Source of the DNA: Ramlibacter sp.
GTDB taxonomy: Bacteria > Pseudomonadota > Gammaproteobacteria > Burkholderiales > Burkholderiaceae_C
DNA: 52,342 nt
Direction of reading: 5' to 3'
Assembly (NCBI GenBank): GCA_019449555.1
Contig: JAGRPN010000399.1
Span: forward strand, 1 to 52,342
Shown here: one piece after another, positions 1 through 52,342 of the stretch
How positions within the stretch are numbered: position 1 is the stretch's first letter
How the letters are laid out: every line of letters begins with the position of its first letter
Translations under genes and position numbers: made by a program
Notes under the pieces: model-generated
What the model was told of the DNA's origin: nothing
The model's input: the letters and a program-made list of their open reading frames with translations, nothing else
The model's database searches: none

Positions 1-1
1 C

Positions 2-1987
<1,986 letters not shown>

Positions 1988-2046
1988 GGGATCGCCCGTT
2001 TCCGGCGGGGACCGCGAGCGACTGATGAGTAACAAAAGGTAACTAA

Positions 2047-2066
2047 CCCTGTCAAACTTGACAGGG
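2047..2066. promoter_or_regulatory. lux-box-like 20-bp inverted repeat upstream of cqsA
   Basis: CCCTGTCAAACTTGACAGGG is a perfect 9-bp inverted repeat around a 2-bp centre, ending 60 bp before the cqsA start codon. It has the size and the CTGT...ACAG ends of lux boxes bound by LuxR-type regulators. It contains TTGACA on both strands, so it could overlap a -35 element. No T-run follows on either strand, so it is not a typical terminator. A perfect GTGCGCGCGCAC palindrome abuts it at 2067-2078. A similar dyad lies at 5799-5818. Binding by the nearby LuxR-type protein is inferred. Confidence 0.6.
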
Positions 2067-2126
2067 GTGCGCGCGCACGTTTCGGCCGTGTGCCTCTTCA
2101 ATCGGGAACTCGTTGAGGAGTTCATC

Positions 2127-3380
2127 ATGGTAGTAATCGAACAGTCGGCCGCGACGCGCGCGCAGCCCGGCCTGTCGGCGCCCCTGCGCCACCGAATCGC
2201 GCGGGACTTCCAGTCGCGCTGGGAAAAGGATTGGGGCGGCAAATTCGTGACCCATGGCCGCGCGCCGGGGCCGGATGCCGTTCGCCTGGACGGCAACGAC
2301 TATCTCGCCATTACCGGCCATCCAAAGGTGGCGCAGGCCCAGCTCGACGCACTGCGGCGGGGCCAGGACTTCATCATCCAGTCGGGCGTATTCCAGCTCG
2401 ACGGCAGCCCGGCATCGCATTTCCAGAGCACGCTGGCCGCATGGCTCGGCAAGCAGGACGGGCTGTTGTGCCAATCGGGCTACACGGCGAATCTCGGCTT
2501 GCTGCAGGTGATCGCGGACCCGCAGACGCCCGTTTATCTCGACAGCCTGGCGCACATGTCCTTATGGGAGGGCGCGCGAGCGGCGGGCGCGCCGTCGTAC
2601 GGCTTTCGCCACAACGACCCGGCACACCTGTCGAAACTAGCCCAGCGGCACGGGCCCGGGCTCGTCGTGGTGGATTCGGTGTACAGCACGACGGGGGCGC
2701 TGGCCTGCCTGACCGACCTGGTGGAAACGGCGGAACGCCACGAATGCATGATCCTCGTGGACGAGTCGCACAGCCTGGGCACGCACGGTCCGCAGGGCAG
2801 GGGACTCTGCGCCATGCTGGGACTGACCCACCGGGTTCACTTCATCACGGCCAGCCTCGCCAAGGCGTTCGCCGGGCGGGCAGGTTTTTTCACGATGCCG
2901 GCGGAGCTGCGACCCTATCTCATGTGCCACAGCTATCCGAGCATTTTCAGCTCCTGCCTGCTGCCCCACGAAGTAGCGGCACTGGCGGCCACCCTCGAGG
3001 TCGTCCAGGAGGCCGACGAGGCGCGCCGGCGACTGCACGCCAACACGCACCGGCTGCGGTCGGTGTTCGAAGACGCGGGTTATCCGATCCACCAGGGTAC
3101 AGAACAGATCATCTCGCTCGAAGCCGGAACGGAATCGGACACCCTCGTACTGCGCGATGCGCTCGAATCGCGGGGTGTCTTCGGGGCGGTGTTCTGCGCC
3201 CCGGCGACGAGCCGCAACCGCGCGATGGTGCGCTTGACGCTCAATGCCGCGCTGACCGACGCCGAGATGTCCCATGTCGCTGCAGTGGCCGCGGACATCG
3301 CGGCGCAGGTGAGGCCCTGGGAATGGCCGATCGCGCGGCGGCAGGCGAGCCGGGGCCTCACGCCTGAAGCTCAAGCCTGA
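2127..3380 (+). CDS. cqsA: CqsA/LqsA-type alpha-hydroxyketone autoinducer synthase
   Basis: A 417-residue fold-type I PLP enzyme of the alpha-oxoamine synthase family, most like CqsA of Vibrio, LqsA of Legionella and JqsA of Janthinobacterium. These condense an acyl-CoA with an amino-acid-derived substrate (SAM for CqsA) towards CAI-1/LAI-1-type hydroxyketones. Visible features are GDFII-like QDFIIQSGVFQLDGS (80-94), QSGYTAN (116-122), the PLP-contacting VDESHSLGTHG (211-221) and the Schiff-base lysine in ASLAKAFAGRAG, Lys246. I chose ATG 2127 because GAGGAG lies 6 bp before it and homology begins after it; an in-frame upstream start at 2058 would fall inside the lux-box-like repeat. BioF or KBL activity is the alternative, but the QS-type neighbours favour autoinducer synthesis. 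It converges on the response regulator with a 10-bp overlap of stop regions. Confidence 0.9.
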   Translation: MVVIEQSAATRAQPGLSAPLRHRIARDFQSRWEKDWGGKFVTHGRAPGPDAVRLDGNDYLAITGHPKVAQAQLDALRRGQDFIIQSGVFQLDGSPASHFQSTLAAWLGKQDGLLCQSGYTANLGLLQVIADPQTPVYLDSLAHMSLWEGARAAGAPSYGFRHNDPAHLSKLAQRHGPGLVVVDSVYSTTGALACLTDLVETAERHECMILVDESHSLGTHGPQGRGLCAMLGLTHRVHFITASLAKAFAGRAGFFTMPAELRPYLMCHSYPSIFSSCLLPHEVAALAATLEVVQEADEARRRLHANTHRLRSVFEDAGYPIHQGTEQIISLEAGTESDTLVLRDALESRGVFGAVFCAPATSRNRAMVRLTLNAALTDAEMSHVAAVAADIAAQVRPWEWPIARRQASRGLTPEAQA

Positions 3381-4348
3381 ACATGGCGCTTGCTTTGGCG
3401 CGCCAGCCAGTTGTTGTAGCTGTTGTCGGGGTCGGGGCAGAGCGGCGAATCGACGGTGAACAGCGCGCCCAGCAGAGCCCCGTCCTGGCCCACCGGGGAC
3501 GCCGCGGCCAGCTCGGGCGGGCCGCTGCCGCCGAGTCCCTGGCGCAGTTCCAGGTCGGCCAGCCTGCGGCCCTGCCGGATGTCCTGCAGCGCGGAGGGCG
3601 GCACGCCTTCGAGTTCGGCCAGTTCGGCTTGCGCCTTCAGCCCTTCCAGCGTTTCGAGCTGGAGCCAGCTGACGTGGCCGGCTGCATCCATGCCGAGGAT
3701 GCCGAAGGGATCGCCGATCACCACATGTTCGATCCAGCGCCGCGCGGCGAACGCGGCGAGGTCGCGGCCCACGGAGGGCATCCGCAGCAGCGCATTCTGC
3801 TCGGGGCCGAGCGTCACGCGCCAGGTTTGCGCGTGTCGCGCGTTGGGCGTCGCGAGCAGGTGCTCGACCGCCTCGATCAGCCGGCGCGAAATGTCGGGTG
3901 TCTGCTTGGCGATGAACTGGTCGATCAGGCCGCGGTTGAATGCGCGCACCGCCACCTGCTCGTCGGCCTGGCCGGTGAGGAGCACGCGCGAGCCCGGCCA
4001 ATCCACCAGTTCGCTGAGCGCCTGCAAACCGTCCATGCCGGGCATCGAATAGTCGAACACGCACACGCGGGTGAGGGCGTAGCGTTCGGTGTACCTGGAC
4101 CAGTACCCCAGGATTTGCGGAATGAGGCGCTTGCCTTGCCGCCACTGGTCGATCAACTGTTGCTGGTTCCACGCGTCGGCCTCCCAGAACGGAGGCTCCT
4201 GCTGCAGGTAATTGATGCACTCGACCGGGCGCAGGAAGAGCTTGACGTACCAGTGCCGCGGCAGCACCAGCGCAAGCATCTCGAGGTAATCGGGGTCGTC
4301 GTCGAGGAAGACCACCGTGCCTGGACGATGGAACAGTGGAAAGCTCAT
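3371..4348 (-). CDS. LqsR-like response regulator with extended receiver domain
   Basis: A 325-residue protein. The N-terminal half is a CheY-like receiver with acidic residues Asp16-Asp18, phospho-acceptor Asp99 in CVFDYSMPGMDGLQ, Thr125 in LLTG and Lys148 in FIAKQ. Asp99 is about 40 residues later than in a usual receiver because a Trp/Gln-rich segment (about 50-90) is inserted; LqsR of Legionella has a comparably late Asp. The C-terminal 170 residues contain no DNA-binding motif that I recognise. The gene starts 39 bp after the kinase stop on the same strand, so the pair is probably one operon and the kinase probably phosphorylates this protein. The output mechanism is unknown. Confidence 0.82.
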   Translation of the reverse strand: MSFPLFHRPGTVVFLDDDPDYLEMLALVLPRHWYVKLFLRPVECINYLQQEPPFWEADAWNQQQLIDQWRQGKRLIPQILGYWSRYTERYALTRVCVFDYSMPGMDGLQALSELVDWPGSRVLLTGQADEQVAVRAFNRGLIDQFIAKQTPDISRRLIEAVEHLLATPNARHAQTWRVTLGPEQNALLRMPSVGRDLAAFAARRWIEHVVIGDPFGILGMDAAGHVSWLQLETLEGLKAQAELAELEGVPPSALQDIRQGRRLADLELRQGLGGSGPPELAAASPVGQDGALLGALFTVDSPLCPDPDNSYNNWLARQSKRHVQA

Positions 4349-4387
4349 GGTGTGGCTCCCGTGGGGTGCGAGGGTTGGGCGGTCATT

Positions 4388-5695
4388 TCATCGGCTGAGC
4401 ACGGGCAATTCGACCGTGAAGCAGGCACCGCGCGTCAACTCCGATTTGACGCGGATCGAGCCGCCGGCGCTGTGAATCACGCGCTGGCAAAACGCCAGCC
4501 CCAGGCCGTGGCCGGAGCCGCGGTCGGTGGAAAAGAACGGCTCGAAAATCCGGGCCTGCAAATGCGCATCGATGCCGACCCCGCGATCGGTGACCACGAT
4601 CCGGCCGCGGTGGTTGCCGGCGGCGCCGACGTCGATCGCGATGTCCCCGGGCTGAGTCGCGGCATTGCTGGCGGCGAGCGAGCGCAGCGCATTCTTCAAC
4701 AGGTTGTCGACCACCTGCAGGAACAACGCGTGCGATCCCTCGAACAGGAAATCCTTCTGGATGCGCAGCGAGACGCACTCCCTTTCGCGCGAACTGCGAT
4801 ACGGATAGGTCCCCACGGCTTCACGCACGACGTTCGCCGCGCTGACCGTTTCCTTCTGACTGGGCAGACGCATCAGGCGCGCGTTGGCGATCTGCGTGTC
4901 GATCTGGTGATTCATGTTGCGCACCAGCGCATGCAGCCGGCCCGAGAGATTCTCGAGCGTCTGCCGCCCGTTCGGCTCGCAGCGGGAGGCCTCGCCGCGG
5001 ACCGCGTCTCCGATCAGCGACATCGTGGCGAGCGGCGTGCGCAGTTCGTGGGCCATGATGCCCATGGTGCCCAGCGTGTAGTTCAATTGCTCGCGGCGCA
5101 GGTTCGACGACGAGATGCCCAGGATCACGCCCATGAACCAGCTGAAGGAGATCACGACGGCATTGGTCAGCGCCTGCTCCGTCGACAGCCCGAACGTCTG
5201 GGGGCCGGCTGCCTGGAACAGGAGCCACGCGGCCACCATGCCCGAGACGGTGCCGAACGTGGCCAGGCGCCAGTCGGTGAGGTGGTAGTAAATGAGGAAC
5301 ATCGCGGCAAGGCTGGCCAGCCAGACGGTATTGCCGTTGTTGCAGAAATACATCCACGAAAAGAACCAGGGCAGCGTGATCCAGAAGATCGCCGTGAATA
5401 CCGCTGCCGCGGGCCGGCTCGGCGGGCTTACGGTGATCTTCGGAAACACCAGCAGGCACACGCCCAGCGTGCTCATCGCGAGCCGCAGCCAGAGGTTTTC
5501 ATAGGGCTGGGGCAGCCATTTCGTCCAGATCCACCAGAACAGCGGATGGCCGAATGCCGTGGACAATCCGAGCGCGCGGATCCGCCAGCGCGAAGGGTGG
5601 AGAATCGGCTCCAGCAGGGGCCTCACCACCTCGTTCGCTGCCCACGACTTCAGCAGTTCCGCCGCACCCTGGTACAGCACATGTATCGACGACAA
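4388..5695 (-). CDS. CqsS/LqsS-like membrane sensor histidine kinase
   Basis: A 435-residue kinase whose first 200 residues hold about six hydrophobic segments, the layout of the CqsS/LqsS hydroxyketone sensors. Catalytic boxes follow: H-box MAHELRTPLATM with His216, N-box VVDNLLKNALRSL, G1 VTDRGVGID, F-box FEPFFSTD and G2 GHGLGLAFC. There is no C-terminal receiver domain, unlike Vibrio CqsS and like LqsS, so a separate regulator must take the phosphate; the LqsR-like gene immediately downstream fits. The start is TTG at 5693-5695, preceded by TGAGGAA 5 bp upstream; the nearest alternative is GTG five codons later. It is divergent from luxR across 95 bp. Detection of the CqsA product is inferred from family and context. 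Confidence 0.88.
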   Translation of the reverse strand: MSSIHVLYQGAAELLKSWAANEVVRPLLEPILHPSRWRIRALGLSTAFGHPLFWWIWTKWLPQPYENLWLRLAMSTLGVCLLVFPKITVSPPSRPAAAVFTAIFWITLPWFFSWMYFCNNGNTVWLASLAAMFLIYYHLTDWRLATFGTVSGMVAAWLLFQAAGPQTFGLSTEQALTNAVVISFSWFMGVILGISSSNLRREQLNYTLGTMGIMAHELRTPLATMSLIGDAVRGEASRCEPNGRQTLENLSGRLHALVRNMNHQIDTQIANARLMRLPSQKETVSAANVVREAVGTYPYRSSRERECVSLRIQKDFLFEGSHALFLQVVDNLLKNALRSLAASNAATQPGDIAIDVGAAGNHRGRIVVTDRGVGIDAHLQARIFEPFFSTDRGSGHGLGLAFCQRVIHSAGGSIRVKSELTRGACFTVELPVLSR

Positions 5696-5790
5696 ATAAG
5701 TTCCTCAGGCGAATCGCGCTCCCTGGCTGCCATGCGCGGCAGTGCATGATGATATTGTCTCAGCCCCTGCAGCAACGAAAAGACAACCCC

Positions 5791-6459
5791 ATGGGGGTAC
5801 CTGTTAACTTTGACAGCGTCAGTCTGGACGGCCTCCTGAGCGACTGGATCAGCGCGCTGCGCGAGTTTTCCGTCGAAGCTGTCGCCGTGCTGGGGCCGGA
5901 CCCGTTCGGCACGAGCGAGGACCGCCAGGTGGTGGCGGTTCATCCGCCGATCGTGGCCGACGCAGCCAAGGCGCTCGCCGAAAGCCGCGATTTCGGCGCC
6001 CCCTGGCGCGACTCGGATGCGCCCCTGGTGGCGTGGCAGTACATCGCCAAATCCGATCATCTGAGCTCGAGCCGCTGGCGGTTGCTGTGGCTGGCGCATG
6101 GCTTCCAGACGGTCGTGCGGGTCGAGTTCTCGCTGCCGGCGGGCCGCGCCTTCGAGTGTTTCATGTTCAGTCCGCGCGAACTGACCGACCGCACCGAAGC
6201 GGCGTCGCTGGTCTGGTCCGCGCTCAACATCTGGCCCCTGGTGAAACGCTGCATCGCGACGGCGCGTTCCACGCTCAGCCCCCGCGAGCGCGAATGCCTG
6301 GTGCTCGCCTTCCAGGGGCTCACGGCGCGCGAGAGTTCGGCGCGCCTGCGTTGCAGCGAGCGCACCGTGAACTACCATCTCGCGAACGCCATGGGCAAGC
6401 TCAAGGTGGACAACAAGATGGCGGCGATCCAGCGGGCATGCTGGCTCGGCGCGATTTGA
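5791..6459 (+). CDS. LuxR-type solo regulator with autoinducer-domain-like N-terminus
   Basis: A 222-residue protein. Residues 160-222 are a LuxR helix-turn-helix (LSPREREC, ERTVNYHLANAMGKLKVDNK, ending RACWLGAI), very close to quorum-sensing LuxR proteins rather than NarL-type regulators. There is no receiver domain. Residues 1-150 have the length and pattern of an autoinducer-binding domain (WQYIAKSDHL, HGFQTVVRVEF, FECFMFSPRE), although canonical acyl-homoserine-lactone contacts are not clearly kept. No luxI-like gene is in the window. The start is uncertain: ATG 5791 has only a weak AAAAG upstream, and ATG 5746 or 5749 would add about 15 residues. A lux-box-like dyad overlaps the first codons. 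It is divergent from the kinase gene. Confidence 0.83.
   Translation: MGVPVNFDSVSLDGLLSDWISALREFSVEAVAVLGPDPFGTSEDRQVVAVHPPIVADAAKALAESRDFGAPWRDSDAPLVAWQYIAKSDHLSSSRWRLLWLAHGFQTVVRVEFSLPAGRAFECFMFSPRELTDRTEAASLVWSALNIWPLVKRCIATARSTLSPRERECLVLAFQGLTARESSARLRCSERTVNYHLANAMGKLKVDNKMAAIQRACWLGAI
5799..5818. promoter_or_regulatory. second lux-box-like dyad at the luxR start
   Basis: ACCTGTTAACTTTGACAGCG matches the reverse complement of the 2047-2066 site at 16 of 20 positions (14 of 16 in the CTGT...ACAG core). It covers codons 3-10 of luxR if translation starts at 5791, and lies about 105 bp upstream of the divergent kinase start. It could serve autoregulation or control the kinase operon. Because it lies in coding sequence, chance resemblance is possible. 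Confidence 0.42.
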
Positions 6460-6486
6460 GGCGGCGGGCGCGAAACCGTTTATATT
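6456..6486 (+). promoter_or_regulatory. possible sigma70 promoter for the coiled-coil gene
   Basis: TTGAGG at 6456-6461 and TATATT at 6481-6486 are separated by 19 bp, overlapping the luxR stop. The AT-rich patch is unusual in this GC-rich window and lies 24 bp before the next ATG. The spacing is longer than ideal. Confidence 0.3.
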
Positions 6487-6510
6487 GCTGTTCACGTTTT
6501 TCAACCACCC

Positions 6511-7431
6511 ATGGCCGACTCCGACCGCACCGCCTCCCTGATGACGCCCGCCAAGCTGGCGCAGATCAAGCCCAAAGGCGCGGCTTCCCCGGCGGCATGG
6601 CTCAGCCAGATGGCCGCAGACGCGGGCCATGTGCACGTGCGGCGCCTGCGCGAACTGCGTGAACAGCTTCGGGCGCAGTCGGGACTGATGGAACTCTCGC
6701 CCTTCGTGGTCGCATCGGCGCGGCTCGCGCAAGCCCTGCCCGCCCTGGATTTCGGACTGCTGCGAAGCCGCGGCTGGTGGGCGCGCGCCACCGGCAAGAG
6801 CCGCACTGCGGGCGCTGAATTCGCCGCGCAGTTCCAGCGCATCGACGAAGTGGCCCGATCGGTCGAAGCTCCAGCCCAGGGAGTGCGCAAGCAACAGCAG
6901 GAGCGGGCCGGCGCCGCCGACCTCGCGCTGCTCGAGATCGAAGTGGAACACCACGCCATCGAGAAGATCATCGACCAGGGGTCGCGCTGGCTGCAGGATA
7001 TGCGCAACCAGATCAAGAGCCGCGAGGCCGCCGGGCCCGATGCGGCAGCGCAGGAGCAACTCAAGGAGGACGCTGCCCGCTGCGAGATCCTGGTGACGCG
7101 CTTGATGGTGCTGCGCGCCGTCAGCTCCGCGGTGCAGCAGCTGCTGCAGCAGGCTCGAGGGGCGGCAAGCCGGCGCGCGGCCCTCGCGCAAAAATTGCAG
7201 CAGGCGCTCGCGTCCTGCATGAGAGCCTGGCACACGCGGCTGGCCGAGCTCGCTGCGAGCGCCGGGGACGCCGCTTCGCCGGCCCTGAACCTCGAGGACG
7301 CGATGGAAGCCCATCGCGAACTGCAGCTGTGCGTGAAGCAGTTCCTGGCCGACTGCGCGCAGCTCGAGGCGCAGGAAAAGCTGGCGGCGGAAAGTCTCGC
7401 CGCCCTCGAAGCCCAGCTCGAGGCCGCATGA
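6511..7431 (+). CDS. Hypothetical coiled-coil protein
   Basis: A 306-residue soluble protein that I do not recognise. From about residue 100 to the end it is dominated by Gln/Glu/Ala/Arg heptad-like helices, for example [25 protein letters not shown] and [16 protein letters not shown], with no signal peptide or membrane segment. A short WW-containing segment near residue 88 ([11 protein letters not shown]) separates two helical parts. No clear Shine-Dalgarno sequence precedes ATG 6511. It lies 51 bp after luxR and 37 bp before coaX on the same strand, so it may share a transcript with either. TelA-like and structural coiled-coil roles are conceivable, but nothing visible supports one. Confidence 0.75.
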
Positions 7432-7468
7432 ACGCGCCGCTTCGCCACCCTCGCAGGAACGGCTGATC

Positions 7469-8245
7469 ATGGCCTTTCTCGCGGTGGACGTCGGCAACAC
7501 CCGCCTCAAGTGGGCGCTGTACGACGCTCCCAAGCCGGGCGCCGGGCTGCGCGCGCACGGCGCCGAATTCCTCGAGAACATCGACAAGCTCGCCGACGGC
7601 GCATGGTCCGCGATCGAGCCGCCCCAGCGGATGCTGGGTTGCGCCGTGGCGGCCGATGCCGTGAAGCGCAGGGTCGAGGAGCAGATGGACGAGCTTTGGG
7701 ACGTCCCGGCGCACTGGGTCGTGCCCAATGCGGGCGAAGCGGGCCTCATCAACGGCTACGACCATCCGACCCGCCTCGGCGCCGACCGCTGGGTGGCCAT
7801 GATCGGCGCGCGCCACCGGATGCTGGCCCGCGGTGCGCCCCGGCCGCTGGTTGTCGTGATGGTCGGCACCGCTGTCACGGTGGAGGCGGTGGACGTGCAT
7901 GGCAGGTTCCTGGGCGGCTTCATCCTGCCGGGGCACGGCATCATGCTCAGGGCGCTGGAGTCCGGCACGGCCGGCCTGCACGTGCCGACCGGCGAAGTGC
8001 GCCAGTTCCCGACCAACACCAGCGACGCGTTGACCAGCGGCGGCACTTATGCGATTGCGGGAGCGATCGAACGCATGGTGCAGCACGTGCGCCGGCACTG
8101 CGGTGCGGAGCCGGTGTGCATCATGACGGGGGGCGCGGGCTGGAAGATGGCGCCCCACATGTCGGTGCCCTTCCAGCTGGTGGAAGGTCTGATCTTCGAA
8201 GGCCTGCTGGAGATCGCGCGGCAACGGTTCGCCACGCCGACCTGA
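7469..8245 (+). CDS. coaX: Type III pantothenate kinase CoaX
   Basis: A 258-residue enzyme that phosphorylates pantothenate in the first step of coenzyme A synthesis. The ASKHA-fold signatures are present: the N-terminal phosphate loop [22 protein letters not shown] near residue 109, the catalytic/adenosine loop [11 protein letters not shown], and [11 protein letters not shown]. Length and layout are typical for betaproteobacterial CoaX. AGGA lies about 12 bp before ATG 7469. The gene ends 3 bp before the stop of the opposing DUF2817 gene, so the two converge. Confidence 0.95.
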
Positions 8246-8248
8246 GCG

Positions 8249-9346
8249 TCATCCCGCCAATCCGTCGACGGCCTGGGTCAGGGCCTCGCGGGCTTGCCGC
8301 AGTACCTGCTCTTTCCAGTCCGCACTGTCCACGTAATAGGCGTCGCGCATTTGCCCCTTGATTTGGGCCGCCAGCGCGGCGGGCGCGTCCGGGTGCAGGT
8401 GCAGCCAGTGTTCGCCCCGCAACGCCTGCAGCGCTTCCATGAGCGGCAGCGTGCCGTATTCGATGGCGATGCCCGTGTATTGCGCCTGCGGGCATTCGTC
8501 GTAGGCCGCGCTCCACATCAGGCCGGTGAGGAACGCCGAACTGGAGGAGCCGTCGTAGATGGAGGTCACCGGAGTGGCTCCCCCGCCGTGCCACCACGCG
8601 CGAGCCCGGCCAATAGCCCCGCCGTCGTCGCGCCCGGCGTAGATGCGCTCGCCGACGCCACTCGGCCCCAGCCCGGTGTGAACGTCGATCCAGGCGATCC
8701 GCGCGGCGCGTCGGCCGTGTGAACGCAACACCTCCCGCAACGTCAGGTTGCTCCAGGTGGGCGCATGGCCGCCGTAGAACATGCCGTCGGGAAACTCGTG
8801 CTGGCCGCGCGAGACCGCGGCCTGGAGCGCGGCTTCCCCGCGCTCGGCGATGTAACGGGCCACCGCCGCGCGGTTCGCGTCCGTCGGCGGCCACTGCTGC
8901 GGCAACAGCAGCGGATGGAGCTCGCGGTAGCCCTCGTTCACCGGCAGGGGCTGCGAGAAATCCTGGAAGTTGCGGTTCAGGTCGACGTTCTCATGGGTGG
9001 CCCGGCGGATATGCGAGAAACCGTACGGGTTCAGCGCATGGATGTAAAGCACGGTGACGCCGCGCCGGCGGGCATGTTCGCGCCAGGCTTCATCGTGCAG
9101 GGCCGCGACCTGCACGCCGCTGCCGCAAAAGCCTTCCACGCCGTGGCAGGCGCTGGAGACGATCAGCAAGCTGGCGGCATCCGGACGGCCGTCGCGCGCC
9201 ACGTCCATCGCCAGCGCTTCGCCGTCCCGCCCCGCGAGCGGGTGCGGCTTGGATTCCACTTCCAGGCCGGCGCGTCGCGCCGATTGCAGGAAGCGCTCGC
9301 GCGCCTGGGCGTAGGAGGATGAAAATGCCCCGCCGACAGGGATCAT
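8249..9346 (-). CDS. DUF2817 / M14-like zinc carboxypeptidase family protein
   Basis: A 365-residue member of the DUF2817 family, related in fold to M14 metallocarboxypeptidases. Probable zinc ligands are in ACHGVEGFCGSG (His and Glu) and in the later WIDVHTGLGPSG (His). The segment NPYGFSHIRRATHENVDLNR is the typical family signature. The final third has GIAIEYGTLP, which probably carries the catalytic Glu. No signal peptide is visible, so it is probably cytoplasmic. ATG 9346 was chosen because it overlaps the TGA of the upstream hydrolase gene as ATGA, which suggests translational coupling. The substrate is unknown; a peptide or acylated amino acid is plausible given its partner. Confidence 0.85.
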   Translation of the reverse strand: MIPVGGAFSSSYAQARERFLQSARRAGLEVESKPHPLAGRDGEALAMDVARDGRPDAASLLIVSSACHGVEGFCGSGVQVAALHDEAWREHARRRGVTVLYIHALNPYGFSHIRRATHENVDLNRNFQDFSQPLPVNEGYRELHPLLLPQQWPPTDANRAAVARYIAERGEAALQAAVSRGQHEFPDGMFYGGHAPTWSNLTLREVLRSHGRRAARIAWIDVHTGLGPSGVGERIYAGRDDGGAIGRARAWWHGGGATPVTSIYDGSSSSAFLTGLMWSAAYDECPQAQYTGIAIEYGTLPLMEALQALRGEHWLHLHPDAPAALAAQIKGQMRDAYYVDSADWKEQVLRQAREALTQAVDGLAG

Positions 9347-10539
9347 GAGCGGCTCTTGGCCAGCCACGCCTCCGCGAGCCGCACCCAGTAGGTGGCGCCC
9401 AGCGGAATCAGCTCGTCGTTGAAGTCGTAGCTGGGGTTGTGCAGCATGCACGGCCCGGCGCCGTGGCCGATCTCGCGGTGGTTGCCGTCGCCGTTGGCGA
9501 TGAAGCAATATGCGCCCGGCTTCGCCTGCAGCATGTAAGCGAAATCCTCGCCGCCCATGGTCGGCTCCTGGACGTCGACGTTGTCCTCGCCGACGATCGA
9601 CGCGATCACCTGCCGGGCGAACTCCGCCTCGGCGGCGGAGTTGATGGTCGGGGGGTAGTTGCGCACGAATTCGAACTCGCAGCCGGCCTCGTGCGCCGCG
9701 CACACATGCTCGGCCACCTCCTTCATGCGCTTCTCGATCAGGTCGAGCACCTCCATCGTGAACGTCCGCACGGTGCCCTGCAGCTCGCAGCTGTCGGGCA
9801 CGACGTTGGTGGCTTCCCCCGCATGGATCATCGTCACCGAGATCACCCCGGCGTCGATCGGCTTTTTGTTGCGGCTGATGATGGTCTGGAACGCCTGCAC
9901 CATCTGGCAGGCGATCGGCACCGGGTCGATCCCGTTGTGCGGCAGGGCCGCGTGGCTGCCCTTGCCACGGATCGTGATCTTGAATTCACTGGTCGAAGCC
10001 ATCACCGGACCGGCGCTGACGGCGAACTTGCCGACCTCGTTGCCCGGCCAGTTGTGCATGCCGAACACGGCTTCCATCGGGAAGCGCTCGAACAGGCCGT
10101 CCTTGATCATCTCCCGCGCGCCGCCGCCGCCTTCCTCGGCCGGCTGGAAGATCAGGTACACCGTGCCGTCGAAGTTGCGGTTCCTGGCCAGATGCTGGGC
10201 TGCCGCGAGCAGCATGGCCACATGCCCGTCGTGCCCGCACGCATGCATCTTGCCCGGGTGTTTGCTGGCGTGCCCGAAGGTGTTGAACTCCTGGATCGGC
10301 AGCGCGTCCATGTCGGCGCGCAGGCCGACGGCCTGCGAGCTGGTGCCATTCTTGACAATGCCCACGACCCCGGTCGTTCCCAGCCCGCGGTGGATCGGAA
10401 TGCCCCACTCGGTGAGCTTTTGCGCCACCAGGTCGGCAGTACGCTTCTCTTCGAAGCACAGCTCGGGATGCGCATGGATGTCGCGCCGGACGGCGGCAAT
10501 CGAGGCCGCCTGCGTGACGACCGAGTCGAGGATTTTCAT
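9343..10539 (-). CDS. M20D amidohydrolase (hippurate hydrolase/IAA-amino acid hydrolase family)
   Basis: A 398-residue metal-dependent amidohydrolase of the M20D family, which cleaves N-acyl amino acids such as hippurate or indole-acetyl amino acids. Motifs in order are GLRADMDALPIQE, HACGHDGHVAMLL (metal ligands), IFQPAEEGGGGAREM (catalytic Glu), GSHAALPHNGIDP of the dimerisation lid, and GGEDFAYML near the C-terminus. ATG 10539 fits the family start (MKILDSVV); the open frame extends upstream but overlaps the divergent argE promoter. Its stop overlaps the DUF2817 start, so these two hydrolases form a small operon. The true substrate cannot be read from sequence. Confidence 0.93.
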   Translation of the reverse strand: MKILDSVVTQAASIAAVRRDIHAHPELCFEEKRTADLVAQKLTEWGIPIHRGLGTTGVVGIVKNGTSSQAVGLRADMDALPIQEFNTFGHASKHPGKMHACGHDGHVAMLLAAAQHLARNRNFDGTVYLIFQPAEEGGGGAREMIKDGLFERFPMEAVFGMHNWPGNEVGKFAVSAGPVMASTSEFKITIRGKGSHAALPHNGIDPVPIACQMVQAFQTIISRNKKPIDAGVISVTMIHAGEATNVVPDSCELQGTVRTFTMEVLDLIEKRMKEVAEHVCAAHEAGCEFEFVRNYPPTINSAAEAEFARQVIASIVGEDNVDVQEPTMGGEDFAYMLQAKPGAYCFIANGDGNHREIGHGAGPCMLHNPSYDFNDELIPLGATYWVRLAEAWLAKSRS

Positions 10540-10637
10540 GGCAGGTTGGTTCGGTTTGGAACCCGCCAGTCTAGCCCTTGCCCGCCGGCTCTGCAGGCCG
10601 CCGCACGGCAAGACCATATCCGGCGAGAATCGGGGTG

Positions 10638-11810
10638 ATGGATCAGAAGCCAACCGTTTCCCCACGCGCGCTGAAGCTGGCGCAGTCGCTGGTACGCATC
10701 GATACCGTCAGTGACCATTCGAATCTCGCGTTGATCCACTTCGTGCGCGATGAACTTTCGCAGCTCGGGGTCGCCAGCCGCCTCACCTACAACGCCGAAA
10801 AGACCAAGGCGAACCTGTTCGCGACACTGGGTGAAGGCAAACCGGCCGGGCTGATACTGTCCGGGCATACGGACACCGTGCCGTGGGAGGGACAGGACTG
10901 GTCAGCGGACCCGCTGGGCGCGAACGTCCAGGATGGCCGGCTCTACGGGCGGGGCTCGGCCGACATGAAGGGCTTCATCGCGATCGCGCTGGCGCATGCG
11001 GGCGCCTTCCTGGAAAGCAGCGCGCCTTTCGCGATCCATCTGGCGTTCAGCTATGACGAAGAGGTAGGTTGCTTCGGCGTGCGGGAACTCATCGCGGACC
11101 TGCGCGACGCCGGCATCGCCCCTATCGCGTGCATCGTGGGCGAGCCCACCGGCATGGTGCCGGCGATCGCGCACAAGGGGGTGTACCGCTACAAATGCTG
11201 CGTGCGCGGCAAGGAAGCGCATTCGTCGTTGACCCCTCGATCCGTCAATGCCATCGAGATGGCGTCCCAGGTCATCTGCAAATTGCGGGCGATGGCCGAG
11301 GGTTTCGAGCGCGCGGAGCCGCGCTACGAGGGGTTCGACGTGCCGTATTCCACCGCCAGCGTCGGCCAGTTCCGCGGGGGCATCGCCGACAACGTGGTGC
11401 CGCGCGACGCCGAGTTCCGCTACGAATTCCGCGATCTGCCGACAGCCGATGTCCGGGCGATGCAGGAGCAAGTCATCGCTCATGCCCGCTCGCTCGAGCC
11501 CGCCATGAAGGCCGTCGCGCCGGAAGCGGGGTTTCGGTTCGAGACGATCTGCGAGATTCCCAGCTTTCTCGGTTCCGCCGACGACAAGGTGACCCGGCTG
11601 GCGCAGCGCCTCTCGGGTGAACAGCGCACCACACTGGTGGCCTTCGGCACCGAGGCCGGCCTGTTCAAGAGCGCGGGCATTCCAACGGTCGTGTGCGGCC
11701 CCGGCAGCATCACCCAGGCGCACCAGCCCGACGAGTACGTGAATCTGGAGCAGCTGGCCCGCTGCGAGGATTTCATGCGGGGCCTGGCCGCCACCCGTGA
11801 GATCGCCTAG
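10638..11810 (+). CDS. argE: Acetylornithine deacetylase-type M20 peptidase (ArgE)
   Basis: A 390-residue M20A enzyme, most like ArgE, which removes acetate from N-acetylornithine in arginine synthesis. Metal-binding motifs are ILSGHTDTVPWEGQDW, YGRGSADMKGFIA, the catalytic pair in SYDEEVGCFGVREL, GEPTGMVPAIAHKG, and the final histidine in QAHQPDEYV. ATG 10638 gives the normal N-terminus and follows a G-rich stretch. It is divergent from the M20D gene across 98 bp that should hold both promoters. Many Burkholderiales make arginine through ArgJ and use ArgE-like proteins for other acylated amino acids, so the substrate is less certain than the family. Confidence 0.88.
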   Translation: MDQKPTVSPRALKLAQSLVRIDTVSDHSNLALIHFVRDELSQLGVASRLTYNAEKTKANLFATLGEGKPAGLILSGHTDTVPWEGQDWSADPLGANVQDGRLYGRGSADMKGFIAIALAHAGAFLESSAPFAIHLAFSYDEEVGCFGVRELIADLRDAGIAPIACIVGEPTGMVPAIAHKGVYRYKCCVRGKEAHSSLTPRSVNAIEMASQVICKLRAMAEGFERAEPRYEGFDVPYSTASVGQFRGGIADNVVPRDAEFRYEFRDLPTADVRAMQEQVIAHARSLEPAMKAVAPEAGFRFETICEIPSFLGSADDKVTRLAQRLSGEQRTTLVAFGTEAGLFKSAGIPTVVCGPGSITQAHQPDEYVNLEQLARCEDFMRGLAATREIA

Positions 11811-11954
11811 CCCGGCGGTGAGCGGCGCAGACACGCTGAGCAATGCCGGGACAGCTACCATCAGGCTGCGCGAAAACGCATCGATCGACCTCATGCTGGT
11901 CTGCTGGTGCTTCAACGAAGAAACACGGATGCGCGCGAAGGACAAGATGAACCC

Positions 11955-14036
11955 ATGAGTAGCACCGTCAGCATCTTCCCCAGCGGCAAGGAGTCAATAA
12001 AGGGCACGCAATTCGTGCGGGGTGCATGCCCGCACGATTGCCCGGACACCTGCGCTCTCGTGACCACCGTGCAGGACGGTGTCGCCGTCGAAGTGCGCGG
12101 AAACCCCGAGCACAAGTTCACGCAGGGGGTGCTGTGCACCAAGGTTTCGCGCTACACCGAACGGACCTACCACCCTGAACGGCTGCTCCACCCGATGCGG
12201 CGCCGCGGTCCCAAGGGCGCCGGTGATTTCGAGCGCGTGAGCTGGGACGAAGCGCTCTCGGACATCGCGCAGCGGTTGCGGGCGATCGCGGCGCGCGATC
12301 CGCAGGCCATCGTTCCCTACAGCTATTGCGGGACGATGGGCCTCGTGCAGGGCGAAAGCATGGCAGGGCGCTTCTTCCACAAGCTGGGCGCTTCCCTGCT
12401 CGATCGCACCATCTGCTCGAACGCCGGCGGCGAAGGCCTGGTGCACACGCTGGGCGCAAAGGTGGGCATGAAGGTGGAGTTCTTCGCCCGGTCCAGGCTG
12501 ATCCTGATCTGGGGCAGCAACTCGATCGCGAGCAACCTGCATTTCTGGCGGCTGGCGCAGGAGGCCAAGCGCTGCGGTGCCAAGTTGGTGTGCATCGATC
12601 CGCGGCGCACCGAAACCGCCGAGAAGTGCCACGAACACGTGCAACTGCTGCCCGGCACCGACGCCGCCCTGGCGCTGGCAATGATGCACGAGTTGATCGG
12701 CAACGACTGGCTCGATCACGAATACATCGAGCAGCACACGCTGGGTTGGCCGGCGCTGCGCGAACGCGCCCTGCGCTGGACACCCGAACGCGCGAGCGCC
12801 GTCTGCGGTGTGCCGGCCGCCCGGATCCGCTCGCTGGCCCGCGATTGGGGCACGATCCGGCCGGCTGCGATCCGCTTGAACTACGGCATGCAGCGGGTGC
12901 ACGGAGGCGGCAACGCGGTGCGCGCGGTGGCCTGCCTGCCGGCACTCACCGGTGCATGGCGCGACCCCGCGGGCGGGATGCTGCTATCGAGTTCCGGCCT
13001 GTTCCCCGTCGATCGCGCGGCCCTGCAGCGGCCCGACCTGCTGGCCGGCCGCACGCCGCGCACCATCAACATGGTCACGATCGGGGACGACCTGCTGCGC
13101 GCACCGTCGCCGCAGTTCGGGCCGCGCATCGAGGCACTGGTCGTGTACAACAGCAATCCGGTCGCGGTGGCGCCGCAGTCTCCCAAGGTCGTCGCGGGTT
13201 TTGCGCGCGAGGACCTGTTCACGGTCGTGCTCGAGCAGTTCCAGACCGACACCGCGGACTACGCCGACTACATCCTCCCGGCCACGACCCAGCTGGAGCA
13301 TTGGGACGTGCACGTGTCTTATGGACACACCGACGTGGTCCTCAATCGCCCCGCGATCGCGCCGGTCGGCCAGGCGCGCCCGAACACGCAAGTGTTTCGC
13401 GAACTCGCCCGCCGGATGGATTACCGCGAACCCTGTTTCGCCGAGGGCGACGAGAGCCTTTGCCGCACGGCGTATGGCGACCGGGTCGATTTCGACCGGC
13501 TGCTGCAGCAAGGTTACGCGCCAGTCGATGCGCCGGACGCGCCGTTCGCTGCTGGAGGCTTCCCGACGCCTTCGGGCAAGTGCGAGTTCTTCAGCGACCG
13601 GCTCGCGCGGCAGGGGCTCGATGGGCTGCCCGACCACGTGCCCAACCACGAGCCGGTCGGATCCTCCACGCGCTACCCGCTGGCGATGATCTCGCCGCCG
13701 GCGCGCAATTTCCTGAACTCGAGCTTCGTGAACGTGCGCAGCCTGCGCGACATCGAAGGCGAACCGCTGCTGGAGATCCATGCAAGCGATGCCGCCGCCC
13801 GCGGCATCGTGGCGGATGACAGCATCGTGCGCGTTTTCAATGACCGCGGCGAGTACCGCTGCAAGGCGCGCGTGTCGGACCGGGCGCGGCCCGGAGTCGT
13901 GAACGCTCTGGGCGTCTGGTGGCGCAAGCTCGGCCTGGCCGGCACCAACGTAAACGAACTCACCAGCCAGCAGCTCACGGACATCGGCCGTGGACCGGTG
14001 TTCTACGACTGCCTGGTCGAAGTCGAACCGGCGTGA
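11955..14036 (+). CDS. Molybdopterin-dependent oxidoreductase with N-terminal 4Fe-4S domain
   Basis: A 694-residue protein of the DMSO reductase superfamily, close to the cytoplasmic group often annotated as formate dehydrogenase-like or anaerobic dehydrogenases. The iron-sulfur site is Cys25-x3-Cys29-x3-Cys33-x27-Cys61 (ACPHDCPDTC...VLCTK). The bis-MGD domain follows, with WDEALSDIA, ICSNAGGEG and ILIWGSNSIASNLHFW. The dinucleotide-binding domain at the end includes SPPARNFLNSSFVN. No twin-arginine signal is present, so it should act in the cytoplasm. No electron-transfer subunit is adjacent, so the substrate is unknown. ATG 11955 fits the family start. Its TGA overlaps the GTG of the next gene by 4 bp. 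Confidence 0.92.
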   Translation: MSSTVSIFPSGKESIKGTQFVRGACPHDCPDTCALVTTVQDGVAVEVRGNPEHKFTQGVLCTKVSRYTERTYHPERLLHPMRRRGPKGAGDFERVSWDEALSDIAQRLRAIAARDPQAIVPYSYCGTMGLVQGESMAGRFFHKLGASLLDRTICSNAGGEGLVHTLGAKVGMKVEFFARSRLILIWGSNSIASNLHFWRLAQEAKRCGAKLVCIDPRRTETAEKCHEHVQLLPGTDAALALAMMHELIGNDWLDHEYIEQHTLGWPALRERALRWTPERASAVCGVPAARIRSLARDWGTIRPAAIRLNYGMQRVHGGGNAVRAVACLPALTGAWRDPAGGMLLSSSGLFPVDRAALQRPDLLAGRTPRTINMVTIGDDLLRAPSPQFGPRIEALVVYNSNPVAVAPQSPKVVAGFAREDLFTVVLEQFQTDTADYADYILPATTQLEHWDVHVSYGHTDVVLNRPAIAPVGQARPNTQVFRELARRMDYREPCFAEGDESLCRTAYGDRVDFDRLLQQGYAPVDAPDAPFAAGGFPTPSGKCEFFSDRLARQGLDGLPDHVPNHEPVGSSTRYPLAMISPPARNFLNSSFVNVRSLRDIEGEPLLEIHASDAAARGIVADDSIVRVFNDRGEYRCKARVSDRARPGVVNALGVWWRKLGLAGTNVNELTSQQLTDIGRGPVFYDCLVEVEPA

Positions 14037-15115
14037 GGAAGGGACTCGCAGTGGCAGTCGCGGGAGTGGTGGCGGTGGCACTCGCAGGCACGTTGTGTCT
14101 TTCCGGCTGCGCGAACCTGGGCTATTACTGGCATTCGGCTACGGGCCATCTGAGGGTGATGGCGGCGGCCCGGCCGGTCGAGGAGTGGCTGGGCGACGGC
14201 GCTGCCCCCCAGCGGCTGAAAGCGAGGCTGGCGCTGACGCAGCGGATCCGCAACTACGCGGTGGCGGAATTGAAATTGCCCAACAACCCGAGCTACCGGC
14301 GCTATGCCGACCTGCATCGCGGCGCCGTGGTGTGGAACGTGGTGGCCGCTCCGGCCTATTCGGTCACGCTCAAGAGCTGGTGTTTTCCGATCACCGGGTG
14401 CGTGACCTATCGCGGCTATTTCGACGAGCAAGAGGCGCGCGCCGAGGCGGCCCGCCTGGCGGCGCAGGGCTATGAATCGAACGTGTACCCCGTGCCCGCC
14501 TATTCGACCCTCGGCTGGATGAACTGGGCCGGCGGCGATCCGCTGCTCAACACGTTCATCTACTACCCGGAAGGTGAGCTCGCGCGCATCGTCTTCCATG
14601 AACTGGCGCACCAGGTGGTGTATGCCCGCGACGACACGATGTTCAACGAGTCCTTCGCGACGGCCGTGGAGCGCATGGGCGGCGAGCGCTGGCTGGCGGC
14701 GCAGGCCTCGGAAGCCGCGCGCAAGGAATACGCGGAATACGACGGGCGCCGCACGCAGTTCCGTGCGCTGGCGCTCGAGACGCGCAAGCGCCTGCAGGAC
14801 ATCTACGACTCCACGCAAGGCGAGCAGCGCGATGCGTTGAAGCAGGCCACACTGAAGGATTTTCGCGAACGGTATGCCCGCCTGCGGGCCAGCTGGGGCG
14901 GCGATCCGGCTCGCTTCAAGGGTTACGACCAGTGGGTGGAACGCGCCAACAACGCATCGTTCGGCGCGCAGGCCGCGTACGACGAGCTGGTGCCCGGGTT
15001 CGAGGCGCTGTTCGAACGCGAGGGGCGCGACTGGAACCGGTTTTATGATGCGGTCAAACGGCTGGCTGCGCTGCCCCGCGGCGAACGGCATCGGCTGCTG
15101 AAGGAACCGTCATGA
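14033..15115 (+). CDS. Putative lipoprotein aminopeptidase (COG4324 family)
   Basis: A 360-residue predicted lipoprotein. The signal peptide runs to a lipobox LSGC with lipidated Cys26. Zinc-protease residues are His189-Glu190-x2-His193 in FHELAHQVVYA and Glu206 in MFNESFATAVE, typical of the COG4324 putative aminopeptidases. The rest is helical, with WNRFYDAVKRLA near the end. It starts at GTG 14033, overlapping the stop of the oxidoreductase gene as GTGA, which gives the right N-terminus for a signal peptide and suggests coupling. It probably sits in the periplasm on a membrane. The functional link to the oxidoreductase is not obvious. Confidence 0.87.
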   Translation: MRKGLAVAVAGVVAVALAGTLCLSGCANLGYYWHSATGHLRVMAAARPVEEWLGDGAAPQRLKARLALTQRIRNYAVAELKLPNNPSYRRYADLHRGAVVWNVVAAPAYSVTLKSWCFPITGCVTYRGYFDEQEARAEAARLAAQGYESNVYPVPAYSTLGWMNWAGGDPLLNTFIYYPEGELARIVFHELAHQVVYARDDTMFNESFATAVERMGGERWLAAQASEAARKEYAEYDGRRTQFRALALETRKRLQDIYDSTQGEQRDALKQATLKDFRERYARLRASWGGDPARFKGYDQWVERANNASFGAQAAYDELVPGFEALFEREGRDWNRFYDAVKRLAALPRGERHRLLKEPS

Positions 15116-15148
15116 ATTTGCCCATCGTCGCCTGGGCGGGAGCCCCAC

Positions 15149-15517
15149 TTGGCTGACATCCACATCACACGACACCATTCGCTCGGCCTGGCCGACGCTC
15201 GGAAACTGGCTTTCAGGTGGGCCGAGGAGGCGGAAGAACAACTCGACATGGAATGCACTTACGAGGAGGGCAAGACGTCCGACCTCGTGAGCTTCACCCG
15301 ATCGGGCGCGAACGGCACGCTGAAGGTGACGAAAGACCGGTTCGTGCTCAATGCGCGGCTGGGATTCCTGCTCGGCGCGTTCAAGGAGCGGATCGAAAAG
15401 GCGATCGTGGCGAACCTGGATGAACTGCTCGCGCACGAGTCGCCGCTGCACGCCTTCGACAAGGTCATCGCCAAACGGTCGGCGCCCAGGAAGGCCGGCG
15501 CGAAGAAGAAGGCTTGA
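15149..15517 (+). CDS. Polyhydroxyalkanoic acid system family protein
   Basis: A 122-residue protein of the PHA-system/granule-region family (TIGR02610-like): ADIHITRHHSLGLADARK at the start, then a two-strand region and a basic Lys/Ala-rich tail ending AGAKKKA. Such proteins accompany polyhydroxyalkanoate genes, but their biochemical role is not established. TTG 15149 is the likely start: GCGGGAG lies 6 bp upstream and the family N-terminus begins here. It precedes the CoA-transferase gene by 2 bp, so these are co-transcribed. Confidence 0.82.
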   Translation: MADIHITRHHSLGLADARKLAFRWAEEAEEQLDMECTYEEGKTSDLVSFTRSGANGTLKVTKDRFVLNARLGFLLGAFKERIEKAIVANLDELLAHESPLHAFDKVIAKRSAPRKAGAKKKA

Positions 15518-15519
15518 GC

Positions 15520-16752
15520 ATGGACGCACCGGAAACCGGCCCGGGACCGCTCGCGGGCCTCAAGGTCATCGAACTCGGGCAACTGATCGCCGGCCCGTTC
15601 GCAGCCAAGACGCTGGCCGATTTCGGGGCGCAGGTCGTCAAGGTCGAGCCCCCGCCGGATCCGAAGCGCCCGCAGGCCGGCGGCGGTGATCCGCTGCGCA
15701 AGTGGCGGCTGCTCAAGGACGGCACCTCGGTATGGTGGCAGGTCCAGTCGCGCAACAAGCGATCGGTGGCGCTGGACCTGAGGGATGCCGACGCGCAGGA
15801 GATCGTGCGCCAGCTCGCCCGCGAGGCCGACGTGCTGATCGAGAATTTTCGGCCCGGCGCGATGGAAGGCTGGGGCCTCGGCCCGGATCGGCTGCTCGAG
15901 CTCAATGCGCGCTTGATCGTGCTGCGCATCAGCGGCTATGGACAGACCGGGCCGTATCGCGACCGGCCCGGCTTCGGCGTCGTGGCCGAGGCGATGGGGG
16001 GCTTGCGCCACCTGACAGGCGAGCCGGGCCGCGTGCCGGTGCGCGTTGGCGTGAGCATCGGCGACACGCTCGCGTCGCTGCACGGCGTGATCGGCATCCT
16101 CATGGCCTTGCAGCACCGCCATGCCAGCGGCCGCGGGCAGGTGATCGACGTCGCGTTGTACGAGGCGGTCTTCAACTGCATGGAGAGCCTGCTGCCCGAA
16201 TACAGCGCTTTCGGCGTCGTGCGTGGTCCGGCGGGCAGCGCCATGCCGGGGATCGCCCCGACCAATGCCTACTTGTGCGCGGACGGCGGCTATGCCTTGA
16301 TCGCCGGCAACGGCGACAGCATTTTCAGGCGGCTGATGGGCGTCATCGGGCGGCCCGACCTCGCCCAGGACCCGGCGCTCGCGGAGAACGCCGGCCGCGT
16401 GGCGCGCGTCGCCGAAATCGATGAGGCGATCGGGCAATGGTCCGCGCGCTTGCCGGTGAACGAAGTGCTGGCCGCCCTCGACGCCGCATCGGTGCCCGCC
16501 GGACGCATCTACACGGTGGCGGACATCGCCGCCGATCCGCATTACCGCGCCCGCGGCATGCTGCAGGAAGTGCGTATGGAAGACGGCAGCACGCTTGCCG
16601 TGCCCGGGATCGTGCCGAAGCTCTCGGCCACGCCTGGCGGGCAGCGCCGCAATGCACCCAAGCTGGGGCAGGATACGGACGACGTGCTGCGTGAACTCGG
16701 ACTCACGCCGGAGCAGATCGACGCCTTGAAGCGGCGCGGCGTCGTGGCGTGA
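15520..16752 (+). CDS. CaiB/BaiF family CoA transferase
   Basis: A 410-residue family III CoA transferase, which moves CoA between carboxylic acids. Family features are LKVIELGQLIAGPFAAKTLA at the start, DFGAQVVKVEPP, DVLIENFRPGAMEGWGL, RISGYGQTGPYRDRPGF and the later GNGDSIFRRLMGVIGRPDL. ATG 15520 was preferred over TTG 15514, with a GAAGAAGG stretch upstream. It is tightly downstream of the PHA-system gene and upstream of an alpha/beta hydrolase. The acid substrate cannot be told from sequence; fatty or aromatic acid degradation is typical. Confidence 0.93.
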   Translation: MDAPETGPGPLAGLKVIELGQLIAGPFAAKTLADFGAQVVKVEPPPDPKRPQAGGGDPLRKWRLLKDGTSVWWQVQSRNKRSVALDLRDADAQEIVRQLAREADVLIENFRPGAMEGWGLGPDRLLELNARLIVLRISGYGQTGPYRDRPGFGVVAEAMGGLRHLTGEPGRVPVRVGVSIGDTLASLHGVIGILMALQHRHASGRGQVIDVALYEAVFNCMESLLPEYSAFGVVRGPAGSAMPGIAPTNAYLCADGGYALIAGNGDSIFRRLMGVIGRPDLAQDPALAENAGRVARVAEIDEAIGQWSARLPVNEVLAALDAASVPAGRIYTVADIAADPHYRARGMLQEVRMEDGSTLAVPGIVPKLSATPGGQRRNAPKLGQDTDDVLRELGLTPEQIDALKRRGVVA

Positions 16753-16782
16753 GCGCATGATCGCCGCATTGGAGGACTCCCG

Positions 16783-17496
16783 ATGACCCAACGCCCGTTT
16801 CTCGCATTCGCGTGTGCGCACCTGACCGACGAGCGCCTGTACGCGGCGCAGATGGCGGCATTGGGCAGCCGCTACGACTGTCGCGCCTTCGTGTTTCGCG
16901 ACCAGGACTCGCTGGGCGCCATGGCCGACGCGCTGCTGGCCGACACGCCCGAAAAGTTCACGTTGATCGGGCTGTCGCTGGGCGGCTACGTTGCGTTCGA
17001 GGCGATCCGCCGGCAGCTGCATCGGCTGGAGCGTCTCGCGCTGCTCGACACCACGGCGCTTGCCGACACGCCCGCCCGGCATGCCGGGCGGCTGGCCGAC
17101 ATTGCCAAGGTACAACAAGGCGGCATCGAAGCGCTGATTCCCGAACTGCCCGGCCGCTGGATGCTGCCCGCCCACGCCCAACGCCCCGAGTTGGTTGCGC
17201 TGATGGGGGAGATGGCGCGCAGCGTGGGAGCGCGCGGTCAGGCCAACCAGCAGAAGGCGATGCTGGGACGGCCCGATTCGCACCGGGACCTGGCGAAGGT
17301 CGCCGTGCCGACGCTGGTGATGTGCGGCCGGCAAGACCCGGTCACCCCGGTGGCCGACCATGAGGCGATGGCCGCCTGCGTGAGCGGATCGCGGCTCGAA
17401 TTCGTCGAGGACTGCGGCCATCTTTCGGCCATCGAACAGCCGGAGCAAGTCACTCGCGTGCTCAGCGAATGGCTGTCAGCTACGGAATCGCCTTGA
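16783..17496 (+). CDS. Alpha/beta hydrolase
   Basis: A 237-residue single-domain alpha/beta hydrolase. The nucleophile elbow is GLSLGG (Ser65), the acid is probably the Asp in CGRQDPVTP, and the histidine lies in DCGHLSAIEQPEQV. No signal peptide is visible, so it is cytoplasmic. GGAGGA lies 7 bp before ATG 16783. It follows the CoA transferase by 30 bp and probably belongs to the same operon. Thioesterase or esterase activity on lipid-derived substrates is a guess from context. Confidence 0.9.
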   Translation: MTQRPFLAFACAHLTDERLYAAQMAALGSRYDCRAFVFRDQDSLGAMADALLADTPEKFTLIGLSLGGYVAFEAIRRQLHRLERLALLDTTALADTPARHAGRLADIAKVQQGGIEALIPELPGRWMLPAHAQRPELVALMGEMARSVGARGQANQQKAMLGRPDSHRDLAKVAVPTLVMCGRQDPVTPVADHEAMAACVSGSRLEFVEDCGHLSAIEQPEQVTRVLSEWLSATESP

Positions 17497-17515
17497 TTCG
17501 GCGTGCGCGTGTCCT

Positions 17516-17548
17516 CCCGCGAAAAATGCGGGGGGCAACGGGTTGCCC
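17516..17548. terminator. Hairpins between convergent hydrolase and acyl-CoA-binding genes
   Basis: Two small stems lie in the 74-bp gap: CCCGC/GCGGG (17516-17520 with 17528-17532) around an A-rich loop, and GGGCAAC/GTTGCCC (17533-17539 with 17542-17548). They could stop both converging transcripts. Neither has a good T-run, so the call is weak. Confidence 0.3.
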
Positions 17549-17570
17549 ACCTACAAGAGGCACCTGCTCG

Positions 17571-17825
17571 CTAGCTGAGCGAGCCGACCAGGTCGATGTA
17601 CTGCTGCATGGCGTCATCGCTCGACGTGCCCTTCAGGCCGTTCCATGCGTCCCACTTCGCGCGCCCCACCATGTCGCCGAAGCCAGGCTTCTTCTCCGTG
17701 TTGTCGCCGATCGTCGCCTGCTTGTACAAGGCATAGAGCTTCAATAGCGTGGCATTGTCGGGGCGCTCCGTCAGGTTCTTGGAGCCGGCGACGGCGGATT
17801 CGAATGCGGCTTTGAGGTCGGCCAT
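17571..17825 (-). CDS. Acyl-CoA-binding protein (ACBP)
   Basis: An 84-residue protein that is a full-length ACBP: the four-helix signature includes LKAAFESAV, LLKLYALYKQATIGDN and KWDAWNGLKGTSSDDAM, which bind the CoA head group and acyl chain. Such proteins buffer and deliver long-chain acyl-CoA in the cytoplasm. ATG 17825 is clear, with CAGGAGCATTTC upstream on the minus strand. It is divergent from the wax ester synthase gene, which uses acyl-CoA, so supply of substrate to storage-lipid synthesis is a reasonable inference. Confidence 0.95.
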   Translation of the reverse strand: MADLKAAFESAVAGSKNLTERPDNATLLKLYALYKQATIGDNTEKKPGFGDMVGRAKWDAWNGLKGTSSDDAMQQYIDLVGSLS

Positions 17826-17853
17826 GAAATGCTCCTGGGCTGTTGGTGTCGGT

Positions 17854-17871
17854 GGCAGACGTGCGTCTGCC
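17854..17871. promoter_or_regulatory. 18-bp palindrome in the acbp / wax ester synthase divergent promoter
   Basis: GGCAGACGTGCGTCTGCC is a perfect 8-bp inverted repeat with a 2-bp centre, about 30 bp upstream of the ACBP start and 100 bp upstream of the WS/DGAT start. Size and symmetry fit a dimeric operator. The TetR-family regulator encoded at 20974-21636 is a candidate binder, but no second copy was found near it. Confidence 0.4.
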
Positions 17872-17970
17872 GTTCGGCGGTTGCCTGCGGGTATCTTCGC
17901 GGTATCTTACGGCGACCCGACCGCCCAGAATAGGGGCAGCCGATTAACGAAAAGCCCGTGGAGAGTGCGT

Positions 17971-19533
17971 ATGGTCACCCGAATCGTCGCCCGGCAAGTG
18001 GTCCGCGGCAGCACGCGTAAGGTTGCCGCTTCGGCGGCGCCGGCCGCGGCGCGTGCACGCGAAACGGCGACGCTGGCCGGCAAGAGCGCGGCTCGGGCTG
18101 CAGGCGGCATCCTGGGGCTCGCCGGCGAACGCATGACGAAGGTCGACACGGCCTGGCTGCGCATGGATTCGCCGAGCAACCTGATGATGATCATGGGTGT
18201 GTGGACGCTCGAGCCGGCGATCGGGTACCAGGACCTGTGCCGGCGCATCGAGGAGCGCCTCCTCAAGTACGACCGTTTTCGCCAGCGCGTGCAGGAAGAC
18301 GCGACCGGCGCGACATGGGTGGAAGACAGATTGTTCGACATCGAACGGCATGTCGTGCGCGAGACGCTGCCCAAACACCGCAAGGGCGAGGAAGAGGCGG
18401 CGCTGCAGCAGCGGGTGGGCGAACTCGCGATGCTGCCCCTGGATCGCGGGCACCCGCTGTGGTGCTTCCATCTGATCGAGCACTATCCCGGCGGCAGCGC
18501 GCTGGTCGTGCGCATCCACCATTGCATCGCCGACGGCATCGCCCTGATCGCGGTGACGATGTCGCTGGTGGACGGCGGGGCGCCGCCGCGCGAGCGGCTG
18601 CAACGGCGCAAGCCGGCGGGCGCCGAGGACTGGATCGCCGACACGCTGATCAAGCCGATCACCGACCTCACGGTCAAGGCGCTCGGCGCGGCCGGCGAGG
18701 GCGCGGTGCGGTCGCTGGGCATGTTGCGCGAACCGCACAAGGGCCTGACTGGATCGCTCGGTCTCGCGAGGCTCGCGTACCAGGTGATCAGCGACGCCGC
18801 CGCCCTGGCGCTGATGCCCGACGACTCGCCCACCCGCCTGAAGGGCAAGCCCGGCACGGCCAAGCGCGTCGCCTGGTGTCACCCGATCGCGCTGGACGAA
18901 GTCAAGGCCGTCGGCAAGGCGCTCGATTGCTCGATCAACGACGTGTTGCTCAGCTGCGTGGCGGGCGCGCTCGGCGAGTACCTCAAGTCGCAGGGCGACG
19001 AGGTGGCCGGCAAGGAAATCCGCGCCATGATCCCCGTCAACCTGCGGCCGCTGGGGCAGGCGCACAAATTGGGCAACCGCTTTGGCCTGGTGCCGCTGGT
19101 GCTGCCGGTCGGCATCGACAACCCGATCGAGCGCGTGTACGAAATCCGGCGCCGCATGAACGCGCTCAAAGGCAGCACGCAACCGCTGCTGGCCTTCGGA
19201 CTGCTCGCGATCGCGGGTCTCCTCATCAAGCCGGCGCAGGACGCGATGCTCAACCTGTTCGGCAAGAAGACGACGGCCGTGATGACCAACGTGCCCGGCC
19301 CGCGCGAGAAGATGAAGTTGCTCGGCTCGACGCTGGAGCAGACGCTGTTCTGGGTACCGCAATCCGGCGACATCGGCCTGGGCGTGTCGATCCTGAGTTA
19401 CGGCGGCAACGTGCAGTTCGGCGTGATCACCGACAGCACGCTGTGCCCGCATCCGCAGAAGATCATCGACGAGTTCGCGCCGGAATTCGATCGCCTGTCG
19501 CTGGTCACGCTGATGCTGCCTTGGGGGGAATGA
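17971..19533 (+). CDS. Wax ester synthase / acyl-CoA:diacylglycerol acyltransferase (WS/DGAT)
   Basis: A 520-residue member of the bifunctional WS/DGAT family, which joins acyl-CoA to a fatty alcohol (wax ester) or diacylglycerol (triacylglycerol). The catalytic HHxxxDG motif is HHCIADG at 183-189. Other signatures are MDSPSNLMMIMGVWTL, VPGPREKMKLLG and NVQFGVITD. It has about 55 Ala/Arg-rich residues before the usual family start (MTKVDTAWLRMD); GGAGAG 5 bp before ATG 17971 supports the longer form, while ATG 18133 would give the conventional one. It lies opposite an acyl-CoA-binding protein, and a fatty acyl-CoA reductase 4 kb away could supply alcohols. Confidence 0.93.
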   Translation: MVTRIVARQVVRGSTRKVAASAAPAAARARETATLAGKSAARAAGGILGLAGERMTKVDTAWLRMDSPSNLMMIMGVWTLEPAIGYQDLCRRIEERLLKYDRFRQRVQEDATGATWVEDRLFDIERHVVRETLPKHRKGEEEAALQQRVGELAMLPLDRGHPLWCFHLIEHYPGGSALVVRIHHCIADGIALIAVTMSLVDGGAPPRERLQRRKPAGAEDWIADTLIKPITDLTVKALGAAGEGAVRSLGMLREPHKGLTGSLGLARLAYQVISDAAALALMPDDSPTRLKGKPGTAKRVAWCHPIALDEVKAVGKALDCSINDVLLSCVAGALGEYLKSQGDEVAGKEIRAMIPVNLRPLGQAHKLGNRFGLVPLVLPVGIDNPIERVYEIRRRMNALKGSTQPLLAFGLLAIAGLLIKPAQDAMLNLFGKKTTAVMTNVPGPREKMKLLGSTLEQTLFWVPQSGDIGLGVSILSYGGNVQFGVITDSTLCPHPQKIIDEFAPEFDRLSLVTLMLPWGE

Positions 19534-19644
19534 CTGAGCGAGGGGCGAGGGGCCCCGCTCGCGGGGATCGACCAGCGAAGGCATTCCCGAGGCTTCTGGG
19601 CTCGACGCCCTGAAGCCGCAGCAAGCGCATACGGGTAGCGGGTC

Positions 19645-20094
19645 CTACTTGTCTTTCTTCGTCCGCAGCGACAGGAACTGCGCCTCGTAGTCCTTGGCCA
19701 GCGCCACTTTCTGCGCCTCCGTCAGCACCTTGCCGGCCTCCTGGAAGAACTTGTGCTCCTCCTCCCCGAGGTGATGCTCGATCTTGTCGCACAGCTTCTT
19801 GGCGCCTTGCATCCAGGTCTGCCAGGCAGGGTTGATCTCCTCCAGTTCCTCGACCATCTCGTCCATCTCGTGGTGCTCCGCGATGGCGTGCCGTGCCGCG
19901 TCCACCGTGGAGTCGTGCTCGAACAGCGGCACATAAAAGCAGCGCTCCTCGGCTGTCTCGTGGGCCACCAGCTCCTGCTTGAGTTCCAGGAACACGTCCC
20001 GGCGTTCCTCCGAGTCCGTCTGGCTGGCAAGCAAACGGGCCGACAAGGCCCGTTGTGTTTCGTGGCTGACGCGCAGTGCTTCGAATATGTTCAT
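19645..20094 (-). CDS. Hemerythrin HHE domain protein
   Basis: A 149-residue helical protein with histidine/glutamate motifs of the hemerythrin cation-binding family: VSHETQRAL, VAHETAEERCF, IAEHHEMDEMVEEL and IEHHLGEEEHKFF. The di-iron site would bind oxygen, nitric oxide or peroxide. It is cytoplasmic with no fused signalling domain. ATG 20094 gives the usual start MNIFEAL. It is downstream of the TPR gene on the same strand and converges with the WS/DGAT gene across 111 bp. Its role beside lipid genes is unclear; redox protection is possible. Confidence 0.9.
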   Translation of the reverse strand: MNIFEALRVSHETQRALSARLLASQTDSEERRDVFLELKQELVAHETAEERCFYVPLFEHDSTVDAARHAIAEHHEMDEMVEELEEINPAWQTWMQGAKKLCDKIEHHLGEEEHKFFQEAGKVLTEAQKVALAKDYEAQFLSLRTKKDK

Positions 20095-20181
20095 GCTTTG
20101 AATGCTGGCGGGCAAATCGCCCCGCGTATGTAGGCGCGAGGCGCAAAAACAGCGCCCCCGGGCGAAAAGCGACGCTCGGGC

Positions 20182-20955
20182 CTACTCCTGAAGCTCGGCC
20201 TTCGCGAGCTCCACGTCCAGGCGCTCCAGGGCGTCGATCGGCTGGGCGGCGGCGGCCTGTTCGTAAAGACGGGTTGCCTCTTTCATCTTGCGGTCGCCTT
20301 CCAGCATCACCAGGCCGTTGGCGTACTCGATCATGCCGATCGTGGAGACCGGGTTGATCTTCAGCGCATCCTGGAACAACTTCAGGCCGAGGTCCTTCTT
20401 CGCCCCGTACGTCATGCCGCCGATGAGGGCTCCGACCTTGTCGATGACTTCGGCGTGGAACGCACCGAGCGCGATATGCGCGTCGGCATGTCTGGGCTGC
20501 AGCTTGATCGTGCGTTCCAGCGATTCCTTCACCTTGCTGCCCAGGCCCTGGGCCAGTGCCTTGGCGACGCTGATGCCCTGGCTGTAGCGGCCGAGGGCGT
20601 AGGCCTGCCAATACCAGGCGTTGGCATTCTTCGCGTCCCCGGCGGCTTGCGCTTCGGCTCGCTGGGCCACTTCCAGGAACAGGTCCAGCTTGCTTTTTTC
20701 CTTTTTTTCCAGGTAATTGGCGTAGACAGCCGTCGCCTTGTTCGCGACCGTGATGCCGTCGCCGCCGGCGGCCAGGCCAGCTTCGGCGGCGCGCTGGAAT
20801 TCGCCGTTGTGGAAGAGCACCCACGCTTCGAGCACGTTGGCGTCCTTGGGCAGCGGTTCGGCGTCGCCGGCATGCAGGCGCGCCCACAGCTTCTTCACGC
20901 GCTGGCCGTCGAACTGGAAGTCGCCCAGGTGGGGGAAAGCGGCCCATTTGCCCAT
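20182..20955 (-). CDS. TPR-repeat-like protein
   Basis: A 257-residue soluble protein of tetratricopeptide-like helical repeats, including ANVLEAWVLFHNGEFQRAAE, ANAWYWQAYALGRYSQ, ADAHIALGAFHAEV and MIEYANGLVMLEGDRKM. No signal peptide is present. It starts 18 bp after the TetR regulator stop on the same strand, so patatin, TetR, TPR and possibly hemerythrin may form one operon. It is probably a scaffold; the partner is unknown. Confidence 0.8.
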   Translation of the reverse strand: MGKWAAFPHLGDFQFDGQRVKKLWARLHAGDAEPLPKDANVLEAWVLFHNGEFQRAAEAGLAAGGDGITVANKATAVYANYLEKKEKSKLDLFLEVAQRAEAQAAGDAKNANAWYWQAYALGRYSQGISVAKALAQGLGSKVKESLERTIKLQPRHADAHIALGAFHAEVIDKVGALIGGMTYGAKKDLGLKLFQDALKINPVSTIGMIEYANGLVMLEGDRKMKEATRLYEQAAAAQPIDALERLDVELAKAELQE

Positions 20956-20973
20956 GGTCGTGTCCTTTGTTCC

Positions 20974-21636
20974 TCAGGGAGTGGGGTTGCTGTATGCGCC
21001 GGCCAACCCGAGCAGGTGCATGCGCTGGCCCTGTTCCAGGTAAGGCACCAGCAGATTAAGCACATGATGCGCACCGCGCAGCAAGGCCAGTTGCGCGCTT
21101 TCCGGCTCGAGCGCCCGGCGTGGATCGCGCACGTATTCGTAGCTCAACCAATACGTCAGCACGACCACCATGCTGGTGGCCGTGGCTTCGACCTCGCGCG
21201 AATCGATGCTGATCGCGCCCGAACGGCTCATGCCGTCGAGCAGCGTCTTCACCGCGCGGGTCTTGTTCTTCAGCACCCACTGGAAATGGGTTTCCAGCCG
21301 GCGGTTCTTGGACAGCAGGTCGTTCAGGTCGCGGTACAGGAAGCGGTAGCGCCAGATCAGCTCGAACAGCGTGTGCATGAAGAACCAGGCGTCCTCGACG
21401 TCGCGTACGCCGTCGCTCGCGTTCAGCAGTTCGCTCAGCGACCGCTCATACCGGTCGAACAGCGAATTGATGAGTTCGTCCTTCGCCGGGTAGTGGTAGT
21501 AAAGGTTGCCGGGGCTGATCCCGAGTTCTGCGGAGATCAGCGTCGTGGACACATTCGGTTCGCCGAACCGGTTGAACAGGTCGAGCGTGACTTCGAGGAT
21601 GCGTTCGGCCGTGCGGCGGGGCGCCTTCTTGGCCAT
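20974..21636 (-). CDS. TetR family transcriptional regulator
   Basis: A 220-residue regulator. Residues about 8-55 form the TetR helix-turn-helix (RILEVTLDLFNRFGEPNVST, ELGISPGNLYYHYPAKDELI). The C-terminal all-helical domain carries LWRYRFLYRDLNDLLSKN-like sequence, typical of FabR/fatty-acid-responsive TetR relatives. The ATG is 2 bp after the patatin stop, so the two are co-expressed. Control of this lipid block through an acyl-CoA ligand is inferred from position only. Confidence 0.92.
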   Translation of the reverse strand: MAKKAPRRTAERILEVTLDLFNRFGEPNVSTTLISAELGISPGNLYYHYPAKDELINSLFDRYERSLSELLNASDGVRDVEDAWFFMHTLFELIWRYRFLYRDLNDLLSKNRRLETHFQWVLKNKTRAVKTLLDGMSRSGAISIDSREVEATATSMVVVLTYWLSYEYVRDPRRALEPESAQLALLRGAHHVLNLLVPYLEQGQRMHLLGLAGAYSNPTP

Positions 21637-21638
21637 GG

Positions 21639-22871
21639 CTACGACGGATGGCGCCGCAACTGCGGCTCGATGTGACGCGCGAGGTCGTCCATCGCGCCTT
21701 GCAGCGATGCGACCGCCCGTCCGATGCGGGTCGACACCTTGTCCTTCGCCACCAGACGCCGGCTCGCGTCCTCCAGCACGTGAGCGCGCAGCTGGATACC
21801 ATGCCGCTGCAATTTGGACGCGATGCCGCCGCGTCCGGATCGCAGCATGCCGCGCGTCTGCTGGTAAGCGTGTTCCGCGAGCTCCCGCCGCCGGCTGTAG
21901 CTGAAAGTGTTCGCCAGGTACAACTCGGGGTCGCGCTGGTCCGGCTCGATCAGGACGATGTCGGTATCCGGGTAGGCGCGTGCGTAGTGCTTCATTCCCA
22001 GTTCCATCCGCGAATGGATCATCGACCGGAACGTCTGGCTCAGCACGGCAGGCAAACCGCCGTCCGTGATGCGCGGGATGCCTGCCGGTCCGGACGACTC
22101 GCCGCCCGTGCCGGATTGGGTGGAGTTGAACGGCACCAGCGGATTCAGGCACAGCAGCAGGTCGATGCCGTCCTCGAGGACGACCGACGCGTGCATGGTT
22201 TTCTTCAGTGCGCCATCGACGAAATGGCATCCGTCGATTTCGACCGGCGGAAACAGTCCGGGCAGGGCGGAGCTCGCCTGGACCGCTTTCGAAATCGGCA
22301 CATGGTCCCACCCGGGCCGCCCGAACGGGGCCGCTTCGCCGGTGTCGAGGTTGGTCGCGACGAGCGTGAGCTGCGTGCGCAGCCGGCGGAAATCATTGGT
22401 GCGGCCATCGCGCGAGAACAGGCGGGCCAGCTGGTGGTGAATGAGGTCGTTGGAGAAAATCCCCGTGGGCAGGCTCGGCCCGAGCCGCTCGATCGCCTGG
22501 GTCAGCGACTTGCGTCCCAGGGTGGCGCGCCACACGGCCGAGGCGGCGAGACCGGGGAACATCGCGGCGCGGCGCGCGAATTCACCGTACGCCGGCACCA
22601 TCAGCCACGAAGGATCGAATGCCTCGCCGGCGCCGTCACGGCTTTCGATGAAGGATGTGCACATCTCGCGCGGCGACATGCCGTTCGCGAGTCCGGCCGC
22701 GATGAACCCGCCGGCCGAGACACCCACGTAATGATGCAGGCGGGTGAAGTCCAGGCCTTCGAGCGCTTCGTCCAATGCGCACAGGGCGCCGATCTCGTAG
22801 ATCGCCCCCAACGGTCCGCCCCCCGCCAGCGCAAGCGCGATCGTTGGCACGGCCGATTTCCTGTTTCTCAT
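21639..22871 (-). CDS. Patatin-like phospholipase
   Basis: A 410-residue patatin-family acyl hydrolase with a Ser-Asp dyad. The oxyanion loop is AGGGPLGAIYEIG, the nucleophile motif is GVSAGG, and the catalytic Asp is in VDGALKKT. No signal peptide or autotransporter domain is seen, so it probably works in the cytoplasm on membrane lipid or storage-lipid surfaces. It is the first gene of a likely operon with TetR and the TPR protein. Given the nearby phasin and WS/DGAT, mobilisation of stored lipid is a plausible role. Confidence 0.92.
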   Translation of the reverse strand: MRNRKSAVPTIALALAGGGPLGAIYEIGALCALDEALEGLDFTRLHHYVGVSAGGFIAAGLANGMSPREMCTSFIESRDGAGEAFDPSWLMVPAYGEFARRAAMFPGLAASAVWRATLGRKSLTQAIERLGPSLPTGIFSNDLIHHQLARLFSRDGRTNDFRRLRTQLTLVATNLDTGEAAPFGRPGWDHVPISKAVQASSALPGLFPPVEIDGCHFVDGALKKTMHASVVLEDGIDLLLCLNPLVPFNSTQSGTGGESSGPAGIPRITDGGLPAVLSQTFRSMIHSRMELGMKHYARAYPDTDIVLIEPDQRDPELYLANTFSYSRRRELAEHAYQQTRGMLRSGRGGIASKLQRHGIQLRAHVLEDASRRLVAKDKVSTRIGRAVASLQGAMDDLARHIEPQLRRHPS

Positions 22872-22951
22872 GTGCTTTCAGTGTAGGGCGCTTGCCCGCG
22901 GTCCTCTGCTGCATTGCAACAATGGAGCGCTGCGCTCGCCGCCGCAAGGCG

Positions 22952-22975
22952 AAAAAAAAGGCGCCGCAGCGCCTT
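22952..22975 (-). terminator. Rho-independent terminator after the phasin gene
   Basis: Read on the minus strand, stem AAGGCGC-TGCG-GCGCCTT is followed by eight T residues (A-run at 22952-22959 on the plus strand). It lies about 18 bp downstream of the phasin stop and upstream of the patatin gene, so it should end the phasin transcript. Confidence 0.8.
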
Positions 22976-22992
22976 GGAATGGGCCGCCTCGT

Positions 22993-23487
22993 TCAGGCGG
23001 ACTTGCGTGCGCTCGCGCGCTTGGCACCGGCCTTGGCGGACCCGTTGGCGGCGCGCTTGCGGGGCGCAGCGGCCTTGGCATTGAGCTTGGCCACATTGCG
23101 GTTGAGTTCGTCGATCCGCGCGATCAGCACCTCGATGTCCTTGGCCGAGGGCACGCCCAGTTTGCTCAGCGCCTTCGACACGCGCTCTTCGAAGATGTTC
23201 TCGAGCTTGTCCCATTGGCCCGAAGCGCGCGACGAGATATCGGTGGCCATCGAGGCCATGCGGTTGGTGGCTTCGGAGATCCGTTCCTCCGCCGTCGCCT
23301 GGGTCTTGCGCTGGATCGAGGTTCCTTCCTTCACGAGCGCTTCGAACATCTTGCCGCCCTCTTCCTGCGCCTTGGCGAACGCGCCCAGGCCCGCCAGCCA
23401 GATTTGCTGGGCCGACTCCTTGACGGTGCCCGACAGTTTCGGACCAGTCGCTTTTTCGGCGGTGTTCTTCTGCATTTTCTTGACCAT
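22993..23487 (-). CDS. Phasin family granule-associated protein (PhaF/PhaI-like)
   Basis: A 164-residue protein with the polyhydroxyalkanoate granule-associated (PF05597-type) pattern: SAQQIWLAGLGAFAKAQEEG then GGKMFEALVKEG, a coiled coil to about 130, and a histone-like tail rich in Lys, Ala and Arg (KAAAPRKRAANGSAKAGAKR). Phasins coat PHA or lipid inclusions; the basic tail of PhaF also binds DNA and helps granule partition. ATG 23487 has GGAGG upstream on the minus strand. It is divergent from the acyl-CoA reductase gene. No PHA synthase is in the window, so it may coat PHA or wax bodies. Confidence 0.9.
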   Translation of the reverse strand: MVKKMQKNTAEKATGPKLSGTVKESAQQIWLAGLGAFAKAQEEGGKMFEALVKEGTSIQRKTQATAEERISEATNRMASMATDISSRASGQWDKLENIFEERVSKALSKLGVPSAKDIEVLIARIDELNRNVAKLNAKAAAPRKRAANGSAKAGAKRASARKSA

Positions 23488-23705
23488 GATTGGCCTCCAG
23501 ACGTTGGGTTGAGGGTTGCATCCGGGGCGTTTCGCGCCGCGGCGGCACGAAAGGACTTTAAGCCTTGCGAAGCGGAGTCGTTTAGGCACGGCCTCCTAAA
23601 TCGCTAGGTTGTGAACCCTAGGCGCCTCAGACCCGGTGCTGGATCATCGCACGGCGGCTTTGCGCGAGAATGCCGCAAACGAAGACCAAATCCCCGGAGG
23701 TCCCC

Positions 23706-25691
23706 ATGCAGTATTTCGTCACCGGCGCGACCGGGTTCATCGGCAAGCGCCTGGTCAAGAAGCTGCTCGAGCGCAAAGGCTCGGTGGTCCATTTCCTGGT
23801 CCGCAGGGAGAGCGAGGAGAAGATCGCCGCGCTGCGCGGATACTGGGGCTCGACCGCTGCCCGCGCTGTTCCCGTGTACGGCGACCTCACGTCGAAAAAG
23901 CTCGGTGTCCCCGCCGAGGACCTGAAGCGGCTCAAGGGCGAGATCGCGCATTTCTACCATCTCGCCGCGGTCTACGACCTGGATGCGGACGCGGAAAGCC
24001 AGATTGCAGCCAACATCGAGGGAACGCGCAATACGGTGGATTTCGCCAAGGCGATCGATGCGGGGCATTTCCATCACGTCTCGTCGATCGCCGCGGCCGG
24101 CTTGTACGAAGGCGTGTTCCGCGAGGACATGTTCGACGAGGCCGAGAACTGCGACCATCCGTACTTCCTCACGAAGCACGAGAGCGAGAAGATCGTGCGC
24201 AAGGAGTGCAAGGTGCCCTGGTCGGTCTACCGGCCGGCGATGGTGGTGGGCGACAGCCGCACCGGCGAGATGGACAAGATCGACGGGCCCTACTATTTCT
24301 TCAAATTGATCCAGCGCATGCGCCAGCTGCTGCCGCCCTGGATGCCGGCGGTGGGCCTCGAAGGCGGGCGCGTCAACATCGTGCCGGTGGATTTCGTGGT
24401 GGATGCGCTGGATCACATCAGCCACAAGCCCGACATCGACAAGCACTGCTTCCACCTGGTGGACCCGGTGGGTTATCGCGTCGGCGACGTGCTGGACATC
24501 TTCAGCCGTGCCGCGCACGCGCCGAAGATGAACCTGTTCGTCAACGCCGCCTTGTTCGGGTTCATTCCCAAGAGCATCAAGAAGGGCCTCATGGCCGTCG
24601 CGCCGGTGCGCCGCATCCGCAACGCCATCATGAAGGACCTCGGGCTGCCGGAAGACATCCTCGCATTCGTCAACTACCCGACGCGATTCGACAACCGCGA
24701 GGCGCAAGCGGCGCTGAAGGGATCGGGCATCGAGGTGCCCAACCTGAAGGACTACGCCTGGCGCTTGTGGGATTACTGGGAGCGCCATCTCGACCCGGAG
24801 CTGCATATCGACCGCACGCTCAAGGGCACCGTCGGCGGCAAGGTGGTGCTGGTCACGGGCGGCTCCTCGGGCATCGGGCTGGCGGCGGCGCACAAGTTCG
24901 CGGAAGCGGGCGCCACCACGATCATCTGCGGGCGCGACCAGGACAAGCTCGACGAAGCCTGCAGGGAAGCCAGGACGCGGGGCTACCAGTTCGTCGCGTA
25001 TGCGGCCGACATCGCGGACATGGCGGACTGCGACCGGTTCGTGAAACTGCTGGTCGAAAAGCACGGCGGCGTCGATTTCCTGATCAACAACGCGGGGCGT
25101 TCCATCCGGCGTGCGATCGAGGCGAGCTACGAGCGCTTCCACGATTTCGAGCGCACGATGCAGCTCAACTATTTCGGCAGCCTGCGCGTGACGATGGGGC
25201 TGCTGCCCGGCATGGTGGCCAAGCACAAGGGCCATGTGGTCAACATCAGCTCGATCGGCGTGCTGACCAACGCGCCACGATTTTCCGCGTATGTGGCCAG
25301 CAAGGCCGCGCTCGACGCGTGGACGCGCTGCGCGTCCAGCGAATTTGCCGACCAGGGCATCAGCTTCACGACCATCAACATGCCTCTGGTGCGCACACCG
25401 ATGATCGCGCCGACCCGGATCTACAAGAACGTGCCGACGCTCGCTCCCGAAGAGGCCGCCGACATGATCGCGCAAGCGTGCATCTTCAAGCCCGTGCGCG
25501 TCGCCACGCGGCTCGGCGTGACGGGCGAGATCCTGCACGCCTTGCTGCCGCGGGTGGCGCAGATCGCCATGAACACGAGCTTTCGCATGTTCCCCGACTC
25601 CTCGGCGGCCAAGGGCGACAAGAGCGGCGCGCCGACCCTGTCACCCGAGGCGATCGCCCTGCAGCAGATGATGCGGGGCATTCACTTCTAG
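23706..25691 (+). CDS. Two-domain fatty acyl-CoA reductase, FarA (Maqu_2220)-like
   Basis: A 661-residue fusion of two Rossmann reductases. The N-terminal extended-SDR/NAD_binding_4 domain has GATGFIGKRL at 6-15 and the active-site segment HPYFLTKHESEK. The C-terminal classical SDR starts near 377 with LVTGGSSGIGLAAA, NNAGRSIRRAIEASYERFHD and catalytic YVASK near 530. Length and sequence closely follow the Marinobacter alcohol-forming fatty acyl-CoA reductase, which reduces fatty acyl-CoA through aldehyde to alcohol with NADPH. GGAGG lies 7 bp before the ATG. With the WS/DGAT it would complete wax-ester synthesis. The alternative is reduction of aldehydes only. Confidence 0.9.
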   Translation: MQYFVTGATGFIGKRLVKKLLERKGSVVHFLVRRESEEKIAALRGYWGSTAARAVPVYGDLTSKKLGVPAEDLKRLKGEIAHFYHLAAVYDLDADAESQIAANIEGTRNTVDFAKAIDAGHFHHVSSIAAAGLYEGVFREDMFDEAENCDHPYFLTKHESEKIVRKECKVPWSVYRPAMVVGDSRTGEMDKIDGPYYFFKLIQRMRQLLPPWMPAVGLEGGRVNIVPVDFVVDALDHISHKPDIDKHCFHLVDPVGYRVGDVLDIFSRAAHAPKMNLFVNAALFGFIPKSIKKGLMAVAPVRRIRNAIMKDLGLPEDILAFVNYPTRFDNREAQAALKGSGIEVPNLKDYAWRLWDYWERHLDPELHIDRTLKGTVGGKVVLVTGGSSGIGLAAAHKFAEAGATTIICGRDQDKLDEACREARTRGYQFVAYAADIADMADCDRFVKLLVEKHGGVDFLINNAGRSIRRAIEASYERFHDFERTMQLNYFGSLRVTMGLLPGMVAKHKGHVVNISSIGVLTNAPRFSAYVASKAALDAWTRCASSEFADQGISFTTINMPLVRTPMIAPTRIYKNVPTLAPEEAADMIAQACIFKPVRVATRLGVTGEILHALLPRVAQIAMNTSFRMFPDSSAAKGDKSGAPTLSPEAIALQQMMRGIHF

Positions 25692-25748
25692 CGCCCTGCC
25701 GCGGAAACGCTCTGTTGCCGTTTTGGGGCAGACCCGCCGGCGCCGTCC

Positions 25749-25767
25749 CCGCCGCGGGACGCGGCGG
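25749..25767. terminator. GC-rich hairpin after the acyl-CoA reductase gene
   Basis: CCGCCGCG-GGA-CGCGGCGG is a perfect 8-bp stem in the 135-bp gap before rfbB. No T-run follows, so it may be a factor-dependent stop, or simply GC-rich repeat sequence. Confidence 0.3.
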
Positions 25768-25826
25768 ACCCGATGCGATAATCCCCGCCTGTCGTCGGCG
25801 GTTTCGACGATCCGGAGTGGAGTTCG

Positions 25827-26903
25827 ATGATTTTCGTGACTGGTGGGGCGGGCTTTATCGGCAGCAATTTCGTGCTGGGCTGGCTGGCCGAGCGCGACGA
25901 GCCGGTAATCAACCTGGACAAACTGACGTACGCGGGTAACCGCGACAACCTGGCGGCGCTGGAGTCGGACAGCAGGCACCTGTTCGTGCAAGGCGACATC
26001 GGGGACACGAAGCTCGTCGACGACCTGTTGCGGCGCCATCAGCCGCGTGTGATCGTGAACTTTGCCGCCGAGTCGCACGTGGACCGCTCGATCCACGGGC
26101 CGGACGCCTTCATCCAGACCAATATCGTCGGGACGTTCCGCCTGCTCGAGGCGGTACGCGCTTACTGGGGCGGGCTGCCCGCAGCCGCGAAGGAGGCATT
26201 CCGTTTCGTGCACGTATCGACCGACGAGGTTTATGGCTCGCTCGAGCCGCAAGCCGACGCGTTTACCGAATCGCATCCTTACGCGCCCAACAGCCCTTAT
26301 TCCGCCAGCAAGGCCGCGAGCGATCACCTGGTGCGTGCGTACCACCACACCTACGGGCTGCCGGTCCTCACCACGAACTGTTCCAACAACTACGGGCCTT
26401 ACCACTTCCCCGAAAAATTGATCCCGCTGATGATCGTCAATGCGCTGGCGGGTCTGCCGCTGCCCGTGTACGGGGACGGCCGGCAGGTGCGGGACTGGCT
26501 GTACGTGGGCGACCATTGCAGCGCGATCCGCCGGGTCATCGAGGCCGGCCGACCGGGCGAGACCTACAACGTCGGCGGCTGGAACGAGAAGCCCAACATC
26601 GAGATCGTCCAGACCGTCTGCGCACTGCTCGACGAGCTGCGGCCTCGCGCGGGCGGCACGAGCTACCGCGAGCTGATCACGTACGTGAAGGATCGGCCGG
26701 GACACGACCGGCGCTATGCGATCGACGCCGGCAAGATCGAACGCGAACTCGGCTGGAGGCCGGCGGAAACGTTCGAGAGCGGTATCCGCAAGACGATCCT
26801 GTGGTACCTGGAAAACGCGAGCTGGGTTGCCCGTGTGCAGGACGGCAGCTACCGCGAATGGATAGCCACCAACTACGACGCGCGCACCGCCTCGGCTCCA
26901 TGA
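25827..26903 (+). CDS. rfbB: dTDP-glucose 4,6-dehydratase
   Basis: A 358-residue extended SDR that makes dTDP-4-keto-6-deoxyglucose, the second step to dTDP-L-rhamnose. It has the NAD motif [13 protein letters not shown], the [12 protein letters not shown] signature, [11 protein letters not shown], the catalytic [12 protein letters not shown] and [18 protein letters not shown]. It is the first of rfbBDAC, with GGAG upstream of ATG 25827, and its stop overlaps the rfbD start as ATGA. Confidence 0.98.
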
Positions 26904-27790
26904 AGATATTGTTGTTCGGCAAAGGCGGACAGGTCGGCTGGGAGCTGCAACGCAGTCTCGCGCCATTGGGCGAGCTGGTGGCGCTGGACTTCGACAGCAC
27001 GCACTTGTGTGGGAACTTCACCGACCTGGAAGGCCTGGCGGCCACGGTCGCGAAGGTGCGGCCGGACGTGCTGGTCAACGCCGCCGCGCACACCGCTGTG
27101 GACAAGGCCGAGTCCGAACCCGAACTCGCGGGCACCCTCAATGCGCAGGCGCCCGGGGTGCTCGCCGAGGCCGCGCACAAGATCGGCGCGCTGATGGTGC
27201 ACTACTCCACGGACTATGTGTTCGACGGCAGCGGCCGCCGGCGCTGGAAGGAATCGGATGCGCCGGCGCCGCTCAACGTGTATGGCCGCACCAAACTCGA
27301 AGGCGAGCGGCTGATTGCCGACCATTGCCCGGAGCACCTGATTTTTCGCACCAGCTGGGTCTATGCGGCACGCGGCGGCAACTTCGCCAGGACCATGCTG
27401 CGGCTGGCGGGCGAGCGCGAGCAGCTGACGGTGATCGACGACCAGATCGGCGCGCCGACCGGCGCCGAACTGCTGGCCGACGTCACGGCCCACGCGATAC
27501 GGGCCGTGCGCCGCAACCGGGAGCTGGCGGGGCTCTATCACCTGACGGCCGGCGGCGAAACCTCCTGGCACGGCTACGCGCGTTTCGTGATCGAACACGC
27601 CGCCCGCTGCGGTGTCGCATTGAAGGCCGGCGCCGACGCCGTGAAGCCGGTGCCGACCTCCGCGTTTCCCACGCCCGCCGAACGCCCGCGCAACTCGCGG
27701 CTCGACACCTCCCGGCTCGAGGCCGCGTTCGACCTGCGACTGCCGCCGTGGCAGCAAGGCGTCGCGCGCATGCTGACCGAAATCCTGTGA
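26900..27790 (+). CDS. rfbD: dTDP-4-dehydrorhamnose reductase
   Basis: A 296-residue reductase that makes dTDP-L-rhamnose, the last step of the pathway. Motifs are [35 protein letters not shown], the YGRTKLEGE catalytic stretch and [16 protein letters not shown] 26900 is 4-bp overlapped with rfbB. Sequence and length are typical. Confidence 0.97.
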
Positions 27791-27800
27791 AGCACGAAAA

Positions 27801-28688
27801 ATGACACGACGCAAAGGCATCATCCTCGCGGGCGGTTCCGGCACCCGCTTGCATCCCGCCACCCTCGCGATCAGCAAGCAGCTCCTGCCGGTGTACGACA
27901 AGCCGATGGTGTACTACCCGCTGAGCACGCTCATGCTGGCGGGCATCAGGGACATTCTCGTGATCAGCACGCCCCAGGACACGCCGCGTTTCCAGCAGCT
28001 GCTCGGGGACGGATCGCAGTGGGGAGTGAGCCTGCAGTACGCCGTGCAGGCCAGCCCGGACGGGCTGGCGCAGGCCTTCATCATCGGCGAGCGCTTCGTC
28101 GGCGGCGCGCCCAGCGCCCTGGTGCTCGGCGACAACCTTTTCTACGGGCATGATTTCGTGCACCTGCTGGCCCAGGCCGATGCGCAGGCCGAGGGCGCGA
28201 CCGTCTTCGCGTATCACGTGCAGGATCCGCAACGCTACGGTGTCGTCGCATTCGACGACACCGGCCGCGCCAGCAGCATCGAGGAAAAACCGGCTGCGCC
28301 CAAGAGCAGCTTCGCGGTGACCGGCCTGTATTTCTACGACCATCACGTCGTCGAGATCGCGAAGTCGGTCAAGCCCAGCCCGCGGGGCGAACTCGAGATC
28401 ACGTCCGTGAACCAGGTCTATCTCGAGCAGCGCAACCTGAACGTGCAGATGATGGCGCGCGGCTATGCGTGGCTCGACACCGGCACCCACGACAGCCTGC
28501 TGGAAGCGAGCCAGTACATTGCCACGCTGGAGCACCGTCAGGGGCTGAAGATCGCGTGCCCGGAGGAAATCGCCTGGCGCAACGGCTTCATCACGGGCGA
28601 GCAGCTGCGCAAGATCGCGCAGCCGCTTGCCAAGAGCGGCTACGGCGAGTACCTGTTGCGCCTGCTGGACCAGAAGGGGTTCGCATGA
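27801..28688 (+). CDS. rfbA: Glucose-1-phosphate thymidylyltransferase
   Basis: A 295-residue nucleotidyltransferase that joins dTTP and glucose-1-phosphate, the first step of dTDP-rhamnose synthesis. The N-terminal signature is [14 protein letters not shown], followed by [30 protein letters not shown] with the metal Asp, and the product-binding EEKPAAPKS. It lies 10 bp after rfbD and overlaps rfbC by 4 bp. Confidence 0.98.
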
Positions 28689-29239
28689 AGGCCACGCGCA
28701 CGGCAATTCCCGACGTGGTGGTGTTCGAGCCGAAGGTCTTCGGCGATGCGCGCGGCTTCTTTTTCGAGAGCTTCAACCAGAAGGTGTTCGAGGAGGCGGT
28801 GGGCCGGCCGGCCCGGTTCGTGCAGGACAACCACTCGTCGAGCGCGCGAGGCGTGCTGCGCGGACTGCACTACCAGATCCGCCAGCCGCAGGGCAAGTTG
28901 GTGCGCGTGGTGCGCGGCGAAGTGTTCGACGTGGCCGTGGACCTGCGCCGGTCCTCCGCCACCTTCGGCAAATGGGTGGGCGAGCGGCTCAGCGCGGACA
29001 ACAAACGGCAGCTGTGGATCCCCGAAGGATTCGCCCACGCGTTCGTGGTCCTCACCGAGTCGGCCGAATTCCTCTACAAGACGACGGACTACTACGCACC
29101 CGAATCCGAGCGCTGCGTCCTCTGGAACGACCCGGCGATCGGTATCGACTGGCAGGGCCATGGCCTGACTGGCGCGCCGGTCCTGTCGGCGAAGGACGCG
29201 GTGGGCCTGCCACTCGCGCAGGCTGAAACGTTCGACTGA
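28685..29239 (+). CDS. rfbC: dTDP-4-dehydrorhamnose 3,5-epimerase
   Basis: A 184-residue cupin epimerase of the rhamnose pathway. Signatures are [30 protein letters not shown] with the catalytic His, [19 protein letters not shown], and [15 protein letters not shown] 28685 overlaps the rfbA stop. It is followed 4 bp later by a glycosyltransferase in the same operon, which probably uses the rhamnose donor. Confidence 0.97.
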
Positions 29240-29243
29240 GGCT

Positions 29244-30170
29244 ATGGGCCCGTCGCGCGAGGAGGTGGTCGGCGTCGTAGTCACTTACTTCCCCGAGCTG
29301 TCGGCGTTGCGTGAACTGTTGGCCGCCGCGCGGCCCCAGGTGGCGGCCCTGGTGATCATCGACAACACGCCGGCCGATGCTCCCGCCGCCCGGCGCTGCC
29401 CTCCGATGGACGGCGCCGAAATCGTTTCCCTGGGATTCAATGCCGGCCTCGCCGCGGGCTTGAACCGCGGCTGCGAGTGGGCCCGCGCGCGCGGCGCGAG
29501 CTTCGCCTTGTTGTTCGACCAGGACAGTGTGCCCGCACCCGATATGCTCGAACGCCTCGCGGACGCATGGTCGGCGGCCGGCACCTCGGGCCTGCGTGTG
29601 GCGGCCGCCGGTCCACGGTTCCTCGACGATCGCGGCGCGCGGGTGTTTCCGTTCCTGCGCATGGGGCTCCTGCGCAATCGCGTCGTGGTGCCGCGGCCTT
29701 CGGACGAATTCGTCCGCACCGACATCTTGATCACCTCCGGATGCCTGCTTGCACTCGGCTGCATCGACGAAGTCGGCCCGATGGACGAGAGCCTGTTCAT
29801 CGACAACGTGGACGTCGAGTGGGGGTTCCGGGCCCGCGCGCGAGGGTGGGCCCTGATTGGCGCACCGCAGGCGACGTTGAAACATCGCATCGGGGACGAG
29901 CATGTCGTTGCGCCGCGCTGGGCCCGCCTGCTCGGCAAGGACCGGGCGATCCGCCACGGGCCGCAGCGCCTGTACTACATGACACGCAACCGCATTCGCC
30001 TCTATTGGCTGCCGCACGTGCCGCTGGCGTGGAAGGCGCAGGACTTGCTGCGGCTGCCTGCGAAAATTCTGTTGAGCCTTTGGCTGGCTCAGGACCGAAG
30101 CGGCGTGGCGAGGGCGCTGGCGCGGGGCGTGCTGGACGGTTTGGCGAACCGCGGTGGGGTCATGCGCTGA
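29244..30170 (+). CDS. Rhamnosyltransferase-like glycosyltransferase family 2
   Basis: A 308-residue GT2 enzyme. The nucleotide-sugar fold is visible in VVVTYFPELSALRELLAA, FNAGLAAGLNRGCEWA and the acidic motif FALLFDQDSVP; this DQDS form is typical of rhamnosyltransferases. DNVDVEWGFRARARG follows. As the last gene of the rfbBDAC run it probably transfers rhamnose to the O-antigen. Its end overlaps the convergent glycosyltransferase gene by 11 bp. Confidence 0.88.
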   Translation: MGPSREEVVGVVVTYFPELSALRELLAAARPQVAALVIIDNTPADAPAARRCPPMDGAEIVSLGFNAGLAAGLNRGCEWARARGASFALLFDQDSVPAPDMLERLADAWSAAGTSGLRVAAAGPRFLDDRGARVFPFLRMGLLRNRVVVPRPSDEFVRTDILITSGCLLALGCIDEVGPMDESLFIDNVDVEWGFRARARGWALIGAPQATLKHRIGDEHVVAPRWARLLGKDRAIRHGPQRLYYMTRNRIRLYWLPHVPLAWKAQDLLRLPAKILLSLWLAQDRSGVARALARGVLDGLANRGGVMR

Positions 30171-31338
30171 CGTCGCGCAGCCCCAGCGCGTCCAAGATGC
30201 ATTCGCGCTGGTTGAACCATGCGTACTTCTCGCGCGCATCGGCCCGCGTCCGCTCGGCTCTGGCCTGGTAGAGTTCCATCTCGCCCACGGCCTGCCGGAT
30301 CGCGGCGAGCCATTGGTGGGCCTGCGCGAGGTAGCCGTTCTGTCCATGCCGGATCGCTCGGGCATACGTGTACGTCGGCGAAGCGATGCTCTGGGTCCCC
30401 ACCACCGCTGCTTCAAAATACTTGAGCTCCGACTTGCAGTGCGTGAACACGTTGTGCTGCAGCGGCATCAGGTTGAACTCCACCGAGCCGACCAGGCGCT
30501 GCAGGTTCACCCAATCGTGGAACGGCAGCCGCGCGACCCGCTTGCCGAAGCGCTTCAGCCCCGGGCCGGGCTCGATGTAGCCGACCACGATGACGGCCAG
30601 CCGCGCGTCTTCCTCGAGCGCCGCTTCGAGGGCCTCCGACACCAGCGCGAAGTCCCGATTGTGCGAGGGTGACCCGCTGAAATAGCCCAGGTGGATTTCT
30701 TCGTTGGCCAGCGGCGACAAGCCACGCTTCGCCTCGAACACGCGGTCGGACAGGGCGAGCTGCTCGGCGTTGATGAAATTCGGGACCACCGCGACCGGCA
30801 GATTGGCGAAGCGCGTGATCTGAGCGGCCAGGTGATCGTTCGTAGTCACGGCGCCGTCGCACAGTTTCAAGGTTGCGCCGAGCCGGCTGGTGTAAGCGAA
30901 CCAGTCGTCCCAGACTTGCGGATTCGTGATGTCGAGATCGAGCGTTTTCACCAGCAGGTGCGCGTAGTCCGCGTCGAACACGAGGTCGTCCGTGTCGAAC
31001 AGCACGCGTTTGCCGCGCCTGCGAAACGCGCCCACCAGGTGGTTCACGCGGTGGTCGTAGCGGGTTCGGCAGATCACCAGCAGGTCCGCGAGGTCGGCCA
31101 TCTCCTCCAGCCGGTGCAAGTCGGCCAGGAAGAAATACGCCGCCGAAGTGCCGCTGCCGGGCGAGTTCAGCACATGCACCATGTTGTAGATGCGGTACCT
31201 GAAAGTGCTGTTGTCGGCCTTCTCGTAGAAGTACGCCACGCGCTGGCGCCCGCGGGCGAGGATGCGCAAGCGATCCTGCAGCGGCAGGTGCCATGGATCT
31301 TCGTAGGCGACCGGGCCGATCGACGCAAGCGAGAACAT
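30160..31338 (-). CDS. Glycosyltransferase, GT4-like
   Basis: A 392-residue soluble glycosyltransferase with a GT-B appearance. The N-terminal domain has RVAYFYEKADNSTFRYRIYN and LFDTDDLVFDADYAHL; the C-terminal domain has HLGYFSGSPSHNRDFA, VEFNLMPLQHNVFTHCKSEL and KYFEAAVVG, where the Glu is the usual GT4 donor contact. ATG 31338 was chosen because it overlaps the upstream stop as TGATG. Donor and acceptor are unknown. Confidence 0.82.
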   Translation of the reverse strand: MFSLASIGPVAYEDPWHLPLQDRLRILARGRQRVAYFYEKADNSTFRYRIYNMVHVLNSPGSGTSAAYFFLADLHRLEEMADLADLLVICRTRYDHRVNHLVGAFRRRGKRVLFDTDDLVFDADYAHLLVKTLDLDITNPQVWDDWFAYTSRLGATLKLCDGAVTTNDHLAAQITRFANLPVAVVPNFINAEQLALSDRVFEAKRGLSPLANEEIHLGYFSGSPSHNRDFALVSEALEAALEEDARLAVIVVGYIEPGPGLKRFGKRVARLPFHDWVNLQRLVGSVEFNLMPLQHNVFTHCKSELKYFEAAVVGTQSIASPTYTYARAIRHGQNGYLAQAHQWLAAIRQAVGEMELYQARAERTRADAREKYAWFNQRECILDALGLRDVSA

Positions 31339-32660
31339 CAGTGCATGCCGCGGACGTGCTCGAGCACCCCCGCGAACGATTCCTTCCAGTCGGCACCCAG
31401 GCGGTTGGCGCGATAGTTCTCGCTGCGCCGGGTCGCATCCGTGGCGAGTCGCACGCCTTCGGCCATGGCCCGCAGCATGGCTTCCAGCTCGGGGTCGCCG
31501 CAAATGATGTTCCCGCTGTAGCCGCTCAGGTCCTGTTTGTTGCCGAACCGGTTCGTCACCACCACGGCGCCGCTGGCCGCGAGGTCGAATGGCGGGTAAC
31601 TCGGATGCGGCGTGTACATCAGGCACAGCGCCAGGTCGGTCTGGCCGGCCAGCGCCGCATACTCGGTCCAGCTGAGGTTTTCCTGCGCATTCGGGCTATA
31701 CCGGCCATCGTCGAACCTGAGTTTCGGGATATCCTTGCCGACCAGGACCAGGTCCCATTGCTCCAGGTCGATGATGCCCCGCGTGATGGCCGCCTCGATG
31801 ATCTCGATCCCGAAGAAGAACAGGTTGCGCACGTTGTTCGGCCTGGCGTAGAACATCAGGATCCGCTTGGCGCCCTGCGCGCGCTCTCGCGGGTGGAACA
31901 CCTGGTGCGGAAACGACGGCTCGAACCAGATGCCGCGGGTCGCGATGTTCGGCAGGCCCGATGCGACGAGGTGCTCGAACAGCAGCCGCGTGTTGATGAC
32001 GAAACGGATGTCACGGTTGGCCAGGATGCGCGAGCAGCGCAGGTGCTCGTCGCCGTGCGCATAGAACATGCGCTCGTCTTCCTGCAGCAGATAGACGATG
32101 AATTCGCTGCGCACGCTCGCCACTGTCGCCGCGGTCGTCCACCAGGAAGTCGTGATGAACAGCTCCCGTTCGAAGAAGTCGATTTCGTAATTGGCGTCGT
32201 AGAACGGCGCGTAAGCGAATTCAACGTCGCGGGTCAACGTGATGCCGTAGGTATCCAGCACGGTTTCCAGCCCGGCGGGGTGGGCCTTCTCGGTACGCGT
32301 GACGATCCTCAAGCGCGCGCCCGACGCCTCGGCCAGTAGTGCCGCCATGATGATGGCCGTGCCGACTCCGCCGTAGAGGCTGCCGCGGTTGATGCTGTCC
32401 GTCACGACGCTCACCCGCGCGGTATCGCCGGGCGGCACCGAGAAAAGGCGCAGCGGCGCGCACATCTGGGCCTGCTTGCGGGCGAGTTCCCCGGCATTCA
32501 CCCAGCCGCGGTCATCGGCCACCGGCATGCCGGCCGCCACGGTGTAACCGGGGCCGAGGATCTTTCGAGTCAGTCTTGCCAGCGACTCACGAATGAGTTG
32601 TCGTGTGCCGTGGGTTCGCCAGTAACGCCGGGCTCGATGGAGCGCTGAGAAAGGGGACAT
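31338..32660 (-). CDS. WsaF-like rhamnosyltransferase (GT4)
   Basis: A 440-residue protein resembling the WsaF family: RVSVVTDSINRGSLYGGVGT, EYLLQ-like IVYLLQEDERMFYAHGDE, NTRLLFEHL, KRILMFYARPNNVRNLF and LCLMYTPHPSYPPFDLAASG. WsaF acts as a dTDP-rhamnose transferase on S-layer glycans, so rhamnose from rfbBDAC is a natural donor. It overlaps the next gene by 1 nt and is 33 bp after the PIG-L fusion gene. Confidence 0.85.
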   Translation of the reverse strand: MSPFSALHRARRYWRTHGTRQLIRESLARLTRKILGPGYTVAAGMPVADDRGWVNAGELARKQAQMCAPLRLFSVPPGDTARVSVVTDSINRGSLYGGVGTAIIMAALLAEASGARLRIVTRTEKAHPAGLETVLDTYGITLTRDVEFAYAPFYDANYEIDFFERELFITTSWWTTAATVASVRSEFIVYLLQEDERMFYAHGDEHLRCSRILANRDIRFVINTRLLFEHLVASGLPNIATRGIWFEPSFPHQVFHPRERAQGAKRILMFYARPNNVRNLFFFGIEIIEAAITRGIIDLEQWDLVLVGKDIPKLRFDDGRYSPNAQENLSWTEYAALAGQTDLALCLMYTPHPSYPPFDLAASGAVVVTNRFGNKQDLSGYSGNIICGDPELEAMLRAMAEGVRLATDATRRSENYRANRLGADWKESFAGVLEHVRGMH

Positions 32661-32693
32661 GGGTCGGGGATACGATTCCGTCTGGGACAGGTC

Positions 32694-34496
32694 TCAGGCC
32701 CTGGGCTTGAGCTTGGAAGATAACCAGCGCAGGGGGGCGGTTACGCGCCAGCTGGTGCTGCGAAGGAAATCGTCGATCCTGGCCTGCCGCTCGTCGGCGA
32801 GCTGCCGTTGTGCCTGGGCGACGCGCTGTTGTTCGGCGAGCTGCTGCGAATGATCGCCGATCAGTTGCATCTGCCGCGTGATCGCCTCGGATTGCTCGGC
32901 GATGACGTGCGTGCGTTGCGCGATGAGATGCGTTTGCTCGGACGTCTCCTGCACGAGCCTTGCGATCGTGCGAGCATGTTCCGCGAGCAGGCCCTGCAAC
33001 TCGTCGAGCGTGTCCCTCGCAGATGCCAGCTCGACTTCGAGGTCGCTGCACGACCACGCGCGCTGCATCAGCGCCGCACCTTGTCCCGCCGACCAGGCCG
33101 CCTGCCATTTCTCGTAGATCCGCTGGGTGGGCGCGCCCTGCGGCCCGCTGTCTTCGTGCACCCCGGAGCTCGGGTGGATCCGGTAGGCCGCGCTGATGCC
33201 GGGCAGGTGGACCATGGCGCCTTGCCGCGCGACCTGGAGCCAGAAGTCCCAATCTTCGAACCGATCCAGCGCCTCGTCGAAACGGCAGCCTTGCGCCACC
33301 AGTTCCTTGCGAAACAGCACCGCCTGGATGGGCGTGAGGTTGCCTGCGAGCTGGCGGATGCCGTCGAACGGCAGATCGAACGTCTGCCCCAGCATCACGC
33401 CGTCGGACGACGCGAGGGCGACCCCGGTGTAAACGGCCGGGGCGTGCGGCTGCCGCTGCAAGACATGCGCCAGGCGCGCAACGTGCCCGGGCATCAGCCA
33501 GTCGTCGTCGTCGAGGAACAGGAGGTACTCGCCGCGCGCTTGCGCCAACGCCTTGTTGGCGGCGCGGCTGCGCGGCAGGCCTTCGTCGGTGAGCACTAGC
33601 CGCAGCGGAAAGCGGCCGCAGCGTTCGGACAGGGGGCGGTGGCCCGGCTGCGCGGCGACCACCACCACTTCGATGTTCGGGTACGTCTGCAGCGCGACGG
33701 AGTCCAGCGCCTCGGCCAGCAGTTCGCGATCGACGCTGCGCACCAGGATGGAGACCAGCGGGCCGACCGGTTGGGCGGCCGCCGGCGAGGGCGCGCCGCC
33801 CAGCGAGACCGGCACCGCAGCCAACGCTTCGGCGAGGCCGCTGTCTAGGTCGGCCGCGGAAAGCAGCAGGTAGGCTTCGGCCGCCGCGACTGCGGCTGGC
33901 AGGGAGTAGCTGCGGTACTCGTTCAGGGCGCGGATCTGGCGGGCGTAGTCCTGGTAGCCGAGCTGCGAGGCGAAGCACTGCATCGCGCGCGCCTTGGTTT
34001 CGGCCGAAGCCGAGATGTCCAGCAGCAGGTTGGGCCGCAGCGGCGCGCCGACTTCGTAGTAAGCGAGTCGAACTCCGCTGCGGCGTGCCGCCTCGGCGGC
34101 AATCGCGGCCCCCTGGCGGTGATCAGGATGGAGTTCCCACGGGGAAGGCGCATACAGGAGATCGGCGCCGCAGTCGGCCAATGCCTGCATGACCCGCTGC
34201 ACCACGCCATCGTCATAACGCAACCCGCGGTCCGGGTAGGACCAGAATTCAGGCTGGCCGTAACCGAGGATATCGGCCGCCGCGCGACTTTCCTGCACGC
34301 GCTGCGACGGTTCCCCATGGGCGGCTCCGTCGGTGAGGACGACTACGCGGACCGGCACGCCCGCCGCCACGTGGGCGGCGATGGCCCCGGCGCATCCGAA
34401 CACCTCGTCGTCCGCATGCGGGGCCAGCACCAGGGCACCACGCGCGGCGATTGCGCTGACGGCTTGGTATGGAACGAGATCGCTTTCCAGGGGCAC
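32694..34496 (-). CDS. PIG-L deacetylase - GT2 glycosyltransferase fusion with coiled-coil tail
   Basis: A 600-residue three-part protein. Residues 20-195 are a PIG-L/LmbE zinc deacetylase (PHADDE with His27, Asp29, Asp30; HPDH at 123-126), which removes acetyl groups from N-acetylglucosamine-like sugars. Residues 245-450 are a GT2 domain (SILVRSVDRELL, LFLDDDDW at 327-333, EDWDFWLQVARQG). Residues about 480-575 form a Gln-rich coiled coil (SEAITRQMQLIGDHSQQLAE) ending STSWRVTAPLRWL, as in many large O-antigen transferases. The start is GTG 34496; an in-frame stop lies just upstream. Coupled deacetylation and sugar transfer is inferred. Confidence 0.88.
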   Translation of the reverse strand: MPLESDLVPYQAVSAIAARGALVLAPHADDEVFGCAGAIAAHVAAGVPVRVVVLTDGAAHGEPSQRVQESRAAADILGYGQPEFWSYPDRGLRYDDGVVQRVMQALADCGADLLYAPSPWELHPDHRQGAAIAAEAARRSGVRLAYYEVGAPLRPNLLLDISASAETKARAMQCFASQLGYQDYARQIRALNEYRSYSLPAAVAAAEAYLLLSAADLDSGLAEALAAVPVSLGGAPSPAAAQPVGPLVSILVRSVDRELLAEALDSVALQTYPNIEVVVVAAQPGHRPLSERCGRFPLRLVLTDEGLPRSRAANKALAQARGEYLLFLDDDDWLMPGHVARLAHVLQRQPHAPAVYTGVALASSDGVMLGQTFDLPFDGIRQLAGNLTPIQAVLFRKELVAQGCRFDEALDRFEDWDFWLQVARQGAMVHLPGISAAYRIHPSSGVHEDSGPQGAPTQRIYEKWQAAWSAGQGAALMQRAWSCSDLEVELASARDTLDELQGLLAEHARTIARLVQETSEQTHLIAQRTHVIAEQSEAITRQMQLIGDHSQQLAEQQRVAQAQRQLADERQARIDDFLRSTSWRVTAPLRWLSSKLKPRA

Positions 34497-34524
34497 GCGC
34501 TTTCATCCGATGGTTGCAAAACGG

Positions 34525-35874
34525 TCAATGATAGCGGGCCAGCATCGTCGTCACCAGGCTATAGAGCGACACGCCGGCGAACGCCGCGAGCAGGGTGAAC
34601 GTCGCTGCTTGAATCGGCCGGCGGCGCGTCGGGGCGCCGATCGCGTACGCGAGCATGATCGCCGGCACGATGAAATAACGGCCCTGGACGCCTTCGACCA
34701 CTGCAGCGGGATGCGGCGTCCAGGTGACGAGCAGCGCCAGGAACACGAGCAGGGCGCAGGCTGCCGCGGCCAGCGCGAGGAGCAAGCGCGCGAGCCACGC
34801 TTCGCGCAGCCTGGCGCCGGGCACCGACGCCGCGGCACAAAGCGCGAGGCCGATCCACAGAGCGGGATAAGCCGGCTCGGGCAGCATCGTGTCCAGCCAT
34901 CCCAGCACGCCGATGAAGGTATCGCTGTAGAACGGGCCGAGCTTGGAGTCGGCGAGCGACGCGGCCACGACTTCGAAAAACGCCAGCGGATGCGCCGCAT
35001 ACTGCATCAGCAGCTGGCCCGTGCTGTCGGCGCGCTGTATGCGCAGATCCACCGTATGCGACAGCGCGTAAGCCACCCAGGCGAGTGACAGCAGCGTGGC
35101 CGCGACGCCCAGGAACGCATCGCGGCGGGAGCGGCGCACCCAGGCGACGAAGAAAGGCATGCCCAGCAGCGGGAATAACTGGATGCGCGTCGTTGCCAAC
35201 AGCGTCACGCAAACGGCGAGCAGCCATGCCCGCCCGGGCGGCCACTCGTTGCCGCGCGACACACCGATCCAGAAGACACTGAGCGCGAGCACAGCCAGGG
35301 AGGTCGTCAGTCCGTCCAGCGTGGGCGAGAGGAGCTGGAACAGCGTCATCGGCAGCAGCAGCAGCGCGATGGCCAAAGCAGGCGGCCGCATGATGCGCCA
35401 GGCCGCCGCCAGCAGGCCGACGCACGACAGCAGGAGCGCCAGCCTCACCAGGCGATAAGTGTCGGCCACCGTGAGCCCGAGGACACGGCCGGCCAGCAGT
35501 CCGGCGGCGTGCGGCACATAGACCAGCGGCATGTAGTAACCGGTACCTGCCACCGGGAAGAAGTGCTCGTTGCTGCTCCAGCGCAGCGATTCCGCTGCCG
35601 CACGACGCGCGGGGTCCAGAGGCCCCTGCGCGCTGCGTGCCGTCGTCGAGAGGTACGCATTGACGAAATACAGCAGCGACCGGTCCACCTGTCCGCCGGA
35701 GCTCATGCCGGCCGGCGTCGACAGCGTGATCTCTCCCTTCGAGACGAGATAGGCGCGCAGGATGTGGCTGTGCTCGTCGGGCGACTGCATCGGGGGGATC
35801 ATGGCGCTCAGCCCCACCGCGGCCACGAGCACCAGCAGCCACGCACCGATCGTCGATGCCCAGACCCGTCTCAT
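34525..35874 (-). CDS. DUF2142 polytopic membrane protein (GT-C-like)
   Basis: A 449-residue integral membrane protein with about ten to twelve hydrophobic segments. The first periplasmic loop carries PPMQSPDEHSHILRAYLVSK, the DUF2142 signature; acidic residues there are typical of GT-C glycosyltransferases using polyprenyl-linked sugars. The ATG overlaps the small flippase stop by 4 bp. With the two upstream genes it makes a Gtr-like set, so addition of side-branch sugar to O-antigen in the periplasm is plausible. Confidence 0.85.
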   Translation of the reverse strand: MRRVWASTIGAWLLVLVAAVGLSAMIPPMQSPDEHSHILRAYLVSKGEITLSTPAGMSSGGQVDRSLLYFVNAYLSTTARSAQGPLDPARRAAAESLRWSSNEHFFPVAGTGYYMPLVYVPHAAGLLAGRVLGLTVADTYRLVRLALLLSCVGLLAAAWRIMRPPALAIALLLLPMTLFQLLSPTLDGLTTSLAVLALSVFWIGVSRGNEWPPGRAWLLAVCVTLLATTRIQLFPLLGMPFFVAWVRRSRRDAFLGVAATLLSLAWVAYALSHTVDLRIQRADSTGQLLMQYAAHPLAFFEVVAASLADSKLGPFYSDTFIGVLGWLDTMLPEPAYPALWIGLALCAAASVPGARLREAWLARLLLALAAAACALLVFLALLVTWTPHPAAVVEGVQGRYFIVPAIMLAYAIGAPTRRRPIQAATFTLLAAFAGVSLYSLVTTMLARYH

Positions 35875-36221
35875 TCGAGCCCGGAAATCCAGACGCCGAC
35901 GAAAATGACGCCTGCGCCTGCCAGCGTCTGCCACCGCAGCGGCTCGCCCAGCACCCAATGCGCCATCAGCGGCACGAGGACGAAAGCCAGCGCGACGAAG
36001 GGATACGCCACGTGCAGCGGTACCTGCCGAAGCAGCGCCACCCACATCCCGGTGGCGAGTGCGTACACGACGAGCGCCGCGATGAGGTACGGGTTGAAGA
36101 CGACCTGGCGAAGGAGCGAGTCGCTGCCGTCGAGTCCGCGCGCCGCGAGCTTGAACAGCACCTGCCCGATGGACAGGGCGAGCACGTTGAGCGCCAGCAG
36201 TACCGCGTTTTGAAGCGACAC
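35871..36221 (-). CDS. Small EamA/SMR-type transporter (ArnE/F- or GtrA-like flippase)
   Basis: A 116-residue protein with four transmembrane helices (LLALNVLALSIGQVLFKLAA, YLIAALVVYALATGMWVALL, PLHVAYPFVALAFVLVPL and TLAGAGVIFVGVWI). It resembles the ArnE/ArnF subunits that flip lipid-linked aminoarabinose. The start is GTG 36221, 4 bp after the glycosyltransferase stop. It probably flips the polyprenyl-phosphate sugar made by that enzyme. Confidence 0.82.
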   Translation of the reverse strand: MSLQNAVLLALNVLALSIGQVLFKLAARGLDGSDSLLRQVVFNPYLIAALVVYALATGMWVALLRQVPLHVAYPFVALAFVLVPLMAHWVLGEPLRWQTLAGAGVIFVGVWISGLE

Positions 36222-36225
36222 GGCG

Positions 36226-37185
36226 TCAGTCCGACAGGTCGGGGTGGATCGGGCGGCGCGGCACGTTCGCCACGTCGAAGCCCACGAAGGCCAGCAGCAT
36301 CTGCAGGCCGAGCAAGGTGGGCAGGGCGGCCAGCATGATGGTCCCCAGCGGTGTGGCCGTCGCATGGCTGACGGCCCGGATCCAGTGGTAGCTGCCGAAC
36401 ACCACCCCGAACAGGAACAGGGCCGCTCCGAACACCAGTTCCAGCGAGGCCACGGTCATGTCACGCAGGAAGTAGTTGTACATCACCCGTTTGGCGAAGT
36501 TGCGCGTGTGCTTGGCGACGAATTCGCCGACCACCCGGCTGATCTTCAGGCTGCTCTTTTCGTCGCCGTAGCTCGCGTCCATCGGAATGTCCGTGACTAC
36601 CGCGCGGATGATGTTCAGCCGGAACAGCATGTCGGTCTCGAAGAAGTAGCGCCGGCTGACCTTGTCGAACGGGATGCGCCGCGCCACCCTCGCGTGGATC
36701 GCCGTGAAGCCGTTGGTCGAGTCGAACACGTTCCAGTAGCCCGTGGACAGCTTGGCCATGAACGACAGGACCGCATTGCCAAGCAGGCGCAGCGTCGGCA
36801 TCTGGCCGATGCGCGTGAGATCGTAGAACCGGTTGCCCTTGCTGTAATCGGCCTGACCCACGGCGATGGGCCGCACGAAGCGGGGGATCAGGGCCGGGTC
36901 CATCTGGCCATCGCCGTCCACCTTCACCAGGATGTCCGCGCCGTCCGCCAGCGCCGCCGCATAGCCCGCCATCACGGCTCCGCCGACGCCCAGGTTCTCT
37001 TCGTTACGCAGCACCACCACGCGTTCGTCGCGGCAGTTCGCGGCCACGAAATCCCCCGTGCCGTCCGGGCAGGCGTCGTCCACCACGTAGATGCGCGCGA
37101 CTTCGCCGCCCACACGCTCGATTACCCCCAGGATGTGGGGCTTGACGCGGTAACAGGGAATAATGACGGCGATCTTGCTTGGCAT
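36226..37185 (-). CDS. Dolichol-phosphate-mannose-synthase-like GT2 (GtrB/ArnC type)
   Basis: A 319-residue GT2 with two C-terminal membrane helices (about 240-300: LVFGAALFLFGVVFGSYHW and TIMLAALPTLLGLQMLLAFV). Catalytic segments are AVIIPCYRVKPHILGV, IYVVDDACPDGT, KVDGDGQMDP and FDSTNGFTAIHARV. Such enzymes load one sugar onto polyprenyl phosphate at the inner face of the membrane. It leads a Gtr-like operon with a flippase and a polytopic transferase. ATG 37185 gives the normal start (MPSKIAVIIP). Confidence 0.9.
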   Translation of the reverse strand: MPSKIAVIIPCYRVKPHILGVIERVGGEVARIYVVDDACPDGTGDFVAANCRDERVVVLRNEENLGVGGAVMAGYAAALADGADILVKVDGDGQMDPALIPRFVRPIAVGQADYSKGNRFYDLTRIGQMPTLRLLGNAVLSFMAKLSTGYWNVFDSTNGFTAIHARVARRIPFDKVSRRYFFETDMLFRLNIIRAVVTDIPMDASYGDEKSSLKISRVVGEFVAKHTRNFAKRVMYNYFLRDMTVASLELVFGAALFLFGVVFGSYHWIRAVSHATATPLGTIMLAALPTLLGLQMLLAFVGFDVANVPRRPIHPDLSD

Positions 37186-37235
37186 GGCGGCGCGGGAGTC
37201 CCGGCGCGCCATTGTAGGCAACACCCGAAGTACCG

Positions 37236-38294
37236 ATGCCACCACAACGCCACGACGATCCTGCCATCGAAGCACTGCGCGGCTTTGCCGCCCTGGTCGT
37301 GGTTGCTGCCCATTACGCGCGCTTCCTCACCTCGGAGCCCGGCGCCTGGGGCTTCGCCAGCACCGGCGTGGACTTGTTCTTCGTCCTGAGCGGTTATGTG
37401 TTCGCGCCCTATTTTTTCGGCAAGCCGCTCGCGGTGGGGCCCCACCTGGTGCGGCGGTTCTTCCGCCTGTATCCGCTCTACCTGCTAGCCCTGCTCGCCT
37501 ATGCGGGCCTGAAAGTGCCCGACCCGTCCGCGTGGAGTCACTTCTGGGCGCACGTGTTCATGGCGCACACGCTGCAGTCGATGGAGATCGCGTTCTTCTA
37601 CAACCCGGCGTTCTGGAGCCTGCCGCCGGAGGTCGAGTTCTACCTGGTGCTGCCGCTGCTGGCCTGGGCGCTCGCGAGGCGGCGTTTCGCATGGCTGTTC
37701 GCGCTCGCACTGGCGTTGCATCTGGCGCTCGCGCTCGCGGGCGTGCCGGGCGAGGGCGCGACCCCGCGTGCCCTCGCGACCGTGCACCTGCCCGGCTTGC
37801 TCATCGAGTTCTGCCTCGGCGCCTGGGCCGCCACATTGGCGCGCGAGCGTTCTTCGGGCCGGGCGGCGCTCTGGCGCCTGGCCGGTGGCCTCGCGTGGCT
37901 CGCGCTGATGTGCGTGGCGTACGCGGCTTTGATCGCGGGCGGCCGTGACCAGTCGGCGCCGCCGTGGATCACGGGCAACATCGGCCTCGGCGCTGCAGTC
38001 GGTTACGCCCTCGTGGTGAGCGCGCTCGCTACCCGGGCCGACGCGCTGCGCGACTGGCGAGCGCGGCTGTTCCTCTTGGCCGGCCAGTTGAGCTATGGCG
38101 TCTACCTGTTTCACAACGCTGCGGCGCAACTGGTCGAAAGAGTGTGGCCGCAGGCGAGCGGCTGGCCGGCGTTGCTCGCCAGCCTGGCGCTGACACTGCT
38201 CGTCTCGTTCGCCTTGCATCATGCGGTGGAAGCGCCTGCGCGCAACTTCGGACGCGAGCTCAGCCGAAGGATGGGACGGCCCCTGGCCGCCTGA
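37236..38294 (+). CDS. Acyltransferase family 3 (OafA/YrhL-like)
   Basis: A 352-residue membrane acyltransferase with about ten helices. The family starts AIEALRGFAALVVVAAHYAR, then STGVDLFFVLSGYVFAP with catalytic His in the first helix and RRFFRLYPLYL. There is no C-terminal SGNH domain. Such enzymes acetylate O-antigen or exopolysaccharide sugars. It is the only plus-strand gene in a minus-strand block and has its own 50-bp upstream gap, so it is probably transcribed alone. Confidence 0.9.
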   Translation: MPPQRHDDPAIEALRGFAALVVVAAHYARFLTSEPGAWGFASTGVDLFFVLSGYVFAPYFFGKPLAVGPHLVRRFFRLYPLYLLALLAYAGLKVPDPSAWSHFWAHVFMAHTLQSMEIAFFYNPAFWSLPPEVEFYLVLPLLAWALARRRFAWLFALALALHLALALAGVPGEGATPRALATVHLPGLLIEFCLGAWAATLARERSSGRAALWRLAGGLAWLALMCVAYAALIAGGRDQSAPPWITGNIGLGAAVGYALVVSALATRADALRDWRARLFLLAGQLSYGVYLFHNAAAQLVERVWPQASGWPALLASLALTLLVSFALHHAVEAPARNFGRELSRRMGRPLAA

Positions 38295-38308
38295 AGCAGC
38301 CCCGCCGA

Positions 38309-39406
38309 TCAGGGCGCTCGCTGGAAGTGCACCCAACGCCTCGGTGCCGCTGCGTCGGCGCCTTGCAATTGCGCCACGTAGCCGCCGGGCTCCAGCAAGT
38401 CCCATTCTTGCTCGTCGAAGCAGCGTGCCGGTTCGCCCCAAGGACGAAAGATGGCGGGCATCATCAGCATCGACGGACTGAAGGCGATCACGCCCGCTCC
38501 GTGCGTACCGGAGGTGAATTCGGCCAGCGTCCGGCAGGGCGAAGGCAGCGTCTCGAACCAGCGACCAACCGGCACCGGTCGGGCCAGCCGGTCGACGCGC
38601 GCCAGGCCGCCGGACATTCGGTGGAACCACGGATAGCGCTTGCGGTAGTACTGCGAGCGGCTGTGCGCCATCATGTCCGCCTTGAACGGCTTGTGCCGGT
38701 ACTCATGGACCGCCGACGCGGCGGGCACGATCGCGAGCCGCCAGCCCGCGCGCCGCAACCGCAGGGAAAGATCGGAGTCCTCGAAGAACATGAAATAGTC
38801 CGGATCGAACAAGCCGCCGGCCGCCTGCACGGCGTCGCGCCTGAGCATCATCACGGCGCCCGCGAGGAAGTCGGCCTCGAATGACGACGACGATGCCATC
38901 CGCTGCCGCTGGGTGGCCAGATAGCGATCCGCCACCCAGCGCGTGAGGCCTCGCGAGCGCGAACCCAGCGCCTGCCCGATGGCGGTCCATGGCGTCTGCG
39001 CGAACGCCTGCGGCAACAGGAAAGTGCGCGCTTCATTCCAGTAGATGCGCGGCGACGCGGCAGCGAGCCGGGGACCGTCCCGCATCGCCTGGGCGAGTGC
39101 CAGCAGGTCGGCCGGCGCCACGCGGGCATCGGGATTGAGCAATAGGAACAGCGGCGCCGTGGAGCGAGCGAATGCGAGATTGCAGGCGCGCCCGAATCCC
39201 AGGTTCGCGCCCGCATCGATCAAGCGGACCCATGGCAGCGATTGCGTGCATTCCCGCAGCGAGGCGAACTCGGCAGCATCCCGGCTGTTGTCGATCAGCC
39301 AGACGGTGCCATGGCCCCACGCGCCCAGCTGCCGCAGGCAGCGCCTCACGTCGGTGGCGCTGAAGTAATTGACGATCGCGATGTCAACGCAGGGCGGCGA
39401 GGACAT
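38309..39406 (-). CDS. Glycosyltransferase family 2 (rhamnosyltransferase-like)
   Basis: A 365-residue GT2 enzyme. It has DIAIVNYFSATDVRRCL, WLIDNSRDAAEF, NLGFGRACNLAFARS, the acidic LFLLLNPDARV, and the typical PDYFMFFEDSDLSLRLRRAG. This layout is common in rhamnosyl- and galactofuranosyl-transferases. It overlaps the end of the acyltransferase-methyltransferase gene by 23 bp and is the last gene of the Wzm/Wzt operon. Confidence 0.88.
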   Translation of the reverse strand: MSSPPCVDIAIVNYFSATDVRRCLRQLGAWGHGTVWLIDNSRDAAEFASLRECTQSLPWVRLIDAGANLGFGRACNLAFARSTAPLFLLLNPDARVAPADLLALAQAMRDGPRLAAASPRIYWNEARTFLLPQAFAQTPWTAIGQALGSRSRGLTRWVADRYLATQRQRMASSSSFEADFLAGAVMMLRRDAVQAAGGLFDPDYFMFFEDSDLSLRLRRAGWRLAIVPAASAVHEYRHKPFKADMMAHSRSQYYRKRYPWFHRMSGGLARVDRLARPVPVGRWFETLPSPCRTLAEFTSGTHGAGVIAFSPSMLMMPAIFRPWGEPARCFDEQEWDLLEPGGYVAQLQGADAAAPRRWVHFQRAP

Positions 39407-41555
39407 GCAGGCTCTCGGTCTGGAGGCTCTCGGTGTCCCAGGCGAGCTGGGCCTGAGCGCCGGCGGCGATGAATCGTTCGAATTCCTCGGGCATCGCCGG
39501 GCCGGCGTGGCGCCATCGAACGACCTCGAAGCCGGCTTCGGCAAGCATTTCTTCCAGGCTGCGCTTGGTGAAGAAGCGCAGGTGCGTGGTGCAAAGGATG
39601 CCGACCGGCCCGTAGTCGAAGCGCCCCAGGGCGAGATCGCGCACCACGGACCAGTGGCCCACGTTCGGCACCGACGCGAGCAGCAGCCCGCCCGGCCGCA
39701 GCAGCCGGCGTGCGCCAAGCAGCGCCTGAAGCGGGTGCTCCATGTGTTCCAGCACGTCCAGGAAGCTGACGGCGTCGAACAGGCCGGCCTGCTGCGGATC
39801 CGTCTGCTCCAGTGTCCCCTGAAACACCCGCAGCCTGTCGTGCGGCTGCGCCTTCGCGGCGGCGGCGCTGGGCTCGACCAGCCAGGCTTCGCCGCCGCGC
39901 TGTTCGATGAAAGCCCGCGCAAACCGTCCCTCGCCGCCGCCGACGTCGAGCAGCCGGCGCACCGTGGAGGGCAGCAGCTCCAGCATTTCCTCGCGCGCGC
40001 CTTGCTGGTACTCGCCGTACGAGTGCACGAACGCTCGCGGCGCCGTGACCGTTCGGCCCGCGAAAGCACGCGGCAGCTCCTGCCATCCGAGGCCTGGCTC
40101 GCGCTGCAACAGTTCGCGAGCGCTTGCCACTCGAACCATGTAGGCCCACGGCGTCACGCCGTCCCAGGATGCGCTGGGGGGGAGGCTTTGCCGCCGCGCG
40201 ACGTAGCGCTCGAAATCGACCTGCGTGGTGTAGCCGATCGCCCACTCGCCGCTCGCGCCGCGTTGGTCGGCGGCCACGGCGCATGCGGCGTCGGCGGCAC
40301 TGAGGCACGCTTGCAGTTCGGCAGGCAAGCTCGCCGTTGCGAGCAGGGCCGGCTCCAACAGCACCAGCAGGTAAGGGGCCGAGCAGCGCTGCAAGAATTC
40401 ATTCGGGGCCGCCTGCGCGTCCGTCGCCTCGTGCCAGAGCGCCTCGGGTTTTCCGCGCAATTGTTTGCGCAACTGGCGCAGCCCGCAGTCGAGTTCCTGC
40501 GACGCGGCCAGCGGACTGTCGGTCAGCACCAGCGTTTCGTGATCGCCCGGCGTGGCGCCGGGCGGCGGTGCGGCGGTCGTGGAAACTGGCGCTTGCTCCT
40601 GGACGACGGGCATGCTGGGCAACAGGTCCGCTGCCCACCAGCCGCCTGGATGCTTCAAGATCGCTTCCGACAGGAACCGGTAGGCTGCGGACAAGGCCGA
40701 CGGATCTTCGGCCCGCCCGATCGGGCCCAGTTCCAGTTCGTAGCGGTTTCCGCCCAGGTGACGGCAGACGTAGGACCCGAGGTCGCTTTGGGTGCGTTGC
40801 GCCATGCGCAGCGCACCTCCCGACAGCACGCGCCGCGCACCCAGGAACTCCACTTCCATCGACGCGCCGTTGGGAAGCGCCGGCCCATCGCCGAGGATCA
40901 CCAGGACTTCCTTGTCCTTGAGCATCCGATAGAACTGGCGGGTTCCCAGCTCGAGGTCCACGATCCTGCCGCCGTTGAGGAAGTTTTCCAGGCCGCGATA
41001 CTTCGCCGTGAAGTGACGCTGCACCGCCGGGTCCACCCTCGGATCGTGCGTCACCGCCGAAGACATGACGCTCACCTTCGCGCCCGAGCGCGCGAGGAAC
41101 GTCAAGCCCAGGACGAAACTTTCGAAGTGGGGCGTCAGCAGCAGCAGGCCGCGATCGCGGTTCACGAGCTGTCCCAGCGAACCCGCCGGCAGGACATCGC
41201 AAACGAGTTCCGGCACCCGCCGGTCGGCGATCAGCCGGGCCTCGTATTCATCGCGCGACTCGGCGATGAAGCGCTCGCGCACCCAGCGGCGCACCTGCGC
41301 ATCGCTTGCCGCCAACGGCAACTGCCGGTAACCCAGGGCGCTTTGCGCGCGAATGTGCCTGAATCCCAGCGCCACGGAGCGCCAATCGCGCCCGGTCATC
41401 GCGTTCAACGCGCCGCGCCACGCAGCCAGCCGGTGCCCCAGCCCGATCGGAAGGCGCCCTAGCGCGGGAAGGACAACGGCGAAGTCGAACCGATGGACCA
41501 GCCGGACCGCGCGCCATAGCAGTCGCGACCAAAGGCTGCGCGGCGCCGCACTCAT
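39384..41555 (-). CDS. LpxL-like acyltransferase - SAM methyltransferase fusion
   Basis: A 723-residue protein. Residues about 60-315 resemble the LpxL/lysophospholipid acyltransferase family: LLLLTPHFESFVLG with His143, VLVILGDGPALPNG, and KHPGGWWAADLLP. After a Pro/Ala linker (320-337), residues about 340-510 form a domain I cannot place. Residues 530-700 are a class I methyltransferase (LLDVGGGEGRFARAF, VSFLDVLEHMEHPLQAL, RPGGLLLASVPNVGHWS), like O-antigen chain-modifying methyltransferases. ATG 41555 overlaps the previous stop by 4 bp. Roles in acylating or capping the glycan are inferred; I know no characterised fusion like this. Confidence 0.85.
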   Translation of the reverse strand: MSAAPRSLWSRLLWRAVRLVHRFDFAVVLPALGRLPIGLGHRLAAWRGALNAMTGRDWRSVALGFRHIRAQSALGYRQLPLAASDAQVRRWVRERFIAESRDEYEARLIADRRVPELVCDVLPAGSLGQLVNRDRGLLLLTPHFESFVLGLTFLARSGAKVSVMSSAVTHDPRVDPAVQRHFTAKYRGLENFLNGGRIVDLELGTRQFYRMLKDKEVLVILGDGPALPNGASMEVEFLGARRVLSGGALRMAQRTQSDLGSYVCRHLGGNRYELELGPIGRAEDPSALSAAYRFLSEAILKHPGGWWAADLLPSMPVVQEQAPVSTTAAPPPGATPGDHETLVLTDSPLAASQELDCGLRQLRKQLRGKPEALWHEATDAQAAPNEFLQRCSAPYLLVLLEPALLATASLPAELQACLSAADAACAVAADQRGASGEWAIGYTTQVDFERYVARRQSLPPSASWDGVTPWAYMVRVASARELLQREPGLGWQELPRAFAGRTVTAPRAFVHSYGEYQQGAREEMLELLPSTVRRLLDVGGGEGRFARAFIEQRGGEAWLVEPSAAAAKAQPHDRLRVFQGTLEQTDPQQAGLFDAVSFLDVLEHMEHPLQALLGARRLLRPGGLLLASVPNVGHWSVVRDLALGRFDYGPVGILCTTHLRFFTKRSLEEMLAEAGFEVVRWRHAGPAMPEEFERFIAAGAQAQLAWDTESLQTESLHVLAALR

Positions 41556-42307
41556 GGCTGGCGATTTCGCAAGCCGGAGACGAATCGCTCGACGTCGCCG
41601 GGGGCCTGCACCTTGAGCCAGGATGTTTCGACCGGAAGCCGGTGCGACCACTTCGCCTCGAAGGCCTTGCCGCTGCGCAAGATCCGCTCCGCCATGCGAT
41701 CCGGGATCGCACCGCCGGCAGGCGTGTCCGACCAGTGCTCGCAATACGCATCGAGCACCACGGCAACCGCTCCGCGCGCCTGGGCTTGCAGGACCAGGTC
41801 GGTCGCGTAGAAGTCGAAGCCCATGGCCGGGTCGAGCTTCAGCCGGGTGTCGGCGCGGACCGCGAACAGCAATTCGTCCAGGCTGTCGACCTCGCATGGC
41901 AGCGGCGCGGGCTCCCGCAGGGGCGATCCGCGATCGAGCACGTGCCCGGCGCGGCGCGCGTTTGCCTGCGCGCTTGCGACCCCGTAGACACCCGCCACGG
42001 CCATCGACGGCATCGACCCATGGGCCGATCGCAGCGCGCCCAGGAAAAGCTCGTCCCAATCGCCCGGCAGCAACACGTCCTGGTGGACCCAGACAAGCCA
42101 GGTCGAACTCGCATCGGCCGGGAGGCTGTCCAGCGTGGAATTGAATGCATGCGCCGCGGACGGCGCGTTGAAAAACGCGACCAGCTGGCGCCGCCCCGAG
42201 CTGATGCAAGGCGATTGACACAGATACCGCCCAAATACGTCCAGCCGGCTGACTGCGGTCACGAACACCAGCTCTGCAGCGGGTTTGGCCTCGGCTGTTT
42301 TCGTCAT
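41552..42307 (-). CDS. Glycosyltransferase-like protein (PF13712 type)
   Basis: A 251-residue protein like the small glycosyltransferase-like family in O-antigen loci: ELVFVTAVSRLDVFGRYL, FFNAPSAAHAFNSTLD, STWLVWVHQDVLLPGDWDEL, AGVYGVA and FDFYATDLVLQAQARG. The VHQDV motif replaces the usual DxD. It overlaps both neighbours by 4 bp, inside the Wzm/Wzt operon. Activity and donor are unknown. Confidence 0.8.
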   Translation of the reverse strand: MTKTAEAKPAAELVFVTAVSRLDVFGRYLCQSPCISSGRRQLVAFFNAPSAAHAFNSTLDSLPADASSTWLVWVHQDVLLPGDWDELFLGALRSAHGSMPSMAVAGVYGVASAQANARRAGHVLDRGSPLREPAPLPCEVDSLDELLFAVRADTRLKLDPAMGFDFYATDLVLQAQARGAVAVVLDAYCEHWSDTPAGGAIPDRMAERILRSGKAFEAKWSHRLPVETSWLKVQAPGDVERFVSGLRNRQP

Positions 42308-43326
42308 AAGAAGTCCGTATCGCCACCCATGAGCCACCACTGCATGCACGCCACTTCTTGCTCCGTCAGAGAGGAAGCGCGAGGAATGCCGAGCCATGCC
42401 GTGACGCTCTGGTGGGCCACGCCTGAATTTCGCAGCGATTGTGTCACCAGCGGGCTGGTCCAGGCGCTGAGGCTGCGTGCGCCGGCGCGGCCCGTCTCGG
42501 CGATGCAGGCGCGGCTGGCCGCGACGATCGCAGCGGGGTCCCCGATCCAGTCCAGCCACTGCGCGTCGGCGCTCGCCATGTCCAAGACCGCGATGCCCGC
42601 GAGAGTGCGCGACCACGGCCGGCGCAGCGCGAGAAAGCTGCAGCGCCGCTCCGGCCGCTCGCAAAAGCGCCAGCGCACGTAACGCGCATCGCGCTCGCAA
42701 AGCGTCAACGCCGCGGTGGCTGCGCGCATGCGCTCCCAGGCAGCGCCCACCCAACCGTCGAAGCGGGGATCCGACGCATCCAGCGAGTGCCAGCTCCAGT
42801 CCCAGGTCGGCCGGCTTTTCGGCGCTGCCTGCACATCCCACGTCAGCGCGTGGACGGGTCCCCCGTCCCACAATAGCTTGAGCGTCACGGCGAGGCGCAA
42901 ATGCCGCTCGCTGGGGAAGCCGAACGCGATCGCATGCCCGTGCTGGGCGCCGACATGACCCGAATAGAAAGCGCGTGACACCTGAAAAAACGGACCGCGA
43001 CGGCTCAGGAGGCCGCGCCATTGCGGCGCCACCATGACGTCGCCGATCTGGATGCCCGTTTCGCGCCGGCCCTGGTGCCATAGCGGGCGCGGCACGCCGC
43101 CGCAATGCGCGATCAGCTCGCCCGCGTGCCAGACGCCGCTGCCCAGCCCGCGGCCCGCTGCGTATTTCCACTGGTACCACGCAGGGCTGGCGCCCGGGCC
43201 GAACACGTTCACGTGCAGCCGCAACAGGCTTTCTTCGTCCTCGGCGTACAGATCGCGCACCTGGAACAGCGCGGTGCCGATTCGCACTTCCCCGGCCAAG
43301 CCGGCAGCAGAGGACGCCCCGCTCAT
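42304..43326 (-). CDS. GNAT-like acetyltransferase in the O-antigen operon
   Basis: A 340-residue soluble protein. The central IQIGDVMVAPQWRGLLSRRG is a GNAT acetyl-CoA-binding motif, preceded by HAGELIAHCGGVPRPLWHQG and followed by AIAFGFPSERHLRLAV. A C-terminal half with many Trp and Arg residues resembles a second GNAT fold. It overlaps Wzt and the next glycosyltransferase by 4 bp each. N-acetylation of an amino sugar is the likely use. Confidence 0.78.
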   Translation of the reverse strand: MSGASSAAGLAGEVRIGTALFQVRDLYAEDEESLLRLHVNVFGPGASPAWYQWKYAAGRGLGSGVWHAGELIAHCGGVPRPLWHQGRRETGIQIGDVMVAPQWRGLLSRRGPFFQVSRAFYSGHVGAQHGHAIAFGFPSERHLRLAVTLKLLWDGGPVHALTWDVQAAPKSRPTWDWSWHSLDASDPRFDGWVGAAWERMRAATAALTLCERDARYVRWRFCERPERRCSFLALRRPWSRTLAGIAVLDMASADAQWLDWIGDPAAIVAASRACIAETGRAGARSLSAWTSPLVTQSLRNSGVAHQSVTAWLGIPRASSLTEQEVACMQWWLMGGDTDFL

Positions 43327-44546
43327 GACATCCATTCGTGCGGCAGGCTCACCAGCCCCTGCTCGATGCCTTTCTGGGTCACATGCAGGAGCAGGCTGCG
43401 CTCGACCTGGTCGTACGGGTGGATGCCGTCTTCCGATATCAGGAAGCTGGTGACGGAGTACTGGCCCTTGAGTAGCGGGAATTTCCGGAACACCACGGCG
43501 GCACTGCCGCGGCCTTCCGCGTCCTTGTGCAAGGTGACGCCATCGTTGTGCGAGCTCGCGCTCGCCACGGTGAGGCCGCTGCTGTCGGAAAAGCCCAGCG
43601 CGACGCACGGCGTGGGCAGGTGGGGATCGATGCTGAACTCGATCGTGATGCTCAAGTCGCTTTCGCCGCTGCACAGTTGCAGGTCGTTGCCGGTCGCGCC
43701 GTCCACGCTCGCGCCCACCTTCACGATCCTTCCGGTGCCGACCGGCGCACGGATAGCGGCAGCGGCAGCGCTGGCGGGCGGATACCTGGGCAGCACGCTG
43801 GCGTTCAGGCTGGCCTGGTATGCATTGGTGACTTCGGCCGACGAGCCGAACATGCGCAGCGCTCCATGCTCGATCCACATGGCTTTGGCGCACAGCGCCT
43901 CCACCTGGTACATCGAATGCGAGCAGAACAGGATGGTCTTGCCTGCCTCCCTGAGGCTCATGATGCGGTCGAACGATTTGCGGGCGAATGCGCCGTCGCC
44001 CACCGAAAGCGCTTCGTCGATGACGAGGATGTCGGGCTCGACCGCGGTCGCGACCGCGAAGGCCAGGCGCATGAACATGCCGCTGGAATAGGTTTTCACC
44101 GGCTGCTTGGCGAAATCCCCGATATCGGCGAATGCGAGGATCTCGTCGAGCCGCTCGTCCACCTCGTGGCGCTTCAGGCCCAGGATCGCCGCGTTCATGT
44201 AGATGTTCTCGATCCCCGTGAAGTCCGGGCTGAAGCCCGCCCCCAGTTCCAGCAGGGCGGCCACGCGGCCGCGCACGTGCAGCTCGCCGGTGGTCGGCGG
44301 CAAGGTCCCGCACACCATTTGCAGCAAAGTCGACTTGCCCGCGCCATTGCGGCCGACGATGCCGACGACCTCGCCCGCGCCGATCGCGAGGTCGATGTCG
44401 CGCAAGGCCCAGAACTCACGGTAATAGCGGTGCCAGCGGCCCCACAGCAATTGCTTCAGGCGATCCTGCGGCCGCTCGTAAAGCGCGTAGCACTTGCCCA
44501 CTTTGCGGGCATCGATCGCGAGCTGGGGAGCCGGCTTAGACGACAT
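43323..44546 (-). CDS. wzt: O-antigen ABC transporter ATPase (Wzt) with C-terminal glycan-binding domain
   Basis: A 407-residue ABC ATPase. Walker A is GRNGAGKSTLL, the signature is YSSGMFMRLAFA, and Walker B is DILVIDEALSVGD. Residues about 270-407 form the extra beta-sandwich seen in Wzt proteins that recognise the capped end of O-antigen (SITIEFSIDPHLPTP, VVFRKFPLLKGQYSVTSFL). With the permease it exports complete polysaccharide on undecaprenyl diphosphate. ATG 44546 was preferred to TTG 44552; it overlaps the permease stop by 11 bp. Confidence 0.94.
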   Translation of the reverse strand: MSSKPAPQLAIDARKVGKCYALYERPQDRLKQLLWGRWHRYYREFWALRDIDLAIGAGEVVGIVGRNGAGKSTLLQMVCGTLPPTTGELHVRGRVAALLELGAGFSPDFTGIENIYMNAAILGLKRHEVDERLDEILAFADIGDFAKQPVKTYSSGMFMRLAFAVATAVEPDILVIDEALSVGDGAFARKSFDRIMSLREAGKTILFCSHSMYQVEALCAKAMWIEHGALRMFGSSAEVTNAYQASLNASVLPRYPPASAAAAAIRAPVGTGRIVKVGASVDGATGNDLQLCSGESDLSITIEFSIDPHLPTPCVALGFSDSSGLTVASASSHNDGVTLHKDAEGRGSAAVVFRKFPLLKGQYSVTSFLISEDGIHPYDQVERSLLLHVTQKGIEQGLVSLPHEWMS

Positions 44547-45339
44547 CGGCAAACCCCGCTCGGGCTGTACGGAAGAAGGCGGCGCCCGCGACAGCCACCA
44601 CCATACACGCGCACAGGTTCAGCGCGAGCGCCAGCCAGTTCGGCCAGAGCCCATCGATCAGCACGTGACGCGTTTCGGTGATGACCTGTGCAAGCGGGTT
44701 GAGGAGCGCCCAGCCCTGCCACGCGGCCGGCAGCGCCTCGACGGGAAAGAAAATCGGGCTGAGGAACAATAGCAGGCTGACAAGCATGGTGACCACCTGG
44801 CCGATGTCCCGCACGAACGTGCCGATGGCGGCCAGCCACCAGCCCAGTCCGACGGTCAAGGGGATCAGCGGCAGCCATACCAGCGGCAGCGCCAAGATGG
44901 ACAGATGGATGCGGCCTGTTTCCCACAAGGCCAGTGCCAGCAGCATGAGGCAGGCGATGCCGAGGTGGAACAAGGCGGCCACCGAATTCACCCAGGGCAG
45001 CACTTCAAGCGGAAACACGACTTTCTTGACGAGGTGGGGTTGGTCGAGCACCAGCCGCGGCGCACGCGCAACGCATTCCGCGAAGAAGTTGAACACGGCC
45101 AGGCCGGCGTACAGCCGTACCGCAAAACTCAGGTTGCTTTCGACGGTCACACCCCAGCGCACTGCGAAGACATAGCGGAACACGAACGTGTACACACCCA
45201 GCATCAGCAGCGGCGTCAACACGACCCATAGCGTGCCGAGCCACGACTGCCGGTAACGGGAGTGGATTTCGCGGCTCGCGAACTGCCGGATCAGGCCGGC
45301 ATGGCGAAGCGGTATCAGGTAGGAGAGGAGAGATGTCAC
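44536..45339 (-). CDS. wzm: O-antigen ABC-2 type permease (Wzm)
   Basis: A 267-residue membrane protein with six helices, in the ABC-2 polysaccharide exporter family: LIRQFASREIHSRYRQSWLG at the N-terminus, LRLYAGL-like AVRLYAGLAVFNFFAECVAR, LVKKVVFPLEVLPWVN and LLFLSPIFFPVEALP. The start is taken as GTG 45339, giving the typical short N-terminus; ATG 45405 would overlap the Crp gene by 50 bp. It begins 16 bp after the Crp/Fnr stop, so that regulator and the exporter are probably co-transcribed. Confidence 0.92.
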   Translation of the reverse strand: MTSLLSYLIPLRHAGLIRQFASREIHSRYRQSWLGTLWVVLTPLLMLGVYTFVFRYVFAVRWGVTVESNLSFAVRLYAGLAVFNFFAECVARAPRLVLDQPHLVKKVVFPLEVLPWVNSVAALFHLGIACLMLLALALWETGRIHLSILALPLVWLPLIPLTVGLGWWLAAIGTFVRDIGQVVTMLVSLLLFLSPIFFPVEALPAAWQGWALLNPLAQVITETRHVLIDGLWPNWLALALNLCACMVVAVAGAAFFRTARAGFADVV

Positions 45340-45355
45340 TTTGTATTCCGCCGGC

Positions 45356-46054
45356 TCAGGCCTTGGGCGGTTCGACCCGGCCTTCGGCGATGTCGCGCAG
45401 CGCATCGGAGCGCAGCAGCTTGAGCATGTTGCCCTCGCGTACCAGCAATTTGTTGAGGAATAGCACCTGGAAGGCCCGCGTCACCGTTTCGCGGCTGGCG
45501 TTGATCATGATCGCCATTTCCTGGTGCGTCGGCGCATTGTCCACGGCCGCTTGCCCGCCGGCCTGGCTCTGGGGCAATTGTAGGATCAGCCCGCACAGCC
45601 GCTGGAACGGGTTGGGCAGCCCGAGCAGCGTGCGCTGCGCCGTCACCAGCCTGACGCGTTGCGCGAGTTTCGACATGACGGTGCTTGCCAGTGCCGGATG
45701 CGCCGAGATCAGCTCCCGGGCGGTTTTCGCTTCCAGCAGGGCGACCGTGGATTTGGCGGCCGCGACCACGAACTCCGACGGGGGCAGGCCGTCCACCACC
45801 GAAAGTTCGCCGAAATAGTCGCCGGGATCGACGAAATACAGCCCGACACTGCGGCCGTCCACCGTGAAATCCACCCCTTGCAGCCTGCCCTCCACGAGAA
45901 ACCCGAGATACGGCGTCGGATTGTCCTTGGACAGCACCATTGCCCGCCGCGCGAACGCGCGCAGGCTCATGCCTGCCGACAAGGTCTCCAGAACTTCGCC
46001 GGGCAACGGGCGCAGCAGGGGCAGCTGATGAAGCAGTTGGAGGGAGACCGGCAT
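45356..46054 (-). CDS. Crp/Fnr family transcriptional regulator
   Basis: A 232-residue regulator. Residues 10-115 are a cyclic-nucleotide-binding-type beta roll (GRLQGVDFTVDGRSVGLYFV, PGDYFGELSVVDG), then the dimer helix (MSKLAQRVRLVTAQRTLL) and a winged helix (THQEMAIMINASRETVTRAF). The recognition helix keeps Ser-Arg-Glu-x3-Arg as in E. coli CRP, so TGTGA half sites are expected. The cAMP phosphate-binding Arg after GEL is not present (Pro-Pro-Ser instead), so the ligand may not be cAMP. There is no Fnr cysteine cluster. It leads the wzm/wzt operon and is divergent from the fecR gene. Confidence 0.92.
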   Translation of the reverse strand: MPVSLQLLHQLPLLRPLPGEVLETLSAGMSLRAFARRAMVLSKDNPTPYLGFLVEGRLQGVDFTVDGRSVGLYFVDPGDYFGELSVVDGLPPSEFVVAAAKSTVALLEAKTARELISAHPALASTVMSKLAQRVRLVTAQRTLLGLPNPFQRLCGLILQLPQSQAGGQAAVDNAPTHQEMAIMINASRETVTRAFQVLFLNKLLVREGNMLKLLRSDALRDIAEGRVEPPKA

Positions 46055-46091
46055 TCAGGCCGAGTTTAAAGGCAAGGTCAAACCGTCGAAA

Positions 46092-46107
46092 TGTGACCGG
46101 GCGCACA
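46092..46107. promoter_or_regulatory. CRP-like site 1 in the crp / fecR divergent promoter
   Basis: TGTGACCGGGCGCACA matches TGTGA-N6-TCACA at 9 of 10 positions. It lies 38 bp upstream of the regulator start codon and 86 bp upstream of the fecR start codon. The adjacent regulator has a CRP-type recognition helix, so autoregulation and control of both transcripts are plausible. Confidence 0.6.
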
Positions 46108-46123
46108 AATCGGCCGTGCCGGA

Positions 46124-46139
46124 CGTGAGAAAATCCACA
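46124..46139. promoter_or_regulatory. CRP-like site 2 in the crp / fecR divergent promoter
   Basis: CGTGAGAAAATCCACA matches TGTGA-N6-TCACA at 8 of 10 positions. Its centre is 32 bp, close to three helical turns, from site 1, so two dimers could bind on one DNA face. Confidence 0.45.
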
Positions 46140-46193
46140 CAGGTTCGGCCCCCTCGGCATCCCGCGGGGGCTTGGCCGTTGCGAGGTATATTC

Positions 46194-47576
46194 ATGAAGC
46201 TGCATCCGATTCTGCGCGCCACTGCCGCGGCTGCCTTGTGCGGCATCGCGGGGCTGGCGGCCGCGCAAACGGCGCCGGCCACCGTGGGCGAGGCGACCAT
46301 GGTCATCGGGGTGGCGCGGGTGACCGGCGTCGATGGCGCCAGCCGCGCCGTCGAGCGCGGCACGCCCATTCGCGTGGGCGACAAGGTCGAGACCGAAGCC
46401 GGCGGACACGTGCATTTCCGCTTCGTGGACGGCGGCCGCCTGAGCATCCGGCCTTCCAGCAGGCTGCAGGTGGAGAGTTACAACCACTCGTCGCAGGACC
46501 CGGCCCTGACGGCCATCAAGTTCCGCCTCGAGGAAGGCGTGGTGCGCTCGATCACGGGTTCCTGGGGCGAGGCGGCGCGCGATCGCTTCCGCCTGAACAC
46601 GCCCGTTGCCGCCATCGGCGTCAAGGGAACGGATTTCGTCGTGAAGTCCGACTCCGACAGGACCACCGCTTCCGTCTATACCGGCGCGATCGTGCTGTCG
46701 CCCCTCACGGCCGGCTGCGTGGTGACGCTGGGCCCCTGCCGCAGCGGCACCGAAAAGCTGTTGTCCGAGGACATGAAGGGGCAGATGCTCGAATTGAACC
46801 GGCAGCAGACCAGTCCGCAGTTGGTGCCGCTCGTCGATTTGCTGGCGCAGAACCGGCGCGTGCCGCAGATCGCCGACTCCGTCCGGCCCGACAAAACCGC
46901 CGTCGCCGAGGCCAGCCGCCAGGACATCGGCTCGGACAAGGCCGTGATGACCGAAGCCCGGTCGGCCGGCGTGGTCGCCGCGGGCAGTGTGGCGCCTCCG
47001 CCCGCCCCGGCGATCCCAGCGCCGCCGCCGGTGGTCGAGATTCCGCCGCCCCCGCCGGGGCCGCCGGTTGTGGCCCAATTGGTCTGGGGCCGTTGGGATT
47101 GGACCAGCGTGCCGGTCAGCGATACTTTCTCCCGCAGGTTCGAGGAGGCGATGCAGAACGGCCGCATGGGCACCGTGGCCAACGGCTCCTACGGGCTCTA
47201 TCGACCGGCCCCGGATGAGAATGCGCTACTGCAGACGAACGAGGCGTCGGCCAATTTCCGGCTCGCGGCCAGCTCCGCCCAGCTGTTCGTGCCGGACATG
47301 AAACCGCCGGAACCGGTTGCGGTCAACGGGGGCACCCTGAGCGTCGATTTTTCGCGTGCTACGTTCGCGACCCAGCTGAATGTGTCGAATCGGTCGATCG
47401 GCGCCAATACGCTGCAGGCCGACGGCATCGTCAAGCCCAATGGCGTCCTGCTGGGACAAAGCGGCAATGCCTACATCGCCGGCGCCCTCAGCCTGGACGC
47501 GAAAGAAGCCGGCTACTTCTTCGAGAAGGCGTTTCCTGCAGGCAATCTCAGCGGAATTACCCTCTGGGGACGCTGA
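46194..47576 (+). CDS. FecR-domain secreted protein
   Basis: A 460-residue exported protein with a signal peptide (MKLHPILRATAAAALCGIAG, ending near Ala-Ala-Gln 25). Residues about 35-160 are a FecR-type domain (ATVGEATMVIGVARVTG, GTPIRVGDKVETEAGGHVHF, TPVAAIGVKGTDFVV). A proline-rich linker at about 265-292 leads to a C-terminal beta-rich domain (NGGTLSVDFSRATFATQLNV, AGALSLDAKEAGYFFEKAF) that I cannot name. It is not the classic FecR anti-sigma factor: there is no sigma gene or membrane helix. The stop is directly followed by the TTG of the CHASE2 gene, so they are coupled. Confidence 0.88.
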   Translation: MKLHPILRATAAAALCGIAGLAAAQTAPATVGEATMVIGVARVTGVDGASRAVERGTPIRVGDKVETEAGGHVHFRFVDGGRLSIRPSSRLQVESYNHSSQDPALTAIKFRLEEGVVRSITGSWGEAARDRFRLNTPVAAIGVKGTDFVVKSDSDRTTASVYTGAIVLSPLTAGCVVTLGPCRSGTEKLLSEDMKGQMLELNRQQTSPQLVPLVDLLAQNRRVPQIADSVRPDKTAVAEASRQDIGSDKAVMTEARSAGVVAAGSVAPPPAPAIPAPPPVVEIPPPPPGPPVVAQLVWGRWDWTSVPVSDTFSRRFEEAMQNGRMGTVANGSYGLYRPAPDENALLQTNEASANFRLAASSAQLFVPDMKPPEPVAVNGGTLSVDFSRATFATQLNVSNRSIGANTLQADGIVKPNGVLLGQSGNAYIAGALSLDAKEAGYFFEKAFPAGNLSGITLWGR

Positions 47577-49508
47577 TTGACCCGGTTCTGGAAATCACTC
47601 GGCACGCACTGGGTTGTCGTCTTCGGGTTGGCGGTCGCTTGCCTGGCGTGGGCGGCCCAGGCCTGGTTCGCGCCCGGCTGGCTGTCCGATCTGGAGGCGC
47701 GCTCCGGTGACGTCGTCTGGCGCTTCAGCGCCCAGCGCAAGGACGAACGCCGGCTGATCATCGTCGACATCGACGAGCGCAGCCTCCGCGAAATCGGCCC
47801 CTGGCCCTGGCCGCGAGCGACGGTGGCCCGGCTGGTCCAGGAAATCGGCCGGCTGGGCGCGGGCCAGCAGGTTTTCGACATCGTCTTCACCGACCCGCGT
47901 CCGGGCGACGAAGCGCTGGCGGCTGCCGTGCGCCAGTACAACGTCGTGCTGGCGCAGGTGTTCGCGCTCGAACAGGGCGGCGAGCCTTCGGTGGGCCAGC
48001 TTGGCGGCGCGCTCGACTGGGGTACGTGTCCCTCGCCATTCGGCGACGCGCAGGGCTTCCTGGCCAATGCGCCGGCTTTGCGCGGCGATTTCGTCGGGCA
48101 CATCACGCCGCGGCTGGACACCGACGGATTGGTGCGCCATGTGCCGGCCGTGATCTGCTACCAGGGCAAGTCCTATCCGGCGCTGGCGCTGGCCGGCTTG
48201 ATGCGGGCAACTTCGGAGCAGGGGCTGGTCCTGCAGAAAGGCCAGTCCTGGCTCGATGCGCCGTGGCTGCTGAGCGGCAAGAACCTCCCGATCGGCGCCA
48301 TCCCGCTGGACGAGCGGGGCGACATGCGGGTGCCGTGGCGCTTGCACCCCCAGAGTTTCGTGAGCCTGTCCGCATCGGACATCCTGGGCGGGCGGGTGCC
48401 GTCGGGCCTGCTCGAGAAGGCCTGGGTGCTGGTGGGCAGCACCGCATTCGGGCTGAACGACACCATCGCCACGCCGTTCGGCGCCGCCGGCTCCGGGCTG
48501 CAGGTCCATGCCCAGATCATGGCGGGCCTGATCGACGGCCGGCCGCCGTACACGCCCCGCGCCGCGATCGGTTACCAGGTGCTGGCGGCATTGGGCGGCA
48601 TCGCCTTGCTGCTGCTGCTCGGCCGGGAGGGCCGGCGCTTCCCGGTGTACCTGCTGCCATTGGCGGCGCTGGGCTGGTGCGGCGTGCTTTGGCTGGCGCA
48701 CGCGGTCGCCCTCGAGAGAGCTTCGCTTTGGCTGGGATGGGCGAGCCCGGCGTTTTTCGTTCTCGTTGCCGGCGCCGCGCTCGGGATATTGCAGCACGCC
48801 AAGAGCCGGATCGACCGCGACCGGCTGTTTACGCATCTTTCGAGCTATCTTCCGGCGCCGGTCGCCGCCGCGCTGGTTTCGCAGTCTCCTTCCAGCGCCA
48901 TCAAGGCGAGCACCAACCAGGTTTCGGTGATGTTCGCCGACATCCGCAATTTCTCGGCCTATTGCGAAGCCCGGCCGCCGGAAGAAGCCGCCGCGGTGCT
49001 TCATGCGTTCTTTTCCACGGCCACGCGGGTGGTCGAGGCCGAGGGCGGAGTGATCGAAGCCTTCCAGGGCGACGCAATCATCGCCGTATGGAACGGGGAT
49101 CCGGCGCCCGACTCGACGACCGCCGCCGCCACCGATCACTCGGCCCGGGCGTTGCGCGCGGCGGTGCGGCTGAACGAAGCGATCCAGGGCGTCCTGCCGG
49201 ACCCGGCGCCCGCCGGCCTGGAGCCGCTCGCGCTGGGCATCGGGGTCGAGACCGGGCCGGCCATGGCGGGCTCGTTCGGCTTGGCCAGCCGGCGCACGCA
49301 CATGGTGCTGGGGCGAACGGTTACCATTGCCAGCCGCCTGGTGGAGATGACAGCCGATCTGGCCCATCCCATCCTCGTCGGCGAAGGCCTGGCTGCCCAC
49401 GTGGGTGCCAAGGGGCTCGAGTCCCTCGGCACGTTCCTGCTTGATGGCATGCGCGTGCCGCACCACGTCTATGCTTATCCGCTTGCCGCTTCCGTCAGGT
49501 TTTCCTAG
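47577..49508 (+). CDS. CHASE2 sensor with class III nucleotide cyclase-like domain
   Basis: A 643-residue membrane protein. An N-terminal helix (12-30) is followed by a periplasmic CHASE2 domain (about 35-325: LIIVDIDERSLREIGPWPWP, DIVFTDPRPGDEAL, HAQIMAGLIDGRPPY), three helices (330-405) and a class III cyclase domain (445-640). Metal-binding Asp455 (MFADIRNFS) and Asp499 (FQGDAII) and Arg587 are present. The purine-binding Lys position is Ala495, and the transition-state Asn position is Thr583 (GRTVTIASRL), so activity is doubtful. The start is TTG 47577 with GGGGA 6 bp upstream, directly after the fecR stop. Confidence 0.88.
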   Translation: MTRFWKSLGTHWVVVFGLAVACLAWAAQAWFAPGWLSDLEARSGDVVWRFSAQRKDERRLIIVDIDERSLREIGPWPWPRATVARLVQEIGRLGAGQQVFDIVFTDPRPGDEALAAAVRQYNVVLAQVFALEQGGEPSVGQLGGALDWGTCPSPFGDAQGFLANAPALRGDFVGHITPRLDTDGLVRHVPAVICYQGKSYPALALAGLMRATSEQGLVLQKGQSWLDAPWLLSGKNLPIGAIPLDERGDMRVPWRLHPQSFVSLSASDILGGRVPSGLLEKAWVLVGSTAFGLNDTIATPFGAAGSGLQVHAQIMAGLIDGRPPYTPRAAIGYQVLAALGGIALLLLLGREGRRFPVYLLPLAALGWCGVLWLAHAVALERASLWLGWASPAFFVLVAGAALGILQHAKSRIDRDRLFTHLSSYLPAPVAAALVSQSPSSAIKASTNQVSVMFADIRNFSAYCEARPPEEAAAVLHAFFSTATRVVEAEGGVIEAFQGDAIIAVWNGDPAPDSTTAAATDHSARALRAAVRLNEAIQGVLPDPAPAGLEPLALGIGVETGPAMAGSFGLASRRTHMVLGRTVTIASRLVEMTADLAHPILVGEGLAAHVGAKGLESLGTFLLDGMRVPHHVYAYPLAASVRFS

Positions 49509-50826
49509 GACGATACTTCACGCGCTCGCGGTCGCTTGCCTGCTCGGCCCGGGGGCGGCGCTGGCGGCCTGCGTCGTGCCCCAAGGCACGCCCGACGACG
49601 CGCAAATCGAGCAGCTGATCGAGGCCTTGCCGGAGTGCCAGCGCGAACCCGAGTACCTCGCGGGCCTGGGCAACATACTCAATCAGAAGGGCCGCTACGC
49701 CGAGGCGGCCGATCACTTGGAGCGCGCGCTGATGCTGTCGCCCGAACTCAAAGGTGCGCAACTGGATTACGCGATTTCCCTGGCGGGCATGGGCGAGATC
49801 GAATCGGCCAGGCTATTGCTCGATGAAATCCTGGCGGACCCGAGCCTGCCGGCGACGCTCAATCCGGCCCTGGAGAAGCAGCGCCGCACCTTGTTGTCGT
49901 CCACCGACCTGCAATCGAGATTGATCGTCGGCGCGCGGGTCGGCCACGACAGCAACCTGCTCGGGTCGCCGAACCTCACGAGCCTCACACTTACTTTCCC
50001 GGACCAGACCGTGGTGTTGCCGCTCGACCAGAGTTCGCTGCCCAAGGCCGGCGCTTACGAGCGGCTGGACGTCCAGCTCGAATCGCGCAAGCAGACGCTC
50101 GCCGGCGGACAGTTCGAATCCTTTCTCGGCTTGCGCACCCGCCGCAGCGGCTCGGCGCCGGACGCCGATTCGCGCCAGGGCGATGCCTTGGTGGATTACA
50201 GCAACTACCTGCGCCGCAATAACGGAGCGGGTTTCTATACAGGCGGTGCCGCTTCGATCCTGCGCGCCGGCTCCGGGATTCGCTACAACGCGTACGGCGT
50301 CTCCGCAGGGCTTGGATCGGCCCGCTTGCTGGCCGGTTGCGATTCGCGTATGGGCCTGGATATCCAGAAACGCAAGTACTTGGACAACGATTTGTTGTCA
50401 GGAAGCTACAGCGGCATCGCGACTTCGATGTCCTGCGATCGGCAATCGGTGCAATGGTTGGTGAGCGCGAAAGCGGGGGTGGATCGCGCCGATCATGCGG
50501 AGCGCGCCGGCGGCAACCAGGCGCAGTACGCGCTGCGCGCTGCGGCGGTCATTTCGTCGGTCGGCCCGCGCCGGTTCGACAAGGGCCGGATCCTGGTCGA
50601 CACCGAGTTCAACCAATCCCGCGACAGTAGTGGCTACAGTGCTTTGCTGGAAAGTGGGCGCTCACGCGTGATACGTCGCAATAGCGCCCGCCTCGAATAT
50701 CAATACCCGTTGTCCGATAGCCTGCAATGGGTCGCGGGCGCCGAGTGGGTTTCGCAGCGTTCGAACATCGCTCTTTTTGCCAGCCGAAGCTGGGGCCCGT
50801 ACCTCGCGCTGCGCGGCGCCTGGTGA
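49471..50826 (+). CDS. Outer-membrane protein with TPR region and beta-barrel (Slam/DUF560-like layout)
   Basis: A 451-residue exported protein. A signal peptide ends near GAALA (about residue 33). TPR-like helices follow (PEYLAGLGNILNQKGRYAEA, HLERALMLSPELKGAQLDYA). From about residue 140 alternating beta-strand sequence runs to the end (SRLIVGARVGHDSNLLGSPN, DVQLESRKQTLAGGQFESFL) and the chain ends in Trp, as outer-membrane barrels do. TPR plus barrel is the layout of Slam surface-display proteins, but sequence identity to them is not evident. ATG 49471 overlaps the CHASE2 gene by 38 bp. The next gene encodes an S-layer-like protein, which it may help to assemble. Confidence 0.8.
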   Translation: MLIRLPLPSGFPRTILHALAVACLLGPGAALAACVVPQGTPDDAQIEQLIEALPECQREPEYLAGLGNILNQKGRYAEAADHLERALMLSPELKGAQLDYAISLAGMGEIESARLLLDEILADPSLPATLNPALEKQRRTLLSSTDLQSRLIVGARVGHDSNLLGSPNLTSLTLTFPDQTVVLPLDQSSLPKAGAYERLDVQLESRKQTLAGGQFESFLGLRTRRSGSAPDADSRQGDALVDYSNYLRRNNGAGFYTGGAASILRAGSGIRYNAYGVSAGLGSARLLAGCDSRMGLDIQKRKYLDNDLLSGSYSGIATSMSCDRQSVQWLVSAKAGVDRADHAERAGGNQAQYALRAAAVISSVGPRRFDKGRILVDTEFNQSRDSSGYSALLESGRSRVIRRNSARLEYQYPLSDSLQWVAGAEWVSQRSNIALFASRSWGPYLALRGAW

Positions 50827-50855
50827 CCGCGCGCCTCGCACAACATGCGACGCCG

Positions 50856-50871
50856 TGTGACTGCGATCACT
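50856..50871. promoter_or_regulatory. CRP-like site 3 upstream of the S-layer-like gene
   Basis: TGTGACTGCGATCACT matches TGTGA-N6-TCACA at 9 of 10 positions. It lies 208 bp before the start codon, about 85 bp upstream of the proposed -10 at 50955-50960. It is the best CRP-type site seen in the window. Confidence 0.6.
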
Positions 50872-50927
50872 TGTTTGCGCCCAACCCAGTACCTACACTC
50901 CGATCCAAGTTGGCAATAGGCAACAAA

Positions 50928-50960
50928 ACATGTGGTGTCCCAGATTCCACATGTGATAAT
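50928..50960 (+). promoter_or_regulatory. Inverted repeat overlapping a probable -10 of the S-layer-like gene
   Basis: ACATGTGG (50928-50935) and CCACATGT (50947-50954) are perfect inverted arms 11 bp apart. The right arm joins TGTGATAAT, which looks like an extended -10 (GATAAT at 50955-50960). A protein bound here would block or shape this promoter. About 115 bp of untranslated leader would follow. Confidence 0.45.
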
Positions 50961-51078
50961 GCCCAGCGAACTTAAAAGGGGTGGGGCTCAATCGCGTGTC
51001 TTCCGAGAAGGTAAGCGCTTGATGATCCCGTTCGATTTACCAGTTTGAGTTCTCCATTAACCTTTAGAGGAAGACCAC

Positions 51079-52342
51079 ATGCCCCAACAAATCTTTGGCG
51101 CGCAGGCAACTGCCGTTGAGCTGTACGTCGCGTTCAATGGCGCTGCGCCGAGCAACCCGATCCTGGACAACTACGTCTCGATCATCGGCACGACCAACGG
51201 TTCGAACCTGGCCAAGCTCATTGGCGACAGTTTTGCTTCGGTGAGCAACGCCACGCTGGCTGCCACCGTGCTGGCCAACCTGGGCGTCACGGCCGCGACG
51301 ACCAATGCGGCCGCGTTCGCCTCCATCTCGACGGTCCTGCCCCAAGTCTTTGCTGCGTTCCCCACCGCGCGTGGCCAGATCGTGTTGAACCTGGTCAACA
51401 TCCTGTCGACCCTGGAAGGTAATGCCGCCTATGGCGTTGCCGCCGCGGCGTTCAACAACACCGTCGAAAATGCGTTTGTCTACGCTTCTGACACTGCTAA
51501 CACCACGGCAGGTCCCATCAGCTCGGAGCCGCCCGCCACCGTCTTCACGCTCACGACGGGCCCCGACACCATCGTTGGCGGGCCCGGCAATGACACAATC
51601 AACGGCTTTGTCGGTGAGGACAGCGGCGGCATCGACATCAGCACTCTCACCGCGTTGGACGACATCAACGGTGGCGCCGGCACCGACACCTTGAATCTGG
51701 TTGTCGCCATCGACAACACCATCGATGCCAAGATCTCGAACGTGGAAGTCATTTCCGCCCGCTTCATCGGCGGTACGAACGCCTCCTTCGACTTCGCCAA
51801 CGTCACCGGGGTGACCACGCTCGAAGTCAAGGACACCAGCGCCGACTACGGCTATTTCAACGCGTGGAACATTTCCGACGCGATCAGTACCTACAAATTC
51901 ACCAACGTCGCGCGCCAGAGCGACTCCGTGTCGATCACGGTTGAATTCAACAACGACGTGTTCACCGGCACGGCCGACGCGATCACGGTGGTGCTGAACA
52001 AGGCCGGCAACACGGTGAACAACGAAGACTCCAATCTGTATATCGAAAACACGGATGGCAACGCTGTCATCGAGCAACTGAATATCCAGTCGTTGGGTTC
52101 CGACAACCAGTTTTACTATTACGACTACAGCAACACCGTTCTCAATACGGTGAACGTCACGGGCACCGCCGCCTTGAAACTGACGATCCCGAACCAGGAC
52201 AAACTGGCAACCGTCAATGCCGCCACCTTCGACGGCGGTCTGACGTTCGCAGGTACATCCCTGGTTGACATGACGGTCACCACGGGCGCCGGCAAGGACA
52301 AGATCGACCTGTCTGGCAGCGCGATGGACAACACCATCAGCA
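51079..52342 (+). CDS. RsaA-like surface (S-layer-type) protein, N-terminal part (runs off window)
   Basis: The frame is open from ATG 51079 to the window edge (421 codons), preceded by AGAGGAA 6 bp upstream. There is no Sec signal peptide, and the first 140 residues are helical and Ala/Asn-rich (AVELYVAFNGAAPSNPIL). An RTX-like stretch (TGPDTIVGGPGNDTINGF) comes next, then a DINGGAGTDTLNL segment and Thr/Asn/Val-rich beta repeats (ISNVEVISARFIGG, VTGVTTLEVKDTS). This order matches Caulobacter RsaA, an S-layer protein sent out by type I secretion and anchored on O-antigen. Codon and amino-acid use differ from the neighbours, as expected for such proteins. The C-terminal secretion signal and exporter genes are outside the window. 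Confidence 0.85.
   Translation, partial: MPQQIFGAQATAVELYVAFNGAAPSNPILDNYVSIIGTTNGSNLAKLIGDSFASVSNATLAATVLANLGVTAATTNAAAFASISTVLPQVFAAFPTARGQIVLNLVNILSTLEGNAAYGVAAAAFNNTVENAFVYASDTANTTAGPISSEPPATVFTLTTGPDTIVGGPGNDTINGFVGEDSGGIDISTLTALDDINGGAGTDTLNLVVAIDNTIDAKISNVEVISARFIGGTNASFDFANVTGVTTLEVKDTSADYGYFNAWNISDAISTYKFTNVARQSDSVSITVEFNNDVFTGTADAITVVLNKAGNTVNNEDSNLYIENTDGNAVIEQLNIQSLGSDNQFYYYDYSNTVLNTVNVTGTAALKLTIPNQDKLATVNAATFDGGLTFAGTSLVDMTVTTGAGKDKIDLSGSAMDNTIS

Follow-up and report, generated by a model that had tools for sequence, protein, structure and literature searches.

A LuxR-type protein as the candidate DNA-binding output of LqsR at a hydroxyketone signalling locus of Ramlibacter and its relatives

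Among the described systems closest to the locus analysed here are those built around hydroxyketone synthases. The Lqs system of Legionella pneumophila (LqsA, LqsR, LqsS) shares with it the synthase family, a receiver-less kinase and the fold and receiver residues of LqsR, but differs in that the available portion of PMC3376566 describes neither a LuxR nor a lux box for it; the same portion lists Polaromonas among bacteria with lqsA/lqsS homologues, some of them with lqsR. The Jqs system of Janthinobacterium and Duganella (JqsA, JqsS, JqsR), likewise from the Burkholderiales, comprises the same three-gene set, yet as described in the available excerpts of PMC3566124 and PMC5080296 its cluster lacks a LuxR, and the luxR solos of those genomes are not linked to jqs. 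The reported JAI-1 motif of Jqs, given in an excerpt as TTGAN6/7TCAA, is also unlike the box of the present locus. Vibrio Cqs (CqsA, CqsS) has the same synthase family without LqsR (PMC3566124, in part) and relays to LuxU/LuxO, the 'LuxR' of Vibrio harveyi being a TetR-type protein (PMC3376566, in part). LuxR solos and AHL receptors such as QscR, RhlR, SdiA and TraR resemble the present LuxR in overall architecture, overall fold and a lux-box-type palindrome; the present protein departs from them in that the autoinducer-domain model is not reached, its own genome has no LuxI and it has an LqsR partner.

The window (the whole stretch of DNA analysed, 52,342 nt) comes from a Ramlibacter-like comamonad and carries a hydroxyketone signalling locus in which cqsA, lqsR and a receiver-less histidine kinase gene are accompanied by a LuxR-type gene. 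We consider it probable, from sequence comparison, that this LuxR, encoded at an Lqs/Jqs-type locus, gives the LqsR pathway its DNA-binding output, and that LqsR and LuxR together form a conserved core. The genes are:

2127..3380, + strand: predicted cqsA/lqsA/jqsA-type alpha-hydroxyketone autoinducer synthase (NF005526, 558.6 bits)
3371..4348, - strand: lqsR-type response regulator (Pfam, 35-sequence alignment, profile and fold match to PDB 6sy9)
4388..5680, - strand: membrane histidine kinase lacking a receiver, at the place of LqsS/JqsS (Pfam domains; a TTG start is possible at 5695)
5791..6459, + strand: LuxR-type regulator, GerE HTH, N-terminus autoinducer- or GAF-like (Pfam, model and fold matches)

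The gene order secA-cqsA-lqsR-kinase-luxR-coaX is conserved in relatives (synteny comparison). The synthase passes the cut-off of 428 bits for the curated equivalog model NF005526 and fails BioF (216.1 bits against 426.45), with KBL-type models likewise below cut-off; the grouping with BioF/KBL that an earlier note on this DNA had named as a refutation thus did not occur, and the protein is, we infer, a CqsA-type maker of alpha-hydroxyketone. The kinase has an HATPase_c domain (83.3 bits) and a HisKA match of 24.2 bits, under the cut-off of 26.9 (Pfam), and is about 30% identical to kinases adjoining cqsA in other families. The sensor part of LqsS and JqsS has six membrane helices; a crude hydropathy scan of the sensor part here exceeds threshold at three places. 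In LqsR the receiver residues D16, D17, D99, T125 and K148 are intact, and invariant in 35 aligned sequences, and homology to the solved Legionella LqsR (PDB 6sy9) spans both domains (profile E 1.9e-29 over positions 9-263; TM 0.73/0.77 in the fold comparison). The locus is complete in the Lqs/Jqs sense, as the earlier note had claimed. LqsR has no DNA-binding domain that Pfam recognises. The function of its C-terminal part is called unknown in the available portion of PMC3376566, and a GGDEF-like output is argued for LqsR in that of PMC10653808, through which it could act without a transcription-factor partner.

LuxR has a C-terminal HTH (GerE, PF00196, 58.7 bits), while the autoinducer-binding domain PF03472 finds no match in it at E<=1 (Pfam), nor anywhere in its own genome. 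Over its full length the protein has a fold closest to those of AHL receptors; its N-terminal domain, taken by itself, matches GAF domains and an AHL receptor equally well. AHL-contact residues could not be mapped through SdiA because the profile alignment is restricted to the C-terminal half (residues 101-220). The autoinducer-domain-like N-terminus proposed earlier is supported to the extent that its fold may be of the autoinducer or the GAF kind. The accompanying claim that luxI is missing beside the gene is borne out throughout the genome (no PF00765), and among the LuxR+ genomes with a full-length protein (27 of 34 taken in) PF00765 is above cut-off in none of the 27, with sub-cut-off matches in three. 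A FeeM-like gene elsewhere in the same genome qualifies the 'solo' status of this LuxR.

Four short elements mark the candidate control regions:

2047..2066, no strand: perfect lux-box palindrome CCCTGTCAA-AC-TTGACAGGG, an inverted repeat about 70 bp before the cqsA ATG
2097..2102, + strand: TTCAAT element, possible -10 or transcription start of cqsA, at a near-fixed distance from the box
5753..5759, + strand: conserved TATTGTC upstream of luxR, a putative extended -10-like element
5799..5818, no strand: second predicted lux box, ACCTGTTAACTTTGACAGCG, inside luxR codons 3-9

The lux box is a 20-bp dyad, NNCTG-N10-CAGNN, which both predicted boxes fit, and both are conserved across Ramlibacter, Polaromonas and relatives. 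Of 63 named relatives, 58 have an exact CTGTN8ACAG in the 160 nt preceding cqsA (mean 0.28 and maximum 3 in 50 rounds of shuffling) and five lack it; the inner pair 9/12 of this box covaries, being A-T in 27 and G-C in 19 of the 58. The box inside luxR is held by rare codons in 80 named loci: CCT in 80 (background 0.08), GTT in 45 (0.07), TTT in 77 (0.29) and AGT in 58 (0.09). Past the cqsA box, AAT occurs at offset 33 in 50 of 59 relatives and one base further in the window, and no clear -10 was found at the expected place before cqsA. Upstream of luxR (35 regions, by our count) ATTGT is found in 33 and TATTGTC in 20; since the internal box lies downstream of this likely promoter, autorepression fits rather than activation. 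This box also precedes the start of the divergent kinase-lqsR operon, by some 110-130 bp. The core pattern is near cqsA in none of 20 cqsA loci without this LuxR, three inside the family and 17 outside it (one of the latter with its upstream region cut off and one below the synthase cut-off), the single match among them (L278) being more than 2.5 kb from cqsA. The JAI-1 motif was rejected as a source of the palindrome, its half-sites standing in the opposite order.

Further boxes occur well away from the locus. The pattern CTGTYARNNYTGACAG was found in 29 of 34 LuxR+ genomes, leaving five without an exact match, against 4 of 19 LuxR- genomes and 2 of 53 in a reversed control. In a further listing of pattern sites, over 25 genomes, G702 and G708 repeat G097 and G200, and the site counts for G688, G698 and G714 are at least those given. 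All four sites of LuxR- genomes are inside genes. Among 83 further box sites in LuxR-bearing genomes one is intragenic (within the kinase gene of G040), and the 81 fetched from outside the two standard positions are all intergenic by our own gene caller (73 from loci that are 88% coding, plus 8), four of the 73 lying at the locus itself: three, in L123, L325 and L340, where cqsA is missing, and one, in L331, before the FeeM module. In 65 box-gene pairs, -10-like hexamers stand 22-26 nt past the box 14 times against 2.7 expected, for an interval picked after inspection of the profile. In 15 genomes, some without cqsA, a box stands ahead of an rsmD-like gene, and most distal targets are unshared between genomes (50 singleton target proteins). 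R. albus has 10 box sites among the matches listed. A known RNA family was considered for the rsmD-type sites (12 loci) and dropped, the two matches being at chance level (E 0.85 and 0.97) and well under gathering scores; none reaches gathering score in the window.

The pairing of luxR with lqsR is tighter than that of luxR with cqsA. Family genomes with full-length LuxR have lqsR in 34 of 34 cases and cqsA in 28, and among named LuxR loci with 5 kb or more of upstream sequence lqsR is present in 70 of 70 and cqsA in 61, although the genomes are related and neither linkage nor box counts are independent. The cqsA-LuxR linkage expected from the earlier note is thus present and strongly conserved (28 of the 31 sampled family genomes that carry cqsA also have LuxR, and the 61 loci above), and the second outcome by which the note would have been refuted, an N-terminus of LuxR unlike any autoinducer-binding fold with no conserved linkage, did not arise either. 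Nine loci (two from one genome) lack cqsA between secA and lqsR, and six of them keep a near-perfect box; none of 16 cqsA-less genomes tested has a synthase over cut-off elsewhere, which argues that cqsA was lost and the lqsR-luxR pair stayed. One 76% complete genome, G279, was excluded from the 34: no LqsR match was found in it, and of LuxR it has a fragment, where its contig is cut.

Of 43 family genomes with LqsR, nine have no ortholog of this LuxR; another LuxR-type gene is nearby in three of the nine (G035, G132, G070) and none was found in G009, G112, G129, G176, G243 and G254, the surroundings in G112 being unreadable to the gene caller. At cqsA loci of other families a LuxR neighbour was seen in 1 of 17 (some contigs short), so LqsR can act without LuxR. 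Independent LqsR-LuxR neighbours are the kinase-lqsR-luxR arrangement of G305 and, in G035 and G132, a luxR divergent from a DUF4902-luxI-lqsR operon whose LqsR receiver is decayed. The pair also adjoins a FeeM-like synthase module. Counting only the subfamily close to L178, since PF21926 (FeeM) as a whole proved too common a marker (57 of 73 genomes at E<=0.01), this acyltransferase is present in 10 of 299 family genomes, all LuxR+ and including our own. A box precedes the module at L178, L182, L317, L347 and L349 and lies about 470 nt off at L395; none was found before it at L385 (our own genome), L386-L388 and L390-L394, and the only match at L389 is not box-like. A precedent for LqsR outliving its synthase and joining another signal system is the LqsR-family protein PhcX of Ralstonia, which differs in being joined to the phc system; in Hydrogenophaga, too, lqsR adjoins phc genes (PMC10653808, in part).

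In the mechanism that we favour, CqsA would make an alpha-hydroxyketone, which the kinase would sense and so set the phosphorylation of LqsR; LqsR would then control LuxR through protein contact or a small molecule. LuxR bound to its boxes would activate cqsA, giving positive feedback, together with a small distal regulon, and at its own start it may repress itself or drive the divergent kinase-lqsR operon. The signal-making part could be lost or exchanged while the LqsR-LuxR core is kept.

The earlier note had instead proposed two readouts joined at one locus. As stated this is unsupported, the DNA-binding domain being in LuxR with none found by Pfam in LqsR, and LuxR following LqsR rather than the synthase; a serial route from kinase through LqsR and LuxR to DNA accounts for these facts no less well than a parallel pair of routes. 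We regard as rather unlikely a parallel arrangement in which kinase and LqsR act alone, for example through cyclic di-GMP, and LuxR regulates the boxes after directly binding, inside the cell, either the hydroxyketone or some other small acyl signal. It would suit the overall fold of LuxR, nearest to AHL receptors, the occurrence of LqsR elsewhere without LuxR and the restriction of the FeeM-like gene to LuxR+ genomes, by which a cytosolic ligand may be made. However, the Pfam autoinducer model is not reached and the N-terminal domain matches GAF equally, LuxR is accompanied by LqsR in 34/34 genomes, more regularly than by cqsA (28/34) or by the FeeM-like gene (10/34), and boxes can be numerous without cqsA, as in R. 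albus.

Less probable still is a LuxR that serves only local feedback on cqsA and itself, with LqsR carrying the actual output by some other route and the few distal boxes incidental: the cqsA and luxR boxes are the most constant and distal targets are mostly unshared, but every one of the 81 fetched sites is intergenic and the rsmD-like target recurs even in genomes without cqsA. It is hardly credible that LuxR merely neighbours the locus because the relatives inherited a region that rearranges slowly. Conservation extends to the flanking secA and coaX, and the relatives are phylogenetically close, but lqsR and luxR are together elsewhere with secA/coaX not nearby (L052, L060, L062, L063), the cqsA promoter carries a box, and LqsR adjoins other LuxR proteins in G035, G132 and G305. 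Returning to LuxR as the output of LqsR, we offer tentatively, as possible rather than probable, an extension in which the pair is a portable quorum-sensing output cassette for at least three chemically distinct signal makers (CqsA, for hydroxyketones; a FeeM-like synthase of N-acyl amino acids, accompanied by LuxN-like kinases; LuxI, for acyl-homoserine lactones), LqsR being a dedicated LuxR partner that is driven by phosphorylation where there is a kinase and free of it where the receiver has decayed.

A LuxR as output of the LqsR pathway has no prior description in the open-licence PubMed Central literature searched, as far as its sources were available. This LuxR is not described there among the matches listed, nor in the available portions of PMC5080296, PMC3376566, PMC3566124, PMC10653808 and PMC9021309, and the word LuxR is absent from the main text of PMC10653808. 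The finding bears on how LqsR-type regulators change expression: in these environmental bacteria a candidate DNA-binding protein can be seen together with its operators and a regulon, all of them conserved, which makes the question of LqsR output directly testable. Should three kinds of signal really share the LqsR-LuxR pair, the inputs and outputs of quorum sensing would evolve as separable modules.

The locus runs from a partial secA to coaX, with its genes arranged as follows.

Genes of the locus along the window
window start: secA, partial (from translation and homology)
2127-3380, + strand: cqsA
3371-4348, - strand: lqsR
4388-5680, - strand: histidine kinase
5791-6459, + strand: LuxR-type gene (luxR)
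after luxR: an unknown gene, then coaX

The CqsA-type synthase proposed in the earlier note was borne out: profile models make it a clear alpha-hydroxyketone-type enzyme and exclude a placement with BioF or KBL. Both domains of LqsR align with the solved Legionella LqsR, with all phosphorylation residues retained in the alignment, and the kinase lacks a receiver. The closest named LuxR relatives are found in Ramlibacter, followed by Caenimonas, Polaromonas and Hydrogenophaga, so the host is placed in the Comamonadaceae as a Ramlibacter-like bacterium. Gene content, boxes, conservation, co-occurrence and loss pattern together make it fairly probable that LuxR serves as the LqsR pathway's DNA-binding arm and feeds back positively on cqsA. 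Within this scheme we infer the identity of the signal, the direction of phosphorylation control, a contact between LqsR and LuxR, and activation or repression at each individual box. The LuxR N-terminus, previously described as autoinducer-domain-like, is better called an autoinducer- or GAF-like fold; the main reading is independent of that fold and is therefore unaffected. The portions consulted of the literature on the Lqs, Jqs and Cqs systems describe neither a LuxR partner nor a lux box for LqsR (PMC3376566, PMC3566124, PMC5080296, PMC10653808). A wider search of open-licence PubMed Central literature returned neither of them among the titles listed. In the same portions, lqsA and lqsS homologues of Polaromonas are already published (PMC3376566), a GGDEF-like output domain is argued for in LqsR, and LqsR (PhcX) is shown to be able to outlast its synthase (PMC10653808).

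Upstream of cqsA stands a perfect 9+2+9 palindrome, CCCTGTCAA-AC-TTGACAGGG (2047-2066), which starts at the first base of the interval marked in the earlier note. It conforms to the lux-box form, NNCTG-N10-CAGNN. Another copy, with 3 mismatches among 16 core positions, lies in codons 3-9 of luxR (5799-5818), and the core pattern has no further occurrence in the 52 kb of the window. The exact core precedes cqsA in 58 of the 63 named relatives that have cqsA and at least 160 nt of upstream sequence (shuffles: mean 0.28, maximum 3 in 50), and one inner pair of the palindrome covaries, being A-T in 27 and G-C in 19 of the 58; none of 20 cqsA loci without this LuxR has the pattern near cqsA. The box inside luxR is preserved through codons otherwise rare in the gene: across 80 loci, CCT is used in all 80 (background 0.08), TTT in 77 (0.29), AGT in 58 (0.09) and GTT in 45 (0.07). 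Its position, beginning about 40 bp past a conserved TATTGTC-like element and some 110-130 bp upstream of the divergent kinase and lqsR genes, would allow it to repress luxR, to activate the kinase operon or to do both.

Full-length LuxR is present in 34 of 299 family genomes, LqsR in 43 and CqsA in 31; all 34 LuxR genomes have LqsR and 28 have CqsA. Excluded from the 34 are G070, whose LuxR (29% identity) adjoins a second, divergent lqsR, and G279, with a LuxR fragment near a contig end and no LqsR match. CqsA without LuxR is confined to three genomes (G009, G093, G129). All 70 named loci that extend 5 kb or more upstream likewise have LqsR; 66 have a kinase match, with a different kinase at L178 and L182, and 61 have CqsA. 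A near-perfect box remains at the former place of cqsA in six of nine loci where cqsA is missing and secA adjoins lqsR (L046 and L219 are one genome; L169 has a 1.2-kb gap), and no synthase above the cut-off was found elsewhere in any of 16 genomes with cqsA absent from the locus or the pair located elsewhere. The most natural reading is that cqsA was lost and the LqsR-LuxR pair retained. At L052, L060, L062 and L063 the divergent lqsR-luxR pair occurs with secA, coaX, cqsA and the kinase not found nearby. In G176, G243, G254 and G070 (L403, L404, L406, L407) lqsR lies close to coaX with luxR absent there; at three of these loci one gene, which we take to be amidase-like, separates the two.

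The main alternative, that LuxR forms a separate, ligand-bound branch, is, in our judgement, unlikely. Constant company with LqsR and boxes that outlast cqsA are part of the basis for assigning LuxR to the LqsR pathway. Against that assignment, no LuxR was found in 6 of the 43 LqsR genomes of the family, most cqsA loci of other families have LqsR with no LuxR found, the box is absent from 5 of 63 cqsA loci and 5 of 34 LuxR genomes, and no clear -10 was found before cqsA.

The predicted LuxR regulon extends beyond the locus. Pattern CTGTYARNNYTGACAG occurs in 29 of 34 genomes with LuxR versus 4 of 19 without in the family sample and, among the matches listed, in every one of the 25 genomes reached via named LuxR loci. 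By gene calls from our own script, none of 81 sites (73 + 8) off the two standard positions is inside a gene, the loci around the 73 being 88% coding; all four sites in genomes without LuxR are intragenic. Two further sites, one within the G040 kinase gene and one intergenic in R. albus, bring the total to 1 intragenic in 83. The top distal target, with a box upstream in 15 genomes, is an rsmD-like gene (PF03602; targets clustered by BLAST, domain confirmed for one). Among other targets, ShlB/FhaC-type two-partner secretion genes follow four sites (BLAST; two checked). The genome that holds the window has two distal boxes, one before the rsmD-like gene and a perfect one at 964 of L097 (G000:C195), ~290 nt upstream of an SpvB-domain (PF03534) gene interrupted by the contig end. 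In 65 box-gene pairs, rsmD type excluded, -10-like hexamers lie 22-26 nt past the box 14 times (2.7 expected; interval picked after profile inspection), a geometry close to that in which an activator overlaps the -35 region. Some 60 nt past the box before the rsmD-like gene, GCTGTCAC is strictly kept in 15 of 16 aligned sites (L096, L107, L109, L124, L321, L326, L334, L337, L341, L344, L345, L346, L348, L350 and, with a different downstream gene, L112), L314 deviating by one base. Short complementary bases often flank it, and an Rfam search of the region gave no convincing match; it may be either a half box or the loop of an RNA hairpin.

LqsR and LuxR also occur beside other signal synthases. 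At L178 and L182 (Ramlibacter), and probably L173, cqsA and the usual kinase are replaced by a four-gene set: a haem-oxygenase-like gene (PF14518), a FeeM-like acyltransferase (PF21926; 32 bits in L178, by similarity in L182), a LuxN-like hybrid kinase with two receivers and Hpt, and a receiver-kinase hybrid. A lux box precedes the set at L178 and L182 and similar sets elsewhere in the genome at L317, L347 and L349; nine other loci with the acyltransferase module have none there. The acyltransferase subfamily occurs in 10 of the 299 family genomes, all ten with LuxR and the genome of the window among them, a co-occurrence that may partly reflect shared ancestry. In G035 and G132, lqsR comes last in a DUF4902-luxI-lqsR operon, and a luxR with full PF03472 is divergent from it:

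L401, 3606-6639: luxR divergent from DUF4902-luxI-lqsR, LqsR receiver decayed
L402, 3673-6690: the same arrangement, LqsR receiver decayed

In the alignment both genomes lack the acidic pair, and G132 also lacks D99 and K148. G305, outside the family, has a kinase operon with lqsR then a PF03472 luxR and, elsewhere in the genome, a LuxI-type match with an internal stop. In the genome of the window, L385 (G000:C358, 6591-8338) has a FeeM-like acyltransferase gene with a LuxN-like kinase gene behind it, the latter interrupted where the contig ends, next to genes resembling selO and msrB; it is a possible second signalling module of this bacterium. The CqsA, FeeM-like and luxI settings, with G305, thus indicate that LqsR accompanies LuxR proteins across differing signal synthases, and the bolder claim would be that the LqsR-LuxR pair has been reused with several of them.
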